NCBI GenBank assembly: GCA_958295525.1
Contig: OY282355.1
Location: forward strand, 586,260 to 650,259
Direction of reading: 5' to 3'
From: an uncultured Dehalococcoidia bacterium
Lineage (GTDB): Bacteria > Chloroflexota > Dehalococcoidia > Lucifugimonadales > Australimonadaceae
Length of the DNA: 64,000 nt
Positions 1 through 64,000 of this stretch are shown here, one piece after another (the stretch's first letter is position 1; each line of letters begins with the position of its first letter). The position numbers and the translations under genes are program-made. The notes under the pieces are model-generated. The model did no database searches, was not told the DNA's origin, and saw nothing but the letters and a program-made list of their open reading frames with translations.

Positions 1-629
1 GCGAGGGGCGCAAAGAGCAATCGCCGCTCGCCGACCTCCGCGAAGGCATCGCCTACGTCGCCCGCGAGCGCATTCCGCGCTATGCCGTCCTCCTGAGTAT
101 GATTCCGATGCTCACGATGATGGCGTTCATCCAGACGCAGTTGCCGGTGTTCGTGGCGAGCGACCTGAACAGCCGGGAGGGCGGACTGCTAGGCGTGATG
201 TATCTGGGGATGGGCGTAGGCGGCTTCCTCGGGTCGCTCTTCGTAGCGCGGTTTCACGCGATTCAACGCAAGGGGCGGCTCGCTATTCTCGCGGTGGCGG
301 GAGCGGGCGTGTCCGTGCTGCTGCTCTCGCAGACGGACGTCTGGTGGCTGGCCTGGGGCGTGCTCGTATGGCAGCAAATGTTTTTCATCGCCGTGATGAC
401 GACGAACAACGCGATTCTCCAAAGCGTGACGCCGGACTATCTGCGCGGGCGCGTGATGGGTATCTATATGCTGGACGTCGGCCTGCAGCCGCTGGGCGGG
501 CTAACGGCGGGGCTGATCGCGACCTACTACGGCGTCTCGGCGGCGTGGGCGGCGGGCGGCGCGACAGGCCTGGCGCTGGTGGGCGTGATCGCGCTGCTCG
601 CGCCTGAGTTCCGCCGTCTGCGCTTGTAG
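1..629 (+). CDS. MFS transporter, C-terminal part (5' end outside window)
   Basis: The reading frame is open from base 3, so the gene begins before the window and only about 208 C-terminal residues are present. After a cytoplasmic loop (EGRKEQSPLADLREGIAYV) come about six hydrophobic helices, the second half of a major facilitator superfamily permease. The motif DYLRGRVMGIYML, close to the family's conserved loop between helices 10 and 11, supports an MFS efflux-type carrier (the MFS_3/enterobactin-exporter-like branch). An internal ATG at 99 is not the start, because homologous sequence continues upstream of it. The substrate cannot be told. A palindromic repeat array begins right after the stop codon and may help end or stabilise the transcript. 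Confidence 0.8.
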   Translation, partial: EGRKEQSPLADLREGIAYVARERIPRYAVLLSMIPMLTMMAFIQTQLPVFVASDLNSREGGLLGVMYLGMGVGGFLGSLFVARFHAIQRKGRLAILAVAGAGVSVLLLSQTDVWWLAWGVLVWQQMFFIAVMTTNNAILQSVTPDYLRGRVMGIYMLDVGLQPLGGLTAGLIATYYGVSAAWAAGGATGLALVGVIALLAPEFRRLRL

Positions 630-840
630 GGGGGCGAGATTCCCGCCTACGCGGGAATGACGATGAGGGGGCGAGATTCCCGCCTACGCGGGAACGACGA
701 TGAGGGGGCGAGATTCCCGCCTACGCGGGAATGACGATGAGGGGCGAGATTCCCGCCTACGCGGGAACGACGATGAGGGGGCGAGATTCCCGCCTACGCG
801 GGAACGACGATGAGGGGGCGAGATTCCCGCCGGCGCGGTC
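630..840. repeat. Tandem array of REP-like palindromes
   Basis: Five near-identical units, with palindromes starting at about 639, 675, 713, 749 and 785, and a degenerate sixth at about 823. The period is 36-38 bases. Each core is ATTCCCGCCTACGCGGGAAT or its GGAAC variant, able to form an 8-bp hairpin, followed by GACGATGAGGGGGCGAG. The array lies between the convergent ends of the MFS gene and the SDR gene. It is not CRISPR: the 'spacers' are themselves repeated and only about 17 bases long. The same palindrome recurs across the window. Confidence 0.9.
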
Positions 841-869
841 AGCGCGGGACAGGGGGTGGCTCCCTGCGC

Positions 870-1793
870 CTATGGAATGAACGGCGCCTTCGTCTCGCCG
901 CCCATCACGGTGGAGGGCAGCGCGTCGTCGAGTTCGTCGAGCGTCCACGGCGCGCCGTTGCCCGCCTCGCGGTAGAGCGTCCGCGCCTCCGTCGGATGGC
1001 TGTACCGCCCGATCTTCCCCGATCCGGCGCGGAAGACGACGCCGTTCACGTCCGCCGCCTGATCCGACGCGAGCCAGACGACCAGCGGAGAGACGAATTC
1101 CGGCCCCGCGCGGTTATCCCCTTGCTCCGCGGGATTCTTCTTGCGGTCGAGCCCCGCCTCCGCGAGCATATTGCGGTACGTGTCGTCGCCGAAACTGCGC
1201 GTGGCCGCCATCGGCGCAATCGCGTTCGCGGTGATCCCGTGATTCCGCAACTCGAACGCGAGCCCCCAGGTGAGCGAGACGATGGCGCCTTTCGCGGCGC
1301 CGTAGTTCGCGCGGCCCTCCGGGTTGCGCCACTGGCTGGACGCCGTGTTGACGATGCGCCCCCAGCGCTGCGCCATCATCAGGGGGACGGCGTGATGGCA
1401 GGTGTTGAACGTTCCGAAGAGGTGAACGCCCATCAGCCCGTCCCACTCCTCTTCCGTGAGTTGGTGAAAGAGGCGGTACTGGAACGTTCCCGCGTTGTTG
1501 ACCAGGATGTCCAGCCGCCCGTAAGCCTCGACAGCCGTTCGGATGAGGTTGCCCGCCGCCTCGTAGTCCGAGATGTCGCCGTAGTTGGCGACGGCCTCGC
1601 CGCCGCGTTCGCGGATGAAGGCGACGGCCTCGTCGGCGGGAGCGCGGCCTCCGCCGGAGCCGTCGCGCTCGACGCCGACGTCGTTGACGACGACGCTCGC
1701 GCCTTCTTCGGCGAGCGCAATGGCGTGGGCGCGCCCGATGCCGCGCCCCGATCCGGTGACGACGGCGACTTTGCCTTTCAGCAGGTCTCCCAT
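870..1793 (-). CDS. SDR-family NAD(P)-dependent oxidoreductase
   Basis: A 307-residue short-chain dehydrogenase/reductase. The cofactor motif TGSGRGIG is at residues 13-20, the structural NNAG at 99-102, a catalytic serine in the TASSQW stretch near 152, and the YGAAK catalytic pair (Tyr164/Lys168). The extended loop after the second strand (GVERDGSGGGRAPADEA) and overall length resemble the (3R)-hydroxyacyl-CoA dehydrogenase domain of HSD17B4/MFE-2-like proteins, so a hydroxyacyl-CoA or sterol-like substrate is plausible, but this is inference. A strong ribosome site (GGGAGGAATC) precedes the ATG. It is first of a minus-strand group when read from high coordinates downward, with the amidohydrolase 40 bases upstream. 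Confidence 0.85.
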   Translation of the reverse strand: MGDLLKGKVAVVTGSGRGIGRAHAIALAEEGASVVVNDVGVERDGSGGGRAPADEAVAFIRERGGEAVANYGDISDYEAAGNLIRTAVEAYGRLDILVNNAGTFQYRLFHQLTEEEWDGLMGVHLFGTFNTCHHAVPLMMAQRWGRIVNTASSQWRNPEGRANYGAAKGAIVSLTWGLAFELRNHGITANAIAPMAATRSFGDDTYRNMLAEAGLDRKKNPAEQGDNRAGPEFVSPLVVWLASDQAADVNGVVFRAGSGKIGRYSHPTEARTLYREAGNGAPWTLDELDDALPSTVMGGETKAPFIP

Positions 1794-1832
1794 GATTCCT
1801 CCCGCAATGGGCGGCAGTCTACTACGCGCTTG

Positions 1833-2900
1833 CTAGAAGCCGTACAACTCTTTCGGGTTGTCCCAGAGGATGCGGGCGCGGCTCTCGGGCGGCATGCGCT
1901 CGTCGTTTTGGAATGTCGAGAGGGCGTGGATCTCCGTGGCGGAGTCCGCGTGGCCGTAGTCGGTGCCGATGACGAGGCGGTCGCCGCCGACGTAGCGGTG
2001 GATCTGCGCGAGGTCGTCGTTCAGTTGCACGGTGACCCAAATGTTGTTGTCGGCGAGGGGGTTCTCGCTGAGGCTGTCGCCTCTGCGCTCGAGGCGGCGG
2101 GCGAGGTCGTTGAGCATATAGGGAATCCAATCGGCGCTGAATTCGATGATTCCCCACTTGGTTTTGGGGAAGCGCTGCGGCAAGCCGGAGGTGAAGAGCG
2201 TGTGGAAGGCGGAGAGTCCGCTGAATTTGTTGCGCTCGAACGCGGTGAGCGGGCTTCCGAAGATGGCGTCGAGTTCGAAACTGCCCGTGCCGGAGTGGGG
2301 GCAGATCGGCATATCCAACTCGGCGGCCCATTCGTAGAGGGGATGGAAGCAGGGGTCGTTGATGAGGCGGCCGCCGACCTCGACGCCGCGCAGATTCACG
2401 GCGACCGCGCCGTTGTCCTTTGCGAAACGCAGTTGGCTCTCCGCCTGGTCGATGGCGAGGACGGGAATGACGGCGGCCCATCGGAGGCGGCCTTTGCCTT
2501 CGGCGTAGACGTCGGCCATCCAGCGGTTGTAACTGCGGCAGAGGGCGGCTTCCTCGGCGGGGTTGGCGGTGATGGGCCCCGTCCACATCGAGGGGAAGAG
2601 CACTTGCGCGTCGACGCCGAGTTCGTCCATATGGGCGACGCGGGCTTGGACGTCGAGCATAAATTTGGAGTCGGGGGGCAGCGCGACGTTGCCGATGAAG
2701 ACGCCGAACTCGCCGCGCGGCCCGCCGCCGGGCCAGGCGGTCTTGATCGCGCGCCCGCCGATGATCCAGTACTTGAGCATTTCGCCGCTCTCGAGCGTCT
2801 GGTAGGCGGTTCCGGGCATGTAGCGCCGCTCGGAGGGGTCCATATACGCCCAGGTTTGGTCTATCTCTATGACGTGGGCGTCGGCGTCTATGATTCCCAT
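1833..2900 (-). CDS. Amidohydrolase-2 family metal-dependent hydrolase
   Basis: A 355-residue protein of the amidohydrolase_2 (ACMSD-like) TIM-barrel family, whose members hydrolyse or decarboxylate small aromatic or acidic substrates. Visible metal-site features are the N-terminal D7-A-H9, His202 in PHSGTGSF, and Asp314 in IGTDYGHAD near the C-terminus. The family's typical 'ADWIPYMLNDLARRLERRGD' stretch is also present. No signal peptide is seen, so it is cytosolic. Lying between an SDR dehydrogenase and cinA on the same strand, it may belong to a small catabolic operon with the SDR. The substrate is unknown; this branch is abundant in marine heterotrophic Chloroflexota. Confidence 0.8.
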   Translation of the reverse strand: MGIIDADAHVIEIDQTWAYMDPSERRYMPGTAYQTLESGEMLKYWIIGGRAIKTAWPGGGPRGEFGVFIGNVALPPDSKFMLDVQARVAHMDELGVDAQVLFPSMWTGPITANPAEEAALCRSYNRWMADVYAEGKGRLRWAAVIPVLAIDQAESQLRFAKDNGAVAVNLRGVEVGGRLINDPCFHPLYEWAAELDMPICPHSGTGSFELDAIFGSPLTAFERNKFSGLSAFHTLFTSGLPQRFPKTKWGIIEFSADWIPYMLNDLARRLERRGDSLSENPLADNNIWVTVQLNDDLAQIHRYVGGDRLVIGTDYGHADSATEIHALSTFQNDERMPPESRARILWDNPKELYGF

Positions 2901-2933
2901 GGCTCTTCTCTCCTGCTCTCCTATGGGGCGCGC

Positions 2934-4172
2934 CTACGGGGCGCGCTCCTGCAGCGCTTGGATGAGTTGCAGCAGCGCGGCGGTTACGGCGCGGTTGCGG
3001 ACGAGCGGCCTCCGCGAGGGGAACTCGTGACGCGACACGCCCGCGGTCTCCGGCGTGGCGACGCCGATGAACACCGTGCCCGCCTTCACGCCGTCCTGAT
3101 CGCCCGGCCCCGCGACGCCGGTGACGCTGACTCCGCAGTCCGCGCCGAACGTCCGGCGGGCGGCCTCCGCCATTGCGCGGGCGGCCTCCTCGCTCACCGC
3201 GCCGTGCTCGCGCAGCGTCTCTTCGGGCACGCCGGCCTGCGCCTTCATCGCGCCGGAGTACGTGATCGCCCCGCCGAGGAAGTAGGCGGACGAGCCGGGC
3301 GTCTCCGTGAGCGCGGCGCCGACCATTCCTCCGGTGCAGGATTCCATCACGGCGAGCGTGTAGCCGCGGCGCAGCAGCAGTTCGCCCGCGCGCTCCGGCG
3401 GATACTCCTCGTCCGTGCCCCAGATGTACGCGCCCAGCGCGTCCCGCGTCATCGTTTCGGCGCGGAGCAGCGTGTTGAGCGCCTCCGCTTCCGTGTCGGC
3501 TTTGGCTATCGCGCGCAGATAGATGCCGTCGGGCTTGGCGTAGACGCCGAAGTCCATCCCCGGAATGTCGTATACGCCGCGCGCCATTTCGTCGACCGCC
3601 GCCTCGCTGAGGCCGATCGTCTTGAACGTGCGCGACATAACCTTCTTGCCGGGCAGCCGCTCCTTCAGGCGCGGGGCGATCTCCGTCGTCCACATATTCG
3701 AGAGTTCGCGGGGCGGGCCGGGCAGCGTGAGCAGGAGTTTGCCGTCCCGGTCGATCCACCAACTGGGCGCGGTGCCCATCGCGTTGCGGATGGCGACGGC
3801 GGAGGGGATGATGCCCGCCTGCCGGAGGTTTTGCCGCGGCATCGGGCGGACGTTGCGGCGGGCGAAGTTCTCCTCCAGCCAATCCTTGAGTTCGGGGTCG
3901 GTCGTGAGCGGCTCGCCGAGCATTTTGGCGATGGCGTCGCGGGTGAGGTCGTCGAGCGTCGGGCCGAGGCCGCCCATCACGATCACGACGTCCGACCTGC
4001 GCCACGCGCGGTCGAGCGTCTCCGTGAGGCGCGTGAGGTTGTCGCCGACGATGGATGCGTATTCGGGTTCGAGGCCGAACTCGGGGAGGCGCTGACCGAT
4101 CCAAGACGTGTTGGTGTCTTGCGTCTCGCCCATCAAGAGTTCGGTGCCGACGGCGATGATTTCAGCGTTCAT
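2934..4172 (-). CDS. cinA: CinA-family nicotinamide-nucleotide amidohydrolase
   Basis: A 412-residue full-length CinA. The N-terminal MoCF/molybdopterin-binding-like domain begins MNAEIIAVGTELLMGE and contains VVIVMGGLGPTLDDLTRDAI. The C-terminal amidase domain holds ESCTGGMVGAALTE, with the catalytic serine of the ESCTGG motif, and SVTGVAGPGDQDG. CinA removes ammonia from NMN in pyridine-nucleotide salvage, and the N-terminal half can act as an ADP-ribose pyrophosphatase in some species. Both domains look complete. It follows the decarboxylase genes on the same strand with about 58 bases between, but a functional link to them is not evident. Confidence 0.93.
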   Translation of the reverse strand: MNAEIIAVGTELLMGETQDTNTSWIGQRLPEFGLEPEYASIVGDNLTRLTETLDRAWRRSDVVIVMGGLGPTLDDLTRDAIAKMLGEPLTTDPELKDWLEENFARRNVRPMPRQNLRQAGIIPSAVAIRNAMGTAPSWWIDRDGKLLLTLPGPPRELSNMWTTEIAPRLKERLPGKKVMSRTFKTIGLSEAAVDEMARGVYDIPGMDFGVYAKPDGIYLRAIAKADTEAEALNTLLRAETMTRDALGAYIWGTDEEYPPERAGELLLRRGYTLAVMESCTGGMVGAALTETPGSSAYFLGGAITYSGAMKAQAGVPEETLREHGAVSEEAARAMAEAARRTFGADCGVSVTGVAGPGDQDGVKAGTVFIGVATPETAGVSRHEFPSRRPLVRNRAVTAALLQLIQALQERAP

Positions 4173-4230
4173 AGGCGTGCTCCGGCCCGGCCGCGCCGGG
4201 GGCGTTCGGCGAGTATAGCGCGTCCGCTCG

Positions 4231-4791
4231 TTACCCCGTGAACGTCCGCCGGAAGCGCAGGAGATTCTCCTCCGGCGCCACGCTGGGGCGCGCCCGCGGC
4301 TCCCCCGTCTCCTCCACGTCCACGTGAATGAACCACGGACCCGGCTCCCGAATCGCCCGGTCGAGCGCGACCTCGAACTCCGCGAGCGTCGCGGCTTTCG
4401 CGACGTTCCGTATCCCCGACGCCAGCGCGACGCCCGCCAAGTCCGTTCCCGTCGAGGTGTGCGTCGGCTGCCCGCCCGTCTCGTACCACATCCGGTTGTC
4501 CCACACGATATGCACGAGATTCGGCGGCGACTGCCGGGCGACCGTCGCCAGCGACCCCAGGTTCATCAGCAGCGAGCCGTCGCCGTCCGTCACGAACACT
4601 TTGCTGCCGGGCGCCGCGAGCGCGACTCCCAGCCCGATGGACGACGCCAACCCCATCGCGCCCCACGTGTAGAGGTTCGCGTCGCGGTCGCCCGCAGCGT
4701 GCAAGTCGAACGTCGCCGGCCCCAAATTGGCGATGACCGGCTCGTCCGTCAGCCGCTCGAGCAGCGCGGCGATTCCCTCACGGCGCAGCAC
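4231..4791 (-). CDS. Thiamine-diphosphate decarboxylase, beta (PP-domain) subunit
   Basis: About 186 residues forming the pyrophosphate-binding domain of a ThDP enzyme. It shows the family signature opening GDGSLLMNLG and, about 27 residues on, WDN, matching the GDG-X25-30-N(N) magnesium/diphosphate motif. With the neighbouring alpha subunit it resembles two-subunit sulfopyruvate decarboxylase (ComDE) and phosphonopyruvate decarboxylase. I chose the GTG at 4791 (VLRREGIA), which overlaps the alpha stop by 14 bases and has GGGGGC upstream, implying translational coupling. An ATG at 4839 would add 16 residues lying wholly inside the alpha gene and is less likely. The substrate is not determined by sequence. 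Confidence 0.78.
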   Translation of the reverse strand: MLRREGIAALLERLTDEPVIANLGPATFDLHAAGDRDANLYTWGAMGLASSIGLGVALAAPGSKVFVTDGDGSLLMNLGSLATVARQSPPNLVHIVWDNRMWYETGGQPTHTSTGTDLAGVALASGIRNVAKAATLAEFEVALDRAIREPGPWFIHVDVEETGEPRARPSVAPEENLLRFRRTFTG

Positions 4792-5290
4792 GTTTCGCCC
4801 CCACGAGTTGCGCCTGCCAGAGAACGGCCACCGGCTCACGGCTCGCGTAGCAGAGTTCGATGGCGCCGTCCACGAACTTCCGAACCTCGTCCTCCCGCTG
4901 CGGCGCGTAATGCTGAATCCCCAGCGCGTCCAGAATCGCCGGAATGGGGCGCGCCGACGGAACCTGCACCGCGTTGAACTCGCTCAGCCCGCCGCGCATC
5001 CCGATGAACAGCGGCGCGGGAATGCGGTGAGCCGTCAGCAGTTGCGTCAGCGCGTTGACCGTGTTGCCGAAGCCGCTGCTCTGCAGAAACACCGCCGCGC
5101 GCCCGCCGCCCGCGTACACCCCGGCGGCGATCCCCACCGCCTCCTCCTCCCGCGCGGCGGGCACGACCGTGAACGCCGGATCCGCCTCCAACTTCGCCAG
5201 AACGTTCCAGTTGATCGCGTCCGGCACATAGGCCGCGCGCCAAACCTCGTGCGCCCGCAAACTCTCGACGACTTCGTCCGACCAGTGCAT
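4778..5290 (-). CDS. Thiamine-diphosphate decarboxylase, alpha (PYR-domain) subunit
   Basis: About 170 residues forming the pyrimidine-binding domain of a split ThDP decarboxylase. PAAREEEAVGIAAGVYAGG carries the conserved glutamate that activates the cofactor. The small size and partner gene match ComD-like sulfopyruvate or phosphonopyruvate decarboxylase alpha chains. The ORF is open to an ATG at 5311, but a good -10 hexamer (TACAAT, 5305-5300 read on the minus strand) lies between the two start codons, so I place the start at 5290 (MHWSDEVVESL), nearly at the predicted 5' end of the mRNA. It and the beta subunit should form one enzyme acting on a 3-sulfo- or 3-phospho-pyruvate-like acid; this is inference. 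Confidence 0.78.
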   Translation of the reverse strand: MHWSDEVVESLRAHEVWRAAYVPDAINWNVLAKLEADPAFTVVPAAREEEAVGIAAGVYAGGGRAAVFLQSSGFGNTVNALTQLLTAHRIPAPLFIGMRGGLSEFNAVQVPSARPIPAILDALGIQHYAPQREDEVRKFVDGAIELCYASREPVAVLWQAQLVGAKRAAP

Positions 5291-5299
5291 AGCCCGCGC

Positions 5300-5305
5300 A
5301 TTGTA
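5300..5305 (-). promoter_or_regulatory. -10 element for a probable leaderless decarboxylase mRNA
   Basis: TACAAT on the minus strand, nine bases before the ATG at 5290. No Shine-Dalgarno motif lies in between and no convincing -35 is seen. The spacing would put the transcript start at or within a few bases of the start codon. Confidence 0.45.
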
Positions 5306-5354
5306 CCGCAAACCGCCGCGCTCGTCCGCTACGCAACGCGCCTCGGCGTTCGCC

Positions 5355-5360
5355 TATAAT
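5355..5360 (+). promoter_or_regulatory. -10 element upstream of the translin-like gene
   Basis: A perfect TATAAT hexamer about 75 bases before the translin-like start codon at 5436. No good -35 is visible at the usual distance. It and the minus-strand TACAAT at 5300-5305 make this a divergent promoter region. Confidence 0.5.
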
Positions 5361-5435
5361 GGCCGCGATGACGACGATGACGCTCCATCAGCCGCGAATG
5401 GCCGGTTGCGCGCGGACGCGCCGCGGGAGCGGCGG

Positions 5436-6086
5436 ATGACCAGCGAACGGCAAGCGCGCGCGCAAGAGCGGATAGAGGAGATCGCCGACCTCGCGCTGGA
5501 CGAGTTCCGCCGCAAGCACGAGTTGCGCGAGCAGGCGATCCGCGTCTCCCGCGAGGTCGTTCGGGCCTCCGCCAACGCGATCCGGGCCGTCCATCGCGGG
5601 GAACTGGCGCAGGCGCGCGAACTCGTCGAGACCGCAGGCGCGCACGTCCGCGAAACGCGGGAGACGCTCGCCGGCCATCCCGACCTCTACTTCACCGGCT
5701 ACACGCAGGACGCGCAGAAGGAGTACGCCGAGGCGCGCGCCGTGCTCGCCTTTATCGCGGCGGAGGAACTCCCGGGCCCGGGGGACATCGGCGTGGAGAC
5801 CCCGGCCTACCTCAACGGACTCGCCGAGGCCGCGAGCGAACTGCGGCGCTGCATCCTCGACGCTCTGCGGCGCGGCGACGACTCCCGCGTCGAGGAGTTG
5901 ATGGCCGCGATGGACGACGTCTACAACATTCTCGTCGTGATGGATTTCCCCGACGCGCTCACCTCCGGCTTGCGCCGGACGACCGACCAGTTGCGCGGCG
6001 TGTTGGAGCGGACGCGCGGCGATCTCACGATGACGCTCCGCCAGCGCCGCTTGGAGCGCCTGCTCAGCGGGCAGGCGGAGGGGTGA
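5436..6086 (+). CDS. Translin-family protein
   Basis: A 216-residue, almost wholly alpha-helical protein of the translin/TRAX family. Recognisable features are the first helix rich in Arg/Glu (ERQARAQERIEEIADLAL), the helix REQAIRVSREVVRASANAI, and the C-terminal YNILVVMDFPDALTSGLRR, which matches the conserved translin segment ending in 'FPxALTxGLRRxxD'. Eukaryotic translin forms octamers that bind and cleave RNA (C3PO with TRAX); bacterial and archaeal members are poorly studied. The start at 5436 is preceded by GGGAG six bases away; the longer ORF from 5301 adds low-complexity Asp/Arg sequence and is rejected. It is transcribed toward the minus-strand helicase gene, with which it converges. 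Confidence 0.8.
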   Translation: MTSERQARAQERIEEIADLALDEFRRKHELREQAIRVSREVVRASANAIRAVHRGELAQARELVETAGAHVRETRETLAGHPDLYFTGYTQDAQKEYAEARAVLAFIAAEELPGPGDIGVETPAYLNGLAEAASELRRCILDALRRGDDSRVEELMAAMDDVYNILVVMDFPDALTSGLRRTTDQLRGVLERTRGDLTMTLRQRRLERLLSGQAEG

Positions 6087-6106
6087 GGGGGGCTAGGAGC
6101 GGGGAA

Positions 6107-8374
6107 TCAGGGGCGCGAGTTGCGGGCCGCCGCGAGAGCCGCTTGCAAGGCTTCGTCAATGCGCGCGCCGCGCCGCTTGAAGCCGAGTTCTTTCCGGATC
6201 TCGGCCATTAGGTCCTCGTCGGTGCGGAGGAGCGTGTCCGAGAGAACCCATTGCGCCAGCGAGACGAGTTTCCTGTGCGAGTACTCGCCTATGGAGTAGC
6301 CAGGCAAGATTGGCGGCCTGGGCCCACGCGCAGGCGCAGGAGCCGGGGCGGAAGGAGCGGCGTGAGGCTGCGTTGGAGCGCCTTCTTCGGGCGAACTGCG
6401 GTCATCGCCCGCCTCGTCTTTGCGGTTCGCCCTGTTGACCGCTTGTTCCCACGCCTCCACTGCTCGCCCCAGTTCTTCGTCGCGGTTCTTGAACCAGTTG
6501 GTTGACCAGATGCGATGGAACGTCCAGCCTCTGGCCTCCAGTTGCTCTTGCCGGAGGCGGTCGCGCTCGCGGGCGGTGCTGCCGGAGTGATAACTCGCGC
6601 CATCGGCTTCTATGGCCAAAACCATCCGTCCCGGCTGGTTGGGGTGAGCGCAGGCGAAATCTATCCGGTAGCCCGATACGCCGTATTGCGGCGTCACCGG
6701 GATTCCGCGCTCTTCCAGCCGGCTCTGCACGTCCAACTCGAAAGCGTTGAGCGGAACGTCGCTCATCGCCGTTCCCAACTCGGCTCCGCCCGACGCGGCG
6801 AACTCCAAGTACCGGCGCAGCAGTTGGACCCCTCTCTTATCCGACCGGTCCGGGTCCATATCGTGATGCGAGAACGACGAAACCACGTGCATCCGCAAGC
6901 GGGCGCGGGTTACGGCGACATTGAGCCGCCGCTCGCCGCCATCTTGGTTGAGCGGCCCGAACCGGTACGGCAGCGAACCGTTGGCGTCTTTGTGATAGCC
7001 GACGCTGAGGATGATGACGTCGCGCTCGTCGCCCTGGACGCGCTCGATGTTCTTCACGAAAAAGCGCTCGTCCGCGCCATCGCTGAAGAATTCCTCCAGC
7101 GCGGGATCCGCCAAATCCCGCAGGCGAAGGCGCAACGCCTCCTCGATGTTGTTGGCGTGCTGGATTCCGAAAGCGATAACGCCCAGCGACTCGTTGGAAT
7201 GCTCGCGCGCGTGCTCTACGGCCATATCCACCACCTTCGCCACCTCGTCCGGGTGGGAGAAGGTACGTCGCTGCGGAACGGAACGGAACGGAACGAGATG
7301 GTGAAACAGCGACACGCCTTCGGCGGCGTCAGGGAACGCCGTTAGGGACTCTCCGTAGAGATGGGAGTTGGAGAAGGCTATTAAACGCCCGTCTTTGCTT
7401 CGGTAATGCCATTGCAAGAGTTTTTCTCGAAGAGCGCCTGTCTTGGCGACTTGCAGAATAGACTCGACATCATCAGATAAGATGATGCTCTGCGCGTCAT
7501 CCTCCTCGTCTTCGTTTTCATCCTCTCCGCCGCTGCTGAAGAAGGTTGTCGGCGGGAGTTGGCGATCGTCTCCCGCGATGACCGCCAGCGGAGCCCGGGC
7601 GAGGCTGCCCATCGCCTCGGCGGGCGGAACCTGCGACGCCTCATCGAAGATAACCACATCGAACAAATTCGCTTCGGCAGGCGTCATTTCCGCCACGAGC
7701 AATGGAGACATTGTCCAGCAGGGGCGGATTGCAGTAAGCACATGCGGGGCTTCCCGGAACAGTCGACGAACTGGCAAATGCCGGGTTTTCTTCGCGGCTT
7801 CGCGTTTTATGAGACTCTCCTCGGAAGGGTAGGCGTTCATCATACGCACGGCGTGCTCAGCGGCTCGCCGCTTGACGCGCTCCGCTGTGCTTGCCAGGTG
7901 TCTCTTGTCGAGTTCAACGAAACTGCGGTGATGGCGACTGTGAAGATTTGTAGTGAATCCAGCAATGGCGAATGACAGTTCGCTCCATATCGTGTTCAGC
8001 CAAGAATGCTCTACGGCCTCCCCCGCGTATTCGGATGGAAACTGCTGTCCCGTCTCCGTGAGGATGTGGTCAACACCGACTTCTTTGAATTTGCGCTCCA
8101 ATTCCCGGATGCGCGGCAAATTCGCCGCTGCCTCCTCTTGGGACGCTAAGCGGCTCATAATTTCTAGCAGCCTGCCGGCTGGCTCGTCGAGGAGATGGAC
8201 GAGCAAGAAAATTCGCTCCGCTTCCTCCAGCAACTGCGTTAAGGAATCCACCTCTGAAAGCGCGTCACTGAGACCTGCGGGAACACGAGGAGCGCCCTGC
8301 CCGCCGCGTTCCTGGTATTGCGCTAACCGATCCCTTACTTCACTGAGCGCGTTCAATAGGTCGAGGTCCGACAT
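6107..8374 (-). CDS. Hhe-like DUF4011 helicase-nuclease, C-terminal half (separate frame)
   Basis: A 755-residue ORF holding the second half of a large superfamily-1 helicase. A helical region (1-210) leads to the Walker B-like VVIFDEASQVPP (about 242-253) and GDDRQLPPTTFF (268-279). ERVQGDERDVIILSVGYH and LNVAVTRARLRMHVVSS are motifs V and VI. Next comes a Vsr/PD-(D/E)XK-type nuclease domain (about 545-645: YRIDFACAHP, VLAIEADGASYH, RGWTFHRIWSTNWF), then a short C-terminal helical domain. This order matches DUF4011-helicase-Vsr (Hhe) proteins reported as antiphage. It lacks Walker A, which is in the preceding ORF; a -1 shift near 8375 would join both into about 1,340 residues. Base composition is less GC-rich than its neighbours, suggesting transfer. 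Confidence 0.85.
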   Translation of the reverse strand: MSDLDLLNALSEVRDRLAQYQERGGQGAPRVPAGLSDALSEVDSLTQLLEEAERIFLLVHLLDEPAGRLLEIMSRLASQEEAAANLPRIRELERKFKEVGVDHILTETGQQFPSEYAGEAVEHSWLNTIWSELSFAIAGFTTNLHSRHHRSFVELDKRHLASTAERVKRRAAEHAVRMMNAYPSEESLIKREAAKKTRHLPVRRLFREAPHVLTAIRPCWTMSPLLVAEMTPAEANLFDVVIFDEASQVPPAEAMGSLARAPLAVIAGDDRQLPPTTFFSSGGEDENEDEEDDAQSIILSDDVESILQVAKTGALREKLLQWHYRSKDGRLIAFSNSHLYGESLTAFPDAAEGVSLFHHLVPFRSVPQRRTFSHPDEVAKVVDMAVEHAREHSNESLGVIAFGIQHANNIEEALRLRLRDLADPALEEFFSDGADERFFVKNIERVQGDERDVIILSVGYHKDANGSLPYRFGPLNQDGGERRLNVAVTRARLRMHVVSSFSHHDMDPDRSDKRGVQLLRRYLEFAASGGAELGTAMSDVPLNAFELDVQSRLEERGIPVTPQYGVSGYRIDFACAHPNQPGRMVLAIEADGASYHSGSTARERDRLRQEQLEARGWTFHRIWSTNWFKNRDEELGRAVEAWEQAVNRANRKDEAGDDRSSPEEGAPTQPHAAPSAPAPAPARGPRPPILPGYSIGEYSHRKLVSLAQWVLSDTLLRTDEDLMAEIRKELGFKRRGARIDEALQAALAAARNSRP

Positions 8375-10137
8375 GCCTTGACCATGGAGCGCATCTCGCG
8401 CCGTGTCTCTGGCGTTCGGTACGCCGACGAGAACATAGACGCAAAGAGCCTTTGGAGATATTGCCTCGCGGGCGCAAGCGCAGCCTGAGCGGAGGCGAGA
8501 TCAATTTCGTAGGCTTTGCGACCGTAGCGCGCTTGGAACTGTTGCTCTTCCGACAACCATTTCAGCGCCTTACGCCAGTCAGCCACCGTGCTCGGAAAAG
8601 GCAGTCCTGCCTCCTCAAGCGCAGCATTGACGATGCGCTGCGACTCGGACAGACGTCCGTCGGCGAGGTCTCGCACCAGCGCGAACGCTTCACGCGTTTC
8701 CTGTTCCGTCGATACGGTGGAATTAGCCCATTCAAGGTAGTCGGCGCGAAGGGAATGCCCGCCAATACCCACCCAATGCTGAATATCCAACTTCAGATCG
8801 GGCAGCATTGCGCTAATCAACGTCTTACCCTGCCCCTGCATTCGGATATTCGTTCGAGCAGGCTCTGGAACGGCCAGCAAGCGTGTTTGCAAATCAAATA
8901 GGCTGATTCCCCAAGGCTTTCGAATTTCATGCATCGCATCTTTGTGAGCGACCAAGTAGTCGCGAGATCTCGAAAGGTTGCTGTGCCACCCCGGAGCGTT
9001 TTGCACAGGGATCGTTTGTATCTTACGTATCGAACCGTCTATGCTTTGGGCGAATTCGCGCTTGGATTTGATGCCGCCGTGCGCATCCATCACTAAGTCG
9101 GACAAGCCCGCCTTATCCAAGCGAGCGACGACTACGTCGATAGCCGCCCGCTTCTCAGCCACGAAGAGAACCCGCTTCCCATCGGCGACTAATGACGCGA
9201 TCAGGTTGGCGATGGTCTGAGACTTGCCTGTTCCGGGCGGCCCCCAGATCACTAGCGACTCCCTTCCGAGAATGCGGTTGATCGCACGGTGCTGGCTCGA
9301 GTCGGCATCCATAATAAGGAACTCCGACTCAGGAGCGTCATAATCGGGTTCATTAGGGGACGGGTCGCATATCTTGGTGGCCAACGCTTTCCGGGCATCC
9401 GCGTCCCCCGCAATGGCGGCCACGAGATCGTTGCGCGCGAAGGCGTCTAGGCTTTTTTCGAGATCGGCGACCATCGGCATATTCGCGTACCGGAAGTTGC
9501 CGAGCACGAACCTCGGCTCAATGGCAAGGCCCCGAGCCTTGCTCCACTCCGCCTCGAACTCTTTCAGAAGACGTTTGATTTCACGATGCGAATCCGGCGT
9601 CGCGTCGCCGATTGCCTCTTCGTCAACGGACAAATCCAAGCCATGCTGCGATTCGAGGACATGAACGAGCACGGGGTTGAGGCTAGGCTCGCCGGATTGC
9701 TCAATGACGAACTCCCATCTCCCTGCGCCGTCGGGTTCGATTTCGATGGGAACCAGAATGACCGGAGCACGCGGCTCGGAGCCTGAGTCCACTGTCCATT
9801 CGGCTAACCCGACGCCGAGGAAGAGGGTGCTCAGTCCCTTCTCCTCCAAGTTTCCCCGCGCTTGCTTGTGGATCGCCGAGAATCGCCTGCGGGCATCTTT
9901 CTGGGGCTCTTCGTTCCGGAGCAGTCCGTCGTCGCCAGCGGGGAACAACGCCGTCATACGGACTTGCTTGCCGGCGAGCAGCGCATCGAGGACGCGAGCG
10001 TCCATTCCCGAATCTTGCCCCGGCGTCAGGTCAATGGTTCCCGTCTTGAGGTCTCGGTAGCTGAGAAGGCGGTTGCGGCCGGAGACGTCGACCAGTTCCT
10101 TCTTCCAACGCTCCGCCGCGCGGCGGAGCGCGTCCAT
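8353..10137 (-). CDS. Hhe-like DUF4011 helicase-nuclease, N-terminal half
   Basis: A 594-residue ORF. The N-terminus (WKKELVDVSGRNRLLSYRDL) is the typical opening of DUF4011 proteins, followed by the DUF4011 region to about residue 230 and a helicase ATPase with Walker A GPPGTGKSQTIANLI (near 300) and VLFVAEKRAAIDVV (motif Ia). It ends at 8353 just after the segment LFASMFSSAYR, which in full-length relatives continues into the region encoded by the next ORF. The two ORFs overlap by 22 bases and differ by a -1 frame. This could be a frameshift mutation, an assembly error, or translation as two chains. No slippery heptamer is obvious. An upstream promoter is annotated separately. Predicted role: DNA-targeting phage defence. 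Confidence 0.83.
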   Translation of the reverse strand: MDALRRAAERWKKELVDVSGRNRLLSYRDLKTGTIDLTPGQDSGMDARVLDALLAGKQVRMTALFPAGDDGLLRNEEPQKDARRRFSAIHKQARGNLEEKGLSTLFLGVGLAEWTVDSGSEPRAPVILVPIEIEPDGAGRWEFVIEQSGEPSLNPVLVHVLESQHGLDLSVDEEAIGDATPDSHREIKRLLKEFEAEWSKARGLAIEPRFVLGNFRYANMPMVADLEKSLDAFARNDLVAAIAGDADARKALATKICDPSPNEPDYDAPESEFLIMDADSSQHRAINRILGRESLVIWGPPGTGKSQTIANLIASLVADGKRVLFVAEKRAAIDVVVARLDKAGLSDLVMDAHGGIKSKREFAQSIDGSIRKIQTIPVQNAPGWHSNLSRSRDYLVAHKDAMHEIRKPWGISLFDLQTRLLAVPEPARTNIRMQGQGKTLISAMLPDLKLDIQHWVGIGGHSLRADYLEWANSTVSTEQETREAFALVRDLADGRLSESQRIVNAALEEAGLPFPSTVADWRKALKWLSEEQQFQARYGRKAYEIDLASAQAALAPARQYLQRLFASMFSSAYRTPETRREMRSMVKACRTSTY

Positions 10138-10172
10138 TCGCGTGTTGCTCGGATTCTCTGCATTGCTGCGGC

Positions 10173-10201
10173 TTTATACCACCTTCGAGGCGCCTCCGCA
10201 A
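10173..10201 (-). promoter_or_regulatory. Sigma-70-type promoter for the Hhe-like gene
   Basis: On the minus strand TTGCGG (10201-10196), a 17-base spacer and TATAAA (10178-10173). The predicted transcript start is near 10166, about 30 bases before the ATG at 10137. Confidence 0.55.
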
Positions 10202-10248
10202 GGCGCGGATGCCGGTTGTCCCGCTCGCCGCCCTCATCCATCCCATGG

Positions 10249-10278
10249 TTGACCTAGCGCCCCTTTTCCTGTGAGAAT
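10249..10278 (+). promoter_or_regulatory. Candidate promoter for hppA
   Basis: TTGACC at 10249-10254, an 18-base spacer and an extended -10 (TG-T-GAGAAT) ending at 10278. The predicted start lies about 60 bases before the hppA start codon. The -10 match is moderate. Confidence 0.4.
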
Positions 10279-10342
10279 ATGCCGTTAGCGGAAAAACAAG
10301 CGGGGAGCGCGCGGCGCCGCCCTGCGCAGGAGGATGCAACCG

Positions 10343-12415
10343 ATGGAAGGCCTCATACTGGCCATCGTCGCGGGCGTGGTCGCGCTCGCGTTCGCCGGAT
10401 TTCTCGCTATGCGCGTGCTCGCAGCCGACGAAGGCTCCGACCGGATGAAGGAGATTGGCGCGGCTATTCAGGAGGGCGCCAACGCCTTCCTCAAGCGCGA
10501 GTACACCGTCCTCGCCGGATTCGTCGTCATCGTGTTCATCGTCCTCTTCGTTCTGGGCGTCGTCCGCGAGGAGCAGGACGAGATGACGGCGGTCGCCTAT
10601 CTCGTCGGGGCCGCCGCGTCCGCGCTGGCGGGCTTCGTCGGCATGCGGATCGCCGTCAAGTCCAATATGCGGACGGCGTCGGCGGCGCGAACCGGACTGA
10701 ACCGCGCTTTGCGCGTCGCGTTCTCCAGCGGCGGCGTGATGGGCGTCACCGTCGTCGGCATCGGGCTGCTCGGCGCAGTCATCCTTTGGATGATCTTCGA
10801 GGATCCGAACATCGTCGCCGGCTTCTCGTTCGGCGCGTCCAGCATCGCGCTGTTCGCCCGCGTGGGCGGCGGCATCTACACGAAAGCCGCCGACGTCGGC
10901 GGCGACCTCGCGGGGAAGGTCGAGGCGGGCATTCCCGAGGACGATCCCCGGAACGCCGCCGTCATCGCCGACAACGTGGGCGACAACGTGGGCGACGTCG
11001 CAGGAATGGGCGCCGACCTTTTCGAGTCCTACGTAGGCTCCATCGTGGCGAGCCTCGCGCTCGCCGCCACAGGGACGGCGTTCCTCATCGGGATAGACGA
11101 CCCGTCGCGCGTGCCCATCACCGCCGAGTCGGGGCTGGCCGTGCTGCCGTTCGTCATCGCCGCCGTCGGCATCGCGGCGTCCATCATCGGCACGTTCCTC
11201 GTCCGCACGGGGGAGACGACCAGCATCGGCAGTTTGCTGTGGTCGCTGCGGCGCGGCATATTCGCGGCGGGCGCCCTCGCGCTCATCGGCTCGTTCGGCG
11301 CGGTCTACTGGATGCTGGAAGTCAGCGCAGGGCTTGGCATAGCGAAAGTCTGGCAGATGTGGGGCGCGATCGCCGTCGGGCTGGGGGCGGGCGTCATCAT
11401 CGGCGTCAGCACCGAGTACTACACGAGTTACGAATACCGCCCGACGAAAGGCATCGCGGGACGCTCCACAACCGGCCCGGCGACCGTCATCATCAGCGGA
11501 TTCGCAACCGGAATGCTGAGCACGGTCATTCCGCTGATCGTCATCGCCGCCGCCGTGATCGGGGCGCACCAACTCGCCGGACTCTACGGGATCGCCATCG
11601 CCGCCGTGGGGATGCTCTCCACGTTGGGCATCACGCTCGCCACCGACGCCTACGGCCCCGTGGCCGACAACGCGGGAGCCATCGCCGAGCAGGCGCATCT
11701 CGACCCTGAGGTGCGGGAGCGGACGGACGCGCTCGACTCGCTGGGCAACACGACGGCGGCAACGGGCAAGGGATTCGCCATCGGCTCGGCGGTGCTCACG
11801 TCGCTCGCGCTGATGGCCGCCTACGCCAACGTCGTCGGCCTGAGCGCCATTGACCTGCTCGAGGTGTCGACGCTCGTCGGGCTGCTGATCGGGGCGCTGA
11901 TGCCGTTCGTGTTCAGCGCGCTGACGATGGAGGCCGTTGGCCGCGCCGCGCAGGATATGGTGCAAGAGGTGCGGCGTCAGTTCAACGAAATCCCCGGGCT
12001 GCGCGAGGGCAAGGAGGGCGCGCGGGCCGAATACGCCCGCTGCGTGGACATCAGCACGAAAGGCGCGCTGCGGGAGATGATCCTCCCTGGCCTGCTCGCC
12101 GTCGTCGTCCCCATCGCCGTCGGCGTCACGCCGTTCCTGGGCAAGGAGGCCGTGGGCGGCCTGCTGATCGGCGCCATCGCGGCGGGCTCGCTGCTGGCCA
12201 TCACCATGGCGAATTCCGGCGGGGCGTGGGACAACGCCAAGAAGTACATCGAGGCGGGCGCGCACGGCGGCAAGGGCACGGACGAGCACGCTGCGGCGGT
12301 CGTCGGCGACACCGTGGGCGACCCGTTCAAGGACACCTCCGGCCCCTCGCTCAACATTCTCATCAAACTGATGTCCATCGTCGCCGTCGTGTTCGGCACG
12401 GTGTTCGCGGGCTAG
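10343..12415 (+). CDS. hppA: Membrane-bound ion-translocating pyrophosphatase, K+-dependent type
   Basis: About 690 residues with some 16 membrane helices, hydrolysing PPi to pump H+ and/or Na+. Diagnostic segments are DVGGDLAGKVEAGIPEDDPR (substrate loop), IADNVGDNVGDVAGMGADLF, and C-terminal GDTVGDPFKDTSGPSLNILI. In GNTTAATGKG the position that is Lys in K+-independent enzymes is Ala, which marks the K+-dependent class. An ATG at 10334 directly abuts AGGAGG, whereas the ATG at 10343 lies nine bases from it, so the latter is preferred. Sequence alone does not settle whether the pumped ion is Na+ or H+. The gene is monocistronic, ending at a strong hairpin. Confidence 0.95.
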   Translation: MEGLILAIVAGVVALAFAGFLAMRVLAADEGSDRMKEIGAAIQEGANAFLKREYTVLAGFVVIVFIVLFVLGVVREEQDEMTAVAYLVGAAASALAGFVGMRIAVKSNMRTASAARTGLNRALRVAFSSGGVMGVTVVGIGLLGAVILWMIFEDPNIVAGFSFGASSIALFARVGGGIYTKAADVGGDLAGKVEAGIPEDDPRNAAVIADNVGDNVGDVAGMGADLFESYVGSIVASLALAATGTAFLIGIDDPSRVPITAESGLAVLPFVIAAVGIAASIIGTFLVRTGETTSIGSLLWSLRRGIFAAGALALIGSFGAVYWMLEVSAGLGIAKVWQMWGAIAVGLGAGVIIGVSTEYYTSYEYRPTKGIAGRSTTGPATVIISGFATGMLSTVIPLIVIAAAVIGAHQLAGLYGIAIAAVGMLSTLGITLATDAYGPVADNAGAIAEQAHLDPEVRERTDALDSLGNTTAATGKGFAIGSAVLTSLALMAAYANVVGLSAIDLLEVSTLVGLLIGALMPFVFSALTMEAVGRAAQDMVQEVRRQFNEIPGLREGKEGARAEYARCVDISTKGALREMILPGLLAVVVPIAVGVTPFLGKEAVGGLLIGAIAAGSLLAITMANSGGAWDNAKKYIEAGAHGGKGTDEHAAAVVGDTVGDPFKDTSGPSLNILIKLMSIVAVVFGTVFAG

Positions 12416-12424
12416 GAGGCGAGC

Positions 12425-12465
12425 GTTGCGCGGGCGGATCCCATATTGGGGTCCGCCCGCGCAAC
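12425..12465. terminator. Long hairpin between convergent hppA and a small gene
   Basis: An 18-base left arm (12425-12442, GTTGCGCGGGCGGATCCC) pairs with 12448-12465 around the loop ATATT, with a single G-T wobble. It sits ten bases after hppA and six bases before the stop of the convergent small coiled-coil gene, so it may act in both directions. There is no T-tract, so the mechanism is uncertain. Confidence 0.6.
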
Positions 12466-12470
12466 GGCGG

Positions 12471-12599
12471 CTAACCCTTCGCTTTGAGGGTCTCCACCTC
12501 GTTTTGCAGCGACGCGACTTGCGCTCGCAACGCGGCGAGTTCGCTCCGCACCTGCTTGATTTCGACCTCGATAACGGTGAGTTCAGATTTCGTCACCAT
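12471..12599 (-). CDS. Small coiled-coil protein
   Basis: A 42-residue protein, MVTKSELTVIEVEIKQVRSE and onward, with a clear heptad pattern of hydrophobic residues (V/I/L) over about 35 residues: a single coiled-coil helix. A strong ribosome site (CAGGAG, seven bases upstream) supports translation; the longer ORF to 12746 adds Arg/Ala-rich shadow sequence. It lies 26 bases after the FmdB-like zinc ribbon gene, probably in one transcript, and both share the leader AGGAGCGAAG. The function is unknown; it could be a dimerisation or adaptor peptide. Confidence 0.6.
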   Translation of the reverse strand: MVTKSELTVIEVEIKQVRSELAALRAQVASLQNEVETLKAKG

Positions 12600-12625
12600 C
12601 CGCTTCGCTCCTGTTGTCTGCGCGT

Positions 12626-12832
12626 CTAGTTTTGCCCCGGCTGCCCCTGGCGAAACGCTTCGCCTCGGGGAACTCGCAGGGTGTAACCCTCTTTCGATGC
12701 GAACACTGACGGCAGCCGCCGCGACTCCTCGCCGCACGACGGGCAATCCGCCGGGCCGTCCGCCTGGCTCATCGGCCTGCGCTGTTCGAATTCGTTGCCG
12801 CAGGCCGGGCAGCGATACTCGTACAATGCCAT
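12626..12832 (-). CDS. FmdB-family zinc ribbon protein
   Basis: A 68-residue protein beginning MALYEYRCPACGNEFEQR, with two CxxC knuckles (Cys8/Cys11 and Cys30/Cys33) that form one zinc ribbon, followed by a short basic tail. This is the FmdB/CxxC-CxxC-SSSS regulatory family, named after a putative regulator of formamidase and very common in bacteria with no firm biochemical role. AGGAG lies seven bases before the ATG. A TTGACA-containing promoter is just upstream, and the small coiled-coil gene follows. Confidence 0.85.
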   Translation of the reverse strand: MALYEYRCPACGNEFEQRRPMSQADGPADCPSCGEESRRLPSVFASKEGYTLRVPRGEAFRQGQPGQN

Positions 12833-12886
12833 CTCTTCGCTCCTTGCCTCGCGCTGTCGCGCCGCCTCTTACGCGGCGGCGACGAT

Positions 12887-12913
12887 AGTTTACTCCCGCC
12901 GCGCCGCTGTCAA
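12887..12913 (-). promoter_or_regulatory. Candidate promoter for the FmdB-like gene
   Basis: A consensus TTGACA (12913-12908, minus strand), then TAAACT (12892-12887) at 15 bases. The short spacer lowers confidence. Confidence 0.35.
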
Positions 12914-12991
12914 CCGTATTGGTTCGCGGTTACGCAAGGGCTCCGAGCAGGATAACCGCATCGCAGCCCGTTGCTGCCCGTTGTGCCCCCC

Positions 12992-13152
12992 CAATGCGGC
13001 ATTCGCCCGTTGACCGGCGCTGATAGCATTTGGCCTATGACGTTAGTCGCCTTTCATCCGATCATCAGAACGTGGTTCGAGCGGCGGTTCGGCGCGCCGA
13101 TCGGCGCGCAGGCGCAGGGCTGGCCCGCCATCGCGTCCGGGCGCCACACCCT
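12992..13152 (+). pseudogene. Truncated duplicate of the lhr 5' end with its upstream region
   Basis: This about 160-base segment closely matches, on the opposite strand, the region from about 41795 to 41645, covering the lhr upstream DNA and first codons. The shared upstream string includes GCTGATAGCATT and GGCCTATG. From the ATG at 13037 it reads MTLVAFHPIIRTWFERRFGA and continues through IASGRHTL, against MALDAFHPIIRTWFERRFGA in the intact gene. Homology ends just before the Walker A region, where the sequence runs into the right arm of a REP-like palindrome and REP-derived DNA. It cannot encode a helicase. It looks like a partial duplication whose breakpoint lies in a repeat. Confidence 0.85.
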
Positions 13153-13402
13153 GACCGCGCAGGCAGGAACCTCGCCCCCTAGACGGGGCGCGCAGCGCAT
13201 CGTCATTCTCGCGTAGGCGGGAATCCAGAGGAGCCCTAACGCCAGACGGGGCGCAACGCGCCCCGTCTCCAAATCACCCCGCGCGCCACGTCATTCCTGC
13301 GAAAGTAGGAACCTACTGGGAGCGCCGCCACGCGAAAGCGGGAACCTCGCCCCAGTCTCCTTCGTCATTCCCGCCTTCGCGGGACCCTATTCTCTCGCTC
13401 CC
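13153..13402. repeat. Cluster of REP-like palindromes and associated modules
   Basis: A gene-free stretch with several degenerate copies: GTCATTCTCGCGTAGGCGGG near 13201, CGTCATTCCTGCGAAAGTAG near 13290, GCGAAAGCGGGAACCTCG near 13331, and GTCATTCCCGCCTTCGCGGG near 13365. Between them lies the module CCCCGTCTCCAAATCACCCC, also found near 14271 and 23141. The cluster separates the lhr fragment from the following unknown gene. Confidence 0.8.
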
Positions 13403-13403
13403 G

Positions 13404-13961
13404 TCACGCTCCGGCGAATGCCAGGAGATGCTCACCAATCGCGCAAAGGGCGTCCCAATCCCGTTTGGAGGGAGTGAACCGCTTGCCCACGCGCAGCGTC
13501 CACCCGCGGAAATGCTCATCGTCGTTCCGAATCTCCACGTCGGAGACCTGCCTGACGAACGCATCGACCGCGCGGTCGGCGGCGAGCGCCGACGTCAGCC
13601 CGCCCGCGTTTCCGTTGTCTGTCCACCGCGCGTCCGTCACCCTCCCGAACAGCGGAAACGACCTCTTCCTGGCGGTTTTGATTTGGATATCTTTCACGAT
13701 CTCGCGGCGGCGCAGGTCGGAATCCGCCTCCGGAACGCCGAACACCAGCCACCAGCGGGAGCCGTACTGATTGCTCTGGCGCACAACGTTGACCCACCGC
13801 ACCGGGCAATCCGCGATGTCTATGAGCCCGAGCGATTGCGCCCAAGAACTCCCGACTCGCTCCTCGTAGCGTCCGCGCTCGGCTATCTCCGCTTGCGCGC
13901 CTAGCGCGGTTAAGGCGTCCAACAGGCTGTCTCGGGTTTTGTCGCGGAATTTCTCTCGCAT
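13404..13961 (-). CDS. Hypothetical protein beside tRNA-Ile
   Basis: I do not recognise this 185-residue protein. It begins MREKFRDKTRDSLLDALTAL and has an aromatic-rich centre (QYGSRWWLVFGVPEAD), a basic segment (DIQIKTARKRSFPLFGRV) and a C-terminal LRVGKRFTPSKRDWDALCAI. No signal peptide or membrane segment is seen; it is likely soluble. The start at 13961 has GGAAGG at a good distance; an alternative ATG at 14006 would add 15 residues. Its position between a repeat cluster and a tRNA gene, next to a duplicated gene fragment, suggests an accessory gene, but nothing shows its function. Confidence 0.55.
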   Translation of the reverse strand: MREKFRDKTRDSLLDALTALGAQAEIAERGRYEERVGSSWAQSLGLIDIADCPVRWVNVVRQSNQYGSRWWLVFGVPEADSDLRRREIVKDIQIKTARKRSFPLFGRVTDARWTDNGNAGGLTSALAADRAVDAFVRQVSDVEIRNDDEHFRGWTLRVGKRFTPSKRDWDALCAIGEHLLAFAGA

Positions 13962-14051
13962 TTCCGCCCCTTCCTGCGCCGCAACGAGTCCGCCCCCAGT
14001 CGGCATGGGCGCCAGTCGGCAATGGCGGAACGGCGTTTAGGCGAGGAATTT

Positions 14052-14128
14052 TGGTGGGCCACCCTGGAATCGAACCAGGGACCTCAGTCTTATCAGGACT
14101 GCGCTCTAACCGACTGAGCTAGTGGCCC
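14052..14128 (-). tRNA. tRNA-Ile (anticodon GAU)
   Basis: Read on the minus strand it starts GGGCCACTAGCTCAG. The acceptor stem GGGCCAC pairs with GTGGCCC. The anticodon stem CAGTC/GACTG encloses the loop CTGATAA (anticodon GAT), and the T-arm contains GGTTCGATTCC. The terminal CCA is encoded (14052-14054 region). All arms pair as expected for tRNA-Ile. Confidence 0.97.
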
Positions 14129-14177
14129 ATTGCTCGCAGGTTAGTATAGCACAACGGCGGAAGCGGCGCCCCCGTAT

Positions 14178-14335
14178 CGTTCCCGCGTCCTTCTCCGTCA
14201 TTCCCACGCCCCCCTCTCCCGTCATTCCCGCGTAGGCGGGAACCTCGCCCCCGGGCGATGCGCGCAGCGCCCCGTCTCCAAAGCGCCCCACGCGCCACGC
14301 CCTGCCTGCGAAAGCAGGAACCTACTGAGGGGACT
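14178..14335. repeat. REP-like palindromes between tRNA-Ile and rdgB
   Basis: It contains GTCATTCCCGCGTAGGCGGG near 14220, the module CCCCGTCTCCAAAGCGCCCC near 14271 and a second hairpin type, CCTGCGAAAGCAGGAACCTA near 14304. The order resembles the clusters at 13.2 and 23.1 kb. Confidence 0.8.
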
Positions 14336-14345
14336 GGAAGAGCGC

Positions 14346-14351
14346 TAGAAT
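14346..14351 (+). promoter_or_regulatory. -10 element for a probable leaderless rdgB mRNA
   Basis: TAGAAT lies six bases before the rdgB ATG at 14358, with no Shine-Dalgarno between. This spacing would start the transcript at the start codon. Confidence 0.5.
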
Positions 14352-14357
14352 TGGTCT

Positions 14358-14975
14358 ATGGAACGCTTCACCCTGCTCATCGCCACGAACAACCCCCATA
14401 AGGCCGCCGAGTTCCGCAGGCTCCTCGCCGGCGCGGACGCCGACCTCGTCACGCCCGCGGATGCCGGCGTCGCTCTCGACGTCCCCGAGACCGGCGCGAC
14501 GTTCGCGGAGAACGCCCGCATCAAGGCGCGCGCCTTCCGCAGCGCAAGCGGCCTCCCCTCCCTCGCCGACGACTCCGGCATCGCGGTGGACGCCCTGGGC
14601 GGACGCCCCGGCGTCCATTCCGCCCGCTACGGCGGAGACGCGCTCGACGACGCGGGCCGCGTCCGCCTGCTGCTCTCCGAAATGGACGGCGTCCCCGAGG
14701 AAGAGCGCGCCTGCCGCTTCCACGCCGTCCTCGCGTTCGCCGCGCCCGACGGGAGCGAGGAGACGGCTGAGGGCGTCTGCGAGGGGCGCCTCGCGCTCCA
14801 ACCCTCCGGCGCCAACGGCTTCGGCTACGACCCCGTCTTCTTTCTCCCCGAATTCGGAAGAACGATGGCCGAACTCGCGCCCGAAGAGAAAGACGCGGTC
14901 AGCCATCGCGGGCGAGCCGCGCGGCGGATGCTCCCGCTGCTCTCCTTCCGCGCTCCCGCGCAGGCCGCGCGATGA
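14358..14975 (+). CDS. rdgB: XTP/dITP diphosphatase (non-canonical purine NTP pyrophosphatase)
   Basis: A 205-residue HAM1/RdgB protein that hydrolyses dITP, ITP and XTP to monophosphates, keeping deaminated purines out of nucleic acids. The N-terminal LLIATNNPHKAAEFRRLL carries the (T/S)xNxxK nucleotide motif. SLADDSGIAVDALGGRPGV is the signature with the catalytic aspartate, and GFGYDPVFFLPE followed by SHRGRAARR closes the substrate pocket. Length is typical. It lacks a ribosome site and may be leaderless. Its stop overlaps the moaA start by four bases (ATGA), so the two are coupled. Confidence 0.96.
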   Translation: MERFTLLIATNNPHKAAEFRRLLAGADADLVTPADAGVALDVPETGATFAENARIKARAFRSASGLPSLADDSGIAVDALGGRPGVHSARYGGDALDDAGRVRLLLSEMDGVPEEERACRFHAVLAFAAPDGSEETAEGVCEGRLALQPSGANGFGYDPVFFLPEFGRTMAELAPEEKDAVSHRGRAARRMLPLLSFRAPAQAAR

Positions 14976-16006
14976 CAACCCCTGCGCCGCCGACCGCCAA
15001 AATCGCCGACATGCTCGGAAGGCCCATCCGCGACCTGCGGATCTCGGTGACCGACCGCTGCAACTTCCGCTGCACCTATTGCATGCCCGCCGAAGTCTAC
15101 GGCGAACGCTACCACTTCCTCCCCCGCGAGGCCATCCTCTCCTACGAGGAAGTCGCCCGCCTCGCGCGCCTGTTCGTTGACCTCGGCGTGACCAAACTCC
15201 GGATCACCGGCGGCGAGCCGCTCGTCCGGCAGGACGTCCACCTGCTCGCCGCGCTCCTCGCGGAAATCCCCGGGGTGGAAGACCTCACGCTCACCACCAA
15301 CGGCTACCTCCTCGCCGAGCAAGCCGCCGCCCTCTGCGACGCCGGACTCCGCCGCATCACGGTCAGCCTCGATTCGCTGGATCCGGACGTGTTCGGCATA
15401 ATGAACGGCAAAGGCTACGGCCCCGAGTCGGTTTTGGAAGGTATCGCAGCCGCCGAGCGCGCCGGATTCGCTCCGATCAAGATCAACGCCGTCATCGAGC
15501 GCGGCGTCAACGACCAGGGCGCGCTCGACCTGGCGCGCCGCTTCAAGGGAACCGGCCACGTCGTGCGATTCATCGAATATATGGACGTCGGCAACGTCAA
15601 CGGCTGGCGCAGAGACCAGGTCGTTCCCTCCGCCGAACTCGCCGAGCGGATCAACGCCGTCTTTCCCATCGAGCCCGTCGCGCCGAACTACACGGGAGAA
15701 GTCGCCGAACGGTGGCGCTTCCTCGACGGCGAGGGGGAAATCGGCTTCATATCCTCCGTGACGCAGCCTTTCTGCCGCGACTGCAACCGCGCCCGCCTCA
15801 CGCCGCAGGGCGAGTTGGTGACCTGCCTCTTCGCATCGACCGGAACCGGCCTCAAGGAGCCGCTCCGCTCCGGCGAAAGCGACGCCGACCTCCGCGACCG
15901 CATCGCCGCCGTATGGCGGGGCCGCTCGGACCGCTATTCCGAGTTGCGCGGCGCCGCTCCGGTCGAGCGAGGGCGCAAGATTGAAATGTTCCAGGTGGGA
16001 GGCTAA
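14972..16006 (+). CDS. moaA: GTP 3',8-cyclase (MoaA)
   Basis: A 344-residue radical SAM enzyme, first step of molybdenum-cofactor synthesis, converting GTP to 3',8-cyclo-GTP. The N-terminal cluster motif VTDRCNFRCTYCMPAE uses Cys30, Cys34 and Cys37. RITGGEPLVRQD is the SAM-binding region, and SVTQPFCRDCNRARLTPQGE supplies the second iron-sulfur cluster, completed by the Cys in LVTCLF. The C-terminus ends GG as usual in MoaA, though the common 'MSxIGG' tail is here MFQVGG. It is followed after six bases by the RNase H-MoaC fusion, so both enzymes of the first pathway stage are adjacent. Confidence 0.96.
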   Translation: MTTPAPPTAKIADMLGRPIRDLRISVTDRCNFRCTYCMPAEVYGERYHFLPREAILSYEEVARLARLFVDLGVTKLRITGGEPLVRQDVHLLAALLAEIPGVEDLTLTTNGYLLAEQAAALCDAGLRRITVSLDSLDPDVFGIMNGKGYGPESVLEGIAAAERAGFAPIKINAVIERGVNDQGALDLARRFKGTGHVVRFIEYMDVGNVNGWRRDQVVPSAELAERINAVFPIEPVAPNYTGEVAERWRFLDGEGEIGFISSVTQPFCRDCNRARLTPQGELVTCLFASTGTGLKEPLRSGESDADLRDRIAAVWRGRSDRYSELRGAAPVERGRKIEMFQVGG

Positions 16007-16012
16007 TCCCCA

Positions 16013-17047
16013 ATGCCCGCGACCTACGAGATCTACACCGACGGCTCGTGCCTGCTCAATCCGGGTCCCGGCGGATGGGGCGCCCTCGTCACCGGCGAAG
16101 GCGGCGCAACCGCCAAACTCTCTGGCGGCGAACGCTCCACCACGAACAACCGCATGGAGATCACCGCCGCGATCAAAGCGCTCGAAGCCATCCCCCAGGG
16201 CGCGTCCGCCGTCCTCCACTCCGACAGCGAGTACGTCGTCAAAACGATGACGAAAGGCTGGAAGCGCAACGCGAACAAAGACCTCTGGGAGCGCTTGGAA
16301 CTCGCCGCCGCATTGAGGAACGTCGAATTCCGCTGGGTTCGCGGCCACGCCGGACACCCAGGCAACGAAGCCGCGGATCGCCTCGCCGTCAACGCGATGA
16401 AGGACGTCGAGCGCGGCAAGATTCTCTCCGGCGGCCAAAATATCGAGAACGCTCCCATTCCCGCCCCCAACCCCGCATCAAGCGCCGCGCCATCGCCGCC
16501 CAGGCGTGAATCCGATGCCCTCCAAAGCGCCGCGCCGTCCGCGAACGCGCCGCCCGATGCGTCCGGGCCCGCGCTCACCCATCTTGACGCGCAAGGCTCC
16601 GCCCGGATGGTGGACGTCGGCGGCAAGCCCCGCTCGGCGCGGACCGCGGCGGCGACCGGCGAGGTCGAGATGCAGCCTGCGACCCTCGCCCTCATCCTCG
16701 ACGGCCAAATCCCGAAAGGCGACGTCTTCACCGTCGCCCGCGTCGCGGGCATCAACGCGGCCAAGCGCGCATGGGAGACGATACCCCTCGCGCACCAGAT
16801 TCCGCTCTCATCCGTCTCGGTGGACTTCGAGGCCGACGCGCCGCGAGGCCGCGTAACGATCACGGCGGAAGCGCGGACGACCGCCCAAACGGGCGTCGAG
16901 ATGGAGGCGCTGACCGCGGTCGCCGCCGCCGCGCTCACTATCTACGATATGTGCAAGGCCGTCGACCGCGCGATGATCATCCGAAGCGTCCGCCTCGCCC
17001 GCAAAACCGGCGGAACCCGCGGCGACTACGAAGCGGCGGAGGAATAA
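16013..17047 (+). CDS. Fusion of RNase HI and cyclic pyranopterin monophosphate synthase (MoaC)
   Basis: One uninterrupted 344-residue frame. Residues 1-140 are RNase HI: YTDGSCLLNPGPGGWG with catalytic Asp10, NNRMEI with Glu49, HSDSEYVVK with Asp71, GHAGHPGNEAADRLA with Asp122. Residues 141-187 are an Ala/Pro/Ser linker. Residues 188-344 are MoaC: ARMVDVGGK, KGDVFTVARVAGINAAKRAW, LAHQIPLSSVSV, GVEMEALTA and DMCKAVDRA carrying the catalytic Asp/Lys pair. Both catalytic sets appear complete. MoaC makes cPMP from the MoaA product; RNase HI cuts RNA in RNA-DNA hybrids. No ATG with a ribosome site lies at the junction, so a single polypeptide is the simplest reading. I know of no established reason for pairing these activities. 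Confidence 0.92.
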   Translation: MPATYEIYTDGSCLLNPGPGGWGALVTGEGGATAKLSGGERSTTNNRMEITAAIKALEAIPQGASAVLHSDSEYVVKTMTKGWKRNANKDLWERLELAAALRNVEFRWVRGHAGHPGNEAADRLAVNAMKDVERGKILSGGQNIENAPIPAPNPASSAAPSPPRRESDALQSAAPSANAPPDASGPALTHLDAQGSARMVDVGGKPRSARTAAATGEVEMQPATLALILDGQIPKGDVFTVARVAGINAAKRAWETIPLAHQIPLSSVSVDFEADAPRGRVTITAEARTTAQTGVEMEALTAVAAAALTIYDMCKAVDRAMIIRSVRLARKTGGTRGDYEAAEE

Positions 17048-17175
17048 CCAGGGCGGAGAGGCGGCGCCGCGCCGCGAGAGGCGAATCCGCCATCGCATGA
17101 GAGGATGTCCAATAAACGCGCGGCGGGCGAATTCGGCAGGCGGCTCGAAGCGCCCCTCCATTCGCGCCCCGGAGC

Positions 17176-17212
17176 CGTGTCATTCCCGCGAAAGCGGGAA
17201 CCTACTGGGGCA
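17176..17212. repeat. Single REP-like palindrome
   Basis: GTCATTCCCGCGAAAGCGGG followed by AACCTACTGGGG, the 'GAAA' loop variant. It lies between the convergent moaC fusion and VOC genes. The rest of 17048-17250 shows no feature. Confidence 0.75.
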
Positions 17213-17250
17213 TAGAAGTTATGCAACGCCCCCTAGCCCGTTCGCCTGGC

Positions 17251-17679
17251 CTATGCCGCCGACAACTCCTCCAGCGGCGGCTCAGGCATCCCCCCGCTCC
17301 ACGTCGGGTCGCGCAACTCCAAGCGGTTCCCGCTCGGGTCGAAGAAGTACAACTCCCGCCCCGTGAAATGCCCCTTCGCCCGGTAGACGAGGCTGTCCAC
17401 CTGCACGCCCTTCTCCCGGAAGAGTTTGCAGGCGCGCTCCAGCGTCTCCGGCGTCACCGTGAACGAGTGATGCACCCCCGGCGGCGAGCCCCCGGCGGGC
17501 GTCTTCTGCGCGCACAGCAGAATGCTCGTGTCGCCCGTGCTGAAGCACGACATCGAATCGTTGCCCAGCCTGCCCTTCGGCTCCAGCCCCAGCAGCCCTC
17601 CGTAGAACTCCTCCGCCTCCGCGAGGTCGTTCACCGGAATGGACCAGTGCGTCAGCCCCTCAACGCTCAACTCCGCCAT
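17251..17679 (-). CDS. VOC-family (glyoxalase/dioxygenase fold) protein
   Basis: A 142-residue vicinal-oxygen-chelate protein. It has the paired beta-alpha-beta-beta-beta modules: THWSIPVNDLAEAEEFYGGL opens the first and PGVHHSFTVTPETLERACKL the second, ending in ELYFFDPSGNRLELRD, the usual VOC C-terminal motif with a metal-ligand glutamate. Candidate ligands are His in THWS, His in HHSF and Glu in RLEL. AGGAGG seven bases before the ATG at 17679 fixes the start. The cupin gene lies 47 bases upstream on the same strand; co-transcription is likely. The substrate is unknown (glyoxalase-, fosfomycin-resistance- or ring-cleavage-like). Confidence 0.8.
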   Translation of the reverse strand: MAELSVEGLTHWSIPVNDLAEAEEFYGGLLGLEPKGRLGNDSMSCFSTGDTSILLCAQKTPAGGSPPGVHHSFTVTPETLERACKLFREKGVQVDSLVYRAKGHFTGRELYFFDPSGNRLELRDPTWSGGMPEPPLEELSAA

Positions 17680-17726
17680 CGCCTTCCTCCTTGTCCGTCG
17701 CCGCCGCTCTCCGGCGAGCGCGCAGC

Positions 17727-18893
17727 CTAGTCCGGCAGCGCGACCGTGAATTGCGTCCGCCCCGGGAAGTAGCGGCGCATATCCGGCCTCGCGCCCCGCT
17801 TCAGGCACTCCTCCTCGAACAGATCGAGCACGAGCGGGTTTTCGTCCTCGTACTCCACCTGCATGCCGCCCTGCTTCTGGCTCACGTCGCCCTTGCCGGA
17901 GCCTGCGAACGGCGTGTGCAGCCCGGCCGCCGTGCCCCCGGAGCCGTAGCCCAGCGCCATATACCGCGCGCGCCGCGACCCCGTGTTGAAGTGCTGGTGA
18001 TAGCAGGCGTCGCTCGGCACCACCACCATCGCCCCCACCTGCCAGTCCGCCTTCACCATGTCCGACATATCCTCTTCATGCCACAGCAGCGAGTAGCCGG
18101 CGTCGCCGCTCAGAATCAGCAGATGCGCCCCGGGGCCGTGCCGGTGCCCTTTCTTGTACGTCCCCACCGGAAACTCCGACACGTGCCCTTTCATCGCGTT
18201 GCCCGCCATCTCGAACAGCGCGTTGATGCCGCCCGCGCCGCGCTCCTCCCACGAGTACAGCGGCATATCCGGCACGTTCGGAATGAAACTCGCGTCCCAC
18301 ACCCGTCCCCGGTACAGCGTCCCGTTCCCGCTGAAAAAGTCGTCCTCTCCCCTGAACCGCTTGGAGAACACGAAGTCGTTATTGAAGATGAAATCGTCGT
18401 CCTTGAACAGCCGCATCGTCGGGGGCGCCGTCGTCACCGAAAGATAGCGCGCAGGCTCCGACCCGCTGCCGTTGAACAGTTGATACCAAGCGTTGAGCGG
18501 AATGGCGAACAGGCTTCCCTGCTTCCACTCGAACGTCCGCTTCGGCCCGTCGCCGACCCAGACGCTCGCCGCGCCGCGCCCGCTCACGACGTAGACGATC
18601 TCCTCGTACAGGTGGCGCTCCGGCTCCGACGACCCGCCCGGCCTGATCTCCACCAACTGCGCGTCGTTGATCAGCACCGGATACGGAATGTTCAGCGCCG
18701 CGCCCTTGCCGCCTTTGCGCTCCCACGGCCCCAGTTCCACTTGCGCCAGGTCCTCGAAGGCGTACTCGTCAATGACCTTCACCCCCTCGCGGGCGAGCCA
18801 CGCGCGGTACGGGTCGTCCAGGATCAACTCCTCGAGCGTTCCCGTGGGCTCGGCGGCGCGCAGAATGTCGCGGTCGGCGTCCATCGTCGTCAT
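17727..18893 (-). CDS. Bicupin domain protein
   Basis: A 388-residue protein with two cupin-like barrels. In the first, RHLYEEIVYVVSGRGAASVW gives the cupin motif 1 and GSLFAIPLNAWYQLFNGSG motif 2. In the second, FPVGTYKKGHRHGPGAHLLI is motif 1 with several histidines for metal binding, and GAMVVVPSDACYHQHFNTG is motif 2. The architecture resembles gentisate-dioxygenase or oxalate-decarboxylase-like bicupins, but the exact reaction cannot be told. A purine-rich ribosome site (GGAGGAGGAGAGG) precedes the ATG at 18893. It probably forms a two-gene unit with the VOC gene and may act on the same aromatic or acidic substrate. Confidence 0.75.
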   Translation of the reverse strand: MTTMDADRDILRAAEPTGTLEELILDDPYRAWLAREGVKVIDEYAFEDLAQVELGPWERKGGKGAALNIPYPVLINDAQLVEIRPGGSSEPERHLYEEIVYVVSGRGAASVWVGDGPKRTFEWKQGSLFAIPLNAWYQLFNGSGSEPARYLSVTTAPPTMRLFKDDDFIFNNDFVFSKRFRGEDDFFSGNGTLYRGRVWDASFIPNVPDMPLYSWEERGAGGINALFEMAGNAMKGHVSEFPVGTYKKGHRHGPGAHLLILSGDAGYSLLWHEEDMSDMVKADWQVGAMVVVPSDACYHQHFNTGSRRARYMALGYGSGGTAAGLHTPFAGSGKGDVSQKQGGMQVEYEDENPLVLDLFEEECLKRGARPDMRRYFPGRTQFTVALPD

Positions 18894-19048
18894 AGCCTCT
18901 CCTCCTCCGTCGGCGTTCCCGCGCATAGTATCAGCAACGGAACGCAAAGGCGGGCTCCGCGCCCGCGCGTTTCCGCTATGCCCCGGACGATGCCCCGCCA
19001 ATGTTCGCCGGCCAGTGTTCGCCGGAGCCGCGCCGCCCGCGCCCGCTT

Positions 19049-19057
19049 TCTGCTACA
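19049..19057 (+). promoter_or_regulatory. Extended -10 promoter for the SufT-Mrp operon
   Basis: TG-C-TACAAT, an extended -10. The transcript would start near 19064, about 27 bases before the SufT-like start codon at 19091, which has its own AAGGGAG. Confidence 0.5.
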
Positions 19058-19090
19058 ATCGTCCGCACCCGGATCGAAGGGAGCGCAATT

Positions 19091-19405
19091 ATGCCCGCCG
19101 AGGTCACCGTCGAAGAAGTCACCCAAGCCCTGAAGGACGTCTACGATCCCGAGATCCCCGTCAACGTCGTTGACCTCGGCCTCATCTATGGCGTCGAGGT
19201 GGACGGCGACAGCAACGTCCGCGTGGATATGACCCTCACCGCCGCAGGATGCAGTATGGGCCCCTTCATCGCCCAGCAAGCCGAGTGGGCCATCGCCGAC
19301 CTCGACGGCGTGAAGGACGTCAACGTCGAAATCTCCTTCGACCCGCCCTGGTCGCCCGACCGCATCACCGAGGACGGACGCAAACTCCTCGGCCTCGACG
19401 ACTAG
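19091..19405 (+). CDS. SufT/MIP18-family iron-sulfur assembly factor (DUF59)
   Basis: A 104-residue DUF59 (PaaD/MIP18-like) protein. It carries DPEIPVNVVDLGLIYGVEV, the hallmark of the family, and the single conserved cysteine in LTAAGCSMGPFI. SufT-type proteins help mature Fe-S proteins. The adjacent downstream gene encodes an Mrp/ApbC ATPase, and DUF59 domains are often fused to Mrp N-termini, so the split pair probably acts together as a cluster carrier system. The ATG at 19091 follows AAGGGAG; upstream codons in the longer ORF are shadow. Confidence 0.88.
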   Translation: MPAEVTVEEVTQALKDVYDPEIPVNVVDLGLIYGVEVDGDSNVRVDMTLTAAGCSMGPFIAQQAEWAIADLDGVKDVNVEISFDPPWSPDRITEDGRKLLGLDD

Positions 19406-19414
19406 CGCCCGCCG

Positions 19415-20275
19415 ATGACGATGAACGAAGAGCAGCGGCAGGCGCGCCTCGCCCAAATCAAGCGTCAGTGGGAGCAGCGCCGCGCCATCGGCCGCTCCCT
19501 CGGCAAAATCAAAACCAAAATCGGCGTCTACTCCGCCAAGGGCGGCGTCGGCAAAACCACCGTCGCCGTCAACCTCGCCGCCCGCCTCGCCGCCGATGGC
19601 TACGTCGTCGGCCTCCTCGACGCCGACATAGACACCCCCAACGCGCCCGAAGTCCTCGGCGGCGGCGCCCGCCCCGACAGCGTCGACGGGCGCATCGTCC
19701 CCGCGGAAGCGTTCGGCGTGAAAGCCGTCTCTATGTCCTACTTCCAGCAGAATTCCGAAGAGGCCATCATCTGGCGCGGCCCTATGATCCACAACGCCAT
19801 CAACCAGTTCCTCCAAATGACCGACTGGGGCGACCTGGACTTCCTCGTCGTGGATATGCCCCCCGGCACCTCCGACGCCCCGCTCACCGTGATGCAAGTC
19901 CTCGCAATGGACGGCTTCGTCGTGGTCACCACGCCCCAGAGCCTCGCCGCCCTCGACGCCAAGCGCTCCATCAATATGATCCGCAAACTCAACGTCGAAG
20001 TCCTCGGCGTCGTCGAAAACTACACCGGCGAAGTGTTCGGCTCCGGCGCAGGACGCGAACTCTCGAGCGCGCTCGACCTCCCCTACCTCGGCCAAATCGC
20101 CCTCCGCTCCGATTACCGCGACGACTCGCAGCCCACCGTCCTCGCCTCTCCCGAAGTCCGCGCCGAGTACGACGCCATCTGGAGCGCGCTGCGCGGCCGC
20201 CTCGAAGCCCTCGAAGCGATGCCGGACCAGCAATCCTCCGCCGACGCCGACACCGCGGAGCAGCCCGCGCCCTGA
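19415..20275 (+). CDS. Mrp/ApbC-family P-loop ATPase (Fe-S cluster carrier)
   Basis: A 286-residue MinD/Mrp-type ATPase. YSAKGGVGKTTVAVNLAARL is the deviant Walker A, LDADIDTPNAPEVLGG follows, and DFLVVDMPPGTSDAPLTVMQ is the Mrp signature with Walker B. The C-terminal CxxC that binds the cluster in canonical Mrp/ApbC is not seen: the corresponding segment reads VVENYTGEVFGSGAGRELS, so cluster binding may differ or rely on the SufT-like partner. The N-terminal 35 residues are a basic helix. It starts nine bases after the SufT-like gene. Confidence 0.88.
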   Translation: MTMNEEQRQARLAQIKRQWEQRRAIGRSLGKIKTKIGVYSAKGGVGKTTVAVNLAARLAADGYVVGLLDADIDTPNAPEVLGGGARPDSVDGRIVPAEAFGVKAVSMSYFQQNSEEAIIWRGPMIHNAINQFLQMTDWGDLDFLVVDMPPGTSDAPLTVMQVLAMDGFVVVTTPQSLAALDAKRSINMIRKLNVEVLGVVENYTGEVFGSGAGRELSSALDLPYLGQIALRSDYRDDSQPTVLASPEVRAEYDAIWSALRGRLEALEAMPDQQSSADADTAEQPAP

Positions 20276-20324
20276 CCGGGGGCACGGAAACCTCATGGAT
20301 GCCGCGCCCCCAACGCCCGCCGCC

Positions 20325-20549
20325 CTACGCATCCTCCGCGACGGACGTTGGATAGCCGATCGCCGCAAGTTGCGTCTTGATCGCCAGCGGCGTGATGGAG
20401 GCGAGGTCGTACCGCACCGTGAGCGTGAACGCGTCCAAGTCGCCCTCCACCTCGCGCACGCCGGGGAAACTCTCCAGCACGCTGCGAATGGACGCAATGC
20501 ACCCCTCGCAGTGCAGGTCGGGCGCGCGCAGCGTTATCTGATCGTCCAT
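20325..20549 (-). CDS. Heavy-metal-associated (HMA) domain protein, CopZ-like
   Basis: A 74-residue ferredoxin-like HMA domain. The metal motif is HCEGC (Cys14 and Cys17) in the first loop, followed by ASIRSVLESFPGVREVEGDL and a C-terminal ITPLAIKTQLAAIGYPTSV, as in copper chaperones and P-type ATPase N-domains. It differs from the typical MxCxxC by having LHCEGC. No copper ATPase gene is nearby. A TATACT hexamer ten bases before the ATG suggests a leaderless or nearly leaderless mRNA. Confidence 0.82.
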   Translation of the reverse strand: MDDQITLRAPDLHCEGCIASIRSVLESFPGVREVEGDLDAFTLTVRYDLASITPLAIKTQLAAIGYPTSVAEDA

Positions 20550-20559
20550 AGCGCGGGCA

Positions 20560-20565
20560 AGTATA
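20560..20565 (-). promoter_or_regulatory. -10 element for the HMA gene
   Basis: TATACT on the minus strand, ten bases before the start codon at 20549. It implies a 5' untranslated region of at most a few bases. Confidence 0.45.
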
Positions 20566-20620
20566 GCCTGCCCGCAAGCGCTATGCTGGAGGCAACCCGG
20601 GGAGCGGCGGGAGCAGGGCG

Positions 20621-20998
20621 ATGGCCGAGCGGTATCAGCGCGAAATAGAAGAGATCCTGGCCGAAGCCGACGAGCAGCCTCCGCGCCGCCCGCCTGAGCC
20701 CGTCCGCATTCCCCGCCCGGCGCGTTCGCAAAGGCGAGGCTTCTCCTGCCGCCCCGGGTCGGGGAGCCTCGCGTTCGCGGGCGTTGTCTTCCTCGCCGCC
20801 GCGCTTGCGCTCAATCTGCTCGGCTTCTCCGGAACGACCCTCCTCTGGCCGGCCGTCGCGCTCTTCGCGGCCGCCTACGTCGCCTACTTTGCGAAGCCCC
20901 GCCGGACGGTGGAGCGCCGCTGGCGCGGGCAGGCAATGGACTCTCCGCCTCCGCCCGGCCCGCTCTCCCGCCTCTGGCGGCGCATCACCGGAGGCTAA
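20621..20998 (+). CDS. Small membrane protein of unknown function
   Basis: A 125-residue protein: an acidic N-terminal helix (YQREIEEILAEADEQPP), a Pro/Arg-rich linker, two close hydrophobic helices (about residues 50-66 and 70-85) with a short turn, then a basic, proline-rich tail. This layout recurs in small hypothetical proteins of Chloroflexota, but I assign no function. GGGAG and GGGCG precede the ATG. Its last codons contain the GGAGG that serves the downstream threonine synthase, so the two genes appear translationally coupled. Confidence 0.65.
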   Translation: MAERYQREIEEILAEADEQPPRRPPEPVRIPRPARSQRRGFSCRPGSGSLAFAGVVFLAAALALNLLGFSGTTLLWPAVALFAAAYVAYFAKPRRTVERRWRGQAMDSPPPPGPLSRLWRRITGG

Positions 20999-21001
20999 GC
21001 C

Positions 21002-22177
21002 ATTCGCAGTTACCTCTCCTGCCTCGAATGCACCGAGACCGGCGAAACCTACAACGCCGACGAGCCTCATTCCCTTTCGCCCGCCGCGCAGAAGGTTCTC
21101 TACCCCCGCTACGACTTGGACGCCGCCCGCCGCGAGGTCGATCCCGCCGCGTTCGCCCGCCGCCCGCGCGGCATGTGGCGCTACTTCGAACTGCTTCCCG
21201 TGCGCGACGAGGCGAACGTCGTAACGCTCGGCGAGGGCGGAACGCCGCTGCTGCGCGCCCCGCGCCTCGAGCGCGCCCACGACGCCCGCGCAATCCTCAT
21301 CAAAGACGAAGGCGTCAACCCCACCGGAACCTTCAAGGCGCGGGGCATGTCCGCCGCCGTCTCCCGCGCGAAGGAACTGGGCCTAACGCGCCTCACCGTC
21401 CCCACCGCGGGAAACGCCGGCGGCGCGCTCGCCCTCTACTGCGCCCGCGCCGGAATGGAGGCGCACGTCTTTATGCCCGCCGACGCCCCGGAGGCCAACA
21501 AGATGGAGGCCGCCATCGCGGGCGCGAACCTCGTCATCGTCAACGGCCTCATATCGGACGCCGGACGCCTCTCCCGCGAGCGCGCCGCCGAAATCGGCCT
21601 CTTCGACGTCTCCACCCTCCGCGAGCCCTACCGCGTCGAGGGCAAGAAGACGATGGGCTACGAAATCGCCGAAGACCTCGGCTGGCGCCTGCCCGAGGCC
21701 ATCGTCTACCCGACCGGCGGCGGCACCGGCATCGTCGGAATGTGGAAAGCGTTCGACGAAATGGAGCGGCTCGGCTGGATCGGCCCGGAGCGCCCGATGA
21801 TGATTATCGTGCAGGCCGAGGGCTGCGCCCCGCTCGTTCGCGCCTTCGAGAACGGAGCGCGCCACGCCGAGCCGTGGGAGGGCGCGAGCACAATAGCCTC
21901 CGGCATCCGCGTCCCCTCCGCCGTCGCCGACTACCTCATCCTCGACGCCGCGCGCGAAAGCAACGGCACGGCGCTGACGGTGACCGACGCCGAAATTCTC
22001 GCCGCGATGCGCGAACTCGCGGAGACCGAGGGCGTCTGGGCCGCGCCCGAGGCGGCGGCCACGCTCGCGGGCTACCGGAAACTCCGCGCCTCCGGCTTCC
22101 TCGCCCCCGAAACCGAGACGCTGCTGCTCTGCACCGGCTCCGGCCAAAAGTACATGGAAGTCGTCGCCCCGCTCTAA
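21002..22177 (+). CDS. thrC: Threonine synthase with probable ATT start
   Basis: A PLP enzyme that converts O-phosphohomoserine to threonine. The cofactor lysine is in NPTGTFKARGMSAAVSRAKE; TAGNAGGALALYCARAG is the substrate/phosphate loop, and YPTGGGTGIVGMWKA binds the PLP phosphate. Conserved N-terminal sequence (RSYLSCLECTETGETYNADE) lies upstream of the first TTG (21116), so that TTG is too far downstream. Between the previous stop (20996-20998) and the conserved segment there is no ATG, GTG or TTG; ATT at 21002, with GGAGG eight bases upstream, is the best start. About 391 residues result. A sequencing error turning ATG into ATT is the alternative. Confidence 0.87.
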   Translation: MRSYLSCLECTETGETYNADEPHSLSPAAQKVLYPRYDLDAARREVDPAAFARRPRGMWRYFELLPVRDEANVVTLGEGGTPLLRAPRLERAHDARAILIKDEGVNPTGTFKARGMSAAVSRAKELGLTRLTVPTAGNAGGALALYCARAGMEAHVFMPADAPEANKMEAAIAGANLVIVNGLISDAGRLSRERAAEIGLFDVSTLREPYRVEGKKTMGYEIAEDLGWRLPEAIVYPTGGGTGIVGMWKAFDEMERLGWIGPERPMMIIVQAEGCAPLVRAFENGARHAEPWEGASTIASGIRVPSAVADYLILDAARESNGTALTVTDAEILAAMRELAETEGVWAAPEAAATLAGYRKLRASGFLAPETETLLLCTGSGQKYMEVVAPL

Positions 22178-22198
22178 GCGGGCGATTCCCGCCCCTCT

Positions 22199-22270
22199 GT
22201 CTCGTCATTCCCGCGTAGGCGGGAATCCAGAGGCGCCCCACAAGAAGAGAAGCCGCCGTGAAACGGCGGC
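22199..22270. repeat. REP-like palindrome and stem-loop after threonine synthase
   Basis: GTCATTCCCGCGTAGGCGGG starts near 22204. A short perfect hairpin follows, GCCGCCGT-GAA-ACGGCGGC (22252-22270). Together they could terminate or stabilise the thrC transcript. 22271-22377 shows no further feature. Confidence 0.65.
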
Positions 22271-22377
22271 GAAAGCCTTGCAGCGGCGAGGCGCAACCCA
22301 ACGCGCCTGATCCCGCTCCCGGCAACGAGAGAGGAAGTCAGGCGCAGCAGGCTGGCGCTAACGGGGTTGCGCGGCGG

Positions 22378-22647
22378 CTAGAAACGGGGCTCGCGGGGGC
22401 GCGCCTCGTTCACCACGAGCGCCCTCCCGCTCACCGAGTAGCCGTTGAACATCTGGACGGCCTGGTCCTTGCCCACGTCGTCATCCATCTGAACGAAACC
22501 GAACCCCCTCGGGCGGCCGGTCTCCCTGTCCGTCGGGATGTGCACGGAGGCGACGCCTCCGGCCTGGGCGAACAAGTCGTACAGTTCGTCCTGCGTCATC
22601 CTGAACGGGATGTTTCCCACAAACAAGCGATTGACGTCCTCTGCCAC
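22378..22647 (-). CDS. RRM-type RNA-binding protein
   Basis: An 89-residue single RNA-recognition-motif protein. RNP2 is LFVGNI (residues 8-13) and RNP1 is RGFGFVQM; the C-terminal tail is short and basic (EARPREPRF). Proteins of this type in cyanobacteria and other bacteria are often cold-inducible and bind U/G-rich RNA. It stands alone, with a good promoter about 110 bases upstream and a long untranslated leader, plus a tandem 20-base repeat upstream of the promoter. These point to regulated expression. Confidence 0.92.
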   Translation of the reverse strand: MAEDVNRLFVGNIPFRMTQDELYDLFAQAGGVASVHIPTDRETGRPRGFGFVQMDDDVGKDQAVQMFNGYSVSGRALVVNEARPREPRF

Positions 22648-22761
22648 TGTCTTCGAGACCTCCGAACTTCCTACGGCGAACCGATGCTTAGATTGGCCTT
22701 CCGCCCCCGCCTGTCAAGCGCACTCGCTCCTGACAAGTCCGTAAACGGCGACCGCGCGCTT

Positions 22762-22790
22762 ACTATACTCTAATAGTCGGCTGCTGGCAA
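22762..22790 (-). promoter_or_regulatory. Sigma-70-type promoter for the RRM gene
   Basis: Minus strand TTGCCA (22790-22785), a 17-base spacer and TATAGT (22767-22762). Predicted transcription starts near 22755, giving an untranslated leader of about 108 bases. Confidence 0.65.
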
Positions 22791-22827
22791 GTGGGTCGTA
22801 TTCGTTCCAAGTGGGTCGTATTCGTTC
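22788..22827. repeat. Tandem 20-bp direct repeat upstream of the RRM promoter
   Basis: Two perfect adjacent copies of CAAGTGGGTCGTATTCGTTC (22788-22807 and 22808-22827). The first copy touches the -35 hexamer of the RRM promoter, so the pair may be a regulator binding site. Confidence 0.7.
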
Positions 22828-22899
22828 AATGCATAGGAGACGGCAGGACGACGACGACGCCTCGCCGGACGGCGCCCGCATCAGCCCGTCGCCCTCCTC

Positions 22900-23330
22900 C
22901 TTGCCCGTCATTCCCCCGCATGCGTGAACTTCGCCACTTCTTCCGTCATTCCCGCGCAGGCGGGTAGGGCATGGCGGGTAGGTTCCCGCTTGCGCGGATG
23001 CGCTTAGAGTAAGCGGCCTGCCACCCTGCGCTCGCCTAGGCGGAACCAACCTGGCGGCGCGCATCGCCGTTCTCCCTTGCCCCGTCGTTCCCGGGTAGAC
23101 GGGAACCTCGCCCCCGGACGATGCGCGTAGCGCATCGTCTCCAAATCACCCCCGCGTCACGCCCTGCCTGCGAAAGCAGGAACCTACTGCGGCGTCTCCA
23201 CGCCTACGCGGGAATCTCTCCCCCATCTCCGTCATTCCCGCGTAGGCGGGAATCCAGTCGGCGCGCAGCGCCCCGTCTCCAAAGCGCCCCGGGCGCATCG
23301 TCATTCCCGTGAAAGCGCGAACCGCCCTGG
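22900..23330. repeat. Large mixed cluster of REP-like repeats
   Basis: Gene-free DNA made almost wholly of palindromes and modules: GTCATTCCCGCGCAGGCGGG near 22946, GTCGTTCCCGGGTAGACGGG near 23084, GATGCGCGTAGCGCATCGTC near 23119, CCTGCGAAAGCAGGAACCTA near 23166, GTCATTCCCGCGTAGGCGGG near 23232, and CCCCGTCTCCAAAGCGCCCC near 23271. The last copy runs into the 3' end of the sarcosine-oxidase-like gene. 22828-22899 shows no feature. Confidence 0.8.
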
Positions 23331-24449
23331 ATCGAACGGCGCGATGTCGTGCCGCGTCTCGCCGCGCTCCGCCAAGTCCGCAAGCGTCTCGCCGACCACG
23401 CTGCAGAACTTGAACCCGTGCCCGGAGAATCCCGCCGCGAACGACGCCTGCGGCCATTGGGGGTGCTTCCCAATGATGAAATGCTTGTCCGGAGAGTTGG
23501 TGAACATGCAGACGGACATCCGAAGCATTCGCCCCGCCGCCTTCGGAAAGCAGCGCCGTGCGAAATCCCGCAGCATCTCCTCGTCCTCCGCCCGCCAACT
23601 GCGATCCAGCGCGTCCGGGTCGGCGGATTCCCCGTCGTGATGGAACTTGCCGACCTTGAACCCGGGCGTTCCGAACTCGGGGAAGCCGTAGTATTCCTCG
23701 CCGTCCAGCGTAACGATGAACACGGGGAACCGCTCAGGCGCGAACAGCGCGGCGTCCTCCGTCTCGAACCACGCGACGACCTGGCGCTCCGGGACGGCGA
23801 CCGGCGCCAACTCCGGCATCAGCCGTCCGGCCCACGCGCCCGCCGTTACGATGAGCGCGCCCGCTTCGTAGGCGCCCCCCTCCGTCCGAACGCGGACGCC
23901 GCCGGAAAAAGCGTCCCACTCCAAAACGCGCTCGCCCTCCCGAATCTCCGCGCCCAGCGACCGCGCCGCCTCCGCGTGGCCCGCGACGCACCGCTCCGGC
24001 GCGAGGAAGCCGCCGTCCGGCTGAACGACCGCCATCATTTCCGGCGGCAGCCCGTAGCCCGGGAACCGCGCCGACAACTCCGCGCTCGACAGAACCTCAT
24101 GCGCCACGTCCTGTTTCCTGCAAGCCCGCAGCGTGTCCTCGAATCCGGCCGACCCCGGAACGCCCGCGTGCGCCGATCCGGTGACGCGCAGCACGCGCTC
24201 GCCGAGCCGCTCCTCCAACTCGCGCCACAACTCATAGGCGCGGCGTCCGAACGGCACGTACTCCGGCCCCTCGTGGAACGCCAGCCGGATGATGCGCGTC
24301 AGCCCGTGCGACGACCCCATCTCGTGGGGGACGCTAAACCGCTCCAGCCCCAGCGCGCGAAGCCCGCGCTTCGCCAACTGATAGAGCGCCGCGCTTCCCA
24401 TCCCCCCGACTCCGATCACGATAGCGTCGTAGGTTCCCGCCGTCGTCAC
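23301..24449 (-). CDS. Monomeric sarcosine oxidase-like FAD enzyme
   Basis: A 382-residue DAO-family flavoenzyme. The dinucleotide motif is IVIGVGGMGSAALYQLAKRG; MGSSHGLTRIIRLAFHE is typical of the MSOX/N-methyltryptophan oxidase group. RMSVCMFTNSPDKHFIIGKH contains the cysteine that binds FAD covalently in MSOX, and FSGHGFKFCSVVGETLADL closes the flavin site. Expected reaction: oxidative demethylation of an N-methyl amino acid, yielding formaldehyde and H2O2. It starts at GTG 24449 with GGAGG eight bases upstream. Its last residues (LSRE) and TGA lie inside a REP-like palindrome, so the original C-terminus may have been altered. Confidence 0.9.
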   Translation of the reverse strand: MTTAGTYDAIVIGVGGMGSAALYQLAKRGLRALGLERFSVPHEMGSSHGLTRIIRLAFHEGPEYVPFGRRAYELWRELEERLGERVLRVTGSAHAGVPGSAGFEDTLRACRKQDVAHEVLSSAELSARFPGYGLPPEMMAVVQPDGGFLAPERCVAGHAEAARSLGAEIREGERVLEWDAFSGGVRVRTEGGAYEAGALIVTAGAWAGRLMPELAPVAVPERQVVAWFETEDAALFAPERFPVFIVTLDGEEYYGFPEFGTPGFKVGKFHHDGESADPDALDRSWRAEDEEMLRDFARRCFPKAAGRMLRMSVCMFTNSPDKHFIIGKHPQWPQASFAAGFSGHGFKFCSVVGETLADLAERGETRHDIAPFDPGRFALSRE

Positions 24450-24495
24450 TTGCCCGCCCTCCGTGTTCCTTCTCCGATAACGAGCGTCAAGCCTA

Positions 24496-24600
24496 ACCTA
24501 AACGCCGTTCCCGCGAAAGCGGGAATCTTGCGCCCATGTCCCGTCGTTCCGCGAAGGAGAGAATCTCGTATCCTCGCATCGTCATTCCCGAGCAGGCGGC
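24496..24600. repeat. REP-like repeats overlapping the ASST-like gene end
   Basis: CGTTCCCGCGAAAGCGGGAA near 24503, degenerate copies near 24540, and CGTCATTCCCGAGCAGGCGG near 24580. The last supplies the stop of the arylsulfotransferase-like gene. Confidence 0.7.
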
Positions 24601-27052
24601 TCGCCGCCGAGCGCGAACTCCGCGCTCCATAGTTCACCATCGGGGCCGAACTGCCCCGTTCGGACGGACTCGATGGGGTGCTCCGGCAACGGAACCGAGG
24701 CGACGCACTTCCCATCGAACAGCGCGCCGTTGAGAAAGAAATCAAAGTCCAAGTTGTCGAACCCGGACTCGCGCCGCTCCTGCGGCAAGTCGTCCGCCCG
24801 CTCCGGGACGATATGCAGAGAGAACCGCTTCCCCGCGTCTTCCTGACCGCACTCTTCTTTGACGTACACCAATCGCCCGTCCGTGAGGTGCAGATCGAAT
24901 ACGGAGCGAGCAACAGGCTCGCCCGCCGCGGCGGCGCGGTAGGCCGCGCGGTAGGTTCGGGGTTCAGCCGGAACATCGCGCTCCACAAGTCGCCCTTGTC
25001 CTGGTTTCGCTGTCCCGTTCGGACGGATACGATGGGATAGTCCGGCAACGAAACCGACGCGACGCACTTCCCGTCGAACGACGCGCCGTTGAGAAAGAAA
25101 TCAAAGTCCAAGTTGTCGAAGCCGTGCTCGCCCCGCTCCGGCGGCAAATCGTCCGCCCGCTCAGGGGTAATATGCAAGAAGAAGCGATTCGCCGTATCTT
25201 CCTGACCGCACTCTTCTTTGACGTACGTCAACTGTCCTCCCGTCACGTGCAGATCGAATACGGAGCGCGCAACCGGCTCGCTCGCCACGGCGGCGCGGTA
25301 GGCCGCGCGGTAGCGTTCGGGATTCAGCCAAAACATCGCGCTCCAAACCTCGCCCTCGCCCCGAACGAACTGCCCTGTTCGGATGGACACGATGGAATAC
25401 TCCGGCAACGGAGCCGATGCGACGCACTTCCCATCGAACAACGCGCCGTTGAGAAAGAAATCAAAAGTCAAATTGTCAAAGCCGTGCTCGCGCCGATCCG
25501 GCGGCAAATCGACCGCCCGCTCCGGGACGATATGCAGAAAGAAGCGATGCCCCGTATCTCCCTGATCGCACTCTGCTTTGACGTACACCAACTGTCCGTC
25601 CGTGAGGTGCAGATCGAATACGGAGCGCGCAACCGGCTCGCTCGCCACGGCGGCGCGGTAGGCCGTCTGGTGGCGAGGCGTCAAGTCCAGCCCTCGGAGT
25701 CCCGGATAGTCAGGCGCGTAACGGTAGGCGCGATACACGATCAGCGCAGGATTCACCAAGTCCCAGACCACCTTGCCTTCGCGCGCGACCTCGAAGATTC
25801 GTCCGGCCCTCAGGTCTGTGATCAGCGTGCCGCCGTTCGGCAGCCGTTGCGCGCTCGATCCTCCATGAGCGTAAAAGGAATCGGGCGGATCGGCGGCGTA
25901 TCGCCAAATGCGCTCATTAGGGCCGTAGGCGAAGCCTTCGTCCAAGCGGTAGTTGTAGCCGTCGGCGGGCAAGGATATCTCGTCCACGGACGAGTAGCCG
26001 CGCTCCGCTCCGGGATATTCTGATCCGTTGTTGAATATGAGGACGTTGCCTGCGCCCGGCGATCCGCGCGGGATCCAGTGGGCGTTGTGCGGCCAGAAGA
26101 GGCGCTGATCGGCTAATGTTCCCCTTTGGTATGCGCGGGGATTGCCCCAGCGGTAGAGCAGGTCGCCGCCTTTGCCGCCGTTCCCACTGGTACGCCCTGC
26201 GGCCTCTTCCGCGCTCGTGGAGTGATCAATGATCCATATCTCACTGAAATGCCGGACGGTGATCATAACCTGATCCAAGTCCTCGTTGTAGTCCAATGCA
26301 TTGGCATGATGCCAATCGAGTCGAAGATCATTCTTGCACCTCGCTTCGGCGAGCGTGAAATTGATGTCTATGCGTTCAGGATGGTCGGCGACCACTCCGT
26401 AGTTGGGTTTCTTTGGATCGAAGTCTTGAATGAGGTGGTCGAGCGCCGACCATTGCCAGACGATCTCGCCGTCCGCCGGTCCCGTAGGCCGGATTTCGAC
26501 GATATGCGTCGCCCATAGGGCAGGGCAAGCAATCGAGCCCGGGTTGGCGCCGAGCGCGACGGCCTCCTCGCGCAGAATGAGGACGTGCGACAGGCTGAGT
26601 ATGTTCCCATTCGGCATTTCGAGGAGGTCGTGATGCTGGGGATAACGATAATTCCAAACGGCGTTCCCGTCAGCGTCAAATATCCTGTTGGCGCTTGTCA
26701 GCAAGTTTCCATTATCGAGCAGTTTCACCAGAGGAGGCCTATGCCTCAACGTCCACATGTGAATGACTCGCCCGTGGTTGTCGATCAAGTAGGCAAGGCC
26801 TGAGTCCTCTGGAGTGAAGAGGGTGTAGCCATCGAGCGCCTCCGGTTCGTTGACGAGCAGCCCCGTTGCCCGAGGGGTTGGCTCCGGCGCGAGCGTAGGC
26901 GCCGGCGTCGGCATGAGCGTGGGCTCCGGCGCGAGCGTAGGCGTCGGCGCAGCGGTGGGAGTGGGCGTCGGCGCAGGCGACGGAGCACCGGCGGAGCATG
27001 CGGCGAGCAGCGCAAGCAGGAGCGCCGATGCGATTCCGCTCCAAACGCGCAT
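24582..27052 (-). CDS. Arylsulfotransferase-like lipoprotein with three C-terminal repeats (frameshifted)
   Basis: A signal peptide with lipobox LLAACSAG leads to a Pro/Thr-rich linker and a domain of about 400 residues typical of the aryl-sulfate sulfotransferase (ASST) family: YPQHHDLLEMPNGNILSLSH, DWHHANALDYNEDLDQVMI, SEIWIIDHSTSAEEAAGRTS, GGDLLYRWGNPRAYQRGT, FWPHNAHWIPRG. Three tandem repeats of about 125 residues follow (opening YRAAYRAAVASEPVARSVFD, containing FDFFLNGALFDGKCVAS). Between repeats 2 and 3 one base is missing near 24957 (GAAC-CTACC versus GAACGCTACC in repeat 2), throwing the frame off to 24446; restoring it gives the full third repeat ending PPARE at 24582. The start is uncertain (27052 or 27100). 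Confidence 0.75.
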
Positions 27053-27189
27053 CGGAATGCGAAATTCGCAACGGAGGAGGGTAACGGAACTCAGAGCCAT
27101 TATTACGGTGACGCCTGACGCATTTCGTAATCCGCAGGCGCTGCGGCCGCCTGCGGCGCAGGGCATTGTAGCACGGCGCTCAGCGCGGG

Positions 27190-27312
27190 AGGAGGGGAGG
27201 GGCGAGATTCCCGCCTTCGCGGGAATGACGATTACATGGGGGACGATGCGCTACGCAGGGAGGGCGCGGCGAGGGGGCGAGGTTCCCGCCTACGCGGGAA
27301 TGACGGGGCAAT
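27190..27312. repeat. Two REP-like palindromes upstream of alaS
   Basis: ATTCCCGCCTTCGCGGGAAT near 27209 and TTCCCGCCTACGCGGGAATG near 27284, separated by a GATGCGCTACGC module. 27053-27189 holds no gene that I can support, and 27379-27503 is GC-rich leader of alaS. Confidence 0.8.
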
Positions 27313-27348
27313 GGGGGGCGGGAAGGGCGGAGGGGTAGGCGCGGGCGA

Positions 27349-27378
27349 TTGACAGGGGCGGCGCGGCGTTCGTAGCAT
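27349..27378 (+). promoter_or_regulatory. Sigma-70-type promoter for alaS
   Basis: Consensus TTGACA (27349-27354), an 18-base spacer and TAGCAT (27373-27378). It gives a leader of about 120 bases before the alaS start. No T-box or other known riboswitch was recognised in the leader. Confidence 0.55.
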
Positions 27379-27503
27379 TTACGAATAGACTGCAGCAGCG
27401 GCCCGCGCCGCGCACAAAATCCGCCGCGGCCAGCCGCGCCGTGCGCTAAATCCGCGCGGCCCGCCGCCCTCGCGCAAGGCCGCCGCTCCCCGAGGATGAC
27501 GCT

Positions 27504-30146
27504 TTGCCCAACACGCCCCCCGTAACCGGCGACGAGATCCGCGCCGCCTACCTGCGCTTCTTCGAGGAGCGCGGCCACCTCGTGACGCCCAGCGCGTCGC
27601 TCATTCCCGCCGGAGACCCGACGCTGCTGCTCACCTCCGCCGGAATGGCCCCGTTCAAGCCGTACTACGCGGGCGACGAGAAGCCGCCCCATCCGCGCCT
27701 CGCCTCCGCGCAGAAGTGCTTCCGCGCCACCGACATTGACGTCGTGGGCGACTTCACGCACCACACGATGTTCGAGATGCTGGGCAACTTCAGCATCGGC
27801 GATTACTTCAAGCGCGAGGCCGTCGCCTGGGCGTGGGAGTTCGCAACGGACGTTCTGCGCCTCGAGCCCGGCAGGATATGGGTGACCGTTCATCACACCG
27901 ACGACGAGGCGCGCGCGATATGGCGTGACGAAATCGGCGTGCCGGACGAGCGCATCGTGACGCTCGGCGACGCCGACAACTTCTGGGGCCCCGCCGGCGG
28001 CGAGGGCGCGTGCGGCCCGTGCAGCGAACTCCACTACGACCTCGGCGAGGAGCATGGGACCGGAACGAAGCCCGGCGACGACACGAGCCGCTACGTCGAG
28101 ATATGGAACCTCGTTTTTCCGCAGTTCCACCAGGCGCCCGACGGCTCGCGGAAGAATCTGCCCGCCCCCGGCATAGACACGGGAATGGGGCTGGAGCGCG
28201 TCGCCGCGATTATGCAAGGCGTTCCCTCCGCCTATGAAACCGATCTGCTCGCGCCCATCCGCGAGCGCGTCGAGCGACTCGCGGGCAAGACCTACGGCGA
28301 CGACCCGGACGACGACTTCGCCATCCGCGTCGTCGCCGAGCACGCCCGCGCCGCCGCGTTCCTCATCGCCGACGGCGTCGTCCCCGCGAACGAGGGGCGC
28401 GGCTACGTGCTGCGCCGCGTCATCCGGCGGGGCGTGCGGTTCGCCCGCAAGATCGGCATGGCGCCCGGCTTCCTGCCGGAGGCGGGGAAGGCCGCCGTCG
28501 AGCGGTTCGGCGAAACCTACCGCGAACTGCGCGAGCACGAGCGGTTCGTGCTCAAGACGCTGGAATCGGAGGAGGAGCGCTTCTACGAGGCTATCGCGCT
28601 TGGAATGCCCGAACTGGAGAGCCTCGCCGCCGCAGGCGGAACGATCAGCGGCGAGGACGCCTTCCGTCTGTACGACACCTACGGCTTCCCGCTGGAGATG
28701 ACGCAGGAGGTCGCCCGCGAGCGCGGGCTGGAGGTGGACGCCGCAGGGTTCGAGCGCGAGATGGAGGCGCAGCGCGAGCGCGGGCGCGCGTCGGCGAGGT
28801 TCGGCGGCGGACGCGAGGCCGCCCGCGCCTACGAGGCGCTCGGCGCCGGCGAAACGGCGTTCACCGGCTACGACTGCACGGAGACGGAGACGGTCGTCGC
28901 CGGCATACTGCGTGACGGCGCGCCGATCGATCTGGCGGGCGCGGGCGAGCGCGTCGAGATCGTTCTGCGGGAGACGCCGTTCTACCCGGAGGGCGGCGGG
29001 CAGGTCGGCGACACGGGCGTCATCGCCGCGTCATCCGGCGGAATCGCGCAGGTGAGCGACACGCGAAAGCCCGCCGGCGACCTCATCGTTCATATCTGCG
29101 AGATCACGCAAGGGTCGCTCGCGGTCGGGGGCGCCGTTCGCGCCTCGGTGGACGCGGAGCGCAGGCTGGACGTGGCGCGGAACCACACGGCGACGCACCT
29201 GCTGCACGCGGCGCTGCGCGGAGCGCTCGGCTCGCACGTAAGGCAGGCGGGCTCGCTCGTCGCGCCCGACAAACTGCGGTTCGACTTCACGCACGTCTCC
29301 GGCGTGGGGCGCGACGAGTTGCGCGAGGTGGAGCGCCGCGTCAACGAGGCCGTCCGCGCCGACCTCGCGCTCGTCAAGAGCGAGGCCGCCTACCGCGACG
29401 CGACGGCGGAGGGCGCGCTGGCGTTCTTCGGCGACCGCTACGGGGAGCGCGTCCGCACCGTGCGAATCGGCGAGGACGCCCCGGTGAGTTTCGAGGTTTG
29501 CGGCGGCACGCACTTGGAGCGCACCGGGCAGATCGGCGTCTTCCGCGTGACCGGCGAGTCCGGCGTGGGCGCCGGCGTTCGCCGCATCGAGGCGGTGACC
29601 GGGCGCGGCGGCGAGGAGTGGATCAACGGGCGGATGAACCGGCTGGAGGAAGCCGCCGCGCTGCTCCGCGCCGCGCCGGGCGAACTGCCGCAGCGGATAA
29701 CGGCGCTGCTCGCGCAGGTCGAGGATGCACGCCGCGCGTCGCGGACGGATCAGCGCGAGGCGTCGCGGGGGGAGGCGGAGGCGCTGCTGGCGCAGGCGCG
29801 GGACGTCGGGGGCGCGCAAGTGATCGCGGCGCGCAGCGGCGCGGCGGACGCGGGCGCGCTCCGCGAAATGGGCGACCGCCTGCGGGACAAGATCGGCTCC
29901 GGCGTCGTCGTGCTGGGCGGCGTTTTCAACGACCGCCCCGGGCTGCTGGCGATGGTGACCGACGATCTCGTGGAGCGCGGGCTGAACGCGGGCGCGATCG
30001 TGGACGCGGCGGCGCGGGAGATGGGCGGTCGCGGCGGCGGGCAGGCGCGGCTCGCGCAGGCGGGCGGCAAAGACGCATCGCGGCTGGACGCGGCGCTCGC
30101 GGCGGTCGCGGGCGTCGTCGCTCAGCAGACGGGGACGGCGGGCTAG
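27504..30146 (+). CDS. alaS: Alanine--tRNA ligase
   Basis: An 880-residue full-length AlaRS. The catalytic domain begins IRAAYLRFFEERGHLVTPS and contains FTHHTMFEMLGNFSIGDYFK. The editing domain has HTATHLLHAALRGALG, and CGGTHLERTGQIGVF supplies the Cys/His zinc-like ligands. The C-Ala domain ends with GGRGGGQARLAQAGG. The start is TTG at 27504 with GAGGA upstream; the ATG at 27496 is out of frame. It charges tRNA-Ala and removes mis-attached Ser/Gly. ruvX follows 52 bases later, a common bacterial pairing. Confidence 0.97.
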   Translation: MPNTPPVTGDEIRAAYLRFFEERGHLVTPSASLIPAGDPTLLLTSAGMAPFKPYYAGDEKPPHPRLASAQKCFRATDIDVVGDFTHHTMFEMLGNFSIGDYFKREAVAWAWEFATDVLRLEPGRIWVTVHHTDDEARAIWRDEIGVPDERIVTLGDADNFWGPAGGEGACGPCSELHYDLGEEHGTGTKPGDDTSRYVEIWNLVFPQFHQAPDGSRKNLPAPGIDTGMGLERVAAIMQGVPSAYETDLLAPIRERVERLAGKTYGDDPDDDFAIRVVAEHARAAAFLIADGVVPANEGRGYVLRRVIRRGVRFARKIGMAPGFLPEAGKAAVERFGETYRELREHERFVLKTLESEEERFYEAIALGMPELESLAAAGGTISGEDAFRLYDTYGFPLEMTQEVARERGLEVDAAGFEREMEAQRERGRASARFGGGREAARAYEALGAGETAFTGYDCTETETVVAGILRDGAPIDLAGAGERVEIVLRETPFYPEGGGQVGDTGVIAASSGGIAQVSDTRKPAGDLIVHICEITQGSLAVGGAVRASVDAERRLDVARNHTATHLLHAALRGALGSHVRQAGSLVAPDKLRFDFTHVSGVGRDELREVERRVNEAVRADLALVKSEAAYRDATAEGALAFFGDRYGERVRTVRIGEDAPVSFEVCGGTHLERTGQIGVFRVTGESGVGAGVRRIEAVTGRGGEEWINGRMNRLEEAAALLRAAPGELPQRITALLAQVEDARRASRTDQREASRGEAEALLAQARDVGGAQVIAARSGAADAGALREMGDRLRDKIGSGVVVLGGVFNDRPGLLAMVTDDLVERGLNAGAIVDAAAREMGGRGGGQARLAQAGGKDASRLDAALAAVAGVVAQQTGTAG

Positions 30147-30198
30147 CGCCCGCGCCGGATCCGGACGTCGGCGCGGCGAATACGGGCAGGCCAACGAA

Positions 30199-30639
30199 AT
30201 GCGCGTCATCGGATTAGACGTCGGCGCGAGGCGCATCGGCGTCGCCTCCGGCGATACGGAGACGGGGATCGCCGCTCCTGCGGGCGTCATCGTCTGCGCG
30301 GACGAAGCGTCGGCGGTCGCGGATGCGCTGCGCGAGGCGGCGTCGCGGGGCGCGGAGGTCATCGTCGTGGGGATGCCCTACACGATGGCGGGGCGCGTCG
30401 GGCCGCAGGCGGAGGCGGTGGAGGCGTTCGCTCGCCGTCTCGCGGAGGCCGGCGCAACGGTCGAGACGGTGGACGAGCGCCTCTCGTCGGCGGAGGCGGA
30501 GCGCGCCCTGCGGGCGTCCGCCCCCGGGGGCAGAAGCCGCCCCAGAATGGAGAAGGGCGCGGTGGACGCGGCGGCGGCGGCGATCATTCTGCAGGCGTGG
30601 CTGGACAGCGAGCGAGCGCGCCGGGCGTCCGGCGGGTAA
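30199..30639 (+). CDS. ruvX: RuvX/YqgF Holliday-junction resolvase-like / pre-16S rRNA nuclease
   Basis: A 146-residue RNase H-fold protein. RVIGLDVGARRIGVASGD holds the first catalytic Asp (Asp7), VVGMPYTMAGRVGPQAEAV the substrate loop, DERLSSAEAERAL the conserved DER glutamate, and VDAAAAAIILQAWL the last Asp. Family members process pre-16S rRNA 5' ends and were named for Holliday-junction resolution. It follows alaS on the same strand. Confidence 0.92.
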   Translation: MRVIGLDVGARRIGVASGDTETGIAAPAGVIVCADEASAVADALREAASRGAEVIVVGMPYTMAGRVGPQAEAVEAFARRLAEAGATVETVDERLSSAEAERALRASAPGGRSRPRMEKGAVDAAAAAIILQAWLDSERARRASGG

Positions 30640-30736
30640 TCTTCGCAGGGGAGACGTCGCCGCAAGCGGCGGGCGAGGCGGGTTAGGCGTTCCGTCCTCC
30701 GGGTTCCTGCCGCGCAAGGGGCGAGTGTCGCGGCGC

Positions 30737-31702
30737 TCAGTCCGCGGGGTCGTCGGGATGGGCGGAGTCGCTGTTGGGGGCGAGGGCGCGGCGGGAGGCT
30801 CTGCGCTGGGCGGCGCGGGAGCGCGACGCGGCGTCGCCGCCGCCAGGGGCGGACGGCGCAGGCGGCGCGCCCGGTCTCGATTCGAGGTAGGGCGGCCTGT
30901 TGCGCCATAGGAAGAGCGCGGCGAGCGCGACGGCGATGAGCGCGGCGGAGACGATATGCGCGACGGGCACGGCGCCCAGCCGCCAGTTGTCGGAGCGCAG
31001 GAACTCCAGGGCGGAGCGCTCCAGCGCGTACCAGATGAAGTAGAAGAAGAGGATGTCGCCTTGCCGCAGGCGGCGCCCCAACTTCCGCCCGGCCCACAGC
31101 AGAACGACGACGCCGAGGAGGCTGAGGAGCGACTCGTAGAGGAAGAGGGGGTGATAGCGCGCCGTCGTTGTGGCGTCCCAGGGGAAGTTCGCGCCTGCGT
31201 CGTAGATGGGAATGCCCCAGGGAAGCGTCGTTTCCGGGCCGAAGAGTTCCTTGTTGAAGAAGTTGCCCCACCTGCCGACGGCTTGGCCGAGCAGGAAGGC
31301 GGGCGCGCCGATGTCGAACCAGCGGAGGGCGCGGATGGGCTTGCCGCGTCCGGCGCGGGCTCGCCGGTTGACCCACCAGACGTAGAGGACGAGCGCGAGC
31401 GCGGCGCCTGCTATCGCGCCGAATATGCCGATGCCGCCGGAGCGGAACGCGAATATCTGCAGGGGATTTTGGCTGTAGTAACTCCACAGGTCTATGACGT
31501 GGTAGAGGCGGGCGCCGATGAGCCCGAAGGCTGAGCCGATCACGGCGATGTTGAGGACGTGGTCGGGGTTCTCGCCGAGGCGCTTGGCCTCGCGGTGCGC
31601 GAGGATGATGCCGGCGACGAGGCCGGCGAGAATCATCACGGAGTAGAAGCGGACGCCCACTCCGAAGAGGGTGACTCCCTGAAAAGCGACGTCGAACTGC
31701 AC
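30737..31702 (-). CDS. lgt: Prolipoprotein diacylglyceryl transferase
   Basis: A 321-residue inner-membrane enzyme with about seven helices that transfers diacylglycerol to the lipobox cysteine of prolipoproteins. The Lgt signature GQAVGRWGNFFNKELFG is intact, and RYHPLFLYESLLSLLGVVVL is the second conserved region. The C-terminus has a Pro/Arg/Ala-rich cytoplasmic tail of about 45 residues, longer than usual. I prefer GTG at 31702 (VQFDVAFQGV) with AGGAG at six to seven bases; the ATG at 31756 would lie upstream of the predicted transcript start. It would modify the lipoproteins encoded elsewhere in this window. Confidence 0.93.
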   Translation of the reverse strand: MQFDVAFQGVTLFGVGVRFYSVMILAGLVAGIILAHREAKRLGENPDHVLNIAVIGSAFGLIGARLYHVIDLWSYYSQNPLQIFAFRSGGIGIFGAIAGAALALVLYVWWVNRRARAGRGKPIRALRWFDIGAPAFLLGQAVGRWGNFFNKELFGPETTLPWGIPIYDAGANFPWDATTTARYHPLFLYESLLSLLGVVVLLWAGRKLGRRLRQGDILFFYFIWYALERSALEFLRSDNWRLGAVPVAHIVSAALIAVALAALFLWRNRPPYLESRPGAPPAPSAPGGGDAASRSRAAQRRASRRALAPNSDSAHPDDPAD

Positions 31703-31758
31703 TAGCGGCTCCTGTTCAGACTTGGTTGGCGCACCCGCCCATATACGGCGGAGCACCC

Positions 31759-31764
31759 ATTATA
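31759..31764 (-). promoter_or_regulatory. -10 element for lgt
   Basis: A perfect TATAAT on the minus strand; the transcript would start near 31752, about 50 bases before the GTG of lgt. No good -35 is seen. Confidence 0.5.
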
Positions 31765-31789
31765 GCCGTAGGCGGAATTGAGGGGCGCT

Positions 31790-31816
31790 TTGACACCGCC
31801 GCTCGCCTCGTATAGT
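31790..31816 (+). promoter_or_regulatory. Promoter for dut
   Basis: Consensus TTGACA (31790-31795) and TATAGT (31811-31816) separated by 15 bases. The spacer is short. It is divergent from the lgt -10 in a shared intergenic region. Confidence 0.5.
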
Positions 31817-31868
31817 CTCCCGCGTAGTTCGTCCCCGATGATTCGCGCAGCCCGGAGGTTCCGTTCGC

Positions 31869-32405
31869 ATGGGGGTTCTCTCTTATCAGCGGATACGCGC
31901 TCTGCTCGCCGGCGTCCCCCCGCTCGTGTCGGGATGCGTGGACGCGGAGGAGCAGTTGCAGCCCAACGGCTTCGATATGACGCTGGAGTCCGTCGCGGAG
32001 TTCACGGGGGCGGGGAAGATCGGGGCGAGCAACGCCGACCGCGTTCTCGCGGAGACGCGCGACTTGCCGTTCGGGGCGGACGGCTGCGTCTTTCTCGGCC
32101 CGGGGGTGTACGCGGCGCGGCTGAACGAGACGGTGGCGATTCCGCGCGACGTCATGGCGCTGGCGCGGCCGCGCTCCAGCCTGTTGCGGAACGGGGCAGC
32201 GGTGCACAACGCGGTGTGGGACGCGGGCTACGTCGGGCGGTCGCAGGTGCAGATCGTCGTCTCCAATCCGCGCGGGATCGTTCTGGCGCGGAACGCCCGC
32301 ATCGCGCAGATGGTCTTTTTCACGCTGGACGAGGTTACGGACGCGCCCTACGCGGGGCTCTTTCAAGGCGAGGGCGCGCGGGAGCCGGAGGCGAGTCTTG
32401 CGTAA
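31869..32405 (+). CDS. dut: dUTPase of the dCTP-deaminase fold, archaeal type
   Basis: A 178-residue protein of the Dcd/Dut superfamily. It opens with a region like archaeal dUTPases (PPLVSGCVDAEEQLQPNGFD) and has LARPRSSLLRNGAAVHNAVW followed by DAGYVGRSQVQIVVSNPRGI and NARIAQMVFF. Bacterial dCTP deaminases have a catalytic Glu in a 'GxxxLE' segment after the glycine; here the place reads GRSQVQIVVS, so the deaminase glutamate appears absent and dUTP hydrolysis is more likely. It prevents uracil incorporation into DNA. GGAGG lies about ten bases before the ATG. The downstream oxidoreductase overlaps its stop. Confidence 0.8.
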   Translation: MGVLSYQRIRALLAGVPPLVSGCVDAEEQLQPNGFDMTLESVAEFTGAGKIGASNADRVLAETRDLPFGADGCVFLGPGVYAARLNETVAIPRDVMALARPRSSLLRNGAAVHNAVWDAGYVGRSQVQIVVSNPRGIVLARNARIAQMVFFTLDEVTDAPYAGLFQGEGAREPEASLA

Positions 32406-33522
32406 CCCGGACGCGGTGATCGTGGGCGGCGGAGTGATCGGGTGCGCGACGGCGTACTTCCTCGCGGCGGAGCGCGGGATGCGCTCCGTGATTGTGGAGC
32501 GCGACGCCGTGGCGAGCGGCGCGTCCGGCGGGTCGGCGGGAGAGTTGGGCGCGGTCGGCAGGCATCGCTTCTCCGCGGCCTTCACGCGCTTTCTGCTGGA
32601 GGGCATCCGGCTGCACATGGAGACGGCGGAGGCGCTGACGGCGGAGGCGGGGATGGACTACCTGCTGTCGGACATTCCGATTCTGCGCCCGGCGCTGACG
32701 GAGGAGGAGGCGGAGGAGTTGCAGGAGCAGATGGGGTGGCAGCGCGAATTGGGGGTGGAGGTGGAGTGGCTGGACGCGGACGCGGCGCGGGCGGTGGGCT
32801 CGTGGCTTGCGCCGGACGCGCTTGGGGCGGCCTATACGATGGAGAAGCAGTTAGAGGGCGCGACGTTCGCCGTCGCGCTGGCGCAGGCATGCGAGCGGCG
32901 GGGCGTGGAGATACGAACCGCCGAGGCGAACGGCGTTCTGCGGGAGGGCGGGCGCGCCTGCGGGGTGACGCTCGCGGACGGCGGGAGCGTCACCGCCGGA
33001 GCGGTTCTCGTGGCGAACGGGCCGTGGTCGCAGCAGGCGGGCGAGTGGCTTGGGATGGAGGTTCCGGTCATTCCGCTGCGCGGGCAGATCGTCCACCTCG
33101 CGCCGCCGCCGGGCGTTCCGATGCCCACGCACTCCATCTTTCATCGGACGGGCTATGTGCTGCCGAAGGCGGGCGGCGACTTGCTCGCGGGGACGACGGA
33201 GGAGCGGGCGGGGTTCGCCCCTTACCCTACCCCGGAGGCGCAGTTGGGGATTATGGAGGCCGTGGCGCGGTTCGCGCCGCAGGTTCTCGACGCGCCGATC
33301 CAAAGCCAAACCGCCTGCCTGAGGCCGTACTCGCTGGACGAGATGCCGATTCTCGGCGCGGTTCCGGGAACGGACGGGCTGCATCTTGCGACGGGGCACG
33401 GCTACAAGGGGATCACGCTTTCGCTCATCACGGGCAAGCGCATGGCGCAATTGATTGCGGAAGGGACGACGCACGAGAGCATCGCGGAGTTCTCGCCCGC
33501 CCGATTCGCGCCGGGGCGCTGA
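32398..33522 (+). CDS. FAD-dependent oxidoreductase (DAO/glycine oxidase-like)
   Basis: A 374-residue DAO-family flavoenzyme with N-terminal VIVGGGVIGCATAYFLAAER (FAD Rossmann motif). AVASGASGGSAGELGAVGRH is characteristic of the amino-acid oxidase/dehydrogenase group, and YVLPKAGGDLLAGTTEERAG and ATGHGYKGITLSLITGKRMA are the substrate and C-terminal FAD regions. The likely substrate is a glycine- or D-amino-acid-like amine. It starts at TTG 32398, overlapping the dut stop by eight bases, with GGAGG seven bases upstream, so it is coupled to dut. Confidence 0.85.
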   Translation: MRNPDAVIVGGGVIGCATAYFLAAERGMRSVIVERDAVASGASGGSAGELGAVGRHRFSAAFTRFLLEGIRLHMETAEALTAEAGMDYLLSDIPILRPALTEEEAEELQEQMGWQRELGVEVEWLDADAARAVGSWLAPDALGAAYTMEKQLEGATFAVALAQACERRGVEIRTAEANGVLREGGRACGVTLADGGSVTAGAVLVANGPWSQQAGEWLGMEVPVIPLRGQIVHLAPPPGVPMPTHSIFHRTGYVLPKAGGDLLAGTTEERAGFAPYPTPEAQLGIMEAVARFAPQVLDAPIQSQTACLRPYSLDEMPILGAVPGTDGLHLATGHGYKGITLSLITGKRMAQLIAEGTTHESIAEFSPARFAPGR

Positions 33523-33561
33523 GGTTTATCTCCGGCACGGTCTACTCCGCAGGGGCTTGCT

Positions 33562-33644
33562 GCCCCGCCTAAGATTCGCCGCAAGGCGGGGCGATGTCAA
33601 TAGGGGCGCGTCCGCTTGATCGTCGCGGCGCGAAGGCGCGCCCC
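33562..33644. terminator. Two GC-rich hairpins after the FAD oxidoreductase
   Basis: GCCCCGCCT (33562-33570) pairs with AGGCGGGGC (33584-33592). GGGGCGCG (33603-33610) pairs with CGCGCCCC (33637-33644). They separate the oxidoreductase from the amidase. No T-tract follows, so this is not a canonical intrinsic terminator. Confidence 0.4.
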
Positions 33645-33717
33645 TTCCCCAAGCGCCCCGCCGTGCGCTAGGCTATCGCCTCGCTCCCCCATCCCGTCCC
33701 CGCGAGGTGAAACGCTT

Positions 33718-35184
33718 ATGACGATGACGCAAGGCGCAGGCGCGCAGGCTGCGGAGACTCCCGCCACGTTGACGGATTGCGCGGCGTGGGAACTCGCGGC
33801 GCTGGTGCGCGAGCGGCGCGTGTCGCCCGTCGAGGTCGCGGCGCATTTTCTGGAGCGCGTCGCGCGGCACGACGGGGAGTTGGGGGCGTTCATCACGGTC
33901 GCGGCGGAGCAGGCGATGGCGGAGGCGCACCGGGCGGAGGCGGCGGTCATCAACGGCGATGCGCTCGGCCCGTTGCACGGGGCGCCGGTGGGCGTCAAGG
34001 ATTTGGACGCGACGAAAGGGCTTCGCACCACCTACGGGTCGCTGCTGTTCGGCGACAACGTTCCCGATTACGACGACATCGCCGTGGAGCGGATTCGGGC
34101 GAGCGGCGCGATCATCGCGGGCAAGACGCACACGCCGGATTTCGGATGGAAGGGCACGACGGAGAGCACGGTCGCGGGGGCGTGCCGCAATCCGTGGGAT
34201 ATTTCGCGGACGGCGGGCGGGTCGAGCGGCGGATCGGGGGCGGCGCTGGCGGCGCGGCTCGTTCCGCTCTGCAACGGAAGCGACGCGGGGGGCTCCATTC
34301 GGATTCCTGCGAGTTTCTGCGGGGTGTACGGCCTCAAGCCGAGCGCGGGGCGCGTTCCGAGCGATTACGCCCGCCACGCCGGTTGGGGCGGGCTGACGCA
34401 GAACGGGCCGATGGCCAACAACGTTCGGGACGCGGCGCTGCTGCTGAACGCGCTCGCGGGGCCGGACGCGCGCGATCCGCGCGCCATTCCGACGGCGCCG
34501 CCGGACTTCCTCGAGGCGGTCGAGTCGCCTGACGTGAGCGGGCTGCGCGTCGCGTGGGGCGGAGCGATGGACGCGCAGGCCGTTGACCCGGAGGTTTTCG
34601 CGCTGGCGGAGGCCGGAGCGCGGGCGTTCGAGGAACTCGGAGCCGCCGTCGAGGAGGACGCGCCCGCCGTCGCGACGGAGGATGCGATTGGAGCGTTCGC
34701 CACGCTGATGCTCACGGACTTGGTCATCACGCTCGGCCCGGCGCTGGAGGGCGGACAGGGCGACTTCCTGCCCGCGCAACTGCTGAAGTGGCTCACGGAT
34801 GCGCGGACGTGGCCCGCTTCGCGCTACGCCGAGGCGATGAAGGAGCGCGAGTGGCATCGCCGCGCGTTCGACGATTTCTTCGAGCGTTACGACCTCCTCG
34901 CTCTGCCGACGATGGCGGTTCCGGCGTTCCCCATCGAGCGCAATCCGGGGAGCATCGGAGGGCGCGACGTCCATCCGTCGTGGGGGTACACGCCGTTCTG
35001 CCTGCACGCGAACCTCACGGGGCGGCCGGCAGCGAGCCTGCCGTGCGGCTTCACGAGCGGCGGCCTGCCCGTGGGGCTGATGCTGATCGGGCGCCTCGGA
35101 GACGAGGTGACGGCGCTGCGCGCGTCGGCGGCGTTCGAGGAGGCGCGTCCGTGGGCGGGGCGGCGCCCGCCGGGGTTTTTGTAG
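33718..35184 (+). CDS. Amidase-signature family amidase
   Basis: A 488-residue amidase with a complete signature region: GAPVGVKDLDATKGLRTTYG holds the catalytic Lys, GGSSGGSGAALAARLVPLCN the cis-Ser loop, and SDAGGSIRIPASFCGVYGLK the nucleophilic Ser in GGSIR. It resembles GatA-like and AmiD-like hydrolases, but no gatB/gatC lie nearby, so it is not likely the tRNA amidotransferase subunit. It has no signal peptide and is probably cytosolic. The ATG at 33718 has GAGGTGA upstream; the longer ORF from 33616 starts inside a hairpin. The natural amide or nitrile-derived substrate is unknown. Confidence 0.9.
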   Translation: MTMTQGAGAQAAETPATLTDCAAWELAALVRERRVSPVEVAAHFLERVARHDGELGAFITVAAEQAMAEAHRAEAAVINGDALGPLHGAPVGVKDLDATKGLRTTYGSLLFGDNVPDYDDIAVERIRASGAIIAGKTHTPDFGWKGTTESTVAGACRNPWDISRTAGGSSGGSGAALAARLVPLCNGSDAGGSIRIPASFCGVYGLKPSAGRVPSDYARHAGWGGLTQNGPMANNVRDAALLLNALAGPDARDPRAIPTAPPDFLEAVESPDVSGLRVAWGGAMDAQAVDPEVFALAEAGARAFEELGAAVEEDAPAVATEDAIGAFATLMLTDLVITLGPALEGGQGDFLPAQLLKWLTDARTWPASRYAEAMKEREWHRRAFDDFFERYDLLALPTMAVPAFPIERNPGSIGGRDVHPSWGYTPFCLHANLTGRPAASLPCGFTSGGLPVGLMLIGRLGDEVTALRASAAFEEARPWAGRRPPGFL

Positions 35185-35187
35185 GAG

Positions 35188-35325
35188 GGGGGGGTTCCCG
35201 CGTAGGCGGGAATGACGATGCGCTACGCGCCCCGTCCGGCGCTTGCGCGCCCCGCCCCTTCGTTCTCGTTCGCGGCGCCCCGTCAGGGGCGGGGTTCCCG
35301 CCTTCGCGGGAATGACGGGGCAAGG
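35188..35325. repeat. REP-like palindromes after the amidase
   Basis: GGTTCCCGCGTAGGCGGGAA near 35196 and GGTTCCCGCCTTCGCGGGAA near 35292, with a GATGCGCTACGCGCCCCGTC module between. A tail fragment, GGGAACCTACT, recurs near 35393. Confidence 0.8.
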
Positions 35326-35364
35326 GCGGGGCGCCTACGAGGCTTGCGCCGATGAAGGGGGCTC

Positions 35365-35387
35365 GATAAATTATCATAGAGTGATAA
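35365..35387. promoter_or_regulatory. AT-rich palindromic operator candidate upstream of higA
   Basis: GATAA-A-TTATC (35365-35375) overlaps TTATCA-N5-TGATAA (35371-35387), three half-sites in an otherwise GC-rich region. HigA-type antitoxins repress their own promoter through such palindromes. A GAGGAGG and a 17-codon ORF from the ATG at 35419 lie between it and higA; I do not assign that ORF a function. Confidence 0.45.
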
Positions 35388-35488
35388 CATTCGGGAACCT
35401 ACTTGAGGAGGCGTTCGCATGGACATGCGTTCGCCGATGAAAAAACTTGAGAGGCTGGCGACTGATCCGTAGCGTTAGGTGAACGGAA

Positions 35489-35823
35489 ATGACCACAGAC
35501 CCAGCAGTCGCGGAGGCGTTCCCTCCCGGCGAATACATCAAGGACGAGATCGAGGCGCGGGGCTGGACGCAACGCGACCTCGCGCGCGTCTTGGGCAGAA
35601 GCGAGCCGAAGTCAGCGAGTTGATCAACGGGAAGCGCGCCTTAACCGTCCGGACGGCTAGGGAGTTGGGCGCCGCGTTCGGAACCAGCGCCGAGGTTTGG
35701 CTGAACTTGGAGGCGCAGTGGCGGCTCCTGCAAAGCATGCCCTCCGTCGAGGCGGTCGAACGGCGCGCTAGGCGAATGGACGACGCGAAAGAGGCCGCCT
35801 CGCAAGCCGCGCTCGCCCGCTAG
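35489..35823 (+). pseudogene. higA: HigA-family antitoxin, frameshifted
   Basis: The first frame from the ATG at 35489 reads PPGEYIKDEIEARGWTQRDL and then LARVLGRSE, the start of a HigA-type helix-turn-helix. It hits TGA near 35618. The downstream frame carries the rest: EVSELINGKRALTVRTAREL and GTSAEVWLNLEAQWRL, both typical of HigA. Loss of one base near 35603 (in GAGCCGAAG) explains the break. No intact HigB toxin gene lies upstream, where HigB normally sits; only repeat DNA and a short ORF are seen. It may be a decayed toxin-antitoxin remnant, or an assembly error in an orphan antitoxin. Confidence 0.75.
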
Positions 35824-35896
35824 AAGCCCCCCGCCCGCGCTCCCTTATGAATCCAAACCCGCCCGTCCGTCGTATGATGCTGATGAAGGGAGCGTT

Positions 35897-36508
35897 ATGC
35901 GGCTGCAAGCGGTGAAGGGCGCGCACGCCCCTCTGTCGGACCAATCGGACGCGGAACTCGCCCGCGGGGTCGCGCGCGGCGACGCCAACGCCCTCGAGGA
36001 GTTGTACAACCGCTACAACAGGCTGGTGTTCAGCATGGCCTACGGCATCCTCAAGGACTACGCGCTCGCCGAAGACCTGGCGCAAGAGGCGTTCGCCGCC
36101 CTTTGGACCCGCGCCGGACGGTTCGACGAGTCGCGGGGCGTCTTTCGCCACTGGTTCCTCCATCTCGCGCATAACCGCGTGCTGGACGAACTGCGCCGCC
36201 GCCGCCGTATCGCCCTCGTGAGCGCCGACGCGCCTCCCGAAGACGCCGCGCTGGGGCTCGCCGCCCCCGGCGACACCGCCGGGGAGGCGGTGACCAACGT
36301 CCTCTTCGAAGAAGCGAGCGCCGTCATCCGAACGCTCCCCGCAGAGCAGCGCGGCGCGCTCGTGATGGCCTATATGGAGGGCGCGACGCAGCAGGAGATC
36401 GCGGAGCGCACCGGCGCGCCCCTCGGCACCGTCAAGACGCGCCTGCGCCTGGGGCTCGAAAAACTCAGGCAGGCGATGACCGCGGAGCCCGCGCGGGAGG
36501 AAGCATAA
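35897..36508 (+). CDS. ECF-type RNA polymerase sigma factor
   Basis: A 203-residue sigma-70 family protein. Region 2 includes LEELYNRYNRLVFSMAYGIL and DYALAEDLAQEAFAALWTRA; HWFLHLAHNRVLDELRRRRR is region 2.3/2.4. Region 4 has LPAEQRGALVMAYMEGATQQ and GTVKTRLRLGLEKLR, the helix-turn-helix for -35 recognition. It resembles SigK-like ECF factors. AAGGGAG precedes the ATG, and a TATGAT at 35873-35878 may be its -10. It shares one base with the anti-sigma gene (ATAATGG junction), so the two are coupled. Confidence 0.93.
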   Translation: MRLQAVKGAHAPLSDQSDAELARGVARGDANALEELYNRYNRLVFSMAYGILKDYALAEDLAQEAFAALWTRAGRFDESRGVFRHWFLHLAHNRVLDELRRRRRIALVSADAPPEDAALGLAAPGDTAGEAVTNVLFEEASAVIRTLPAEQRGALVMAYMEGATQQEIAERTGAPLGTVKTRLRLGLEKLRQAMTAEPAREEA

Positions 36509-37428
36509 TGGCGAACGAACCCACGGACGCGATGGACCCCGCCGACGACATAGCCGGTCTGTTGCCCGCCTACGCCCTCAACGCGCTCGACCCCGAGGAC
36601 GCGCTGGTCGTCGAGCGCGCGTTGGAGCGCGACCCCCGCTACCGCGAGGCGCTGGCGCAATGCCTGGAGGGCGCGGCGACGCTCCACGAATCCCACCCGC
36701 TCGCCGTCCCCAGTTCCGACGCGCGTGAGCGGCTGATGCGCCGCGCGCGGGGCAGGGCCGCCGCCGTCCAACCGCGCCCCGCCCCCCGCGTCCCCTTCTC
36801 CATTCTCGGCGTCGCCGCGGCGCTGGCCGTCGCCGTCGTTGGGCTCGGCGTGTTCTCCGCCGCTCAGCGGCAGCAGGTCACGGAATTGCGGAACGAAGTG
36901 CAAGTCGTTACGGCGGCGGCTGAGGTCACCCGCAGCGAACTCGTGGAGGTCAGCGACTTCGTCGCCGAGGGCTCCCTCACCTCGCGCCTCGATCCGGTGG
37001 ACGCCGCGCCCGCCGAAACCGCCGCCGCCGGAGCCGGCGAAACGGCGGCTCCCCAAGAGCCCGGCGCGGCGAATGGGCACGGCGATGAGAAGAACGAGCG
37101 GATGCCTGGCAAAGTCTTCCGCCCAAGAGGCGCCGTCGTAACCGGCCCGGGCGGCGAGAGCCTGCTCGTCACCAAGGGTCTGCGCCCCCTCGAGCCCGGC
37201 CATACCTACGTCGCTTGGTGGTGGGACGCCGACCGCCGCGCCAAGTCCGCCGCCGTCTTCACCGTCGACGACGACGGCTACGCCCGGATTCGCTTGCGCG
37301 GCGACGTCACCCGAATGCGCGGCCTCACCGTGACCATCGAAGGCGAGAACGGACACGAAGCCCCCGGCCTCGACCGCGTGCTCGACGGCGACTTCGCCCT
37401 GCAAAAGGAATCCGTCGCCGCTCCGTAG
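36508..37428 (+). CDS. RskA-like membrane anti-sigma factor
   Basis: A 306-residue protein. The N-terminal cytoplasmic part (IAGLLPAYALNALDPEDALV) is the anti-sigma domain of RskA type, without the HxxxCxxC zinc motif. One membrane helix lies at about 97-117 (ILGVAAALAVAVVGLGVF), followed by a short coiled coil, an Ala/Glu-rich linker and an external domain of about 110 residues with LEPGHTYVAWWWDADRRAKS and FTVDDDGYARIRLRGDV, as in RskA C-terminal domains. It should sequester the sigma factor encoded just upstream until proteolysis. A REP-like palindrome begins at its stop. Confidence 0.9.
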   Translation: MANEPTDAMDPADDIAGLLPAYALNALDPEDALVVERALERDPRYREALAQCLEGAATLHESHPLAVPSSDARERLMRRARGRAAAVQPRPAPRVPFSILGVAAALAVAVVGLGVFSAAQRQQVTELRNEVQVVTAAAEVTRSELVEVSDFVAEGSLTSRLDPVDAAPAETAAAGAGETAAPQEPGAANGHGDEKNERMPGKVFRPRGAVVTGPGGESLLVTKGLRPLEPGHTYVAWWWDADRRAKSAAVFTVDDDGYARIRLRGDVTRMRGLTVTIEGENGHEAPGLDRVLDGDFALQKESVAAP

Positions 37429-37460
37429 GTTCCCGCTTTCGCGGGAATGACGGGGCAAGG
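37428..37460. repeat. REP-like palindrome at the anti-sigma stop
   Basis: GGTTCCCGCTTTCGCGGGAA followed by TGACGGGGCAAGG. It lies in the 74 bases between the convergent anti-sigma and lhr genes. Confidence 0.75.
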
Positions 37461-37502
37461 GGGCTTCCGCCGCTTCCCGTTTTGTCGGTTGAGGCGCCGT
37501 AG

Positions 37503-40500
37503 TCAGCCCGCCATTGCATGGGCGGACGCGCTCTCCGAAAGGGGGGCGCCGTCGCGGTAGAGGATGGCATTGCCGGGGACGGCGGGGACGCGCTGGCCAG
37601 GGGTGAGGACGCCGACGAGGTTCAGCGGGTCGCTGGCGGAGAGGCGGACGATTTCGCCCTGCGGCTCGCGGCGGTGGACGGCGCGGAGGGCGTCAACGGC
37701 CTCGGGCAAGGCGAATTGCTCGCCGACGAAACCGGCGACGAATCTACCGCCGCGCGCTTCGCCCCGGGCCTCGGCGCGGCGGTAGACGCGGGCGAGCGCG
37801 CCCCAGGGCGGTGCCATCGGCTCGCGGGCGAGCAATTCGCGCATCATCACGCCGTAGCGCCGCAGCAGTTGGGCGGCCCGCGCCTCCGCGACGTCTTCGT
37901 CCGGCTCCGGGGCGTGGGTTTGCAGGAGCGACCAGCGGCTGCCTGCGCGGGCGAGCGACGCTTGCGCTCTGACTCTCGCGCCGCCTGCCCAGCGCGACTT
38001 TCGCTGGACGCGCTTGGCCATTCCGGAGACGAGGCCGCGCAGGGCGCCGAAGCCGTCCGCGGTGACGCGGCCTGCGGCGACGAGCGTCCAGAGGGCGTCC
38101 TCGACTTCGGAGGGGAGGCGGTTCGCGCCGCGCGCGATGTCGGGAGGAAACGACGCGCCGCTTGCTTGGAGGTAGGCGAGCACGTCGGCCGCCGCGCCGG
38201 TGAAGGCGCAGTCTTCGCTGGGCGGATCGAGGAGCCAGGGGACGTCCTCGCGCATCGCCATCGTGACGGGGCCGTTGCGGGAGAGGGCGGCGGAAGGCGG
38301 CGGGCCGGAGCGGCGGGCGAATCTTCCCCAGGCGAGTTCGCCGCCGAGCGTGAGCGCGTCGAGCGTCGAGGCGTGGAAGTCGGCGAGGCGGTTGGGGAGG
38401 ATGGCGCTCTCCCACGCGGCGGCGGCGGCCTCGAAGCCTTGCAACTGCTCGACGATCTCGATGAGTCCGGCGTCGCCGGAGAGCCGGGCGCCTGGGGTCG
38501 CGTGCTGCCATTCCAGCAGGAAGCGGATGAAACTCGCGGCGGGGACGGGCTCGACGGCGCGGCGCAGCCTGCCGATCGTGCTGCGGTGGATGCGCGCGAG
38601 GATGCGGCGGTCGCAGAATTCGTCCGCGTCCGCGCCGGGGCGGAAGCGGCCGCGCAGCAGGACACCCTCGGCCTCGAGGCGAATCGCCGCTTGGGCGACG
38701 AGGGGCTCGTCGAGCGCGATCCGTCGCGCCATTTCGCCGACGGCGAACGGGCCGCAGGATTCGGCGCGGCCTCGCGCGATTTCGGCGGCGGCCTCGGGGT
38801 CGGCGTTTTCGTAGGCGGCGGAGACGACGGCGGCGCGCTCGGCGGCGCGCCAGAGCGTCCGTCCGCCCGCGTTTCCGCCATCTCCTACGTCCCTTGCGCC
38901 CCCTGCGCCCCCTGCGCCCCCTGCGTTCGCTATGTCCACTGCATTCCCTATGTCCCCTACGGTCAGGGATTGCGCGCGCCCCGCTGCGGCGAGTTCGGCG
39001 AGCCACGCCCGCCAGGCATCCGCCTCGCCGGGATGGGCGGCGAGGTCGGCGTCGGCGAGGACGACGAGCGAGAGGAGGGCGTCGTGCATTTCGTCGGCGT
39101 CTCGGATGGCGGGCCATGCCCACGCATCTTCTTCGGCGACGGCGTCGGGGCTGAGGGCGCCGAGGTCGCGGGCGTCGTCGGGGAGGGCGCGGCGGAGGGT
39201 GACGGCGCGGGCGCGGCGCTCCTCGAGCGGGGCGTCGTCTAGGAAGGCGTAGGGCATTGCGTTGAGCAATTGGTGGGAGAATGCCGACGGCTGGGGCGTG
39301 TCTTTGCCGAAAACCTCTATTTCGCCGTTTTCGACGCGCCGCAGCGTTTCGAGCATTCCCTCCGCGTCCAACGCTTCGGTGAGGCAGTCGCGGAGCGTCT
39401 CGAACACGAGGGGGTGATCGGGGGGCTCGATTCTGCCGCCGGGGGGCAGGTTGTCCTGGCAGGCGGCGGCGGCGGGAAAGACGGCGGCGAGGAGGTCGTC
39501 GGAGCGCATACGCTGGATGGGCGCGGGGACGCGCTTGCCGCCCGCTTGCCGGAGCAGCGCGAGCGCGCGGGAGGCCGTCCAGCGCCAGCGCAGAGGAAAG
39601 ACGGGGGACTGCAGCACTGCCTGCGTCAGCACGTCTTCGGCGGTGGCGGAGTTCAGGTAGCCGAAGACGTCTTCGACGGGGAAGGAATGCTGGGGGCCGA
39701 GCGAGATGTTGACGCCTTCGTCGGTCGCGGCGGCCTGCAGTTCGAAGTTGAAGCCGGCGCAGAACCGCTTGCGGAGGGCAAGTCCCCAGGCGCGGTTGAG
39801 GCGGCTCCCCAGCGGCGCGTGGACGACCAACTGCATTCCGCCCGCCTCGTCGAAGAAGCGCTCGGCGACGAGTTTCTCCGCCGTGGGGACGACGCCGAGC
39901 ACGCGCTTGCCTTCCTCTATGTAGGCGACGACTTGCTGGGCGGCCTCGCGGGACGCGCCGCTCTCCATCACGAAAGCGATGGCCGTGTCGCGGGCGTGGA
40001 GGCGCTCGTCCACTTCGCGCCGGAGGGCGGAGACCTCGCGGGAGAGTTCGGCGGTGCGGCCCGGGGCCTCGCCGAGCCAGAACGGAATCGTCGGGGGGCT
40101 GCCTTGCGCCTCCTCGACGCGCACCACGCCCTGCTCCACGCGCCGGATTTTCCAGGGCGAGTTGCCGAGCAGGAAGATGTCGCCGGCCATGCTCTCGATG
40201 GCGAAATCCTCGTGCACGGTTCCGACCATCGCGCCGTCCGGTTCGGCGATGACGCGGTAGTCGGCGGCGTCGGGAATGGCGCCGCCGTTGGAGACGGCTG
40301 CGATGCGCGCGCCGCGCCTGGCCTTGACGCGCCGGTTCACGCCGTCGCGGTGCAGGTAGGCGCCGCCGCGCCCCCATCGGCCCGCGGCGCCCTCGGCGAG
40401 CATCGTCACGACGTCGTCGAAACGCTCGCGGGAGAGGCTGCGGTAGGGGTAGGCGCTCCGCATCAGATCGTAGAGGTCGTCCTCCGCCCAATCCTCCATC

Positions 40501-41756
40501 ACGCAGGCGGCGACGATCTGCTGCGCGAGCACGTCCAGCGGCCAGGGAGGGATGCGGAGCGCGTCCAATTCGCCGGAGCGGATGCAGCGCAGCAGCGCGA
40601 CGGTCTCGACCAACTCGTCGCGGGTCAGGGGGAAGAAGCGGCCTTTCGGCACGCCGCCGAGGAAGTGGCCGGAGCGCCCGACGCGCTGGAGGGCGACGCC
40701 GATGCTGCGGGGCGAGGCGATCTGGCAGACGAGGTCGACGTCGCCGACGTCGATGCCCAACTCAAGGGACGCGCTGGCGACGCAGACCTTGACGCGGCCT
40801 TCCTTGAGGCGCCGCTCGGCGTCTTGCCGCGTTTCGCGGGAGAGGCTGCCGTGATGCGCGGCGACGTTCTCCTCGCCGAGCCGGTCGGAGAGGAGATGGG
40901 CGACGCGCTCGACGAGCCGCCGCGTGTTGACGAACACGAGCGTCGTTCCATGCCCGGCGGCGAGTTCGGTCACGCGGTCGAGCGTCTGCGCCCACATTTC
41001 ATGCGTGGCGATGGGGCCGAGTTCGTAGTCGGGCGGCATTTCGATGGCGACGTCCATCGCGCGGCGATGGCCGACGTTCACGACGACGCAATCGCCGGAG
41101 CCGCCGGTGAGGAATCGCGCCGCTTCCTCGATGGGCTTCTGCGTCGCGGAGAGGCCGATGCGCGTGACCGGGCCGTCGGCGAGGCGGCGGAGCCGCTCGA
41201 CGGAGAGCGCGAGGTGAGAGCCGCGCTTGTTCGGGGCGACGGCATGCAGTTCGTCGAGGATGAGCGCGCGGGCGCTCTTCAGCGCGTTCCGTCCGCGCTC
41301 CGACGTGAGGAGAATGAACAACGACTCCGGCGTCGTGACGAGGACGTGCGGCGGCTTGCGGGCGTGGAGGGCGCGCTCCTTCTGCGGGGTGTCGCCGGTG
41401 CGGACGGCGACGCGGATCTCGGGCAGCGGCGTTTCGGCCTCCTCGGCGGCGGCGCGGATTTCGTCCAGGGGCGCGATGAGGTTGCGCTGGATGTCGTTCG
41501 CCAGCGCCTTCAACGGGGAGACGTAGACGACCTGCGTGGCGTCGGGCAGGCCGCCGTTTTCCTGCGCCTGCTTGACGAGCATATCGAGGCTCGTGAGGAA
41601 GGCTGCGAGCGTTTTGCCTGAGCCGGTGGGGGCGGCGATCAGCGTGTGGCGCCCGGACGCGATGGCGGGCCAGCCCTGCGCCTGCGCGCCGGTCGGCGCG
41701 CCGAACCGCCGCTCGAACCACGTTCTGATGATCGGGTGGAAGGCGTCCAAAGCCAT
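37503..41756 (-). CDS. lhr: Lhr-type ATP-dependent helicase
   Basis: A 1,417-residue superfamily-2 helicase. Motifs: PTGSGKTLAAFL (Walker A, about 44-55), QVVYVSPLKALANDIQRNL (Ia), LVTTPESLFILL (Ic), ILDELHAVAPNKRGSHLALS (II, DELH), GLSATQKPIEEAARFL (III), TLVFVNTRRLVERVAHLL (IV), ASASLELGIDVGDVDLVCQI (V) and LQRVGRSGHFLG (VI). A Lhr-specific winged-helix and long C-terminal region follow. Near residue 950 a Gly/Ala-rich insert is encoded by short DNA repeats. Lhr proteins act in DNA repair and unwind RNA-DNA hybrids. A TAGCAT six bases before the ATG suggests a leaderless mRNA. Its 5' end is duplicated at 13.0 kb. Confidence 0.95.
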   Translation of the reverse strand: MALDAFHPIIRTWFERRFGAPTGAQAQGWPAIASGRHTLIAAPTGSGKTLAAFLTSLDMLVKQAQENGGLPDATQVVYVSPLKALANDIQRNLIAPLDEIRAAAEEAETPLPEIRVAVRTGDTPQKERALHARKPPHVLVTTPESLFILLTSERGRNALKSARALILDELHAVAPNKRGSHLALSVERLRRLADGPVTRIGLSATQKPIEEAARFLTGGSGDCVVVNVGHRRAMDVAIEMPPDYELGPIATHEMWAQTLDRVTELAAGHGTTLVFVNTRRLVERVAHLLSDRLGEENVAAHHGSLSRETRQDAERRLKEGRVKVCVASASLELGIDVGDVDLVCQIASPRSIGVALQRVGRSGHFLGGVPKGRFFPLTRDELVETVALLRCIRSGELDALRIPPWPLDVLAQQIVAACVMEDWAEDDLYDLMRSAYPYRSLSRERFDDVVTMLAEGAAGRWGRGGAYLHRDGVNRRVKARRGARIAAVSNGGAIPDAADYRVIAEPDGAMVGTVHEDFAIESMAGDIFLLGNSPWKIRRVEQGVVRVEEAQGSPPTIPFWLGEAPGRTAELSREVSALRREVDERLHARDTAIAFVMESGASREAAQQVVAYIEEGKRVLGVVPTAEKLVAERFFDEAGGMQLVVHAPLGSRLNRAWGLALRKRFCAGFNFELQAAATDEGVNISLGPQHSFPVEDVFGYLNSATAEDVLTQAVLQSPVFPLRWRWTASRALALLRQAGGKRVPAPIQRMRSDDLLAAVFPAAAACQDNLPPGGRIEPPDHPLVFETLRDCLTEALDAEGMLETLRRVENGEIEVFGKDTPQPSAFSHQLLNAMPYAFLDDAPLEERRARAVTLRRALPDDARDLGALSPDAVAEEDAWAWPAIRDADEMHDALLSLVVLADADLAAHPGEADAWRAWLAELAAAGRAQSLTVGDIGNAVDIANAGGAGGAGGARDVGDGGNAGGRTLWRAAERAAVVSAAYENADPEAAAEIARGRAESCGPFAVGEMARRIALDEPLVAQAAIRLEAEGVLLRGRFRPGADADEFCDRRILARIHRSTIGRLRRAVEPVPAASFIRFLLEWQHATPGARLSGDAGLIEIVEQLQGFEAAAAAWESAILPNRLADFHASTLDALTLGGELAWGRFARRSGPPPSAALSRNGPVTMAMREDVPWLLDPPSEDCAFTGAAADVLAYLQASGASFPPDIARGANRLPSEVEDALWTLVAAGRVTADGFGALRGLVSGMAKRVQRKSRWAGGARVRAQASLARAGSRWSLLQTHAPEPDEDVAEARAAQLLRRYGVMMRELLAREPMAPPWGALARVYRRAEARGEARGGRFVAGFVGEQFALPEAVDALRAVHRREPQGEIVRLSASDPLNLVGVLTPGQRVPAVPGNAILYRDGAPLSESASAHAMAG
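38895..38925. repeat. 9-bp tandem repeat inside lhr
   Basis: Three perfect copies of TGCGCCCCC (38895-38921) plus a partial fourth. On the coding strand they give the Gly-Gly-Ala repeats of a linker in Lhr. Copy-number change by multiples of nine keeps the frame. Confidence 0.7.
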
Positions 41757-41762
41757 AGGCCA

Positions 41763-41768
41763 ATGCTA
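41763..41768 (-). promoter_or_regulatory. -10 element for a probable leaderless lhr mRNA
   Basis: TAGCAT on the minus strand, six bases before the lhr ATG. The same arrangement is kept in the duplicated fragment at 13024-13039. Confidence 0.4.
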
Positions 41769-41901
41769 TCAGCGCGGTCAACGGGCGGATGTCGCATTGC
41801 GCGGACGGCAACGATCCGCCGGATGCGGCGATGAGGGCGCGCTCCGCCGGTATTTGGAATTCGAGCGTTGGAGAGCTTTCGCGGCGCCGTTCGGCGCCCT
41901 G

Positions 41902-42096
41902 TTAGGCCGCCATCATGCGCTTGTTCTGGATCGTGCGGAGGCAGCGCGTGCAAACCTTCATGCGCTTCGTCTGCCCTTTGATCGTCAGGACCGCCCGCTG
42001 AATGTTCGGCAGGAACCAGCGGTTCGTATGCCGGTTGGAATGGCTCACGTTCTTGCCCGCCCGCCTGCGGGCGCCGCACAACTCGCAACTCGCCAT
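41902..42096 (-). CDS. rpmB: 50S ribosomal protein L28
   Basis: A 64-residue L28. It starts [20 protein letters not shown] and continues with [20 protein letters not shown] and the C-terminal [14 protein letters not shown]. The cysteine pairs (Cys4/Cys7 and Cys49/Cys52) indicate the zinc-binding C+ form. GAGAGAG lies before the ATG at 42096. The larger ORF to 42477 reads into a minisatellite and is not coding. It is divergent from fakA, the frequent neighbour of rpmB in Gram-positive-type genomes. Confidence 0.95.
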
Positions 42097-42209
42097 AACG
42101 CTCTCTCTTGCGCCGGATGATCGGGCGACGAGGCCGGATGATCGGCGACAGGGGGAATGGGGCGCGTCCGAGGCGCGCCGCCGCCTAGTATAGCACGCCC
42201 TGCCCCGCG

Positions 42210-42476
42210 CAATCGTCGCGCTCACGCGCTTCGCGCAATCGTCGCGCTCCGCGCTTCCGCGCATATCGTCGTCCCGCGCACCCGGGCAAATCGTTGCGCG
42301 CCGCGCTTCCGGGCAACTGCCCCGCATCGCGCTTCCGCGCAGATCGTCGCGCGTCGCGCTCATGCGCAAACCGTCGCGCTCCGCGCTTCCGCGCAAATCG
42401 TCGCGCTCTGCGCTCACGCGCAACCGCCGCGCATCGCGCACCCGGGCAAATCGTTCCACTCCCGCGCTCCCGTTCA
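42210..42476. repeat. Minisatellite of about ten 26-27-bp units
   Basis: Ten degenerate copies whose consensus is close to CAAATCGTCGCGCTC followed by CGCGCTTCCGCG, each starting at a CAA/CAT/CAG triplet. Copies 2, 7 and 8 are the most alike. It fills most of the gap between the divergent rpmB and fakA. The repeat is open in more than one frame on both strands but has no start, ribosome site or coding bias. 42097-42209 shows no other feature. Confidence 0.85.
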
Positions 42477-42490
42477 CGCTCCAAACCCGC

Positions 42491-42496
42491 TATCCT
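42491..42496 (+). promoter_or_regulatory. -10 element for a probable leaderless fakA mRNA
   Basis: TATCCT seven bases before the ATG at 42504, immediately after the minisatellite. No ribosome site is present. Confidence 0.45.
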
Positions 42497-42503
42497 GTCG
42501 GAT

Positions 42504-44156
42504 ATGAGCCATCCCTTGCCCGCAACGCTCGACGCCGCCGCCTTCCGGGAGGCTGTCCTCGCCGGCGCGGCCTGCCTCGAGGCGAACGCCGACGCGATCA
42601 ACGCGCTCAACGTTTTCCCTGTGCCGGACGGCGACACCGGCCTCAATATGACGCTCACCCTCCGCGCAGCGACGGACGCCACGCCGCCGAACGCCGCGAG
42701 CGTCGGCGAGGCGAGCGCGGCGCTCGCCCGAGGCGCTCTCCTCGGCGCGCGCGGCAACAGCGGCGTCATATTCTCCCAATTCCTCAAGGGCTTGGCCGCC
42801 GCGCTCGCCGAACGGAGCGAGGCCGACGGCCCGGCGCTCGCCGCCGCGTTCAATGCCGCCGCCGAGGCGGGTTATCAGGCCGTCGGCAATCCGGTCGAGG
42901 GCACGATGCTCACCGTGATGCGGGCGGCGGGCGACGCCGCGCTTGCGCCGGACGCGGGCGACGGCGCCGCGGACGCGCTCACGGCGGCATACGCCGGCGC
43001 CGACCTCGCGCTCGCCCGCACGCCGGAGCAACTGCCCGTTCTGAAAGAGGCGGGCGTCGTGGACGCGGGAGGGCAAGGCGTCGTGGCCTTCCTTGCGGGA
43101 ATGGCGGCCCGCGCCGCCGGAGAAGCCCCCGACTTCCGGGTCGCGCTTCCCGAAGGAGCCGCCGCTTCCTCCGGCGTCAACGTCAGCCGCGAGTTCATGG
43201 AGCACACCGAAGAGGAGATGTACGGCTACTGCACGCAGTTCGTCGTTCAGGGGGAGGGGCTCGACCCGGACGCGCTGCGCGAGCGCGTGATGGCCGTGGC
43301 CGCGTCCACCGTCGTTATTGGCGACGACCGCGTCGTCCGGGTTCACGCCCACGCTGAAGACCCCGGCCCGCTGCTGAGCCTGGGCGCCGCCGCCGGCGCG
43401 CTCAGCCGCGTCGACATCGTCAATATGGACGCGCAGCATCAGGATTTCATGGCGCGGCACGGCTACGAAGGCGCCGCCGCCCCCAGCCTGCGGGAACGCG
43501 CCCCGTTCGCCGTCGTCCCTGTCGCTCCCAGCGACGGCCTCGCCCGCATCTTCCGAAGCCTGGGCGCCGCCGCCGTCGTCTCCGGAGGGCAGACGATGAA
43601 TCCGACCGCCGCCGCGATCATCGCCGCCGTCGAAGAGGCCAACGCCGACCGCGCCGTCGTGCTGCCCAACAACAAGAACGTCATTCTCGCCGCCGAACAA
43701 GCCGCCGGCCTCTCGGACTTATCCATCGCCGTCGTCCCATCCGCGACGATTCCGCAAGGCGTCGCGGCGATGCTCGCCGTCAACCCCGACCTCGACGCGG
43801 AGGGGAACGCCGCCGCAATGGCCGCCGCGATGGGGAGCGTCCGCTCCGGCGAGGTGACGACCGCCGTCCGCTCCGCCGTTGTGGACGGCGCGGCCGTCGC
43901 CGAAGGGCAGGCCATCGCGCTGCTCGACGGCGCGCTCGCCGCCGCCGCCGCGACGCCGAACGCCGCGCTCGCCGCGATGCTGGAAGCCGCCGGAGCGGGC
44001 GGGGGCGCGCTGGTGACGCTCTACTACGGCGCGGGGCTCGCCGAATCCGACGCGCGGCAGGCCGCCGCCGAGCTAAGCGCCGGCATCCCCGGCATCGAGG
44101 TTGAGATATACGACGGCGGCCAGCCGCATTACCATTACCTCGTCTCCATCGAATAG
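42504..44156 (+). CDS. DAK2-domain fatty acid kinase catalytic subunit (FakA/YloV-like)
   Basis: A 550-residue protein. The DAK2 domain opens with INALNVFPVPDGDTGLNMTL, the Asp-rich motif that binds Mg-ATP, and has LLGARGNSGVIFSQFLKGLA and EGTMLTVMRAAGDAA. A middle DegV-like region and a C-terminal domain (GQTMNPTAAAIIAAVEEANA, VLPNNKNVILAAEQAAGL) complete the FakA layout. FakA phosphorylates fatty acids held by FakB. A DegV-family gene follows 72 bases later, completing the pair. In-frame codons upstream of 42504 derive from the minisatellite and are excluded. Confidence 0.9.
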   Translation: MSHPLPATLDAAAFREAVLAGAACLEANADAINALNVFPVPDGDTGLNMTLTLRAATDATPPNAASVGEASAALARGALLGARGNSGVIFSQFLKGLAAALAERSEADGPALAAAFNAAAEAGYQAVGNPVEGTMLTVMRAAGDAALAPDAGDGAADALTAAYAGADLALARTPEQLPVLKEAGVVDAGGQGVVAFLAGMAARAAGEAPDFRVALPEGAAASSGVNVSREFMEHTEEEMYGYCTQFVVQGEGLDPDALRERVMAVAASTVVIGDDRVVRVHAHAEDPGPLLSLGAAAGALSRVDIVNMDAQHQDFMARHGYEGAAAPSLRERAPFAVVPVAPSDGLARIFRSLGAAAVVSGGQTMNPTAAAIIAAVEEANADRAVVLPNNKNVILAAEQAAGLSDLSIAVVPSATIPQGVAAMLAVNPDLDAEGNAAAMAAAMGSVRSGEVTTAVRSAVVDGAAVAEGQAIALLDGALAAAAATPNAALAAMLEAAGAGGGALVTLYYGAGLAESDARQAAAELSAGIPGIEVEIYDGGQPHYHYLVSIE

Positions 44157-44228
44157 CCTACCCCGGCCAATAGCCTGAACCCGGCGAACAGCCCGAACAG
44201 CAGCCTGAACCACGGAGGAGCAAAACCT

Positions 44229-45065
44229 ATGGCAGTCAAAGTCGTAACGGACAGCACGTCGGACATTCCGTCCGAACTCGCGGCGGAACTTGGCGTGGCC
44301 GTCGTCCCCGCGACGGTCATCTTCGGCGAGGAGTCGTTCAAGGACGGCGTGGAGATTTCGCGCGAGGAGTTCTACCGGCGCCTCACGACCGGCAAGACGA
44401 CCCCCACCACGACGCAGCCGTCGGTCGGCGATTTCCTCGAGGTCTACAAGCCGCTGATCGAGGAAGGCCACGAGATCGTGTCGGTGCACGTCTCCGGCAA
44501 GCTGAGCGGGACCGTCAACTCCGCGCGGCTGGCGGCGGCGGAACTGCCCGGCGCGGCGGTCGAGATTGTGGACACGGAACTCGCCTCCGCCGGAACGACG
44601 CTCGCGGCCAAAGCTGCGGCCGAAGCCGCCCGCGACGGCGCGGACGCCGCGTCCGCCGCGCAAGAAGCGCGCGCCGCCGCCGCCAACACGGAGGTGAAGT
44701 TCACGCTGGACACGCTCGAATACTTGCGGCGTGGCGGTCGCATCGGCGGCGCGCAGGCGCTCGTCGGCTCCATTCTCTCTATGAAGCCCGTGCTGAAACT
44801 GGAGAACGGCGAAGTGCACACGCATGAGAAGGTGCGCTCGCGCGGCAAAGCGGTGGCGCGGATGAAGGAGATTGCGTCGGAAGGCGCGCCCTACGAGGAG
44901 ATCGCAATGATGCACTCCTCGTCCGAGGAGGAAGCGGCGGCGATGGCGGCCCATCTCGCGCAACTCACGGACAAGGTTGTGCTGACCGTCCGCATCGGCG
45001 CGTCCATCGGCGCGCACACGGGCCCCGGCGCGCTGGGCTTCGCTTTGCGGAGGAAGGGAGGGTAG
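44229..45065 (+). CDS. DegV-family fatty-acid-binding protein (FakB-like)
   Basis: A 278-residue DegV protein. VVTDSTSDIPSELAAELGVA is the N-terminal motif, KTTPTTTQPSVGDFLEVYKP the conserved Thr/Ser loop that contacts the lipid carboxylate, and LDTLEYLRRGGRIGGAQALV the signature of the second domain. It should present a fatty acid to the FakA-like kinase encoded upstream. GGAGG is about eight bases before the ATG. The 44157-44228 gap has two copies of AGCCTGAAC. Confidence 0.93.
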   Translation: MAVKVVTDSTSDIPSELAAELGVAVVPATVIFGEESFKDGVEISREEFYRRLTTGKTTPTTTQPSVGDFLEVYKPLIEEGHEIVSVHVSGKLSGTVNSARLAAAELPGAAVEIVDTELASAGTTLAAKAAAEAARDGADAASAAQEARAAAANTEVKFTLDTLEYLRRGGRIGGAQALVGSILSMKPVLKLENGEVHTHEKVRSRGKAVARMKEIASEGAPYEEIAMMHSSSEEEAAAMAAHLAQLTDKVVLTVRIGASIGAHTGPGALGFALRRKGG

Positions 45066-45159
45066 GGGAGGGGCGCTATAGCGCCGCCTTTGGATTCGCG
45101 GCTGCGCGAGAACGACGGGGCAGGGGCGGAAATGACGGACAGGGAGAGAGCGCCCCGCG

Positions 45160-45528
45160 CTAAGGCTCCTCCACCGCCGAGGTCACGCGGCGAATCTCCG
45201 CCGGGCCCTCGGGGCGCAGCGCGACCGCCACGAGGTCTATCCGCCACGGGCGCTCCGCGCCGCCGCGCTCCTGCAGGTATTCCTGCGCCGCGAGCGCGAG
45301 CCGCGCCTGCTTCCGGCGCGTCAGCGACTCCTCCGGCGTCCCGTGCTCCTCGCCGCGCCGCGTCCGCACCTCGACGAACACCGTCTCCTCGCCGTCGCGC
45401 GCCACGAGGTCTATCTCGCCGAACCGCGTCCGGTAGTTGCGCGCCTCCACCGTCAAGCCTTGAGATTCGAGGCGCGCCGCCGCGATGCGCTCGCCCTGCG
45501 CGCCGAGTCGCGAGCGGGCGCTAGGCAT
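45160..45528 (-). CDS. yraN: YraN-family (UPF0102) nuclease-like protein
   Basis: A 122-residue PD-(D/E)XK-fold protein. It begins with an Arg-rich region LGAQGERIAAARLESQG, then TRFGEIDLVARDGEETVFVE and VRTRRGEEHGTPEESLTRRK, the Asp-(Glu)-x-Lys-like core. The function is poorly known; it is commonly adjacent to rnhB, as here. Its start overlaps the rnhB stop by eight bases. Confidence 0.9.
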   Translation of the reverse strand: MPSARSRLGAQGERIAAARLESQGLTVEARNYRTRFGEIDLVARDGEETVFVEVRTRRGEEHGTPEESLTRRKQARLALAAQEYLQERGGAERPWRIDLVAVALRPEGPAEIRRVTSAVEEP

Positions 45529-46153
45529 AGGCGGGCAGCAGCGACGGCTTGAACGGCGAGAACGTTAGCCGGTGGATAGGCGACGGCCCTTTCCGCGCCA
45601 CCGCCGCCAGGTGGCGGGGCGAGGCGTATCCCTTGTGCGACCCCAGCCCGTAGCCCGGATAGCGGCGGTCGAGGCGCCGCATCAGCGCGTCGCGGTGAAC
45701 CTTGGCGACGATGGAGGCCGCCGCTATCGCTGTGCAGAGCGCGTCGCCCTTTACGATGGCCGTGCATGGCCTGCGCCGCCAGTCGAGCGGAAACGCGTCC
45801 GCCAGCACGTGGTCGGGGGGCTCGCCGAGCCGCTCCAGCGCGCGGCGCATCGCAAGCCTTGAGGCGGGCGCGATGCCCTCGCGGTCGATCTCGCGGCTGC
45901 TCGCCGCGCCGACGCCGACGGCGAGCGCGATTTCCCGCACGAGCCGCTCGGCGCGCTCCAATTGCGCGGGGGTCAGCGTTTTGCTGTCCCTGAGCAGCGC
46001 GGCGTCCTCGTGGGCGAATCCGTCCAGGTCGGGCAGCGCCACCGCTCCCGCGACCACCGGCCCCGCGATTGGCCCCCGCCCCGCCTCGTCTACGCCCGCC
46101 ACGCGCAAGTACCCCGCCGCCCAGAGGCGGCGCTCCTCGCTCTGCGTCGGCAT
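45521..46153 (-). CDS. rnhB: Ribonuclease HII
   Basis: About 210 residues. The catalytic start AGVDEAGRGPIAGPVVAGAV has the first Asp/Glu pair. Later come SKTLTPAQLERAERLVREI, ADAFPLDW and AIVKGDALCTAIAAASIVAK with the next acidic residue, and GSHKGYASPRHLAAV near the C-terminus. It removes ribonucleotides from DNA. The start is uncertain: MPTQSEERRLWAAGYLRVAG (46153) fits the family best, with ATGs also at 46171 and 46183. With the RNase HI-MoaC fusion, this window encodes both RNase H types. Confidence 0.94.
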   Translation of the reverse strand: MPTQSEERRLWAAGYLRVAGVDEAGRGPIAGPVVAGAVALPDLDGFAHEDAALLRDSKTLTPAQLERAERLVREIALAVGVGAASSREIDREGIAPASRLAMRRALERLGEPPDHVLADAFPLDWRRRPCTAIVKGDALCTAIAAASIVAKVHRDALMRRLDRRYPGYGLGSHKGYASPRHLAAVARKGPSPIHRLTFSPFKPSLLPAYA

Positions 46154-46227
46154 AGGGGGCCCGTTCGTCATTCGTCCGCGCAAGCAGTCAGGGTTAGCGC
46201 GGCAATCCTACCAAAAGCGGCGCAAGG

Positions 46228-46350
46228 GGCGGATGCGAGATTCCCGCCTACGCGGGAATGACGGGGCAGGGGGGCGAGGTTCCCGCCTGCGCGGGAACGA
46301 CGATGGGGGAACAACGATGCGATGCGCGCACCGTCCAAGTAGGCGGGAAC
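46228..46350. repeat. REP-like palindromes between rnhB and the MobA-like gene
   Basis: ATTCCCGCCTACGCGGGAAT near 46240, GTTCCCGCCTGCGCGGGAAC near 46279, and a GATGCGATGCGCGCACCGTC-like module followed by a half palindrome near 46338. It fills the gap between the two minus-strand genes. Confidence 0.8.
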
Positions 46351-46367
46351 GACGGGCGGTTGACGCG

Positions 46368-46985
46368 CTACTCCTGCGCGAGGCGCAGGGCGGCCTCGTA
46401 CTCCTCCCGCGTGTTGAGGTTCGTGAGCGTCAGAGGGTCGTTCACGGGGACGAGGAGGCGCTCGGCGCGGTGGCGGGCGGCGACCTCGCGCAACCCCTGA
46501 CGCTCCTCCGTGATCGCGAGCAACTCCGGCAGCAGCGACGCGCTGAAGAGCGGCGGATGCCCGGCTTGGCCGTCCAGCGACGGCGCGGCGATGGGCGGGC
46601 GCGACGCGAGCCACGCCTCCCGCAGCGCGGCGAGCAGCCGCACGGAGCGCGGCTGATCGACCGACACGACGAGCGCGCCCGCAACGTCGTCCGGCAGCGC
46701 GCGCAGACCGGCGACGATGGAGGTCGTCCGCCCCTCGCGGTATCGCGGATTCTCGACGATGAGCGTCGGCTCCGGGCCGGTCAGCGCCTGCCGCAGCCGG
46801 TCGGCGAGGTGGCCGAGCACGACGATGATGGGAGCGTAGCCCGCCGCCCGCAGCGCGTGCGTTTGGTGCGCCAGCAGCGGCTTGCCGCCGATCCAGGGCA
46901 GCAGCGCCTTCATCTCTTGCATGCGGGTGGACTCGCCGGCCGCGAGCAGCGCCGCCGCGACGCGAGGAGCGTGGTTCGTGGTCAT
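46368..46985 (-). CDS. MobA/MocA-like nucleotidyltransferase
   Basis: A 205-residue NTP-transferase. The nucleotide-binding motif is ALLAAGESTRMQEMKALLPW (LAAGxSxRM..K) and GALVVSVDQPRSVRLLAALR holds the metal-binding Asp. GQAGHPPLFSASLLPELLAI follows the MocA pattern. It likely adds CMP or GMP to molybdopterin, which fits the moaA and moaC genes at 15-17 kb, but other CDP-sugar transferases share this fold. A TACAAT six bases before the ATG at 46985 suggests a leaderless mRNA. Confidence 0.82.
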   Translation of the reverse strand: MTTNHAPRVAAALLAAGESTRMQEMKALLPWIGGKPLLAHQTHALRAAGYAPIIVVLGHLADRLRQALTGPEPTLIVENPRYREGRTTSIVAGLRALPDDVAGALVVSVDQPRSVRLLAALREAWLASRPPIAAPSLDGQAGHPPLFSASLLPELLAITEERQGLREVAARHRAERLLVPVNDPLTLTNLNTREEYEAALRLAQE

Positions 46986-46991
46986 TGGCGC

Positions 46992-46997
46992 ATTGTA
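46992..46997 (-). promoter_or_regulatory. -10 element for a probable leaderless MobA-like mRNA
   Basis: TACAAT on the minus strand, six bases before the ATG at 46985, with no ribosome site. Confidence 0.5.
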
Positions 46998-47053
46998 CGC
47001 TTTGGCGTGGGACGACCGCGATGAAATTAGGGAGTGGGCGGAGTGAATCCCCG

Positions 47054-47083
47054 TTGACTTGTCCGCGGGGCAAAGAATACTAT
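47054..47083 (+). promoter_or_regulatory. Promoter for the NDT/TIR-like gene
   Basis: TTGACT (47054-47059), an 18-base spacer and TACTAT (47078-47083). The transcript would start near 47090, about 25 bases before the ATG at 47115, which has GGAG seven bases upstream. Confidence 0.5.
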
Positions 47084-47114
47084 GAAAGCTGATAGGAACA
47101 ACTGGAGCCAAGCG

Positions 47115-48077
47115 ATGACAGGAATCAGCAATTTGGACATCCCGCACGACGAGTGCCCGATCTGGGGCACATCAGCCGTCGTCCATCGCCATGGGCCGAT
47201 TACGTATCTCGTGGACTCCCTTCGCGCTGGGGGAGCATACGCAATTGACATAGAGACTGCCCACTTCCTTGCGTCGGAGGACGAGAAAACCAAGGCAAGG
47301 CTTACTTCGGCCCTTGTCAAACAGCGGATGTTTGGCAATAAGACGCCTGTTGTGACTCATGAATTGCTTAGTGCGGCCAGAATGCAACAGGCGCTTCCCG
47401 TTTACGAAAGAGCAGAGCGTTTGCTGCATTGCTTGGCGATGTCCATTCCGCTCGGATCGGAAGCAAGTCCGGCTGACGAAATGTTTGCCTTCTCTGAATC
47501 AATTACTTCCAAAGAAGTCATTACGCTCTTCAGGTATCTCCGAGACCACAATTGGGTGGAAGGAGACTTTTATATGGTGGATACTATAGGAGAAGTCAGA
47601 GTTACCATTGATGGGTATAGCAAAGTTGAATCCATTGTTAAGCAACCTGACTCATCACAAGCTTTCATCGCTATGTGGCTAGGCGATGACCCTTCAGTAG
47701 AAGAAGCATACAAGAAAGGCATAATGCCTGCAATTCAGGATGCAGGATACACAGCATTACGAATAGACGAGAAGCTAGACGTAGAAAAGATAGACGACGC
47801 GATAATAGCGGAGATTCGCCGTTCCCGCTTCGTCGTTGCCGACTTCACTCACGGGGATAACGGGATACGCGGCAGTGTGTATTACGAGGCGGGTTTCGCT
47901 CAAGGATTGAGTATTCCTGTCATTTATTCATGCAGAAAGGACCAGATAGACCAGTTGCATTTCGACACAAGGCAGTATTATCACATTGCATGGGAAAGGC
48001 CTGAAGACTTGCGAGAGGGACTGAAGATACGTATACTCGCAAGCATTGGCGAAGGGCCTCAAGCACGTACAATTTAG
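47115..48077 (+). CDS. Candidate immune effector with C-terminal NDT/TIR-like domain
   Basis: A 320-residue protein. The first about 175 residues are an unrecognised domain starting MTGISNLDIPHDECPIWGTS, with a winged-helix-like stretch (VITLFRYLRDHNWVEGDFY). The C-terminal about 130 residues look like the nucleoside 2-deoxyribosyltransferase/TIR-like fold: AFIAMWLGDDPSVEEAYKKG, IDDAIIAEIRRSRFVVADFT, RGSVYYEAGFAQGLSIPVIY. YYEAGFA holds the glutamate expected at the catalytic site of such NAD- or nucleotide-cleaving domains. Codon use is visibly more AT-rich than in neighbours, suggesting transfer. It stands alone between repeats. A defence role is inference from domain type and setting. Confidence 0.65.
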   Translation: MTGISNLDIPHDECPIWGTSAVVHRHGPITYLVDSLRAGGAYAIDIETAHFLASEDEKTKARLTSALVKQRMFGNKTPVVTHELLSAARMQQALPVYERAERLLHCLAMSIPLGSEASPADEMFAFSESITSKEVITLFRYLRDHNWVEGDFYMVDTIGEVRVTIDGYSKVESIVKQPDSSQAFIAMWLGDDPSVEEAYKKGIMPAIQDAGYTALRIDEKLDVEKIDDAIIAEIRRSRFVVADFTHGDNGIRGSVYYEAGFAQGLSIPVIYSCRKDQIDQLHFDTRQYYHIAWERPEDLREGLKIRILASIGEGPQARTI

Positions 48078-48099
48078 GGTAACAGCAGCGCTACCTTTG

Positions 48100-48165
48100 T
48101 AGGGGGGCGAGATTCCCGCCTACGCGGGAACGACGGGACAGAGGGCGAGATTCCCGCGCTGGCGC
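48100..48165. repeat. REP-like palindromes after the NDT/TIR-like gene
   Basis: GATTCCCGCCTACGCGGGAA near 48110 and a degenerate copy GCGAGATTCCCGCGCTGGCG near 48143. Confidence 0.75.
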
Positions 48166-48196
48166 GCCTACCAGCGCCGCGGCCCTCCCCCTTCTC

Positions 48197-48919
48197 CTAC
48201 CCCAGCAGCAGAGAGAGGGCGGCGACGACCATCACCGCCTCGACGATGTAGACGAACGCCTTGTCGGAGACGCGGTTGACGATCGCGCCGCCGGCGTAGG
48301 CGCCGACGATCATCACGAGCCCGAGCGCGGCGCCAAGCGCGAGGCCCGAGGAGTCGAGGAGGGAGTAGGTTCCGTAGACGCCGATCTTGACGGCGTTGAT
48401 GGCCGTCATCGCGGCGGCCATCGTGCCGACGAACGCGCCTCGCCGGAGGCCGTAGGAGAGGAAGAAGGACGCGCCGAACGGCCCCGCGCCGCCGAAAATA
48501 GCGGAGAGGAAGCCTTGCCCCGCGCCAACGCCGACGAACGCCCGCGCGCTCATTCGGATGTCGCGCATAAACGGCGAGTGGCGGTAGGCGACGATGAGCA
48601 GCAGGAACACGCCGAGCCCTCGCTGCAGAAAATCGGCGGGCAGGTTGGCGAACGCGGTTCCGCCGAGCACGGCGGCCGGGAACGCGCCGACCACGAACCA
48701 CTTGACGACGCTCCGGTCGATGAGGGCGCGGTTCACCCAGACGCGCGACCACGTTTGCATCATCACGGCGATTGCGGCGATGGGAATCGCCTCGCGGACG
48801 CCGACGGCGAAGGTGAGCGCGGGGATCATAATGATGGCGGAGCCAAGCCCGGCGAGCCCGCCGATCACCGCCGCGGCGAACGCCGCCGCGCCAAGCCCTA
48901 CGAGGACGAGCGGATCCAT
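48197..48919 (-). CDS. TSUP-family (TauE/SafE) permease
   Basis: A 240-residue membrane protein with about eight helices. GGLAGLGSAIIMIPALTFAV near the N-terminus and the mirrored GAGQGFLSAIFGGAGPFGAS in the second half are the two G-rich TSUP repeats. Family members carry sulfite, taurine-derived or other organo-acid anions. It lies three bases after a paralogue encoded upstream on the same strand, so both are probably cotranslated and may form a heteromeric carrier. The substrate is unknown. Confidence 0.88.
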   Translation of the reverse strand: MDPLVLVGLGAAAFAAAVIGGLAGLGSAIIMIPALTFAVGVREAIPIAAIAVMMQTWSRVWVNRALIDRSVVKWFVVGAFPAAVLGGTAFANLPADFLQRGLGVFLLLIVAYRHSPFMRDIRMSARAFVGVGAGQGFLSAIFGGAGPFGASFFLSYGLRRGAFVGTMAAAMTAINAVKIGVYGTYSLLDSSGLALGAALGLVMIVGAYAGGAIVNRVSDKAFVYIVEAVMVVAALSLLLG

Positions 48920-48922
48920 CGC

Positions 48923-49657
48923 CTAGCCCGTCGCCAGCAGCGCGGCGCCGGAGACGAGCATCACGCCCTCCACTGCGTAGACGAACGCGCGCTCAGGCAC
49001 GCGGCGGACGATGCGCGCCCCGGCATAGGCGCCGACGGCCATAATGAGCCCAATGCCCGAGGCGATGAGGAACGTTTCGATTGTGAGGAGCGCAAATCCG
49101 CCGTAGACGACGGCTTTGGCGATGCTGACGAGGAACGTTCCGGCGGCCACGGTGCCGACGAAGGCGTTTTTCGAGAGGCCGTAGGCCATAAAGAAGTGCG
49201 CTCCGAACGGGCCCGCGCCCCCGAAGACAGCGGAGAAGAAGCCCTGCCCGACGCCGACCGCCGCGAGCGCGCGCAACGGCACGGCCTTTCCCGCCGCGAT
49301 AGGCAAATGGCGGTAGGCCACGAGCGCCAGCAGGAACGCGCCAAGCCCGCGCGCCAGCAAGTCGGTGGGGAGGTAGGCGAACACGGCGGCGCCGAGCGCG
49401 GCGGCGGGAACCGCTCCGAGGCTGTACCAGCGGACGGCGCGCCAGTCTATGTAATCGCGGTTGGCGGCGCAGCGCGAAAGCGTGTTGAAGAGCATCGCCA
49501 CGGTGATGATCGGAACGGCGAGGCGGACGCCGAACGCGAACGCGAGCACGGGGATGGCGATGATGCCTGTGCTCATTCCGGTGACGCCGCCGATGACCGC
49601 CGCCAGCAGCGAGGTCGCCGCGACGACCGCCGCGAGCGGCGCGCTGATCTCCGGCAT
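48923..49657 (-). CDS. TSUP-family (TauE/SafE) permease, paralogue
   Basis: A 244-residue paralogue of the next gene. It shares GVTGMSTGIIAIPVLAFAFG, VGQGFFSAVFGGAGPFGAHF and SERAFVYAVEGVMLVSGAAL-like segments with it, and so arose by tandem duplication. About eight membrane helices. It sits between leuB (ten bases upstream) and the second TSUP gene, so both may be in the leuB transcript; no functional link to leucine synthesis is known. Confidence 0.88.
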   Translation of the reverse strand: MPEISAPLAAVVAATSLLAAVIGGVTGMSTGIIAIPVLAFAFGVRLAVPIITVAMLFNTLSRCAANRDYIDWRAVRWYSLGAVPAAALGAAVFAYLPTDLLARGLGAFLLALVAYRHLPIAAGKAVPLRALAAVGVGQGFFSAVFGGAGPFGAHFFMAYGLSKNAFVGTVAAGTFLVSIAKAVVYGGFALLTIETFLIASGIGLIMAVGAYAGARIVRRVPERAFVYAVEGVMLVSGAALLATG

Positions 49658-49667
49658 CGCGCGCGGC

Positions 49668-50768
49668 CTACAGCCGCTCGATGATGAGGTCGGTCATATG
49701 CTCGGTGGTGGAGAACTCCGCGCCGGCGGGAACGAGGTCGGCAGTGCGGTGGCCGTCGCGCAGCGCGCTCTCGACTGCGGCGTTGAGGGCGGCGGCCTCC
49801 TCGGCGAGGCCGAGCGAATACTCCAGCATAAAGGCTGCGCTAAGGATGGAGCCGATAGGGTTCGCCTTGCGCTGTCCGGCGATGTCGGGGGCGCTGCCGT
49901 GGCTGGGCTCATAAAGGCCCCGGACCTTCCGGGGCTTGCCGCGCGCGTCCTTGCCGGGGAGTCCGGCGAGGCTCGCGGAAGGCAGCATGCCGAGCGACGC
50001 GGAGAGCACGGCGGCCTCGTCGGAGATGATGTCGCCGAACATATTCTCCATCACCATCACGTCGAAACTCGTGGGGCGGGTGATGAGCAGCATCGCGCAG
50101 GAGTCCACCAACTGATGCTCCAACTCCACGTCGGGGTAGTCGCCTGCGACTTCGTTGGCGACGTCGCGCCAGAGGCGGGAGGATTGGAGGACGTTGGCCT
50201 TGTCGACGGAGGTCAGTTTGCCCCGGCGGGAGCGGGCGAGTTCGAACCCGACGCGCAGGATGCGCTCGATCTCCTTCTCGGAGTAGAGGAGCGTGTCCAC
50301 GCCCTTGCGTCCGGCCTTCGTCTCCCATCGCTTCTTGGGCGGCGCGTAGTAAAGCCCGCCGGTGAGTTCGCGGAGGATGACCATATCCGCGCCGCGAACG
50401 CGGTCGTCCTTGAGGGGGCTCGCGCCCTCCATCCCCGGGAAGACCTTGACAGGGCGGATGTTGGCGTAGAGGCCGAGCGCCTTGCGGAGTCCGAGGATCG
50501 CGGCCTCGGGCCGGACGGGGGCGTTGTCCCATTTGGGCCCGCCGACCGCGCCGAAGAGGACGGCGCGCGCCTGGCGCGCGGCGCGGACGGTTTCGTCCCG
50601 CAAGGGCGAGCCGTAGGCGTCTATCGCGCCTCCGCCGACGACGTCCGTCGTATAGCGGAAGGTGTGCTTCCAGCGCGCCCCCACCGCGTCGAGAGCGCGC
50701 TGCGCCTCTCCGGTGACCTCCGGCCCGATGCCGTCGCCGGGCAGAACCATTATGTCGAACGTGGCCAT
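49668..50768 (-). CDS. leuB: 3-isopropylmalate dehydrogenase
   Basis: A 366-residue LeuB, the third step of leucine synthesis, oxidising and decarboxylating 3-isopropylmalate with NAD+. It starts FDIMVLPGDGIGPEVTGEAQ; other family segments are FGAVGGPKWDNAPVRPE, RELTGGLYYAPPKKRWE, SVDKANVLQSSRLWRDVANE, ENMFGDIISDEAAVLSASLG and LYEPSHGSAPDIAGQRKANP. GAGGTAA lies seven bases before the ATG. The isomerase genes leuC and leuD lie upstream on the same strand, interrupted by a MazEF-type module. Confidence 0.97.
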   Translation of the reverse strand: MATFDIMVLPGDGIGPEVTGEAQRALDAVGARWKHTFRYTTDVVGGGAIDAYGSPLRDETVRAARQARAVLFGAVGGPKWDNAPVRPEAAILGLRKALGLYANIRPVKVFPGMEGASPLKDDRVRGADMVILRELTGGLYYAPPKKRWETKAGRKGVDTLLYSEKEIERILRVGFELARSRRGKLTSVDKANVLQSSRLWRDVANEVAGDYPDVELEHQLVDSCAMLLITRPTSFDVMVMENMFGDIISDEAAVLSASLGMLPSASLAGLPGKDARGKPRKVRGLYEPSHGSAPDIAGQRKANPIGSILSAAFMLEYSLGLAEEAAALNAAVESALRDGHRTADLVPAGAEFSTTEHMTDLIIERL

Positions 50769-50894
50769 TATGCGTTACCTCGCTCTTACGAAGCCGCCTC
50801 ATCGTAAGGCGTTCCCGGCGGGTTGTCAAAAATAGTCCGCGCGGCGTTGGCGGGTTAGCCGCAAGGCGCGCTCGTCGCACTGGGTGGAATCAGG

Positions 50895-51227
50895 CTACGC
50901 GCAGCCTGCGGCAACCATGAGCGCACGGCAGACCTCTCGCATTTTGGCCTCGCTCAGCGTCCCAATGTACAGCCGGAGTCCGCGCTGATCGACGGTCTGA
51001 ACGTGATCCAAATTCACCGCCGATTCGTCTTTCAGTCCTTCTTCGGCGCCGACTAGGACCTCGCTTGGCAATCCTCGAATCGTGGAAGTGATGGGCGCGA
51101 CCATTGCAGTGCGGAGCAGAGGCAGAACCTCAGGGCGCGTGAGAATCACGACGGGGCGACGTTTGTCCGGCGCTTGGAACTGATAGCGCCATATCTCGCC
51201 GCGCCGCGGGCCGTCTACTCCGGCCAT
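50895..51227 (-). CDS. MazF/PemK-type mRNA interferase toxin
   Basis: A 110-residue protein of the MazF fold. RRGEIWRYQFQAPDKRRPVV is the N-terminal beta region with the conserved RGEIW; TAMVAPITSTIRGLPSEVLV contains the catalytic Thr/Ser stretch, and AVNLDHVQTVDQRG the central strand. MazF enzymes cleave RNA at short motifs. Its ATG at 51227 overlaps the end of the antitoxin gene by 13 bases with GAGGGCG as ribosome site. This is the classical antitoxin-first arrangement. It lies between leuB and leuD. Confidence 0.9.
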   Translation of the reverse strand: MAGVDGPRRGEIWRYQFQAPDKRRPVVILTRPEVLPLLRTAMVAPITSTIRGLPSEVLVGAEEGLKDESAVNLDHVQTVDQRGLRLYIGTLSEAKMREVCRALMVAAGCA

Positions 51228-51442
51228 ACGCCCTCGTCCGCCCAGCCGCTCATGTCGTCGCCGACCCCGCCGGCCCCGTAGCCCGCCTCGTACTGCAGCG
51301 CGACATCTTCCGCATCCTTCCGCCGCAAGTACTCCGCGACGGCCTCCCTGATCGCCGCCGACCGTCCGCGCGCCCGCGCCGCGCAATAGCGGTCGAGTTT
51401 GTCCAGCAGACCCTCGTCAAACGTCGCTTGCACGGCCTTCAT
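51215..51442 (-). CDS. Ribbon-helix-helix antitoxin partner of MazF
   Basis: A 75-residue protein. The N-terminal half (MKAVQATFDEGLLDKLDRYC followed by GRSAAIREAVAEYLRRK) is a CopG/MetJ-type ribbon-helix-helix DNA-binding domain. The C-terminal acidic tail (AEDVALQYEAGYG and beyond) should wrap around and block the toxin. It is a RHH type rather than the AbrB-like fold of E. coli MazE. Confidence 0.87.
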   Translation of the reverse strand: MKAVQATFDEGLLDKLDRYCAARARGRSAAIREAVAEYLRRKDAEDVALQYEAGYGAGGVGDDMSGWADEGVWPE

Positions 51443-51498
51443 ACGCCTAATCTATCACATTCTAGGCGCCTGGCGCCCCCATCGCAGCGCGCTGCGGG

Positions 51499-52086
51499 CT
51501 AGCCGCGGGCGCGCTCGAAAGAGGCGATGTCCTCCTCCCGGCGGAGCGTGAGGCCAATGTCGTCCAGCCCTTGCACGAGATTCTCCTTGCGGAAAGGGTC
51601 TATCTCGAACGAGGCGGAGAAGCCGTGGGCGTCGCGCACTTCTTGCGCCTCCAAGTCCACCGTCACCTCGTAGCCGTCTATCTCCTGAGCGCGGGCGATG
51701 ATCGAGTCCACCTCGGCGGGGCTGAGGACGATGGGCAGCAGCCCGTTCTGGTAGCAGTTGCTGCGGAAGATGTCGCCGAAACTGGGCGCGATGACGGCGC
51801 GGAAGCCGTACTGCTGGATCGCCCAGGGGGCGTGCTCGCGGGAGGACCCTATGCCGAACTGCGGGCCGCTCACGAGCACGGAGCCTCCTGCGTAGCGCGG
51901 GTCGTTCAGCGTGAACCCCGGCTTGGGCGAGCCGTCCTCCTCGTAGCGCAATTCGTAGAAAAGCAACTCGCCGAACCCGACGCGGTCGATCTTCTTGAGG
52001 AACCGCGCGGGAATGATCTGGTCGGTGTCCACGTTCGGCATATCGTAGGGAACGACCTTGCCGGCGTGTTTCGTGAAAGGCTCCAT
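51499..52086 (-). CDS. leuD: 3-isopropylmalate dehydratase small subunit
   Basis: A 195-residue LeuD. Segments: PYDMPNVDTDQIIPARFLKK, GPQFGIGSSREHAPWAIQQY (substrate loop) and FGDIFRSNCYQNGLLPIVLS. With LeuC it isomerises 2- to 3-isopropylmalate. GGAG lies seven bases before the ATG at 52086; the longer ORF to 52389 lies inside leuC. It begins 38 bases after leuC on the same strand. Confidence 0.97.
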   Translation of the reverse strand: MEPFTKHAGKVVPYDMPNVDTDQIIPARFLKKIDRVGFGELLFYELRYEEDGSPKPGFTLNDPRYAGGSVLVSGPQFGIGSSREHAPWAIQQYGFRAVIAPSFGDIFRSNCYQNGLLPIVLSPAEVDSIIARAQEIDGYEVTVDLEAQEVRDAHGFSASFEIDPFRKENLVQGLDDIGLTLRREEDIASFERARG

Positions 52087-52124
52087 CGTCTGCTCCGTTT
52101 GGAATGTCCGGTCTTCGGTTTCGC

Positions 52125-53528
52125 CTAGTTCCACTCGCGCACGTCGACGAAACGCCCTGCGATGGCCGCCGCCGCCGCCATCGGCGGGCTCACGAGGTGC
52201 GTGCGCCCTCCCGGGCCTTGCCTGCCCTCGAAGTTGCGGTTGGAGGTGGAGGCGCTGCGCTCGCCGGGGGAGAGGCGGTCGGGATTCATCGCAAGGCACA
52301 TCGAGCAGCCGGCGTCCCGCCACTCGAATCCGGCCTCGCTGAACACGCGGTCGAGCCCCTCTTCCTCGGCTTGGCGCTTCACCGCCCACGAGCCGGGAAC
52401 CACCAGCGCGCGGACGGAATCCGCCTTCTTCTTCCCGCTGGCGATGGCGGCGGCGGCGCGCAAGTCTTCAATGCGGGAGTTGGTGCAAGAGCCGATGAAC
52501 ACGGTGTCCACCGCGATGTCCTGGATGCGTTCGCCCCCGCTCAACCCCATATACGCGAGCGCTTTCTCGACGGCGGCCTGCTCCTGCGAAGAGTCGAACG
52601 AATCCGCCATGGGAACGCGCCCGTCCACAGGAAGCGTTTGGGCGGGATTCGTCCCCCAGGTGACCTGCGGGGCCGCCTCCGATCCGTCCAACTCCACTAA
52701 TGCGTCGAACTGCGCGCCCGGGTCGGTTCGGAGCGCCGCCCACCGCTCGACGGCGGCGTCCCATTCCGCCCCCTGCGGGGCATGCTCGCGCCCTTTCAGG
52801 TAGGCGAACGTCGTCTCGTCGGGAGCGACCATGCCGGTGCGCGCGCCCGCCTCTATCGACATATTGCAGACCGTCATACGGCCTTCCATCGACATTGAGC
52901 GAAAGACGCTCCCGGTGTACTCGATGGCGTGGCCGATGCCGCCCGACGTTCCGATCTTGCCGATGACGGCGAGGATGACGTCTTTAGGCGTCACGCCGTT
53001 GGCGAGGCTGCCCTCCACGCGGACCTCCATCGTCTTTGGCTTGGCCTGCCAGATGCACTGCGTCGCCAGCACGTGCTCGACTTCCGACGTGCCGATTCCG
53101 AACGCCATCGCGCCGACTGCCCCGTGCGTGGCAGTGTGGCTGTCCCCGCAGACGATGATCATCCCCGGCTGCGTTCGGCCTTGCTCCGGCCCGATGACGT
53201 GGACGATGCCCTGCTTCTCGCTGAACATATCGAAGTACTCGAGGCCGAACTCGTCCGCGTTGCGCTGCATCGCCTCCAATTGCGCCTTCGAGACCTCGTC
53301 CTCCAGCGGCTTGTCCCTGTTGTTGGTCGGCACGTTGTGGTCCGCGACGGCGACTGTCCGGTCGAGCCGACGGACGCGGCGGCTGTTGAGGCGCAAGCCG
53401 TCGAACGCCTGCGGGGAAGTGACCTCGTGAACGAGGTGCAGGTCGACGTAGAGGAGCGACGGCTTGCCGGGCTCCTCGCGCACGACGTGGGAGTCCCATA
53501 TCTTTTCGAACATTGTCTGGGGGGCCAT
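52125..53528 (-). CDS. leuC: 3-isopropylmalate dehydratase large subunit
   Basis: A 467-residue LeuC of the aconitase superfamily. It starts [36 protein letters not shown] is the substrate site, [20 protein letters not shown] holds the first cluster cysteine, and [20 protein letters not shown] the other two, so the 4Fe-4S site is complete. The ATG at 53528 has GGAGG five bases upstream; longer frames come from the VapC gene. It is followed by leuD. Confidence 0.97.
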
Positions 53529-53547
53529 CTGATCCTCCAACTCTATC

Positions 53548-54000
53548 TTAGGCGGCGAAATCGTCCAACACGAGATAGGGAACCGAGCAGCGGCTGGCGA
53601 ACGCGCGGTCGTTGCCGATGATGACGTCGCAGCGGTTGGCGGCCGCCGTGGCCGCAATGATAGCATCCGGCGCTTTCATGCCGGTCTGGGCCCGCACTTC
53701 GGCGGCAGCCTGCGCGATGGCGCTGTTCACCGGCGTCAGGTGGAGGTTGGGCTGGAGATCGAAGAATTTCCTGACGTTCATCACGAGCCTCCGGTCTTCC
53801 TGGCGGAGCGGCCCCACGAGTATCTCCATCTCGACGATGGTGGACGCGAACCCTACGGCGCCGCCGTCGCTCAGCATGCGAAGCGCCTGCGCGACGCGCT
53901 CCCCGTAGGGATGGAGGTCTTCGAGGAAGTAGATCAGCGCGTTGGCGTCGAACGCTATGCGGCTGTTGCCCGCCAACGCCTCGCTCCAGGAGTTGGCCAT
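53548..54000 (-). CDS. PIN-domain toxin (VapC-like)
   Basis: A 150-residue PIN nuclease. Acidic residues of the active site are visible: Asp18 in [14 protein letters not shown], Glu57/Glu59 in STIVEMEIL, Asp112 in [13 protein letters not shown] and Asp131 in [10 protein letters not shown]. VapC toxins cut tRNA or rRNA. Its ATG overlaps the antitoxin stop by one base (TGATG). It lies just upstream of leuC, with 19 bases between, so leuCD may be partly read from the toxin-antitoxin promoter. Confidence 0.88.
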
Positions 54001-54566
54001 CAGGCGGCCTTGAGCGTTTGGGCTATTTCGGTGTCCAGCCGGTAGCAATCGGGGGAGGAGTAGTCGCCCGGCGAAACGCGGCGCACCCAGCTCTTCCGCA
54101 TCAGCCTGTCGATGGCGTAGGCGGCGATGGTCGTCGGCTTGGGCGGGCTGCCGTAGTGCGTCGTGCCGGGCGTCAGGTCCTCCAGTTCGGAAAGGGTGGC
54201 GGCGTGGTTGGGGCGGTCGAGTAGGGAGTCCGCGACCGCCCGCACCACGCCGTCGGTGGCGTACAGGTCTTGGAACTGCTCGCGCCACTCGCGCCAGTCC
54301 GGCGGCATGTTCTCGTCCGACATAGCCTGATACCAGCTCTGCCGCTCCCGAAGGACGTAGCGGTCGACGGCCTCTTTGCTTCCGCCGTACGCCCCGCGCA
54401 TGCTCCCTTGGAAGTACTGCGCCCAATTGCTCGGCTCCGGGGTGAGCACGAGGTCGCTGTCGATCACGGTGACGGCCATCTTGTCGCCCGGGCTGACGCC
54501 CAGGTCTCTCAGGACAGCCACCGGAATGGTGATCTGGTTTTTGCTGCTCACGGTCACCGTTGGCAT
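54000..54566 (-). CDS. AbrB/SpoVT-type antitoxin with a long C-terminal extension
   Basis: A 188-residue protein. The first 45 residues are an AbrB-like swapped-hairpin DNA-binding domain (VTVSSKNQITIPVAVLRDLG, GDKMAVTVI). Antitoxins of this type usually end near 80-90 residues; here about 140 more follow, with RYVLRERQSWYQAMSDENMP, a Leu/Asp-rich helix segment and a Tyr-rich C-terminus (WVRRVSPGDYSSPDCYRLDT). The extension could bind the toxin or a second partner. The ribosome site is GGAGG near the ATG. Confidence 0.78.
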   Translation of the reverse strand: MPTVTVSSKNQITIPVAVLRDLGVSPGDKMAVTVIDSDLVLTPEPSNWAQYFQGSMRGAYGGSKEAVDRYVLRERQSWYQAMSDENMPPDWREWREQFQDLYATDGVVRAVADSLLDRPNHAATLSELEDLTPGTTHYGSPPKPTTIAAYAIDRLMRKSWVRRVSPGDYSSPDCYRLDTEIAQTLKAA

Positions 54567-54679
54567 AGCGCGCCTCCTTCACTCAGGGCTTTGCCTTTAC
54601 GCCGCCGACTAATCGTAAAGCGCCCTAAGCAGGTTTGTCAAGGGGTTGCGCTCATTCAATGTATATGGTTCGGAGGTGC

Positions 54680-55933
54680 TTACGGCGCGAATCGGTGGAC
54701 GACCGGCAGGTCCGCGACGTCGGTCACGGACAAGTCCGTATGATGCACGACGTCCACGCGGCCCGACCCGCAGTCGCCGAATGCGTCGCAGGAGAGTTCG
54801 CCGGTGATGCCCTCGTAGCCGCTGACGGCGCTGAGCGAATCGCGGAGGGCGGCGCGGTCTACGTAGAGCGTTCCGCCGTCGCTCGCCGCGGCCTCGTCAA
54901 TGGCGCGCAGCAGCAGCGTCGTCGCGTCGTAGGCGTGGGGCGTGTAGGCGGACGGATGCGCGCCGTCGTATCTTTCGTGGTAGTCCGTGAAGAACTGCGC
55001 CCGGCTCTCGCCGGTGGATTCGTTCGTGTAGTCAATGACGCTCGACTCCGGCGCGCCCGCGTAGACGCCCACCGACTCCGGCGTGGCGAGGAAATCCGCG
55101 CTCAGCAGCCCTGCGCCTCCGATGCGCTCCACGCCTTCCAGCCCCGGAATTCGCTCGAACTGCTGCACGAGCGCGATTCCCTCCGCGCCGAACAGCGGGA
55201 AATAGAGGCCGTCCGGCTGAGCGGCGGCGGCCGCCGTGAGCGCCGGGACGAGTTGGGTTTCGCCGGTGGGGATGACGACGGTCTCGACTATCCGCCCGCC
55301 GAGGTCGGCGAACGAGTCGGCGAACGCCTCCCCGAGTCCGGTGGTGTACGGGTCGTCGTCGTGAATCACGGCCATCGCCCGAAGGCCGAGGTTGTTGTAC
55401 GCGAACTGCGCGACGGCAAGCGCCTCGTAGAGGTCGTTGTTCGGCACGCGGTAGTAGCCCGGGTGGTTGTTGGCGCCCCGGTTGCCCTGCAGGTCGGACG
55501 TGAGCGACGGCGCCGTGTTGCCCGGCGAGATCATCGCTAGCCCCGCCTCGCTGAGCAGCGGCATCGCGGCGATGGCCGCGACGGAGCAGGTGGTGCCGAC
55601 GACTCCTACGACTTGCGGCTCCGCGGCGACGGACTGCGCGGCGGCGAGCCCGCCCCCGGCGGTGCAGCCCGCGTCTATCGGATCGCCTAGCGAGACGGCG
55701 CGCCCCTCGATGGGGCCGTACTGCTCGATGGCGAGCCTTACGCCGCGGAGGACGGGCGTCGTCTCCGGGTCGTCGTCCCACAGCGACTGCATCGTTCGTA
55801 TCTGGATCGGCTCGCCCGGGGGGATTTCGACCGCGCCGAGCGGCCCGGGCTCGAAACCGCGCCCGCACGCGGCGGCCAGGGGCAGCGCGAGCGACGCGGC
55901 GGCGGCCAGCGCTCCGATGAGCAGCGTTCTCAT
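54680..55933 (-). CDS. ABC-type branched-chain amino-acid-like substrate-binding lipoprotein
   Basis: A 417-residue periplasmic-binding-type (peripla_BP_6) protein. It has a signal peptide with lipobox LPLAAACGRG, predicted to be lipid-anchored by Lgt. The body has PQVVGVVGTTCSVAAIAAMP, MISPGNTAPSLTSDL, YYRVPNNDLYEALAVAQFAY and a C-terminal YTPHAYDATTLLLRAIDEAA, typical of Leu/Ile/Val/amide-binding receptors. Two internal Cys pairs may form disulfides. No permease or ATPase genes are adjacent, so the transporter partner is elsewhere. It follows the UbiD genes by 45 bases and may belong to their transcript; an aromatic-acid ligand is possible, as inference. Confidence 0.9.
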   Translation of the reverse strand: MRTLLIGALAAAASLALPLAAACGRGFEPGPLGAVEIPPGEPIQIRTMQSLWDDDPETTPVLRGVRLAIEQYGPIEGRAVSLGDPIDAGCTAGGGLAAAQSVAAEPQVVGVVGTTCSVAAIAAMPLLSEAGLAMISPGNTAPSLTSDLQGNRGANNHPGYYRVPNNDLYEALAVAQFAYNNLGLRAMAVIHDDDPYTTGLGEAFADSFADLGGRIVETVVIPTGETQLVPALTAAAAAQPDGLYFPLFGAEGIALVQQFERIPGLEGVERIGGAGLLSADFLATPESVGVYAGAPESSVIDYTNESTGESRAQFFTDYHERYDGAHPSAYTPHAYDATTLLLRAIDEAAASDGGTLYVDRAALRDSLSAVSGYEGITGELSCDAFGDCGSGRVDVVHHTDLSVTDVADLPVVHRFAP

Positions 55934-55978
55934 CGCGCCCCGCGTCCGCTTCCCTGTCCGCCGTCCGCCGCGCCGAGG

Positions 55979-57454
55979 CTAAGGCAGGCCCAGTTCGTCC
56001 CAGCGCTCGCCGACCTTGTCGAGAATCTCCATCGTCGGCTTGGAGGGCGGGGGAACGGGGAACTCGGTCGTCTTGTGCTCGCGGGTGGCGTCTATGCCCA
56101 TGCCGCGCTTGGGAGGAATGAAGTCCATCTCGCCGGGGCGTCCGAGCGGGCGCGGGAGTTCCGCCCCGAGGTGAACGTGCTCCGTGGGCTCCGCGAACGA
56201 GACGATGCGCCACCAGACGTCGTTCCAATCGCGGACGTCGCAGTCCTCGTCCACGACGACGACCCAGCGGTAGCGGAGGTGGGCGTAGGCGGCGTCTATG
56301 ATCTCCTTCGCCTGCCCCTCGCGCTCGATGCGGGCGCGGATGACGATGACGCCTCCCGCTCCCGCGTCGGGGAAGTGAACTTCCCGGATGTTGGTCAGGC
56401 CGGACTTGCCGACCAGCGTTTGCAGGATGGAGCCGGAGCGCATCAGCGGGCGCGGGTAGTCCTCGATCCGCCCGCAGATCAGGCCGAAGTTGATCGGCGA
56501 TTTCCGGTGCGTGACGGCGTTGACCCGGAAGACGAACACTTCGTAGTTCTTGTTGTAGAAGCCGGACGATTCGCCGTGCGGCCCGTCGTAGTGGCGCTCC
56601 CCCGCCAGAATCTCCCCCTCCAGGATGTACTCCGCCTGCGCGGGAACCCAGACGTCTATCGTGTCGCACTTGACGAGTTCGACCGGACGCCCCGCCCACG
56701 CGCCGGCGGCCTCGTACTCCGATAGGCCGTTCTCGTTCTCCGGCACGGCGGTTCCGGCGGCGAGGACGAGGAGCGGGTCCATTCCGATGGCGATGGCGCA
56801 CGGCGTGTTCTTGCCCTCCGCCTCGTTCTCCAGAACGTGAACCGCGCTGTTGCGGTCGCCGACTCCGCCGTAGGATGAGCCCTTCGGAGGCGCCGCGCCG
56901 ACCTTGAAGTCGCCTTGCACTTTGACCGTCGTGTGGTTGCGGTCAATGATCATCGAGCGGTACTGCCCCATATTGTGCGCGCCGGTCTTCGGGTCGATGG
57001 TGATGACCCCGGCGGTGGTGGCGATGTAGCGCCCGCCGTCGAGTTCGTGCCAGAGGGGGGTGGGAATCTCCGCGAGGTCGACGTCCTCGCCGAAGACCTT
57101 AACCTCTTTGACGGGGCCGTCGTCCATTTTGACGCACGGGAGGCGGTCGGCCATTCCCGCTTTCACGACGTCGTGCAGTTTCACCCAGTCTTTCGGGCCG
57201 TTGAAGGCGATGGCGAGTTGGTCGAGCGAGTACATGATGTTGGTGACCAACTGCTTGCCGGGGTTGTCCTGGATGTTCTCGAACAGCAGCCCCGGGCCGG
57301 TGCGGACGAGGTCGCGGTAGGAGACCGCGCCGACCTCGTAGTCCAGGTTGACGGGCGCGGTGATCCGCTTCAGGAGCCCGCGCTCCTCCAGGATCATCAT
57401 GTACTCGCGCATGCTCTTGTAGGGGACGGACTCTCTCGAGGGGGCCGTAGTCAT
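55979..57454 (-). CDS. UbiD-family (de)carboxylase, copy 2
   Basis: A 491-residue UbiD-type enzyme using prenylated FMN. Conserved parts: GPGLLFENIQDNPGKQLVTN, AEIPTPLWHELDGGRYIATT, QYRSMIIDRNHTTVKVQGDF, the catalytic region HYDGPHGESSGFYNKNYEVF with the key Glu, and LICGRIEDYPRPLMRSGSIL. Substrates of the family are aromatic or alpha,beta-unsaturated acids. It is a tandem paralogue of the next gene and starts with AGGAG upstream. No ubiX (cofactor maker) is in the window. Confidence 0.93.
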   Translation of the reverse strand: MTTAPSRESVPYKSMREYMMILEERGLLKRITAPVNLDYEVGAVSYRDLVRTGPGLLFENIQDNPGKQLVTNIMYSLDQLAIAFNGPKDWVKLHDVVKAGMADRLPCVKMDDGPVKEVKVFGEDVDLAEIPTPLWHELDGGRYIATTAGVITIDPKTGAHNMGQYRSMIIDRNHTTVKVQGDFKVGAAPPKGSSYGGVGDRNSAVHVLENEAEGKNTPCAIAIGMDPLLVLAAGTAVPENENGLSEYEAAGAWAGRPVELVKCDTIDVWVPAQAEYILEGEILAGERHYDGPHGESSGFYNKNYEVFVFRVNAVTHRKSPINFGLICGRIEDYPRPLMRSGSILQTLVGKSGLTNIREVHFPDAGAGGVIVIRARIEREGQAKEIIDAAYAHLRYRWVVVVDEDCDVRDWNDVWWRIVSFAEPTEHVHLGAELPRPLGRPGEMDFIPPKRGMGIDATREHKTTEFPVPPPSKPTMEILDKVGERWDELGLP

Positions 57455-57521
57455 CGCTTTCTCCTAGCGGCGCCGTTCGCGCGGGGCGCGGGCCGGTCTT
57501 CGTCGTTCGCGGGGTTCGTGT

Positions 57522-58988
57522 TCAGCTGAGGCCGAGTTCCTTCCAGCGGGACGCGACGCGCTCCATCATCCGCATGCTGGGCTGCGCGACGCCGGGGCGC
57601 GGGTGCTCGTACTCCTTGAAGGGGAACGTCGCGTCGAACGCCATCCCGTAGGTGGGCGGAACGAACTCGACGGAGCCCTCGCTCGGGGCGTGGAACTGGT
57701 ACTCGCGGCCGCGGAACATATCGCGGTCGGGCACCACAGACGACACGATGCGCCAGAGCACGTCGTTCCAGTCGCGGACGTTGCAGTCTTCGTCCACGAC
57801 GATGACCCAGCGGTAGCGCATATGCTCGTAGGCGGCGTCAATGATCTGCTTGGGCTGCTCGGGGCTCGTGATCTCCGCCCGGATGATGAGGAAGCCGGAG
57901 CGTCCGGCGTCGGGGAAGAACACCTCTTTGATGTTCGTGAGGCCGGACTTCTTGATCAGCACGTCCAGCAGCGTGTTGGAGCGCATCAGCGGGCGGGGGT
58001 AGTCCTCTATCCGTCCGCAGATGAGGCCGAAACTGATGGGGTCTTTGCGGTGCGTGATCGCCTTGATTTTCACCATAAAGGTGGAGGGGTGCTGATTGTA
58101 GAAGCCGGTGGACTCCCCGTGCGGGCCGTCGTTGACGCGCTCGTTGGGGACGACCTCGCCCTCCAGCACGATCTCGGCGTTGGCCGGCACCATCAGGTCG
58201 CTCGTCTCGCACTTCACGAGATCGACGGGGCGCCCCGCCCACGAGCCGGCGGCCTCGTACTCGCCGTAGCCGTTCTCGTCGTGCGGGACGGCGGTGCCGC
58301 AGGAGAGCGTCAGAAGCGGGTCCATCCCGAGCACGATGGCGCAGGGCGTCGGCAGGCCGTTCGCCTCGTTCTCGAGGATGTGCGTCGCGCCGTTGCGGTC
58401 GCCGAGCCCGCCGTAGTTGGAGCCTTGGGGCGGCTTCGCGCCCACCGCCCAGTCGCCCATAATCTCGACGGTGGTCGTGTTCTTGTCGATGATCATCGAG
58501 CGGTACTGCCCCATATTGAGGTTGCCGTTGGCGGGGTCGCGCGTCACGAATCCGGCGGTGGTGCCGATGTAGCGCCCGCCGTCCTCCTCGTGCCACCGGG
58601 GGGTCGGCAAGATGTCCAGGTCGACGTCCTCGCCCATAATCTTGACGTCTTTGACGGGGCCGGAGGGGACGGGGCGGGCGGGCGTCCGGTCTTGCATGCC
58701 CTCGTGGATGATGTCGCGGAGAGCCGCCCAGTCCGGGTCGCCGTTGAGGGCGAGGGCGAGTTGGCGCTCGGTGTACATAACGTTGGCGGCGAGGGGCATT
58801 CCCGGGTAGTCGTTGATGTTCTCGAACAGCAGGCCGGGGCCCTCGCGCACGAGGCTGCGGTAGGCGATGGCGCCCAACTCTCCGTCGAGGTCGACGGGAG
58901 CGGCGACGCGGTGAAGGAGGCCGTTGTCCTCCAGCAGCCGCAAGTAGCCGCGCAGGTCATCGTAAGGGACTCGTTCGCGCATGGTCAT
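57522..58988 (-). CDS. UbiD-family (de)carboxylase, copy 1
   Basis: A 488-residue paralogue of the gene after it, similar along its length (for example QYRSMIIDKNTTTVEIMGDW and VNDGPHGESTGFYNQHPSTF, with the catalytic Glu). ILPTPRWHEEDGGRYIGTTA and EYQFHAPSEGSVEFVPPTYG are further shared blocks. The pair may form a hetero-oligomer or act on different aromatic acids. GGGAGG lies eight bases before the ATG at 58988; it is the first gene of the minus-strand unit that ends with the binding protein. Confidence 0.93.
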   Translation of the reverse strand: MTMRERVPYDDLRGYLRLLEDNGLLHRVAAPVDLDGELGAIAYRSLVREGPGLLFENINDYPGMPLAANVMYTERQLALALNGDPDWAALRDIIHEGMQDRTPARPVPSGPVKDVKIMGEDVDLDILPTPRWHEEDGGRYIGTTAGFVTRDPANGNLNMGQYRSMIIDKNTTTVEIMGDWAVGAKPPQGSNYGGLGDRNGATHILENEANGLPTPCAIVLGMDPLLTLSCGTAVPHDENGYGEYEAAGSWAGRPVDLVKCETSDLMVPANAEIVLEGEVVPNERVNDGPHGESTGFYNQHPSTFMVKIKAITHRKDPISFGLICGRIEDYPRPLMRSNTLLDVLIKKSGLTNIKEVFFPDAGRSGFLIIRAEITSPEQPKQIIDAAYEHMRYRWVIVVDEDCNVRDWNDVLWRIVSSVVPDRDMFRGREYQFHAPSEGSVEFVPPTYGMAFDATFPFKEYEHPRPGVAQPSMRMMERVASRWKELGLS

Positions 58989-59101
58989 CGTTGCGCCTCC
59001 CGGGCTTGCCGTGCTGCGCGGAGTCTAGCATTGCGCCGCCGCGCGCGCTAGCGCAAGCCTAAAACCTGCGAGGTTCAACTGTCCATCCCTCCGCGCTTCT
59101 C

Positions 59102-59110
59102 TGCTATACT
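59102..59110 (+). promoter_or_regulatory. Extended -10 promoter for the aminotransferase
   Basis: TG-C-TATACT. The transcript would begin near 59117, about 23 bases before the ATG at 59140. It lies in the divergent region between UbiD copy 1 and the aminotransferase; the rest of 58989-59139 shows no clear feature. Confidence 0.55.
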
Positions 59111-59139
59111 GCGCCGCAATCCTCTTGCCGAGACGCCGT

Positions 59140-60324
59140 ATGACGCAACATTCCGCCAGTCCCGTCCATCCGTTCCGCCTGCTCTTGGGAGCAGGGCCGT
59201 CCAACGTTCATCCTCGCGTGCTGCAAGCGATGACCGCTCCGCTGCTGGGGCACCTCGATCCGCATTTCCTCTCCGTGATGGACGAGACGCGGGGGCTGCT
59301 GCGGCACGTCTTTCAGACCGAGAACGCGGTTACGCTTCCCATCTCCGGCACCGGCACGGCGGGAATGGAAGCCTCGATGGTGAACATTCTGGAGCCTGGC
59401 GACGCCTGCGTCGTCGCGGTGAACGGCTACTTCGGGCAGCGCCTGAGCGAAATCGCCGAGCGCAGCGGCGCGAACGTCGTGCAGGTTCCGCACGAGACGG
59501 GCAAGCCCGCCGACCCCGACCGCGTGCGGGACGCAGTCGTCAAGGCGGGCAACGTCAAGGCGGTCGGCGTCGTCCATGCCGAAACGTCCACCGGGGCGGG
59601 CACGCCGCTGAAAGACATCGCCGACGTGGCGCACGAAGCCGGGGCGCTGCTCGTGGTGGACGCGGTCACCTCGCTTGGCGGCGTCGAGTTGCGCGTGGAC
59701 GAGTGGGGCGTGGACGTTTGCTACAGTTGCACGCAGAAGTGCGTCGGCGCGCCTCCGGGCCTTGCTCCGTTGACGCTGAGCCCCCGCGCTATGGACGCGC
59801 TGCAGAGCCGCAAATCGAAAGTTCAGAGTTTCTACCTCGACCTCACGGAGTTGAGCAGTTACTGGGACCGGCGCGCTTATCATCACACGGCGCCGATCTC
59901 GATGATCTTCGCGCTGCGCGAGGCGTTGCGCCTCATCGCGGAGGAGGGGCTGGAGGCGCGGTGGGAGCGCCACGAGCGCAACGCCTCGGCGTTCCGGGCC
60001 GGCTTGACGGCGATGGGGCTGGACGTCGTGGCGGACGCGGAAGCGCGGCTGCCGAGCCTGACTGCGATTCTTTCGCCGGACGGCGTGGACGAGGCGCAGG
60101 CGCGCCGCCATCTGCTCGACCGGCACGGCATCGAGGTGAGCGGCGGTCTGGGGCCGCTTGCGGGCAAGGCGTGGCGCGTCGGGCTGATGGGGCACAACAG
60201 CACGCGGGCGAACGTGCTGACGTCGCTCGGCGCATTGGAGGACGCCCTCGGCGAGCAGGGGTACGAGACGCAGGCGGGGGCGGGCGTCGCGGCGGCGCAG
60301 CGGGCGTACCTCGGCGCGGACTAG
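59140..60324 (+). CDS. Class V aminotransferase (serine/alanine-glyoxylate type)
   Basis: A 394-residue PLP enzyme. RLLLGAGPSNVHPRVLQAMT is the N-terminal block of the alanine-glyoxylate/serine-glyoxylate/serine-pyruvate group. LPISGTGTAGMEASMVNILE binds the cofactor phosphate, VHAETSTGAGTPLKDIADVA the substrate region, and VCYSCTQKCVGAPPGLAPL holds the PLP lysine. It likely transfers amino groups to glyoxylate or pyruvate. ATG at 59140 is chosen over TTG at 59125 because it fits the N-terminus better and lies downstream of an extended -10. Confidence 0.9.
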   Translation: MTQHSASPVHPFRLLLGAGPSNVHPRVLQAMTAPLLGHLDPHFLSVMDETRGLLRHVFQTENAVTLPISGTGTAGMEASMVNILEPGDACVVAVNGYFGQRLSEIAERSGANVVQVPHETGKPADPDRVRDAVVKAGNVKAVGVVHAETSTGAGTPLKDIADVAHEAGALLVVDAVTSLGGVELRVDEWGVDVCYSCTQKCVGAPPGLAPLTLSPRAMDALQSRKSKVQSFYLDLTELSSYWDRRAYHHTAPISMIFALREALRLIAEEGLEARWERHERNASAFRAGLTAMGLDVVADAEARLPSLTAILSPDGVDEAQARRHLLDRHGIEVSGGLGPLAGKAWRVGLMGHNSTRANVLTSLGALEDALGEQGYETQAGAGVAAAQRAYLGAD

Positions 60325-60392
60325 GGGCCGCCGGACTAGGCGGGAGGCTCTCTCTACGCCGCGCCCCCGATAATTGGCGGGAGGCGCCCTAA

Positions 60393-60425
60393 TTGTCGTT
60401 CCGGCCTACGCGGGAACCCCGCCCC
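60393..60425. repeat. Degenerate REP-like palindrome
   Basis: CGTTCCGGCCTACGCGGGAA followed by CCCCGCCCC. One arm is decayed. It lies between the aminotransferase and acyl-CoA dehydrogenase genes; TAACAT at 60453-60458, ten bases before the next ATG, may be a -10 element. Confidence 0.55.
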
Positions 60426-60468
60426 ACGCCCACGCGCAGGCGCGCTATCGGGTAACATTCGCGGCGCG

Positions 60469-61704
60469 ATGGACTTCGAACTCGAATGGACGCCCGAGCA
60501 GCAAGCCTTCCGCGAGGAGGCGCGCGCTTGGATCGAGCGGAACGCCCCCCGCTTGCCGGACCACGCCGACCCCGCCAACCTCACCCGCGAGGAATACGAG
60601 CGGCAGCGCGCGTTCGGGCGGTTGCTCGGCGCGAAGGGCTGGCTCTACCCCACGATGCCCGCCGAGTACGGCGGCGGCGGCCTCTCGATGGAACTGGCGA
60701 TGGCGCTGGAGGAGGAACTCGACCGCTTCAATATGCCGCTGCCCCCGTACTACGACACGGGAGGGAAACTGGGCGCGGCGGCCATCCTCGTTTGGGGAAC
60801 GGAGGAGCAGAAGGCGCATTTCCTTCCGATGATCCTGCGCGGCGAGATACGCACGTGGCAACTGCTCACGGAGCCGGAGTCGGGCTCCGACCTCGCAAGC
60901 GCGCGGACGACCGCCGTCCGCGACGGCGACCACTACGTCGTCAACGGAACCAAGATATTCGTGGGCAGCGGGCACGGGGCGGAGTACTCGTGGATGATCG
61001 TGGTGACGGACCCGGAAGGCGAGCGGCACGCCAACCTCGGCTGGCTGATGACGCCGATGGACGTTCCGGGCGTCACGGTCGAGAAGATGGACTTGCTGTT
61101 CGTGGGCGGCGAGCGCGGCGCGGCGAGCGGGATCAAGAACACGGTCTATTTCGACAACGCGCGCGTTCCGGCGTTCAACCTCATCGGCGGCGAGAACAAC
61201 GGCTGGAAAGTCGCGGGGACGCACCTCGAGATCGAGCACGGCCTCCTCCGCAGTTCCGTCCGCGGCGATCCGCTGACGGAGCGCGTACTCTCCCATGCCC
61301 GCAACGCACGGCGCGGCGGCAAGCCCCTGCTGAGCGACCCCCATCTGGTGGATAGGCTCGTGGACTTCTACGCGGACTCCGAAGTGACGCGGCTGCTGCA
61401 CTTGCGGAACTACGCTTGGCGCAGCCAGGGGCGGCAGTTGACCTACGAGGGCGCGCAGGCGTATCTCCAGCAGAAGCGCAGCCAGTTGTCGAAAGCGCGC
61501 GCCGTTCTCGACGTCATCGGGCCGCAGGCGCTCGCGGAGGCGCCGGACGAATGGGCCGTCGCCGACGGCCATATCGAGGCGCACCAGCGGGCGGCGATCG
61601 TTGACCAGCACCCCGGAGGCACGGCGGAGATTCAGCGCGTCATCATCGCGCGGCGGCTTGGCGTTGGGCGCGAGGCGCGGGAAGAGCCGGGGAGGCTGCG
61701 GTAG
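60469..61704 (+). CDS. Acyl-CoA dehydrogenase (large-subunit type)
   Basis: A 411-residue FAD acyl-CoA dehydrogenase. TWQLLTEPESGSDLASARTT and TKIFVGSGHGAEYSWMIVVT are the FAD/substrate blocks of this subfamily; the C-terminal part has EAHQRAAIVDQHPGGTAEIQ and RVIIARRLG. The active-site base expected near the C-terminus in classical ACADs is not obvious here, as in many paired ACADs that work as heteromers, so the next gene (four bases on) is a likely partner. Substrate unknown; side-chain degradation of sterol- or aromatic-type acyl-CoA is a common role of such pairs. Confidence 0.9.
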   Translation: MDFELEWTPEQQAFREEARAWIERNAPRLPDHADPANLTREEYERQRAFGRLLGAKGWLYPTMPAEYGGGGLSMELAMALEEELDRFNMPLPPYYDTGGKLGAAAILVWGTEEQKAHFLPMILRGEIRTWQLLTEPESGSDLASARTTAVRDGDHYVVNGTKIFVGSGHGAEYSWMIVVTDPEGERHANLGWLMTPMDVPGVTVEKMDLLFVGGERGAASGIKNTVYFDNARVPAFNLIGGENNGWKVAGTHLEIEHGLLRSSVRGDPLTERVLSHARNARRGGKPLLSDPHLVDRLVDFYADSEVTRLLHLRNYAWRSQGRQLTYEGAQAYLQQKRSQLSKARAVLDVIGPQALAEAPDEWAVADGHIEAHQRAAIVDQHPGGTAEIQRVIIARRLGVGREAREEPGRLR

Positions 61705-61707
61705 GCG

Positions 61708-62829
61708 ATGGATCTGCTTCTGAATGAACAGCAGCGGATGCTGCAGGCCGCGATGCAGGACTTGCTGCGCCGCGACTTCCCCAAAGAGACGCTCACGGCG
61801 ATTGACGCGGGAACGGCGGACGCGGCGGACGGGTGGCCGGCGCTCGCGTCCACCGGCGCACTGGGCAGCCTCGTGCCGGAGCGCTGGGGCGGCGTCGGCG
61901 GGTCGTTCGCGGACGCGGGCGTCGTGTTCGAGGAGTTAGGGAAGGGGCCCGTTCCCGGCCCGCACTTCTCGTCGGGCGTTCTCGCGGCGCTGCTGCTGCA
62001 GGAAGGAGGCGGCCCGGAGCAGCAGGCGGAGCGCTTGCCCGCAATCGCGTCGGGCGAGGCCAAGTTCGCCGTCGCGGTCACGGAGCCGGAATACGGCTGG
62101 GATGCGGACGACGTTCAGGTTAGGGCGGAGCGGACGGCGGACGGCTACGCGCTGAGCGGCGTGAAGTTGCATATCCCGGACGCGGACGCCGCGACGCATT
62201 TTCTGATCGCGGCGCGGACGGGCGCGGCGGCCGTCGGTTTCTTTATCGTTCCGGCGGACGCGGACGGCCTTTCGCGCAGGCGCGTCGCCGGGTTCTCGAC
62301 GGGGCTGGGGGAAGTCCGGCTGAACGCGGTCGCCGTCGGAGAGGACGCGCTCCTCGGCGGCGCGGCGGACGGCTGGGCCGCGTTCGAGCGCGCGGCGCTG
62401 AAGGCCGCCGCCGCGCTCTCCGCGTATCAGGTCGGCGGAACGGAGAGCGTCTTCCAAATGACGCTGGAGTACAGCCGGACGCGCCGTCAGTTCCAACAGC
62501 CCATCGGGCGGTTTCAGCGCGTGCAGGATCACGTCATAGACATCGTGAATCACTTGGACGCGGCGCGGTGGACGACCTACGAGGCGTTGTGGAAACTCGA
62601 CACGGGGCGCCCCGCCGAGGCGAGCGTCCGTCTCGCCGCCGCGCTCGCGTCCGAGGGCTACTACCTCGCCTGCAACGCGGCGCACGACGTTCACGCGGGC
62701 GTTGGCATCGTCCGCGAGTACGGCCTCACGCTGCACACCAAGATGTCGCGGACGCTGTATCACTACTTGGGCGGCCCGCGCCATCACCGGCGCAGACTGG
62801 CCGCCGCGCTCGGCTTGCAGGCGGAGTGA
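61708..62829 (+). CDS. Acyl-CoA dehydrogenase (small-subunit type)
   Basis: A 373-residue ACAD. N-terminal helix LLLNEQQRMLQAAMQDLLRR; VAVTEPEYGWDADDVQVRAE is a weak FAD/substrate block lacking the usual TEPxxGSD, and YSRTRRQFQQPIGRFQRVQD is the ACAD helix motif. Reduced FAD-site conservation suggests it is one half of a hetero-oligomer with the preceding gene. Then follows a CoA-transferase, so the three-gene cluster probably activates and then dehydrogenates an acid. Confidence 0.88.
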   Translation: MDLLLNEQQRMLQAAMQDLLRRDFPKETLTAIDAGTADAADGWPALASTGALGSLVPERWGGVGGSFADAGVVFEELGKGPVPGPHFSSGVLAALLLQEGGGPEQQAERLPAIASGEAKFAVAVTEPEYGWDADDVQVRAERTADGYALSGVKLHIPDADAATHFLIAARTGAAAVGFFIVPADADGLSRRRVAGFSTGLGEVRLNAVAVGEDALLGGAADGWAAFERAALKAAAALSAYQVGGTESVFQMTLEYSRTRRQFQQPIGRFQRVQDHVIDIVNHLDAARWTTYEALWKLDTGRPAEASVRLAAALASEGYYLACNAAHDVHAGVGIVREYGLTLHTKMSRTLYHYLGGPRHHRRRLAAALGLQAE

Positions 62830-62835
62830 GTTCGC

Positions 62836-64000
62836 GTGCTCTCGCCGTACCGGGTGGTTGACCTCGCCGACGACCGGGGTATCTTCTGCGGGCGCTTGCT
62901 GGGCGATCTGGGCGCGGAAGTCGTCAAAGTGGAGCCGCCGTCGGGCGATCCGGCGCGGCGCGTCGGCCCGTTTCACGGAGACGACCCGGGCGTGGAGAAC
63001 AGCCTTTACTGGCAAATTTACGCCGCGAACAAGAAGAGCCTCGCGCTGGACATCGAGAGCCCGCAGGCGCGCGGCGCGCTCGCCAGGCTCGTTGCGTCCG
63101 CCGATTTCCTCGTCGAGTCGTTCCGTCCGGGTCGGCTCGACGAGATTGGGCTGGGCTACGAGGATCTGCGCCGCGTCAACCCCGGGCTCGTCTACGTCTC
63201 CATCACGCCGTTCGGGCAGGACGGCCCCTACCGCGACTTTCTGGCGACCGACCTCACGGGCGCGGCGTTGAGCGGATTCGCCTATTTGACGGGCGACCCC
63301 GACCGGCCTCCGCTGCGGGTGAGCGTTCCGCAATTTTGGACGCTGGGCGGGGCGGCGGGAGCGGCGGGGGCGATGGCCGCGCACGCGAGCCGCGTCCGCT
63401 CGGGGCAGGGGCAGCGCGTGGACGTCTCCTGCCAGCAGGCGCTCGCCCGAACGCTCTCGCACGCTCCGCAGTATTGGGATATGAACGGGGTCATTCTGGA
63501 GCGCTCCGGCCCGTTCCGCCCCATCGGGAACGGGCGCGCGCTGCGGGTCAACTACGAATGCGCCGACGGCTGCGTGAACTACATTCAGCCCGGCGGCGAG
63601 ACGGGAGGGCGCGCGATGGCCGCGCTCTGCGCTTGGATGGACGAGCACGGCGAGGGGAACGCCTTGCTCAGCGGAACGGACTTCGGCGCCTACGGCTTTG
63701 GCCAATTGCCCGACGACGTGCTGGACGCGATGAGCGAAACGCTCGCGGCGTTCTTCCGCTCGCGCTCGAAGCGTTATCTTTCGGAAGAGGCGATCCGCCG
63801 TCGCGTGCTGCTCTTTCCCGTGAACGATCCCGCAGACGTCTGCTCGTACCCGCAACTGGCGGCGCGCGGCTTCTTCCGGCAAATCGAGGGGCCGGACGGC
63901 GCGCCGATGACGACGCTGGGCCCGTGGGCGCTGTCGAGCGAGCGTCCGCTCGGGCTCCGGCGCGCGCCGCGTCTCGGCGAGCACACGGAGGAGATCCTGC
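62836..64000 (+). CDS. CaiB/BaiF family CoA-transferase, 3' end outside window
   Basis: About 388 residues present, frame open to the end of the window. It begins VLSPYRVVDLADDRGIFCGR (GTG start, 62836), then LLGDLGAEVVKVEPPSGDPA, IYAANKKSLALDIESPQARG, DFLVESFRPGRLDEIGLGYE and VYVSITPFGQDGPYRDFLAT, where the family's catalytic Asp falls in the downstream ATDLTG segment. These are the standard class III CoA-transferase motifs. It moves CoA between acyl donors and free acids. It starts six bases after the second acyl-CoA dehydrogenase, so it is in the same operon. Confidence 0.93.
   Translation, partial: MLSPYRVVDLADDRGIFCGRLLGDLGAEVVKVEPPSGDPARRVGPFHGDDPGVENSLYWQIYAANKKSLALDIESPQARGALARLVASADFLVESFRPGRLDEIGLGYEDLRRVNPGLVYVSITPFGQDGPYRDFLATDLTGAALSGFAYLTGDPDRPPLRVSVPQFWTLGGAAGAAGAMAAHASRVRSGQGQRVDVSCQQALARTLSHAPQYWDMNGVILERSGPFRPIGNGRALRVNYECADGCVNYIQPGGETGGRAMAALCAWMDEHGEGNALLSGTDFGAYGFGQLPDDVLDAMSETLAAFFRSRSKRYLSEEAIRRRVLLFPVNDPADVCSYPQLAARGFFRQIEGPDGAPMTTLGPWALSSERPLGLRRAPRLGEHTEEIL

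What the first reader, a model, noticed from the sequence alone, without database searches (positions are those of the whole stretch)
6107..10137. Hhe-like DUF4011-helicase-Vsr defence gene split by a -1 frame change
Two overlapping minus-strand ORFs together give the full domain order DUF4011, SF1 helicase, Vsr-like nuclease, C-terminal helix, as in the Hhe antiphage proteins. Walker A is in the first ORF and Walker B in the second, so neither half is a full ATPase. The split falls in the helical region after LFASMFSSAYR. It may be inactivated, translated by frameshifting or work as two chains.
Basis: partly seen in the sequence, partly recalled or inferred. Interest (0 to 1): 0.6.

Follow-up and report, generated by a model that had tools for sequence, protein, structure and literature searches.

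The report
Phage-defence gene broken by frame change
A Chloroflexota bacterium carries, at a chromosomal spot where its relatives swap foreign cargo, a probable anti-phage helicase-nuclease gene that is one protein in all 11 intact relatives but is cut in two here by a single change of reading frame, most likely a very recent loss of function and otherwise ordinary.

Summary
The two ORFs are real and together make one DUF4011 / UPF1-like SF1 helicase / MTES_1575 (Vsr-like) nuclease protein. All 11 close orthologues found (3 Chloroflexota, 8 Micromonosporaceae; 1337-1398 aa frames) are single ORFs. The overlap holds no slippery heptamer, stimulatory fold or homopolymer of 4 or more. Control gene pairs from the same assembly (about 60 kb) show no other break, so an assembly error is possible but not favoured. 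All helicase and nuclease motifs are intact, and invariant columns have decayed no more than in intact orthologues, so the break is very recent, an error, or tolerated. The best family is PADLOC PDC-S37, a candidate defence family; Hhe and ProA cut-offs are missed even by intact orthologues. The gene has low GC and sits between ORF5301 and hppA, a site empty in three related genomes and filled with other cargo in four. Best reading: a horizontally acquired, single-gene defence candidate, recently inactivated by a frameshift. By-product: the hotspot, where a second species' cargo gene is also frame-broken.

The parts
8413..10137 (-). 5' part of the gene in its proper frame: DUF4011 (residues 15-161), first part of SF1 helicase RecA1 with Walker A GPPGTGK, start of the helical insertion
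   Evidence: Pfam PF13195 E 3.5e-18, AAA_11 E 1.8e-12; 42-52% identity to the intact Chloroflexota orthologues
8403..8421 (-). frame-change interval (net one base short relative to intact orthologues)
   Evidence: crossover scan against L021, L012 and L023; no slippery heptamer and no homopolymer of 4 or more
8353..8402 (-). out-of-frame tail of ORF1 ending in a stop
   Evidence: does not match the Chloroflexota orthologues, whereas the other frame (ARDTARDALHGQGMSDLDLL) does
6107..8412 (-). 3' part of the gene in its proper frame (ATG-initiated ORF2 is 6107-8374): rest of helical insertion, Walker B DEASQ, motifs III-VI, MTES_1575 nuclease, C-terminal helical tail
   Evidence: AAA_11, AAA_12, PF18741 E 4.9e-33; 54-63% identity to intact Chloroflexota orthologues
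6087..10247 (.). DNA inserted between ORF5301 and hppA (approximate ends); low GC (57-60%) against 66-70% around it
   Evidence: empty site of 150-170 bp in G002, G004, G009; GC dip; GC3 0.69-0.72 against 0.88-0.91 in neighbours
5301..6086 (+). left flank of the hotspot: ORF5301, conserved in genus and family (weak Translin-like match)
   Evidence: 69-83% identity in seven relatives
10334..12415 (+). right flank of the hotspot: hppA, H+-translocating pyrophosphatase
   Evidence: PF03030 E 3.5e-263; 79-96% identity in relatives

Best explanation
The gene is a horizontally acquired, stand-alone anti-phage candidate of the PDC-S37/DUF4011 group, inserted between ORF5301 and hppA. Intact, it would be one ~1,340-aa protein: a DUF4011 N-terminus, a UPF1-like SF1 helicase motor with a long helical insertion inside RecA1, and a C-terminal MTES_1575 PD-(D/E)XK-type nuclease. 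I infer that it loads on and moves along foreign nucleic acid using ATP and cuts it. In this genome a single frame change in the middle of the helical insertion ends translation there, separating Walker A from Walker B, so the ATPase, and with it the defence, is most likely lost. The break is recent, because neither half has otherwise decayed. Shown here: anatomy, intact orthologues, position of the break, insertion site, absence of further decay. Inferred: defence function, mechanism, loss of function.
For: Intact single-ORF orthologues in 3 Chloroflexota and 8 Micromonosporaceae. Frame change placed by homology. No slippery site and no stimulatory structure. All catalytic motifs kept, and 20 deviations at otherwise invariant columns against 17, 21 and 23 in intact orthologues. 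No other frame break in 37.8 kb of the window nor in 22 gene pairs (25 kb) from elsewhere in the assembly. Variable insertion site and foreign GC. Defence-type neighbours of orthologues: type IIG RM beside L012, HsdM and mad2/mad3-like genes beside Micromonosporaceae copies. A 5'-truncated copy in SAR202 bin22 shows that the family does decay.
Against: No reads could be inspected, so an assembly error remains open. The lack of any second lesion is also what an error or a functional split would show. The antiphage role rests on family membership and neighbourhood only.
Confidence: 0.62

Rival explanations
1. Assembly or consensus error: the gene is intact in the organism and one base was lost in the single-contig genome sequence.
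For: One isolated one-base frame change in an otherwise undecayed gene with every motif intact. The genome is one 2.5 Mb contig, which suggests long reads, where indels are the usual error (inference).
Against: No other frame break in about 60 kb of control coding sequence compared with congeners. The interval holds no homopolymer of 4 or more, the commonest indel context.
Confidence: 0.22
2. The two ORFs make two polypeptides that assemble into a working helicase-nuclease, a natural split enzyme.
For: Both halves undecayed. The break lies in a poorly conserved, low-confidence part of the all-helical insertion, where a chain break could be tolerated. ORF2 begins with an ATG inside the overlap.
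Against: No homologue has this layout: all close orthologues and the order-wide set are single ORFs apart from contig-end fragments and one truncated copy. No purine-rich ribosome-binding site at normal spacing before the ORF2 ATG. ORF1 ends in out-of-frame sequence. A RecA1 fold would have to form from two chains.
Confidence: 0.08
3. A full-length protein is made by programmed or leaky -1 frameshifting.
For: The frames overlap by about 148 bases and the shift has the right direction.
Against: No XXXYYYZ heptamer in the overlap, RNA fold no better than shuffles (z -0.17), no Rfam element, no homologue with the shift.
Confidence: 0.04
4. Reversible on/off switching or population heterogeneity: the assembled sequence is the off form of a gene that toggles.
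For: Undecayed off-frame gene. A cargo gene in the same hotspot of another species is also frame-broken once.
Against: No simple repeat or homopolymer at the break that could slip.
Confidence: 0.04

Closest known systems
PADLOC PDC-S37 (PDLC05009), phage defence candidate
   Same: Best profile of both halves (242 + 664 bits) and of intact orthologues (about 900 bits); same domain order
   Different: Compact subgroup of ~1,340 aa against a profile of 1,550; the full-length PDC-S37 protein of G002 (L025) scores 1947 bits. Here split by a frame change. Candidate family; I found no paper on it.
ProA anti-phage protein (NCBIfam NF058533)
   Same: Best-scoring curated NCBIfam model; aligns over DUF4011, helicase and nuclease
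   Different: Scores about 840-890 in intact orthologues against a cut-off of 1500; profile of 1,903 aa
Hhe (NCBIfam NF042953, PADLOC PDLC02194; 'Gao Hhe' in defence tools, PMC11291487)
   Same: DUF4011, SF1 helicase and nuclease order
   Different: Scores about 630 against a cut-off of 2000 even in intact orthologues; about 450 residues shorter than the profile
UPF1/SMUBP-2 SF1 helicases (4b3f, 2xzl)
   Same: Closest solved relatives of the motor by sequence
   Different: No DUF4011, no nuclease, no long helical insertion of this kind (general knowledge of these structures)

Membership tests
PDC-S37 group | best match to the PDC-S37 profile over both ends | tested here: met
   profile 5-441 and 732-1446 of 1550; intact orthologues about 895-927 bits
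PDC-S37 group | single uninterrupted reading frame | tested here: not met
   two ORFs here, single ORF in all 11 close orthologues
PDC-S37 group | antiphage activity | not testable with these tools
   needs expression and plaque assays
Hhe | NCBIfam equivalog cut-off of 2000 bits | tested here: not met
   159 + 464 bits in halves, 624-635 bits in intact orthologues
Hhe | DUF4011 + SF1 helicase + Vsr-like nuclease order | tested here: met
ProA | NCBIfam equivalog cut-off of 1500 bits | tested here: not met
   272 + 589 bits in halves, 838-888 bits in intact orthologues
programmed -1 frameshift gene | slippery X XXY YYZ heptamer in the overlap | tested here: not met
   none in 8510-8345
programmed -1 frameshift gene | downstream stimulatory RNA structure | tested here: not met
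   z -0.17; simple fold only, pseudoknots not modelled
two-subunit version | same split conserved in other genomes | tested here: not met
   no case in 250 and 247 genomes of the order nor in 11 loci from genome contigs

The most novel reading that the evidence does not exclude
A natural two-chain DUF4011 helicase-nuclease: the motor's RecA1 domain is formed from two polypeptides joined through the helical insertion, with ORF2 translated by coupling from the overlap.
Probability: 0.06. Interest if true: 0.55.

Novelty: new member of a known kind. Interest (0 to 1): 0.3.

Why it matters
It is a well-placed example of a freshly broken single-gene defence candidate, with its empty site and alternative cargo visible in related genomes. 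It defines a compact (~1,340 aa) subgroup of DUF4011 helicase-nucleases shared by Chloroflexota and Micromonosporaceae that existing Hhe and ProA cut-offs do not name. It also exposes an insertion hotspot (ORF5301-hppA) that can be mined for unknown defence modules.

Tried and rejected
Large internal deletion: suggested by profile gaps (PDC-S37 441 to 732) but rejected, because the compact orthologues have the same length. Phage or plasmid origin: no relative in viral contigs, one distant match in phage records, plasmid matches all under 60% identity. Mobile-element ends: no flanking repeat around this insert, unlike the inserts in G003 and G005. Split flags in the control scan (at 49652 and 62795; the latter again) are antisense or shadow frames, not broken genes. 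A structure model of the L021 helicase segment was weak (pLDDT 58, pTM 0.39), so I used only its secondary structure and ran no fold search. Papers on PDC-S37: none. DUF4011 appears in three papers, of which the defence-related one uses a DUF4011 gene as flank of a P. aeruginosa hotspot.

Full report
Observation. The window carries two minus-strand ORFs, 8353-10137 (594 aa) and 6107-8374 (755 aa), overlapping by 22 bases from the ORF2 ATG, with the second frame open from 8500. Pfam gives DUF4011 and the Walker A part of an SF1 helicase in the first, and the Walker B part, AAA_12 and an MTES_1575 nuclease in the second. Solved relatives of the motor are UPF1, NAM7 and SMUBP-2.

Host. The window lies in a 2.5 Mb single-contig genome. 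Its nearest named orthologues are in SAR202 and other Chloroflexota, two of which are also held as genomes of the same order, so the host belongs to that lineage (inference; the genome itself is unnamed).

Intact orthologues. Both halves match the same single ORFs elsewhere: L021 (1337 aa frame), L023 (1370) and L012 (1363) in Chloroflexota and eight Micromonosporaceae copies (1355-1398). Identity to the three Chloroflexota proteins is 43-51% in the N half and 54-63% in the C half. The four Chloroflexota proteins form a clade with support 100/100. Across about 250 genomes of the order, the frames matching the halves are single long ORFs except fragments on short contigs and a 5'-truncated copy in SAR202 bin22.

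Position and nature of the break. A scan of every possible crossover between the two frames against L021, L012 and L023 peaks at 8412-8415, with a plausible range of 8403-8421. The distant Micromonospora protein L013 does not resolve the position. The net change is one base short relative to intact copies. The joined region has 166 residues, exactly as in L021, so no domain is missing. I do not name a repairing base.

Programmed frameshift or error? The overlap holds no XXXYYYZ site and no homopolymer of four or more. The RNA folds no better than shuffles, and there is no Rfam element. Comparison of genes with the congener G004 and other relatives over 37.8 kb of the window found no real frame break, nor did 22 pairs (25 kb) drawn mostly from another 400 kb of the same contig. 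The error rate is therefore low, but an error here cannot be excluded without reads.

Age of the break. Walker A, motifs Ia to VI and the nuclease motifs are identical or conservatively changed. At columns invariant in all other members, the window protein deviates 20 times; the intact orthologues L021, L023 and L012 deviate 17, 21 and 23 times. There is no sign of relaxed selection, so the break is very young, or an error, or tolerated.

Structure. A model of the L021 helicase segment is poor overall (pTM 0.39), but between the strand after motif Ia and the Walker B strand it predicts almost only helices for about 450 residues, and the junction falls by alignment in its low-confidence part, residues 286-378. 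The split thus lies inside the RecA1 insertion; each half lacks part of the ATP site.

Insertion site. GC drops to 57-60% over the gene against 66-70% around it, and GC3 is 0.69-0.72 against 0.88-0.91 in hppA, cinA and the SDR gene. In G002, G004 and G009 ORF5301 and hppA are separated by only 150-170 bases. In other relatives the same gap holds other cargo: a three-gene module in G001 and G003, an XRE-M78 peptidase plus PIN-like pair in G005, and a 645-aa predicted protein in G014. The G003 and G005 inserts are flanked by a copy of the 3' end of ORF5301; the window's insert is not. This is an insertion hotspot, and the finding is one of its occupants.

Family. The best profile is PADLOC PDC-S37. 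ProA and Hhe equivalog cut-offs are missed by the halves and by intact orthologues alike. The same genome holds a second, intact DUF4011 helicase-nuclease frame of 1,895 aa near C1:240-246 kb, which is also closest to PDC-S37.

Mechanism. From the domain make-up I infer an ATP-driven helicase or translocase that delivers a PD-(D/E)XK-type nuclease to foreign nucleic acid, with DUF4011 as a sensing or binding part. Orthologues sit beside restriction-modification and other defence-like genes, which supports a defence role; activity is untested. With the frame broken, Walker A and Walker B are made on different chains or not made together, so inactivation is the simplest reading.

Verdict. A real, recent-looking frame break in an ordinary type of defence gene. 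Low to moderate interest. The hotspot and its unknown modules are the more useful by-product.

Noticed in passing
window 6087-10247; L048, L049, L050, L051, L056, L057, L058: Insertion hotspot between ORF5301 (Translin-like) and hppA: empty in G002, G004, G009 and filled with different cargo in G000, G001, G003, G005, G014.
   Followed up: partly
L056 923-4781 (-) and L050 4618-8474 (-): Unnamed three-gene module (257 aa, 844 aa with a GHKL-ATPase-like start by eye, 169 aa HARE-HTH) in two congeners; no Pfam or PADLOC match for the two larger proteins. Possible new defence module.
   Followed up: partly
L050 5998-6011 (-): In G003 the 844-aa gene of that module is itself split by a frame change (655 + 204 aa), a second frame-broken cargo gene at the same site.
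   Followed up: partly
L050 4588-4630 and 8569-8611; L058 (minus strand): The G003 and G005 inserts are flanked by a ~43 bp duplication of the 3' end of ORF5301, hinting at site-specific insertion that restores the gene end.
   Followed up: partly
L024 7829-13513 (-), G000:C1 about 240-246 kb: Second, intact DUF4011 helicase-nuclease frame (1,895 aa, with DUF3320) in the same genome.
   Followed up: partly
L020/L045; L020 7929-9185 (+): SAR202 bin22 holds a 5'-truncated copy (C-terminal 418 aa frame) besides its intact 1,363-aa frame.
   Followed up: partly
L015 10076-10912, L017 10043-10906, L013 10076-10954: In Micromonosporaceae the compact gene is followed directly by a conserved ~280-aa protein of no known family, perhaps a partner; not seen beside the Chloroflexota copies looked at.
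   Followed up: partly
L021 3061-11452: The closest orthologue (63% in the C half) sits between genes that read as hisG/hisD and hisC (recognised by eye, not tested), an odd place for a defence gene.
   Followed up: no
G002:C9:152-1243: A 423-aa N-terminal DUF4011 fragment at a contig end, not resolved.
   Followed up: no
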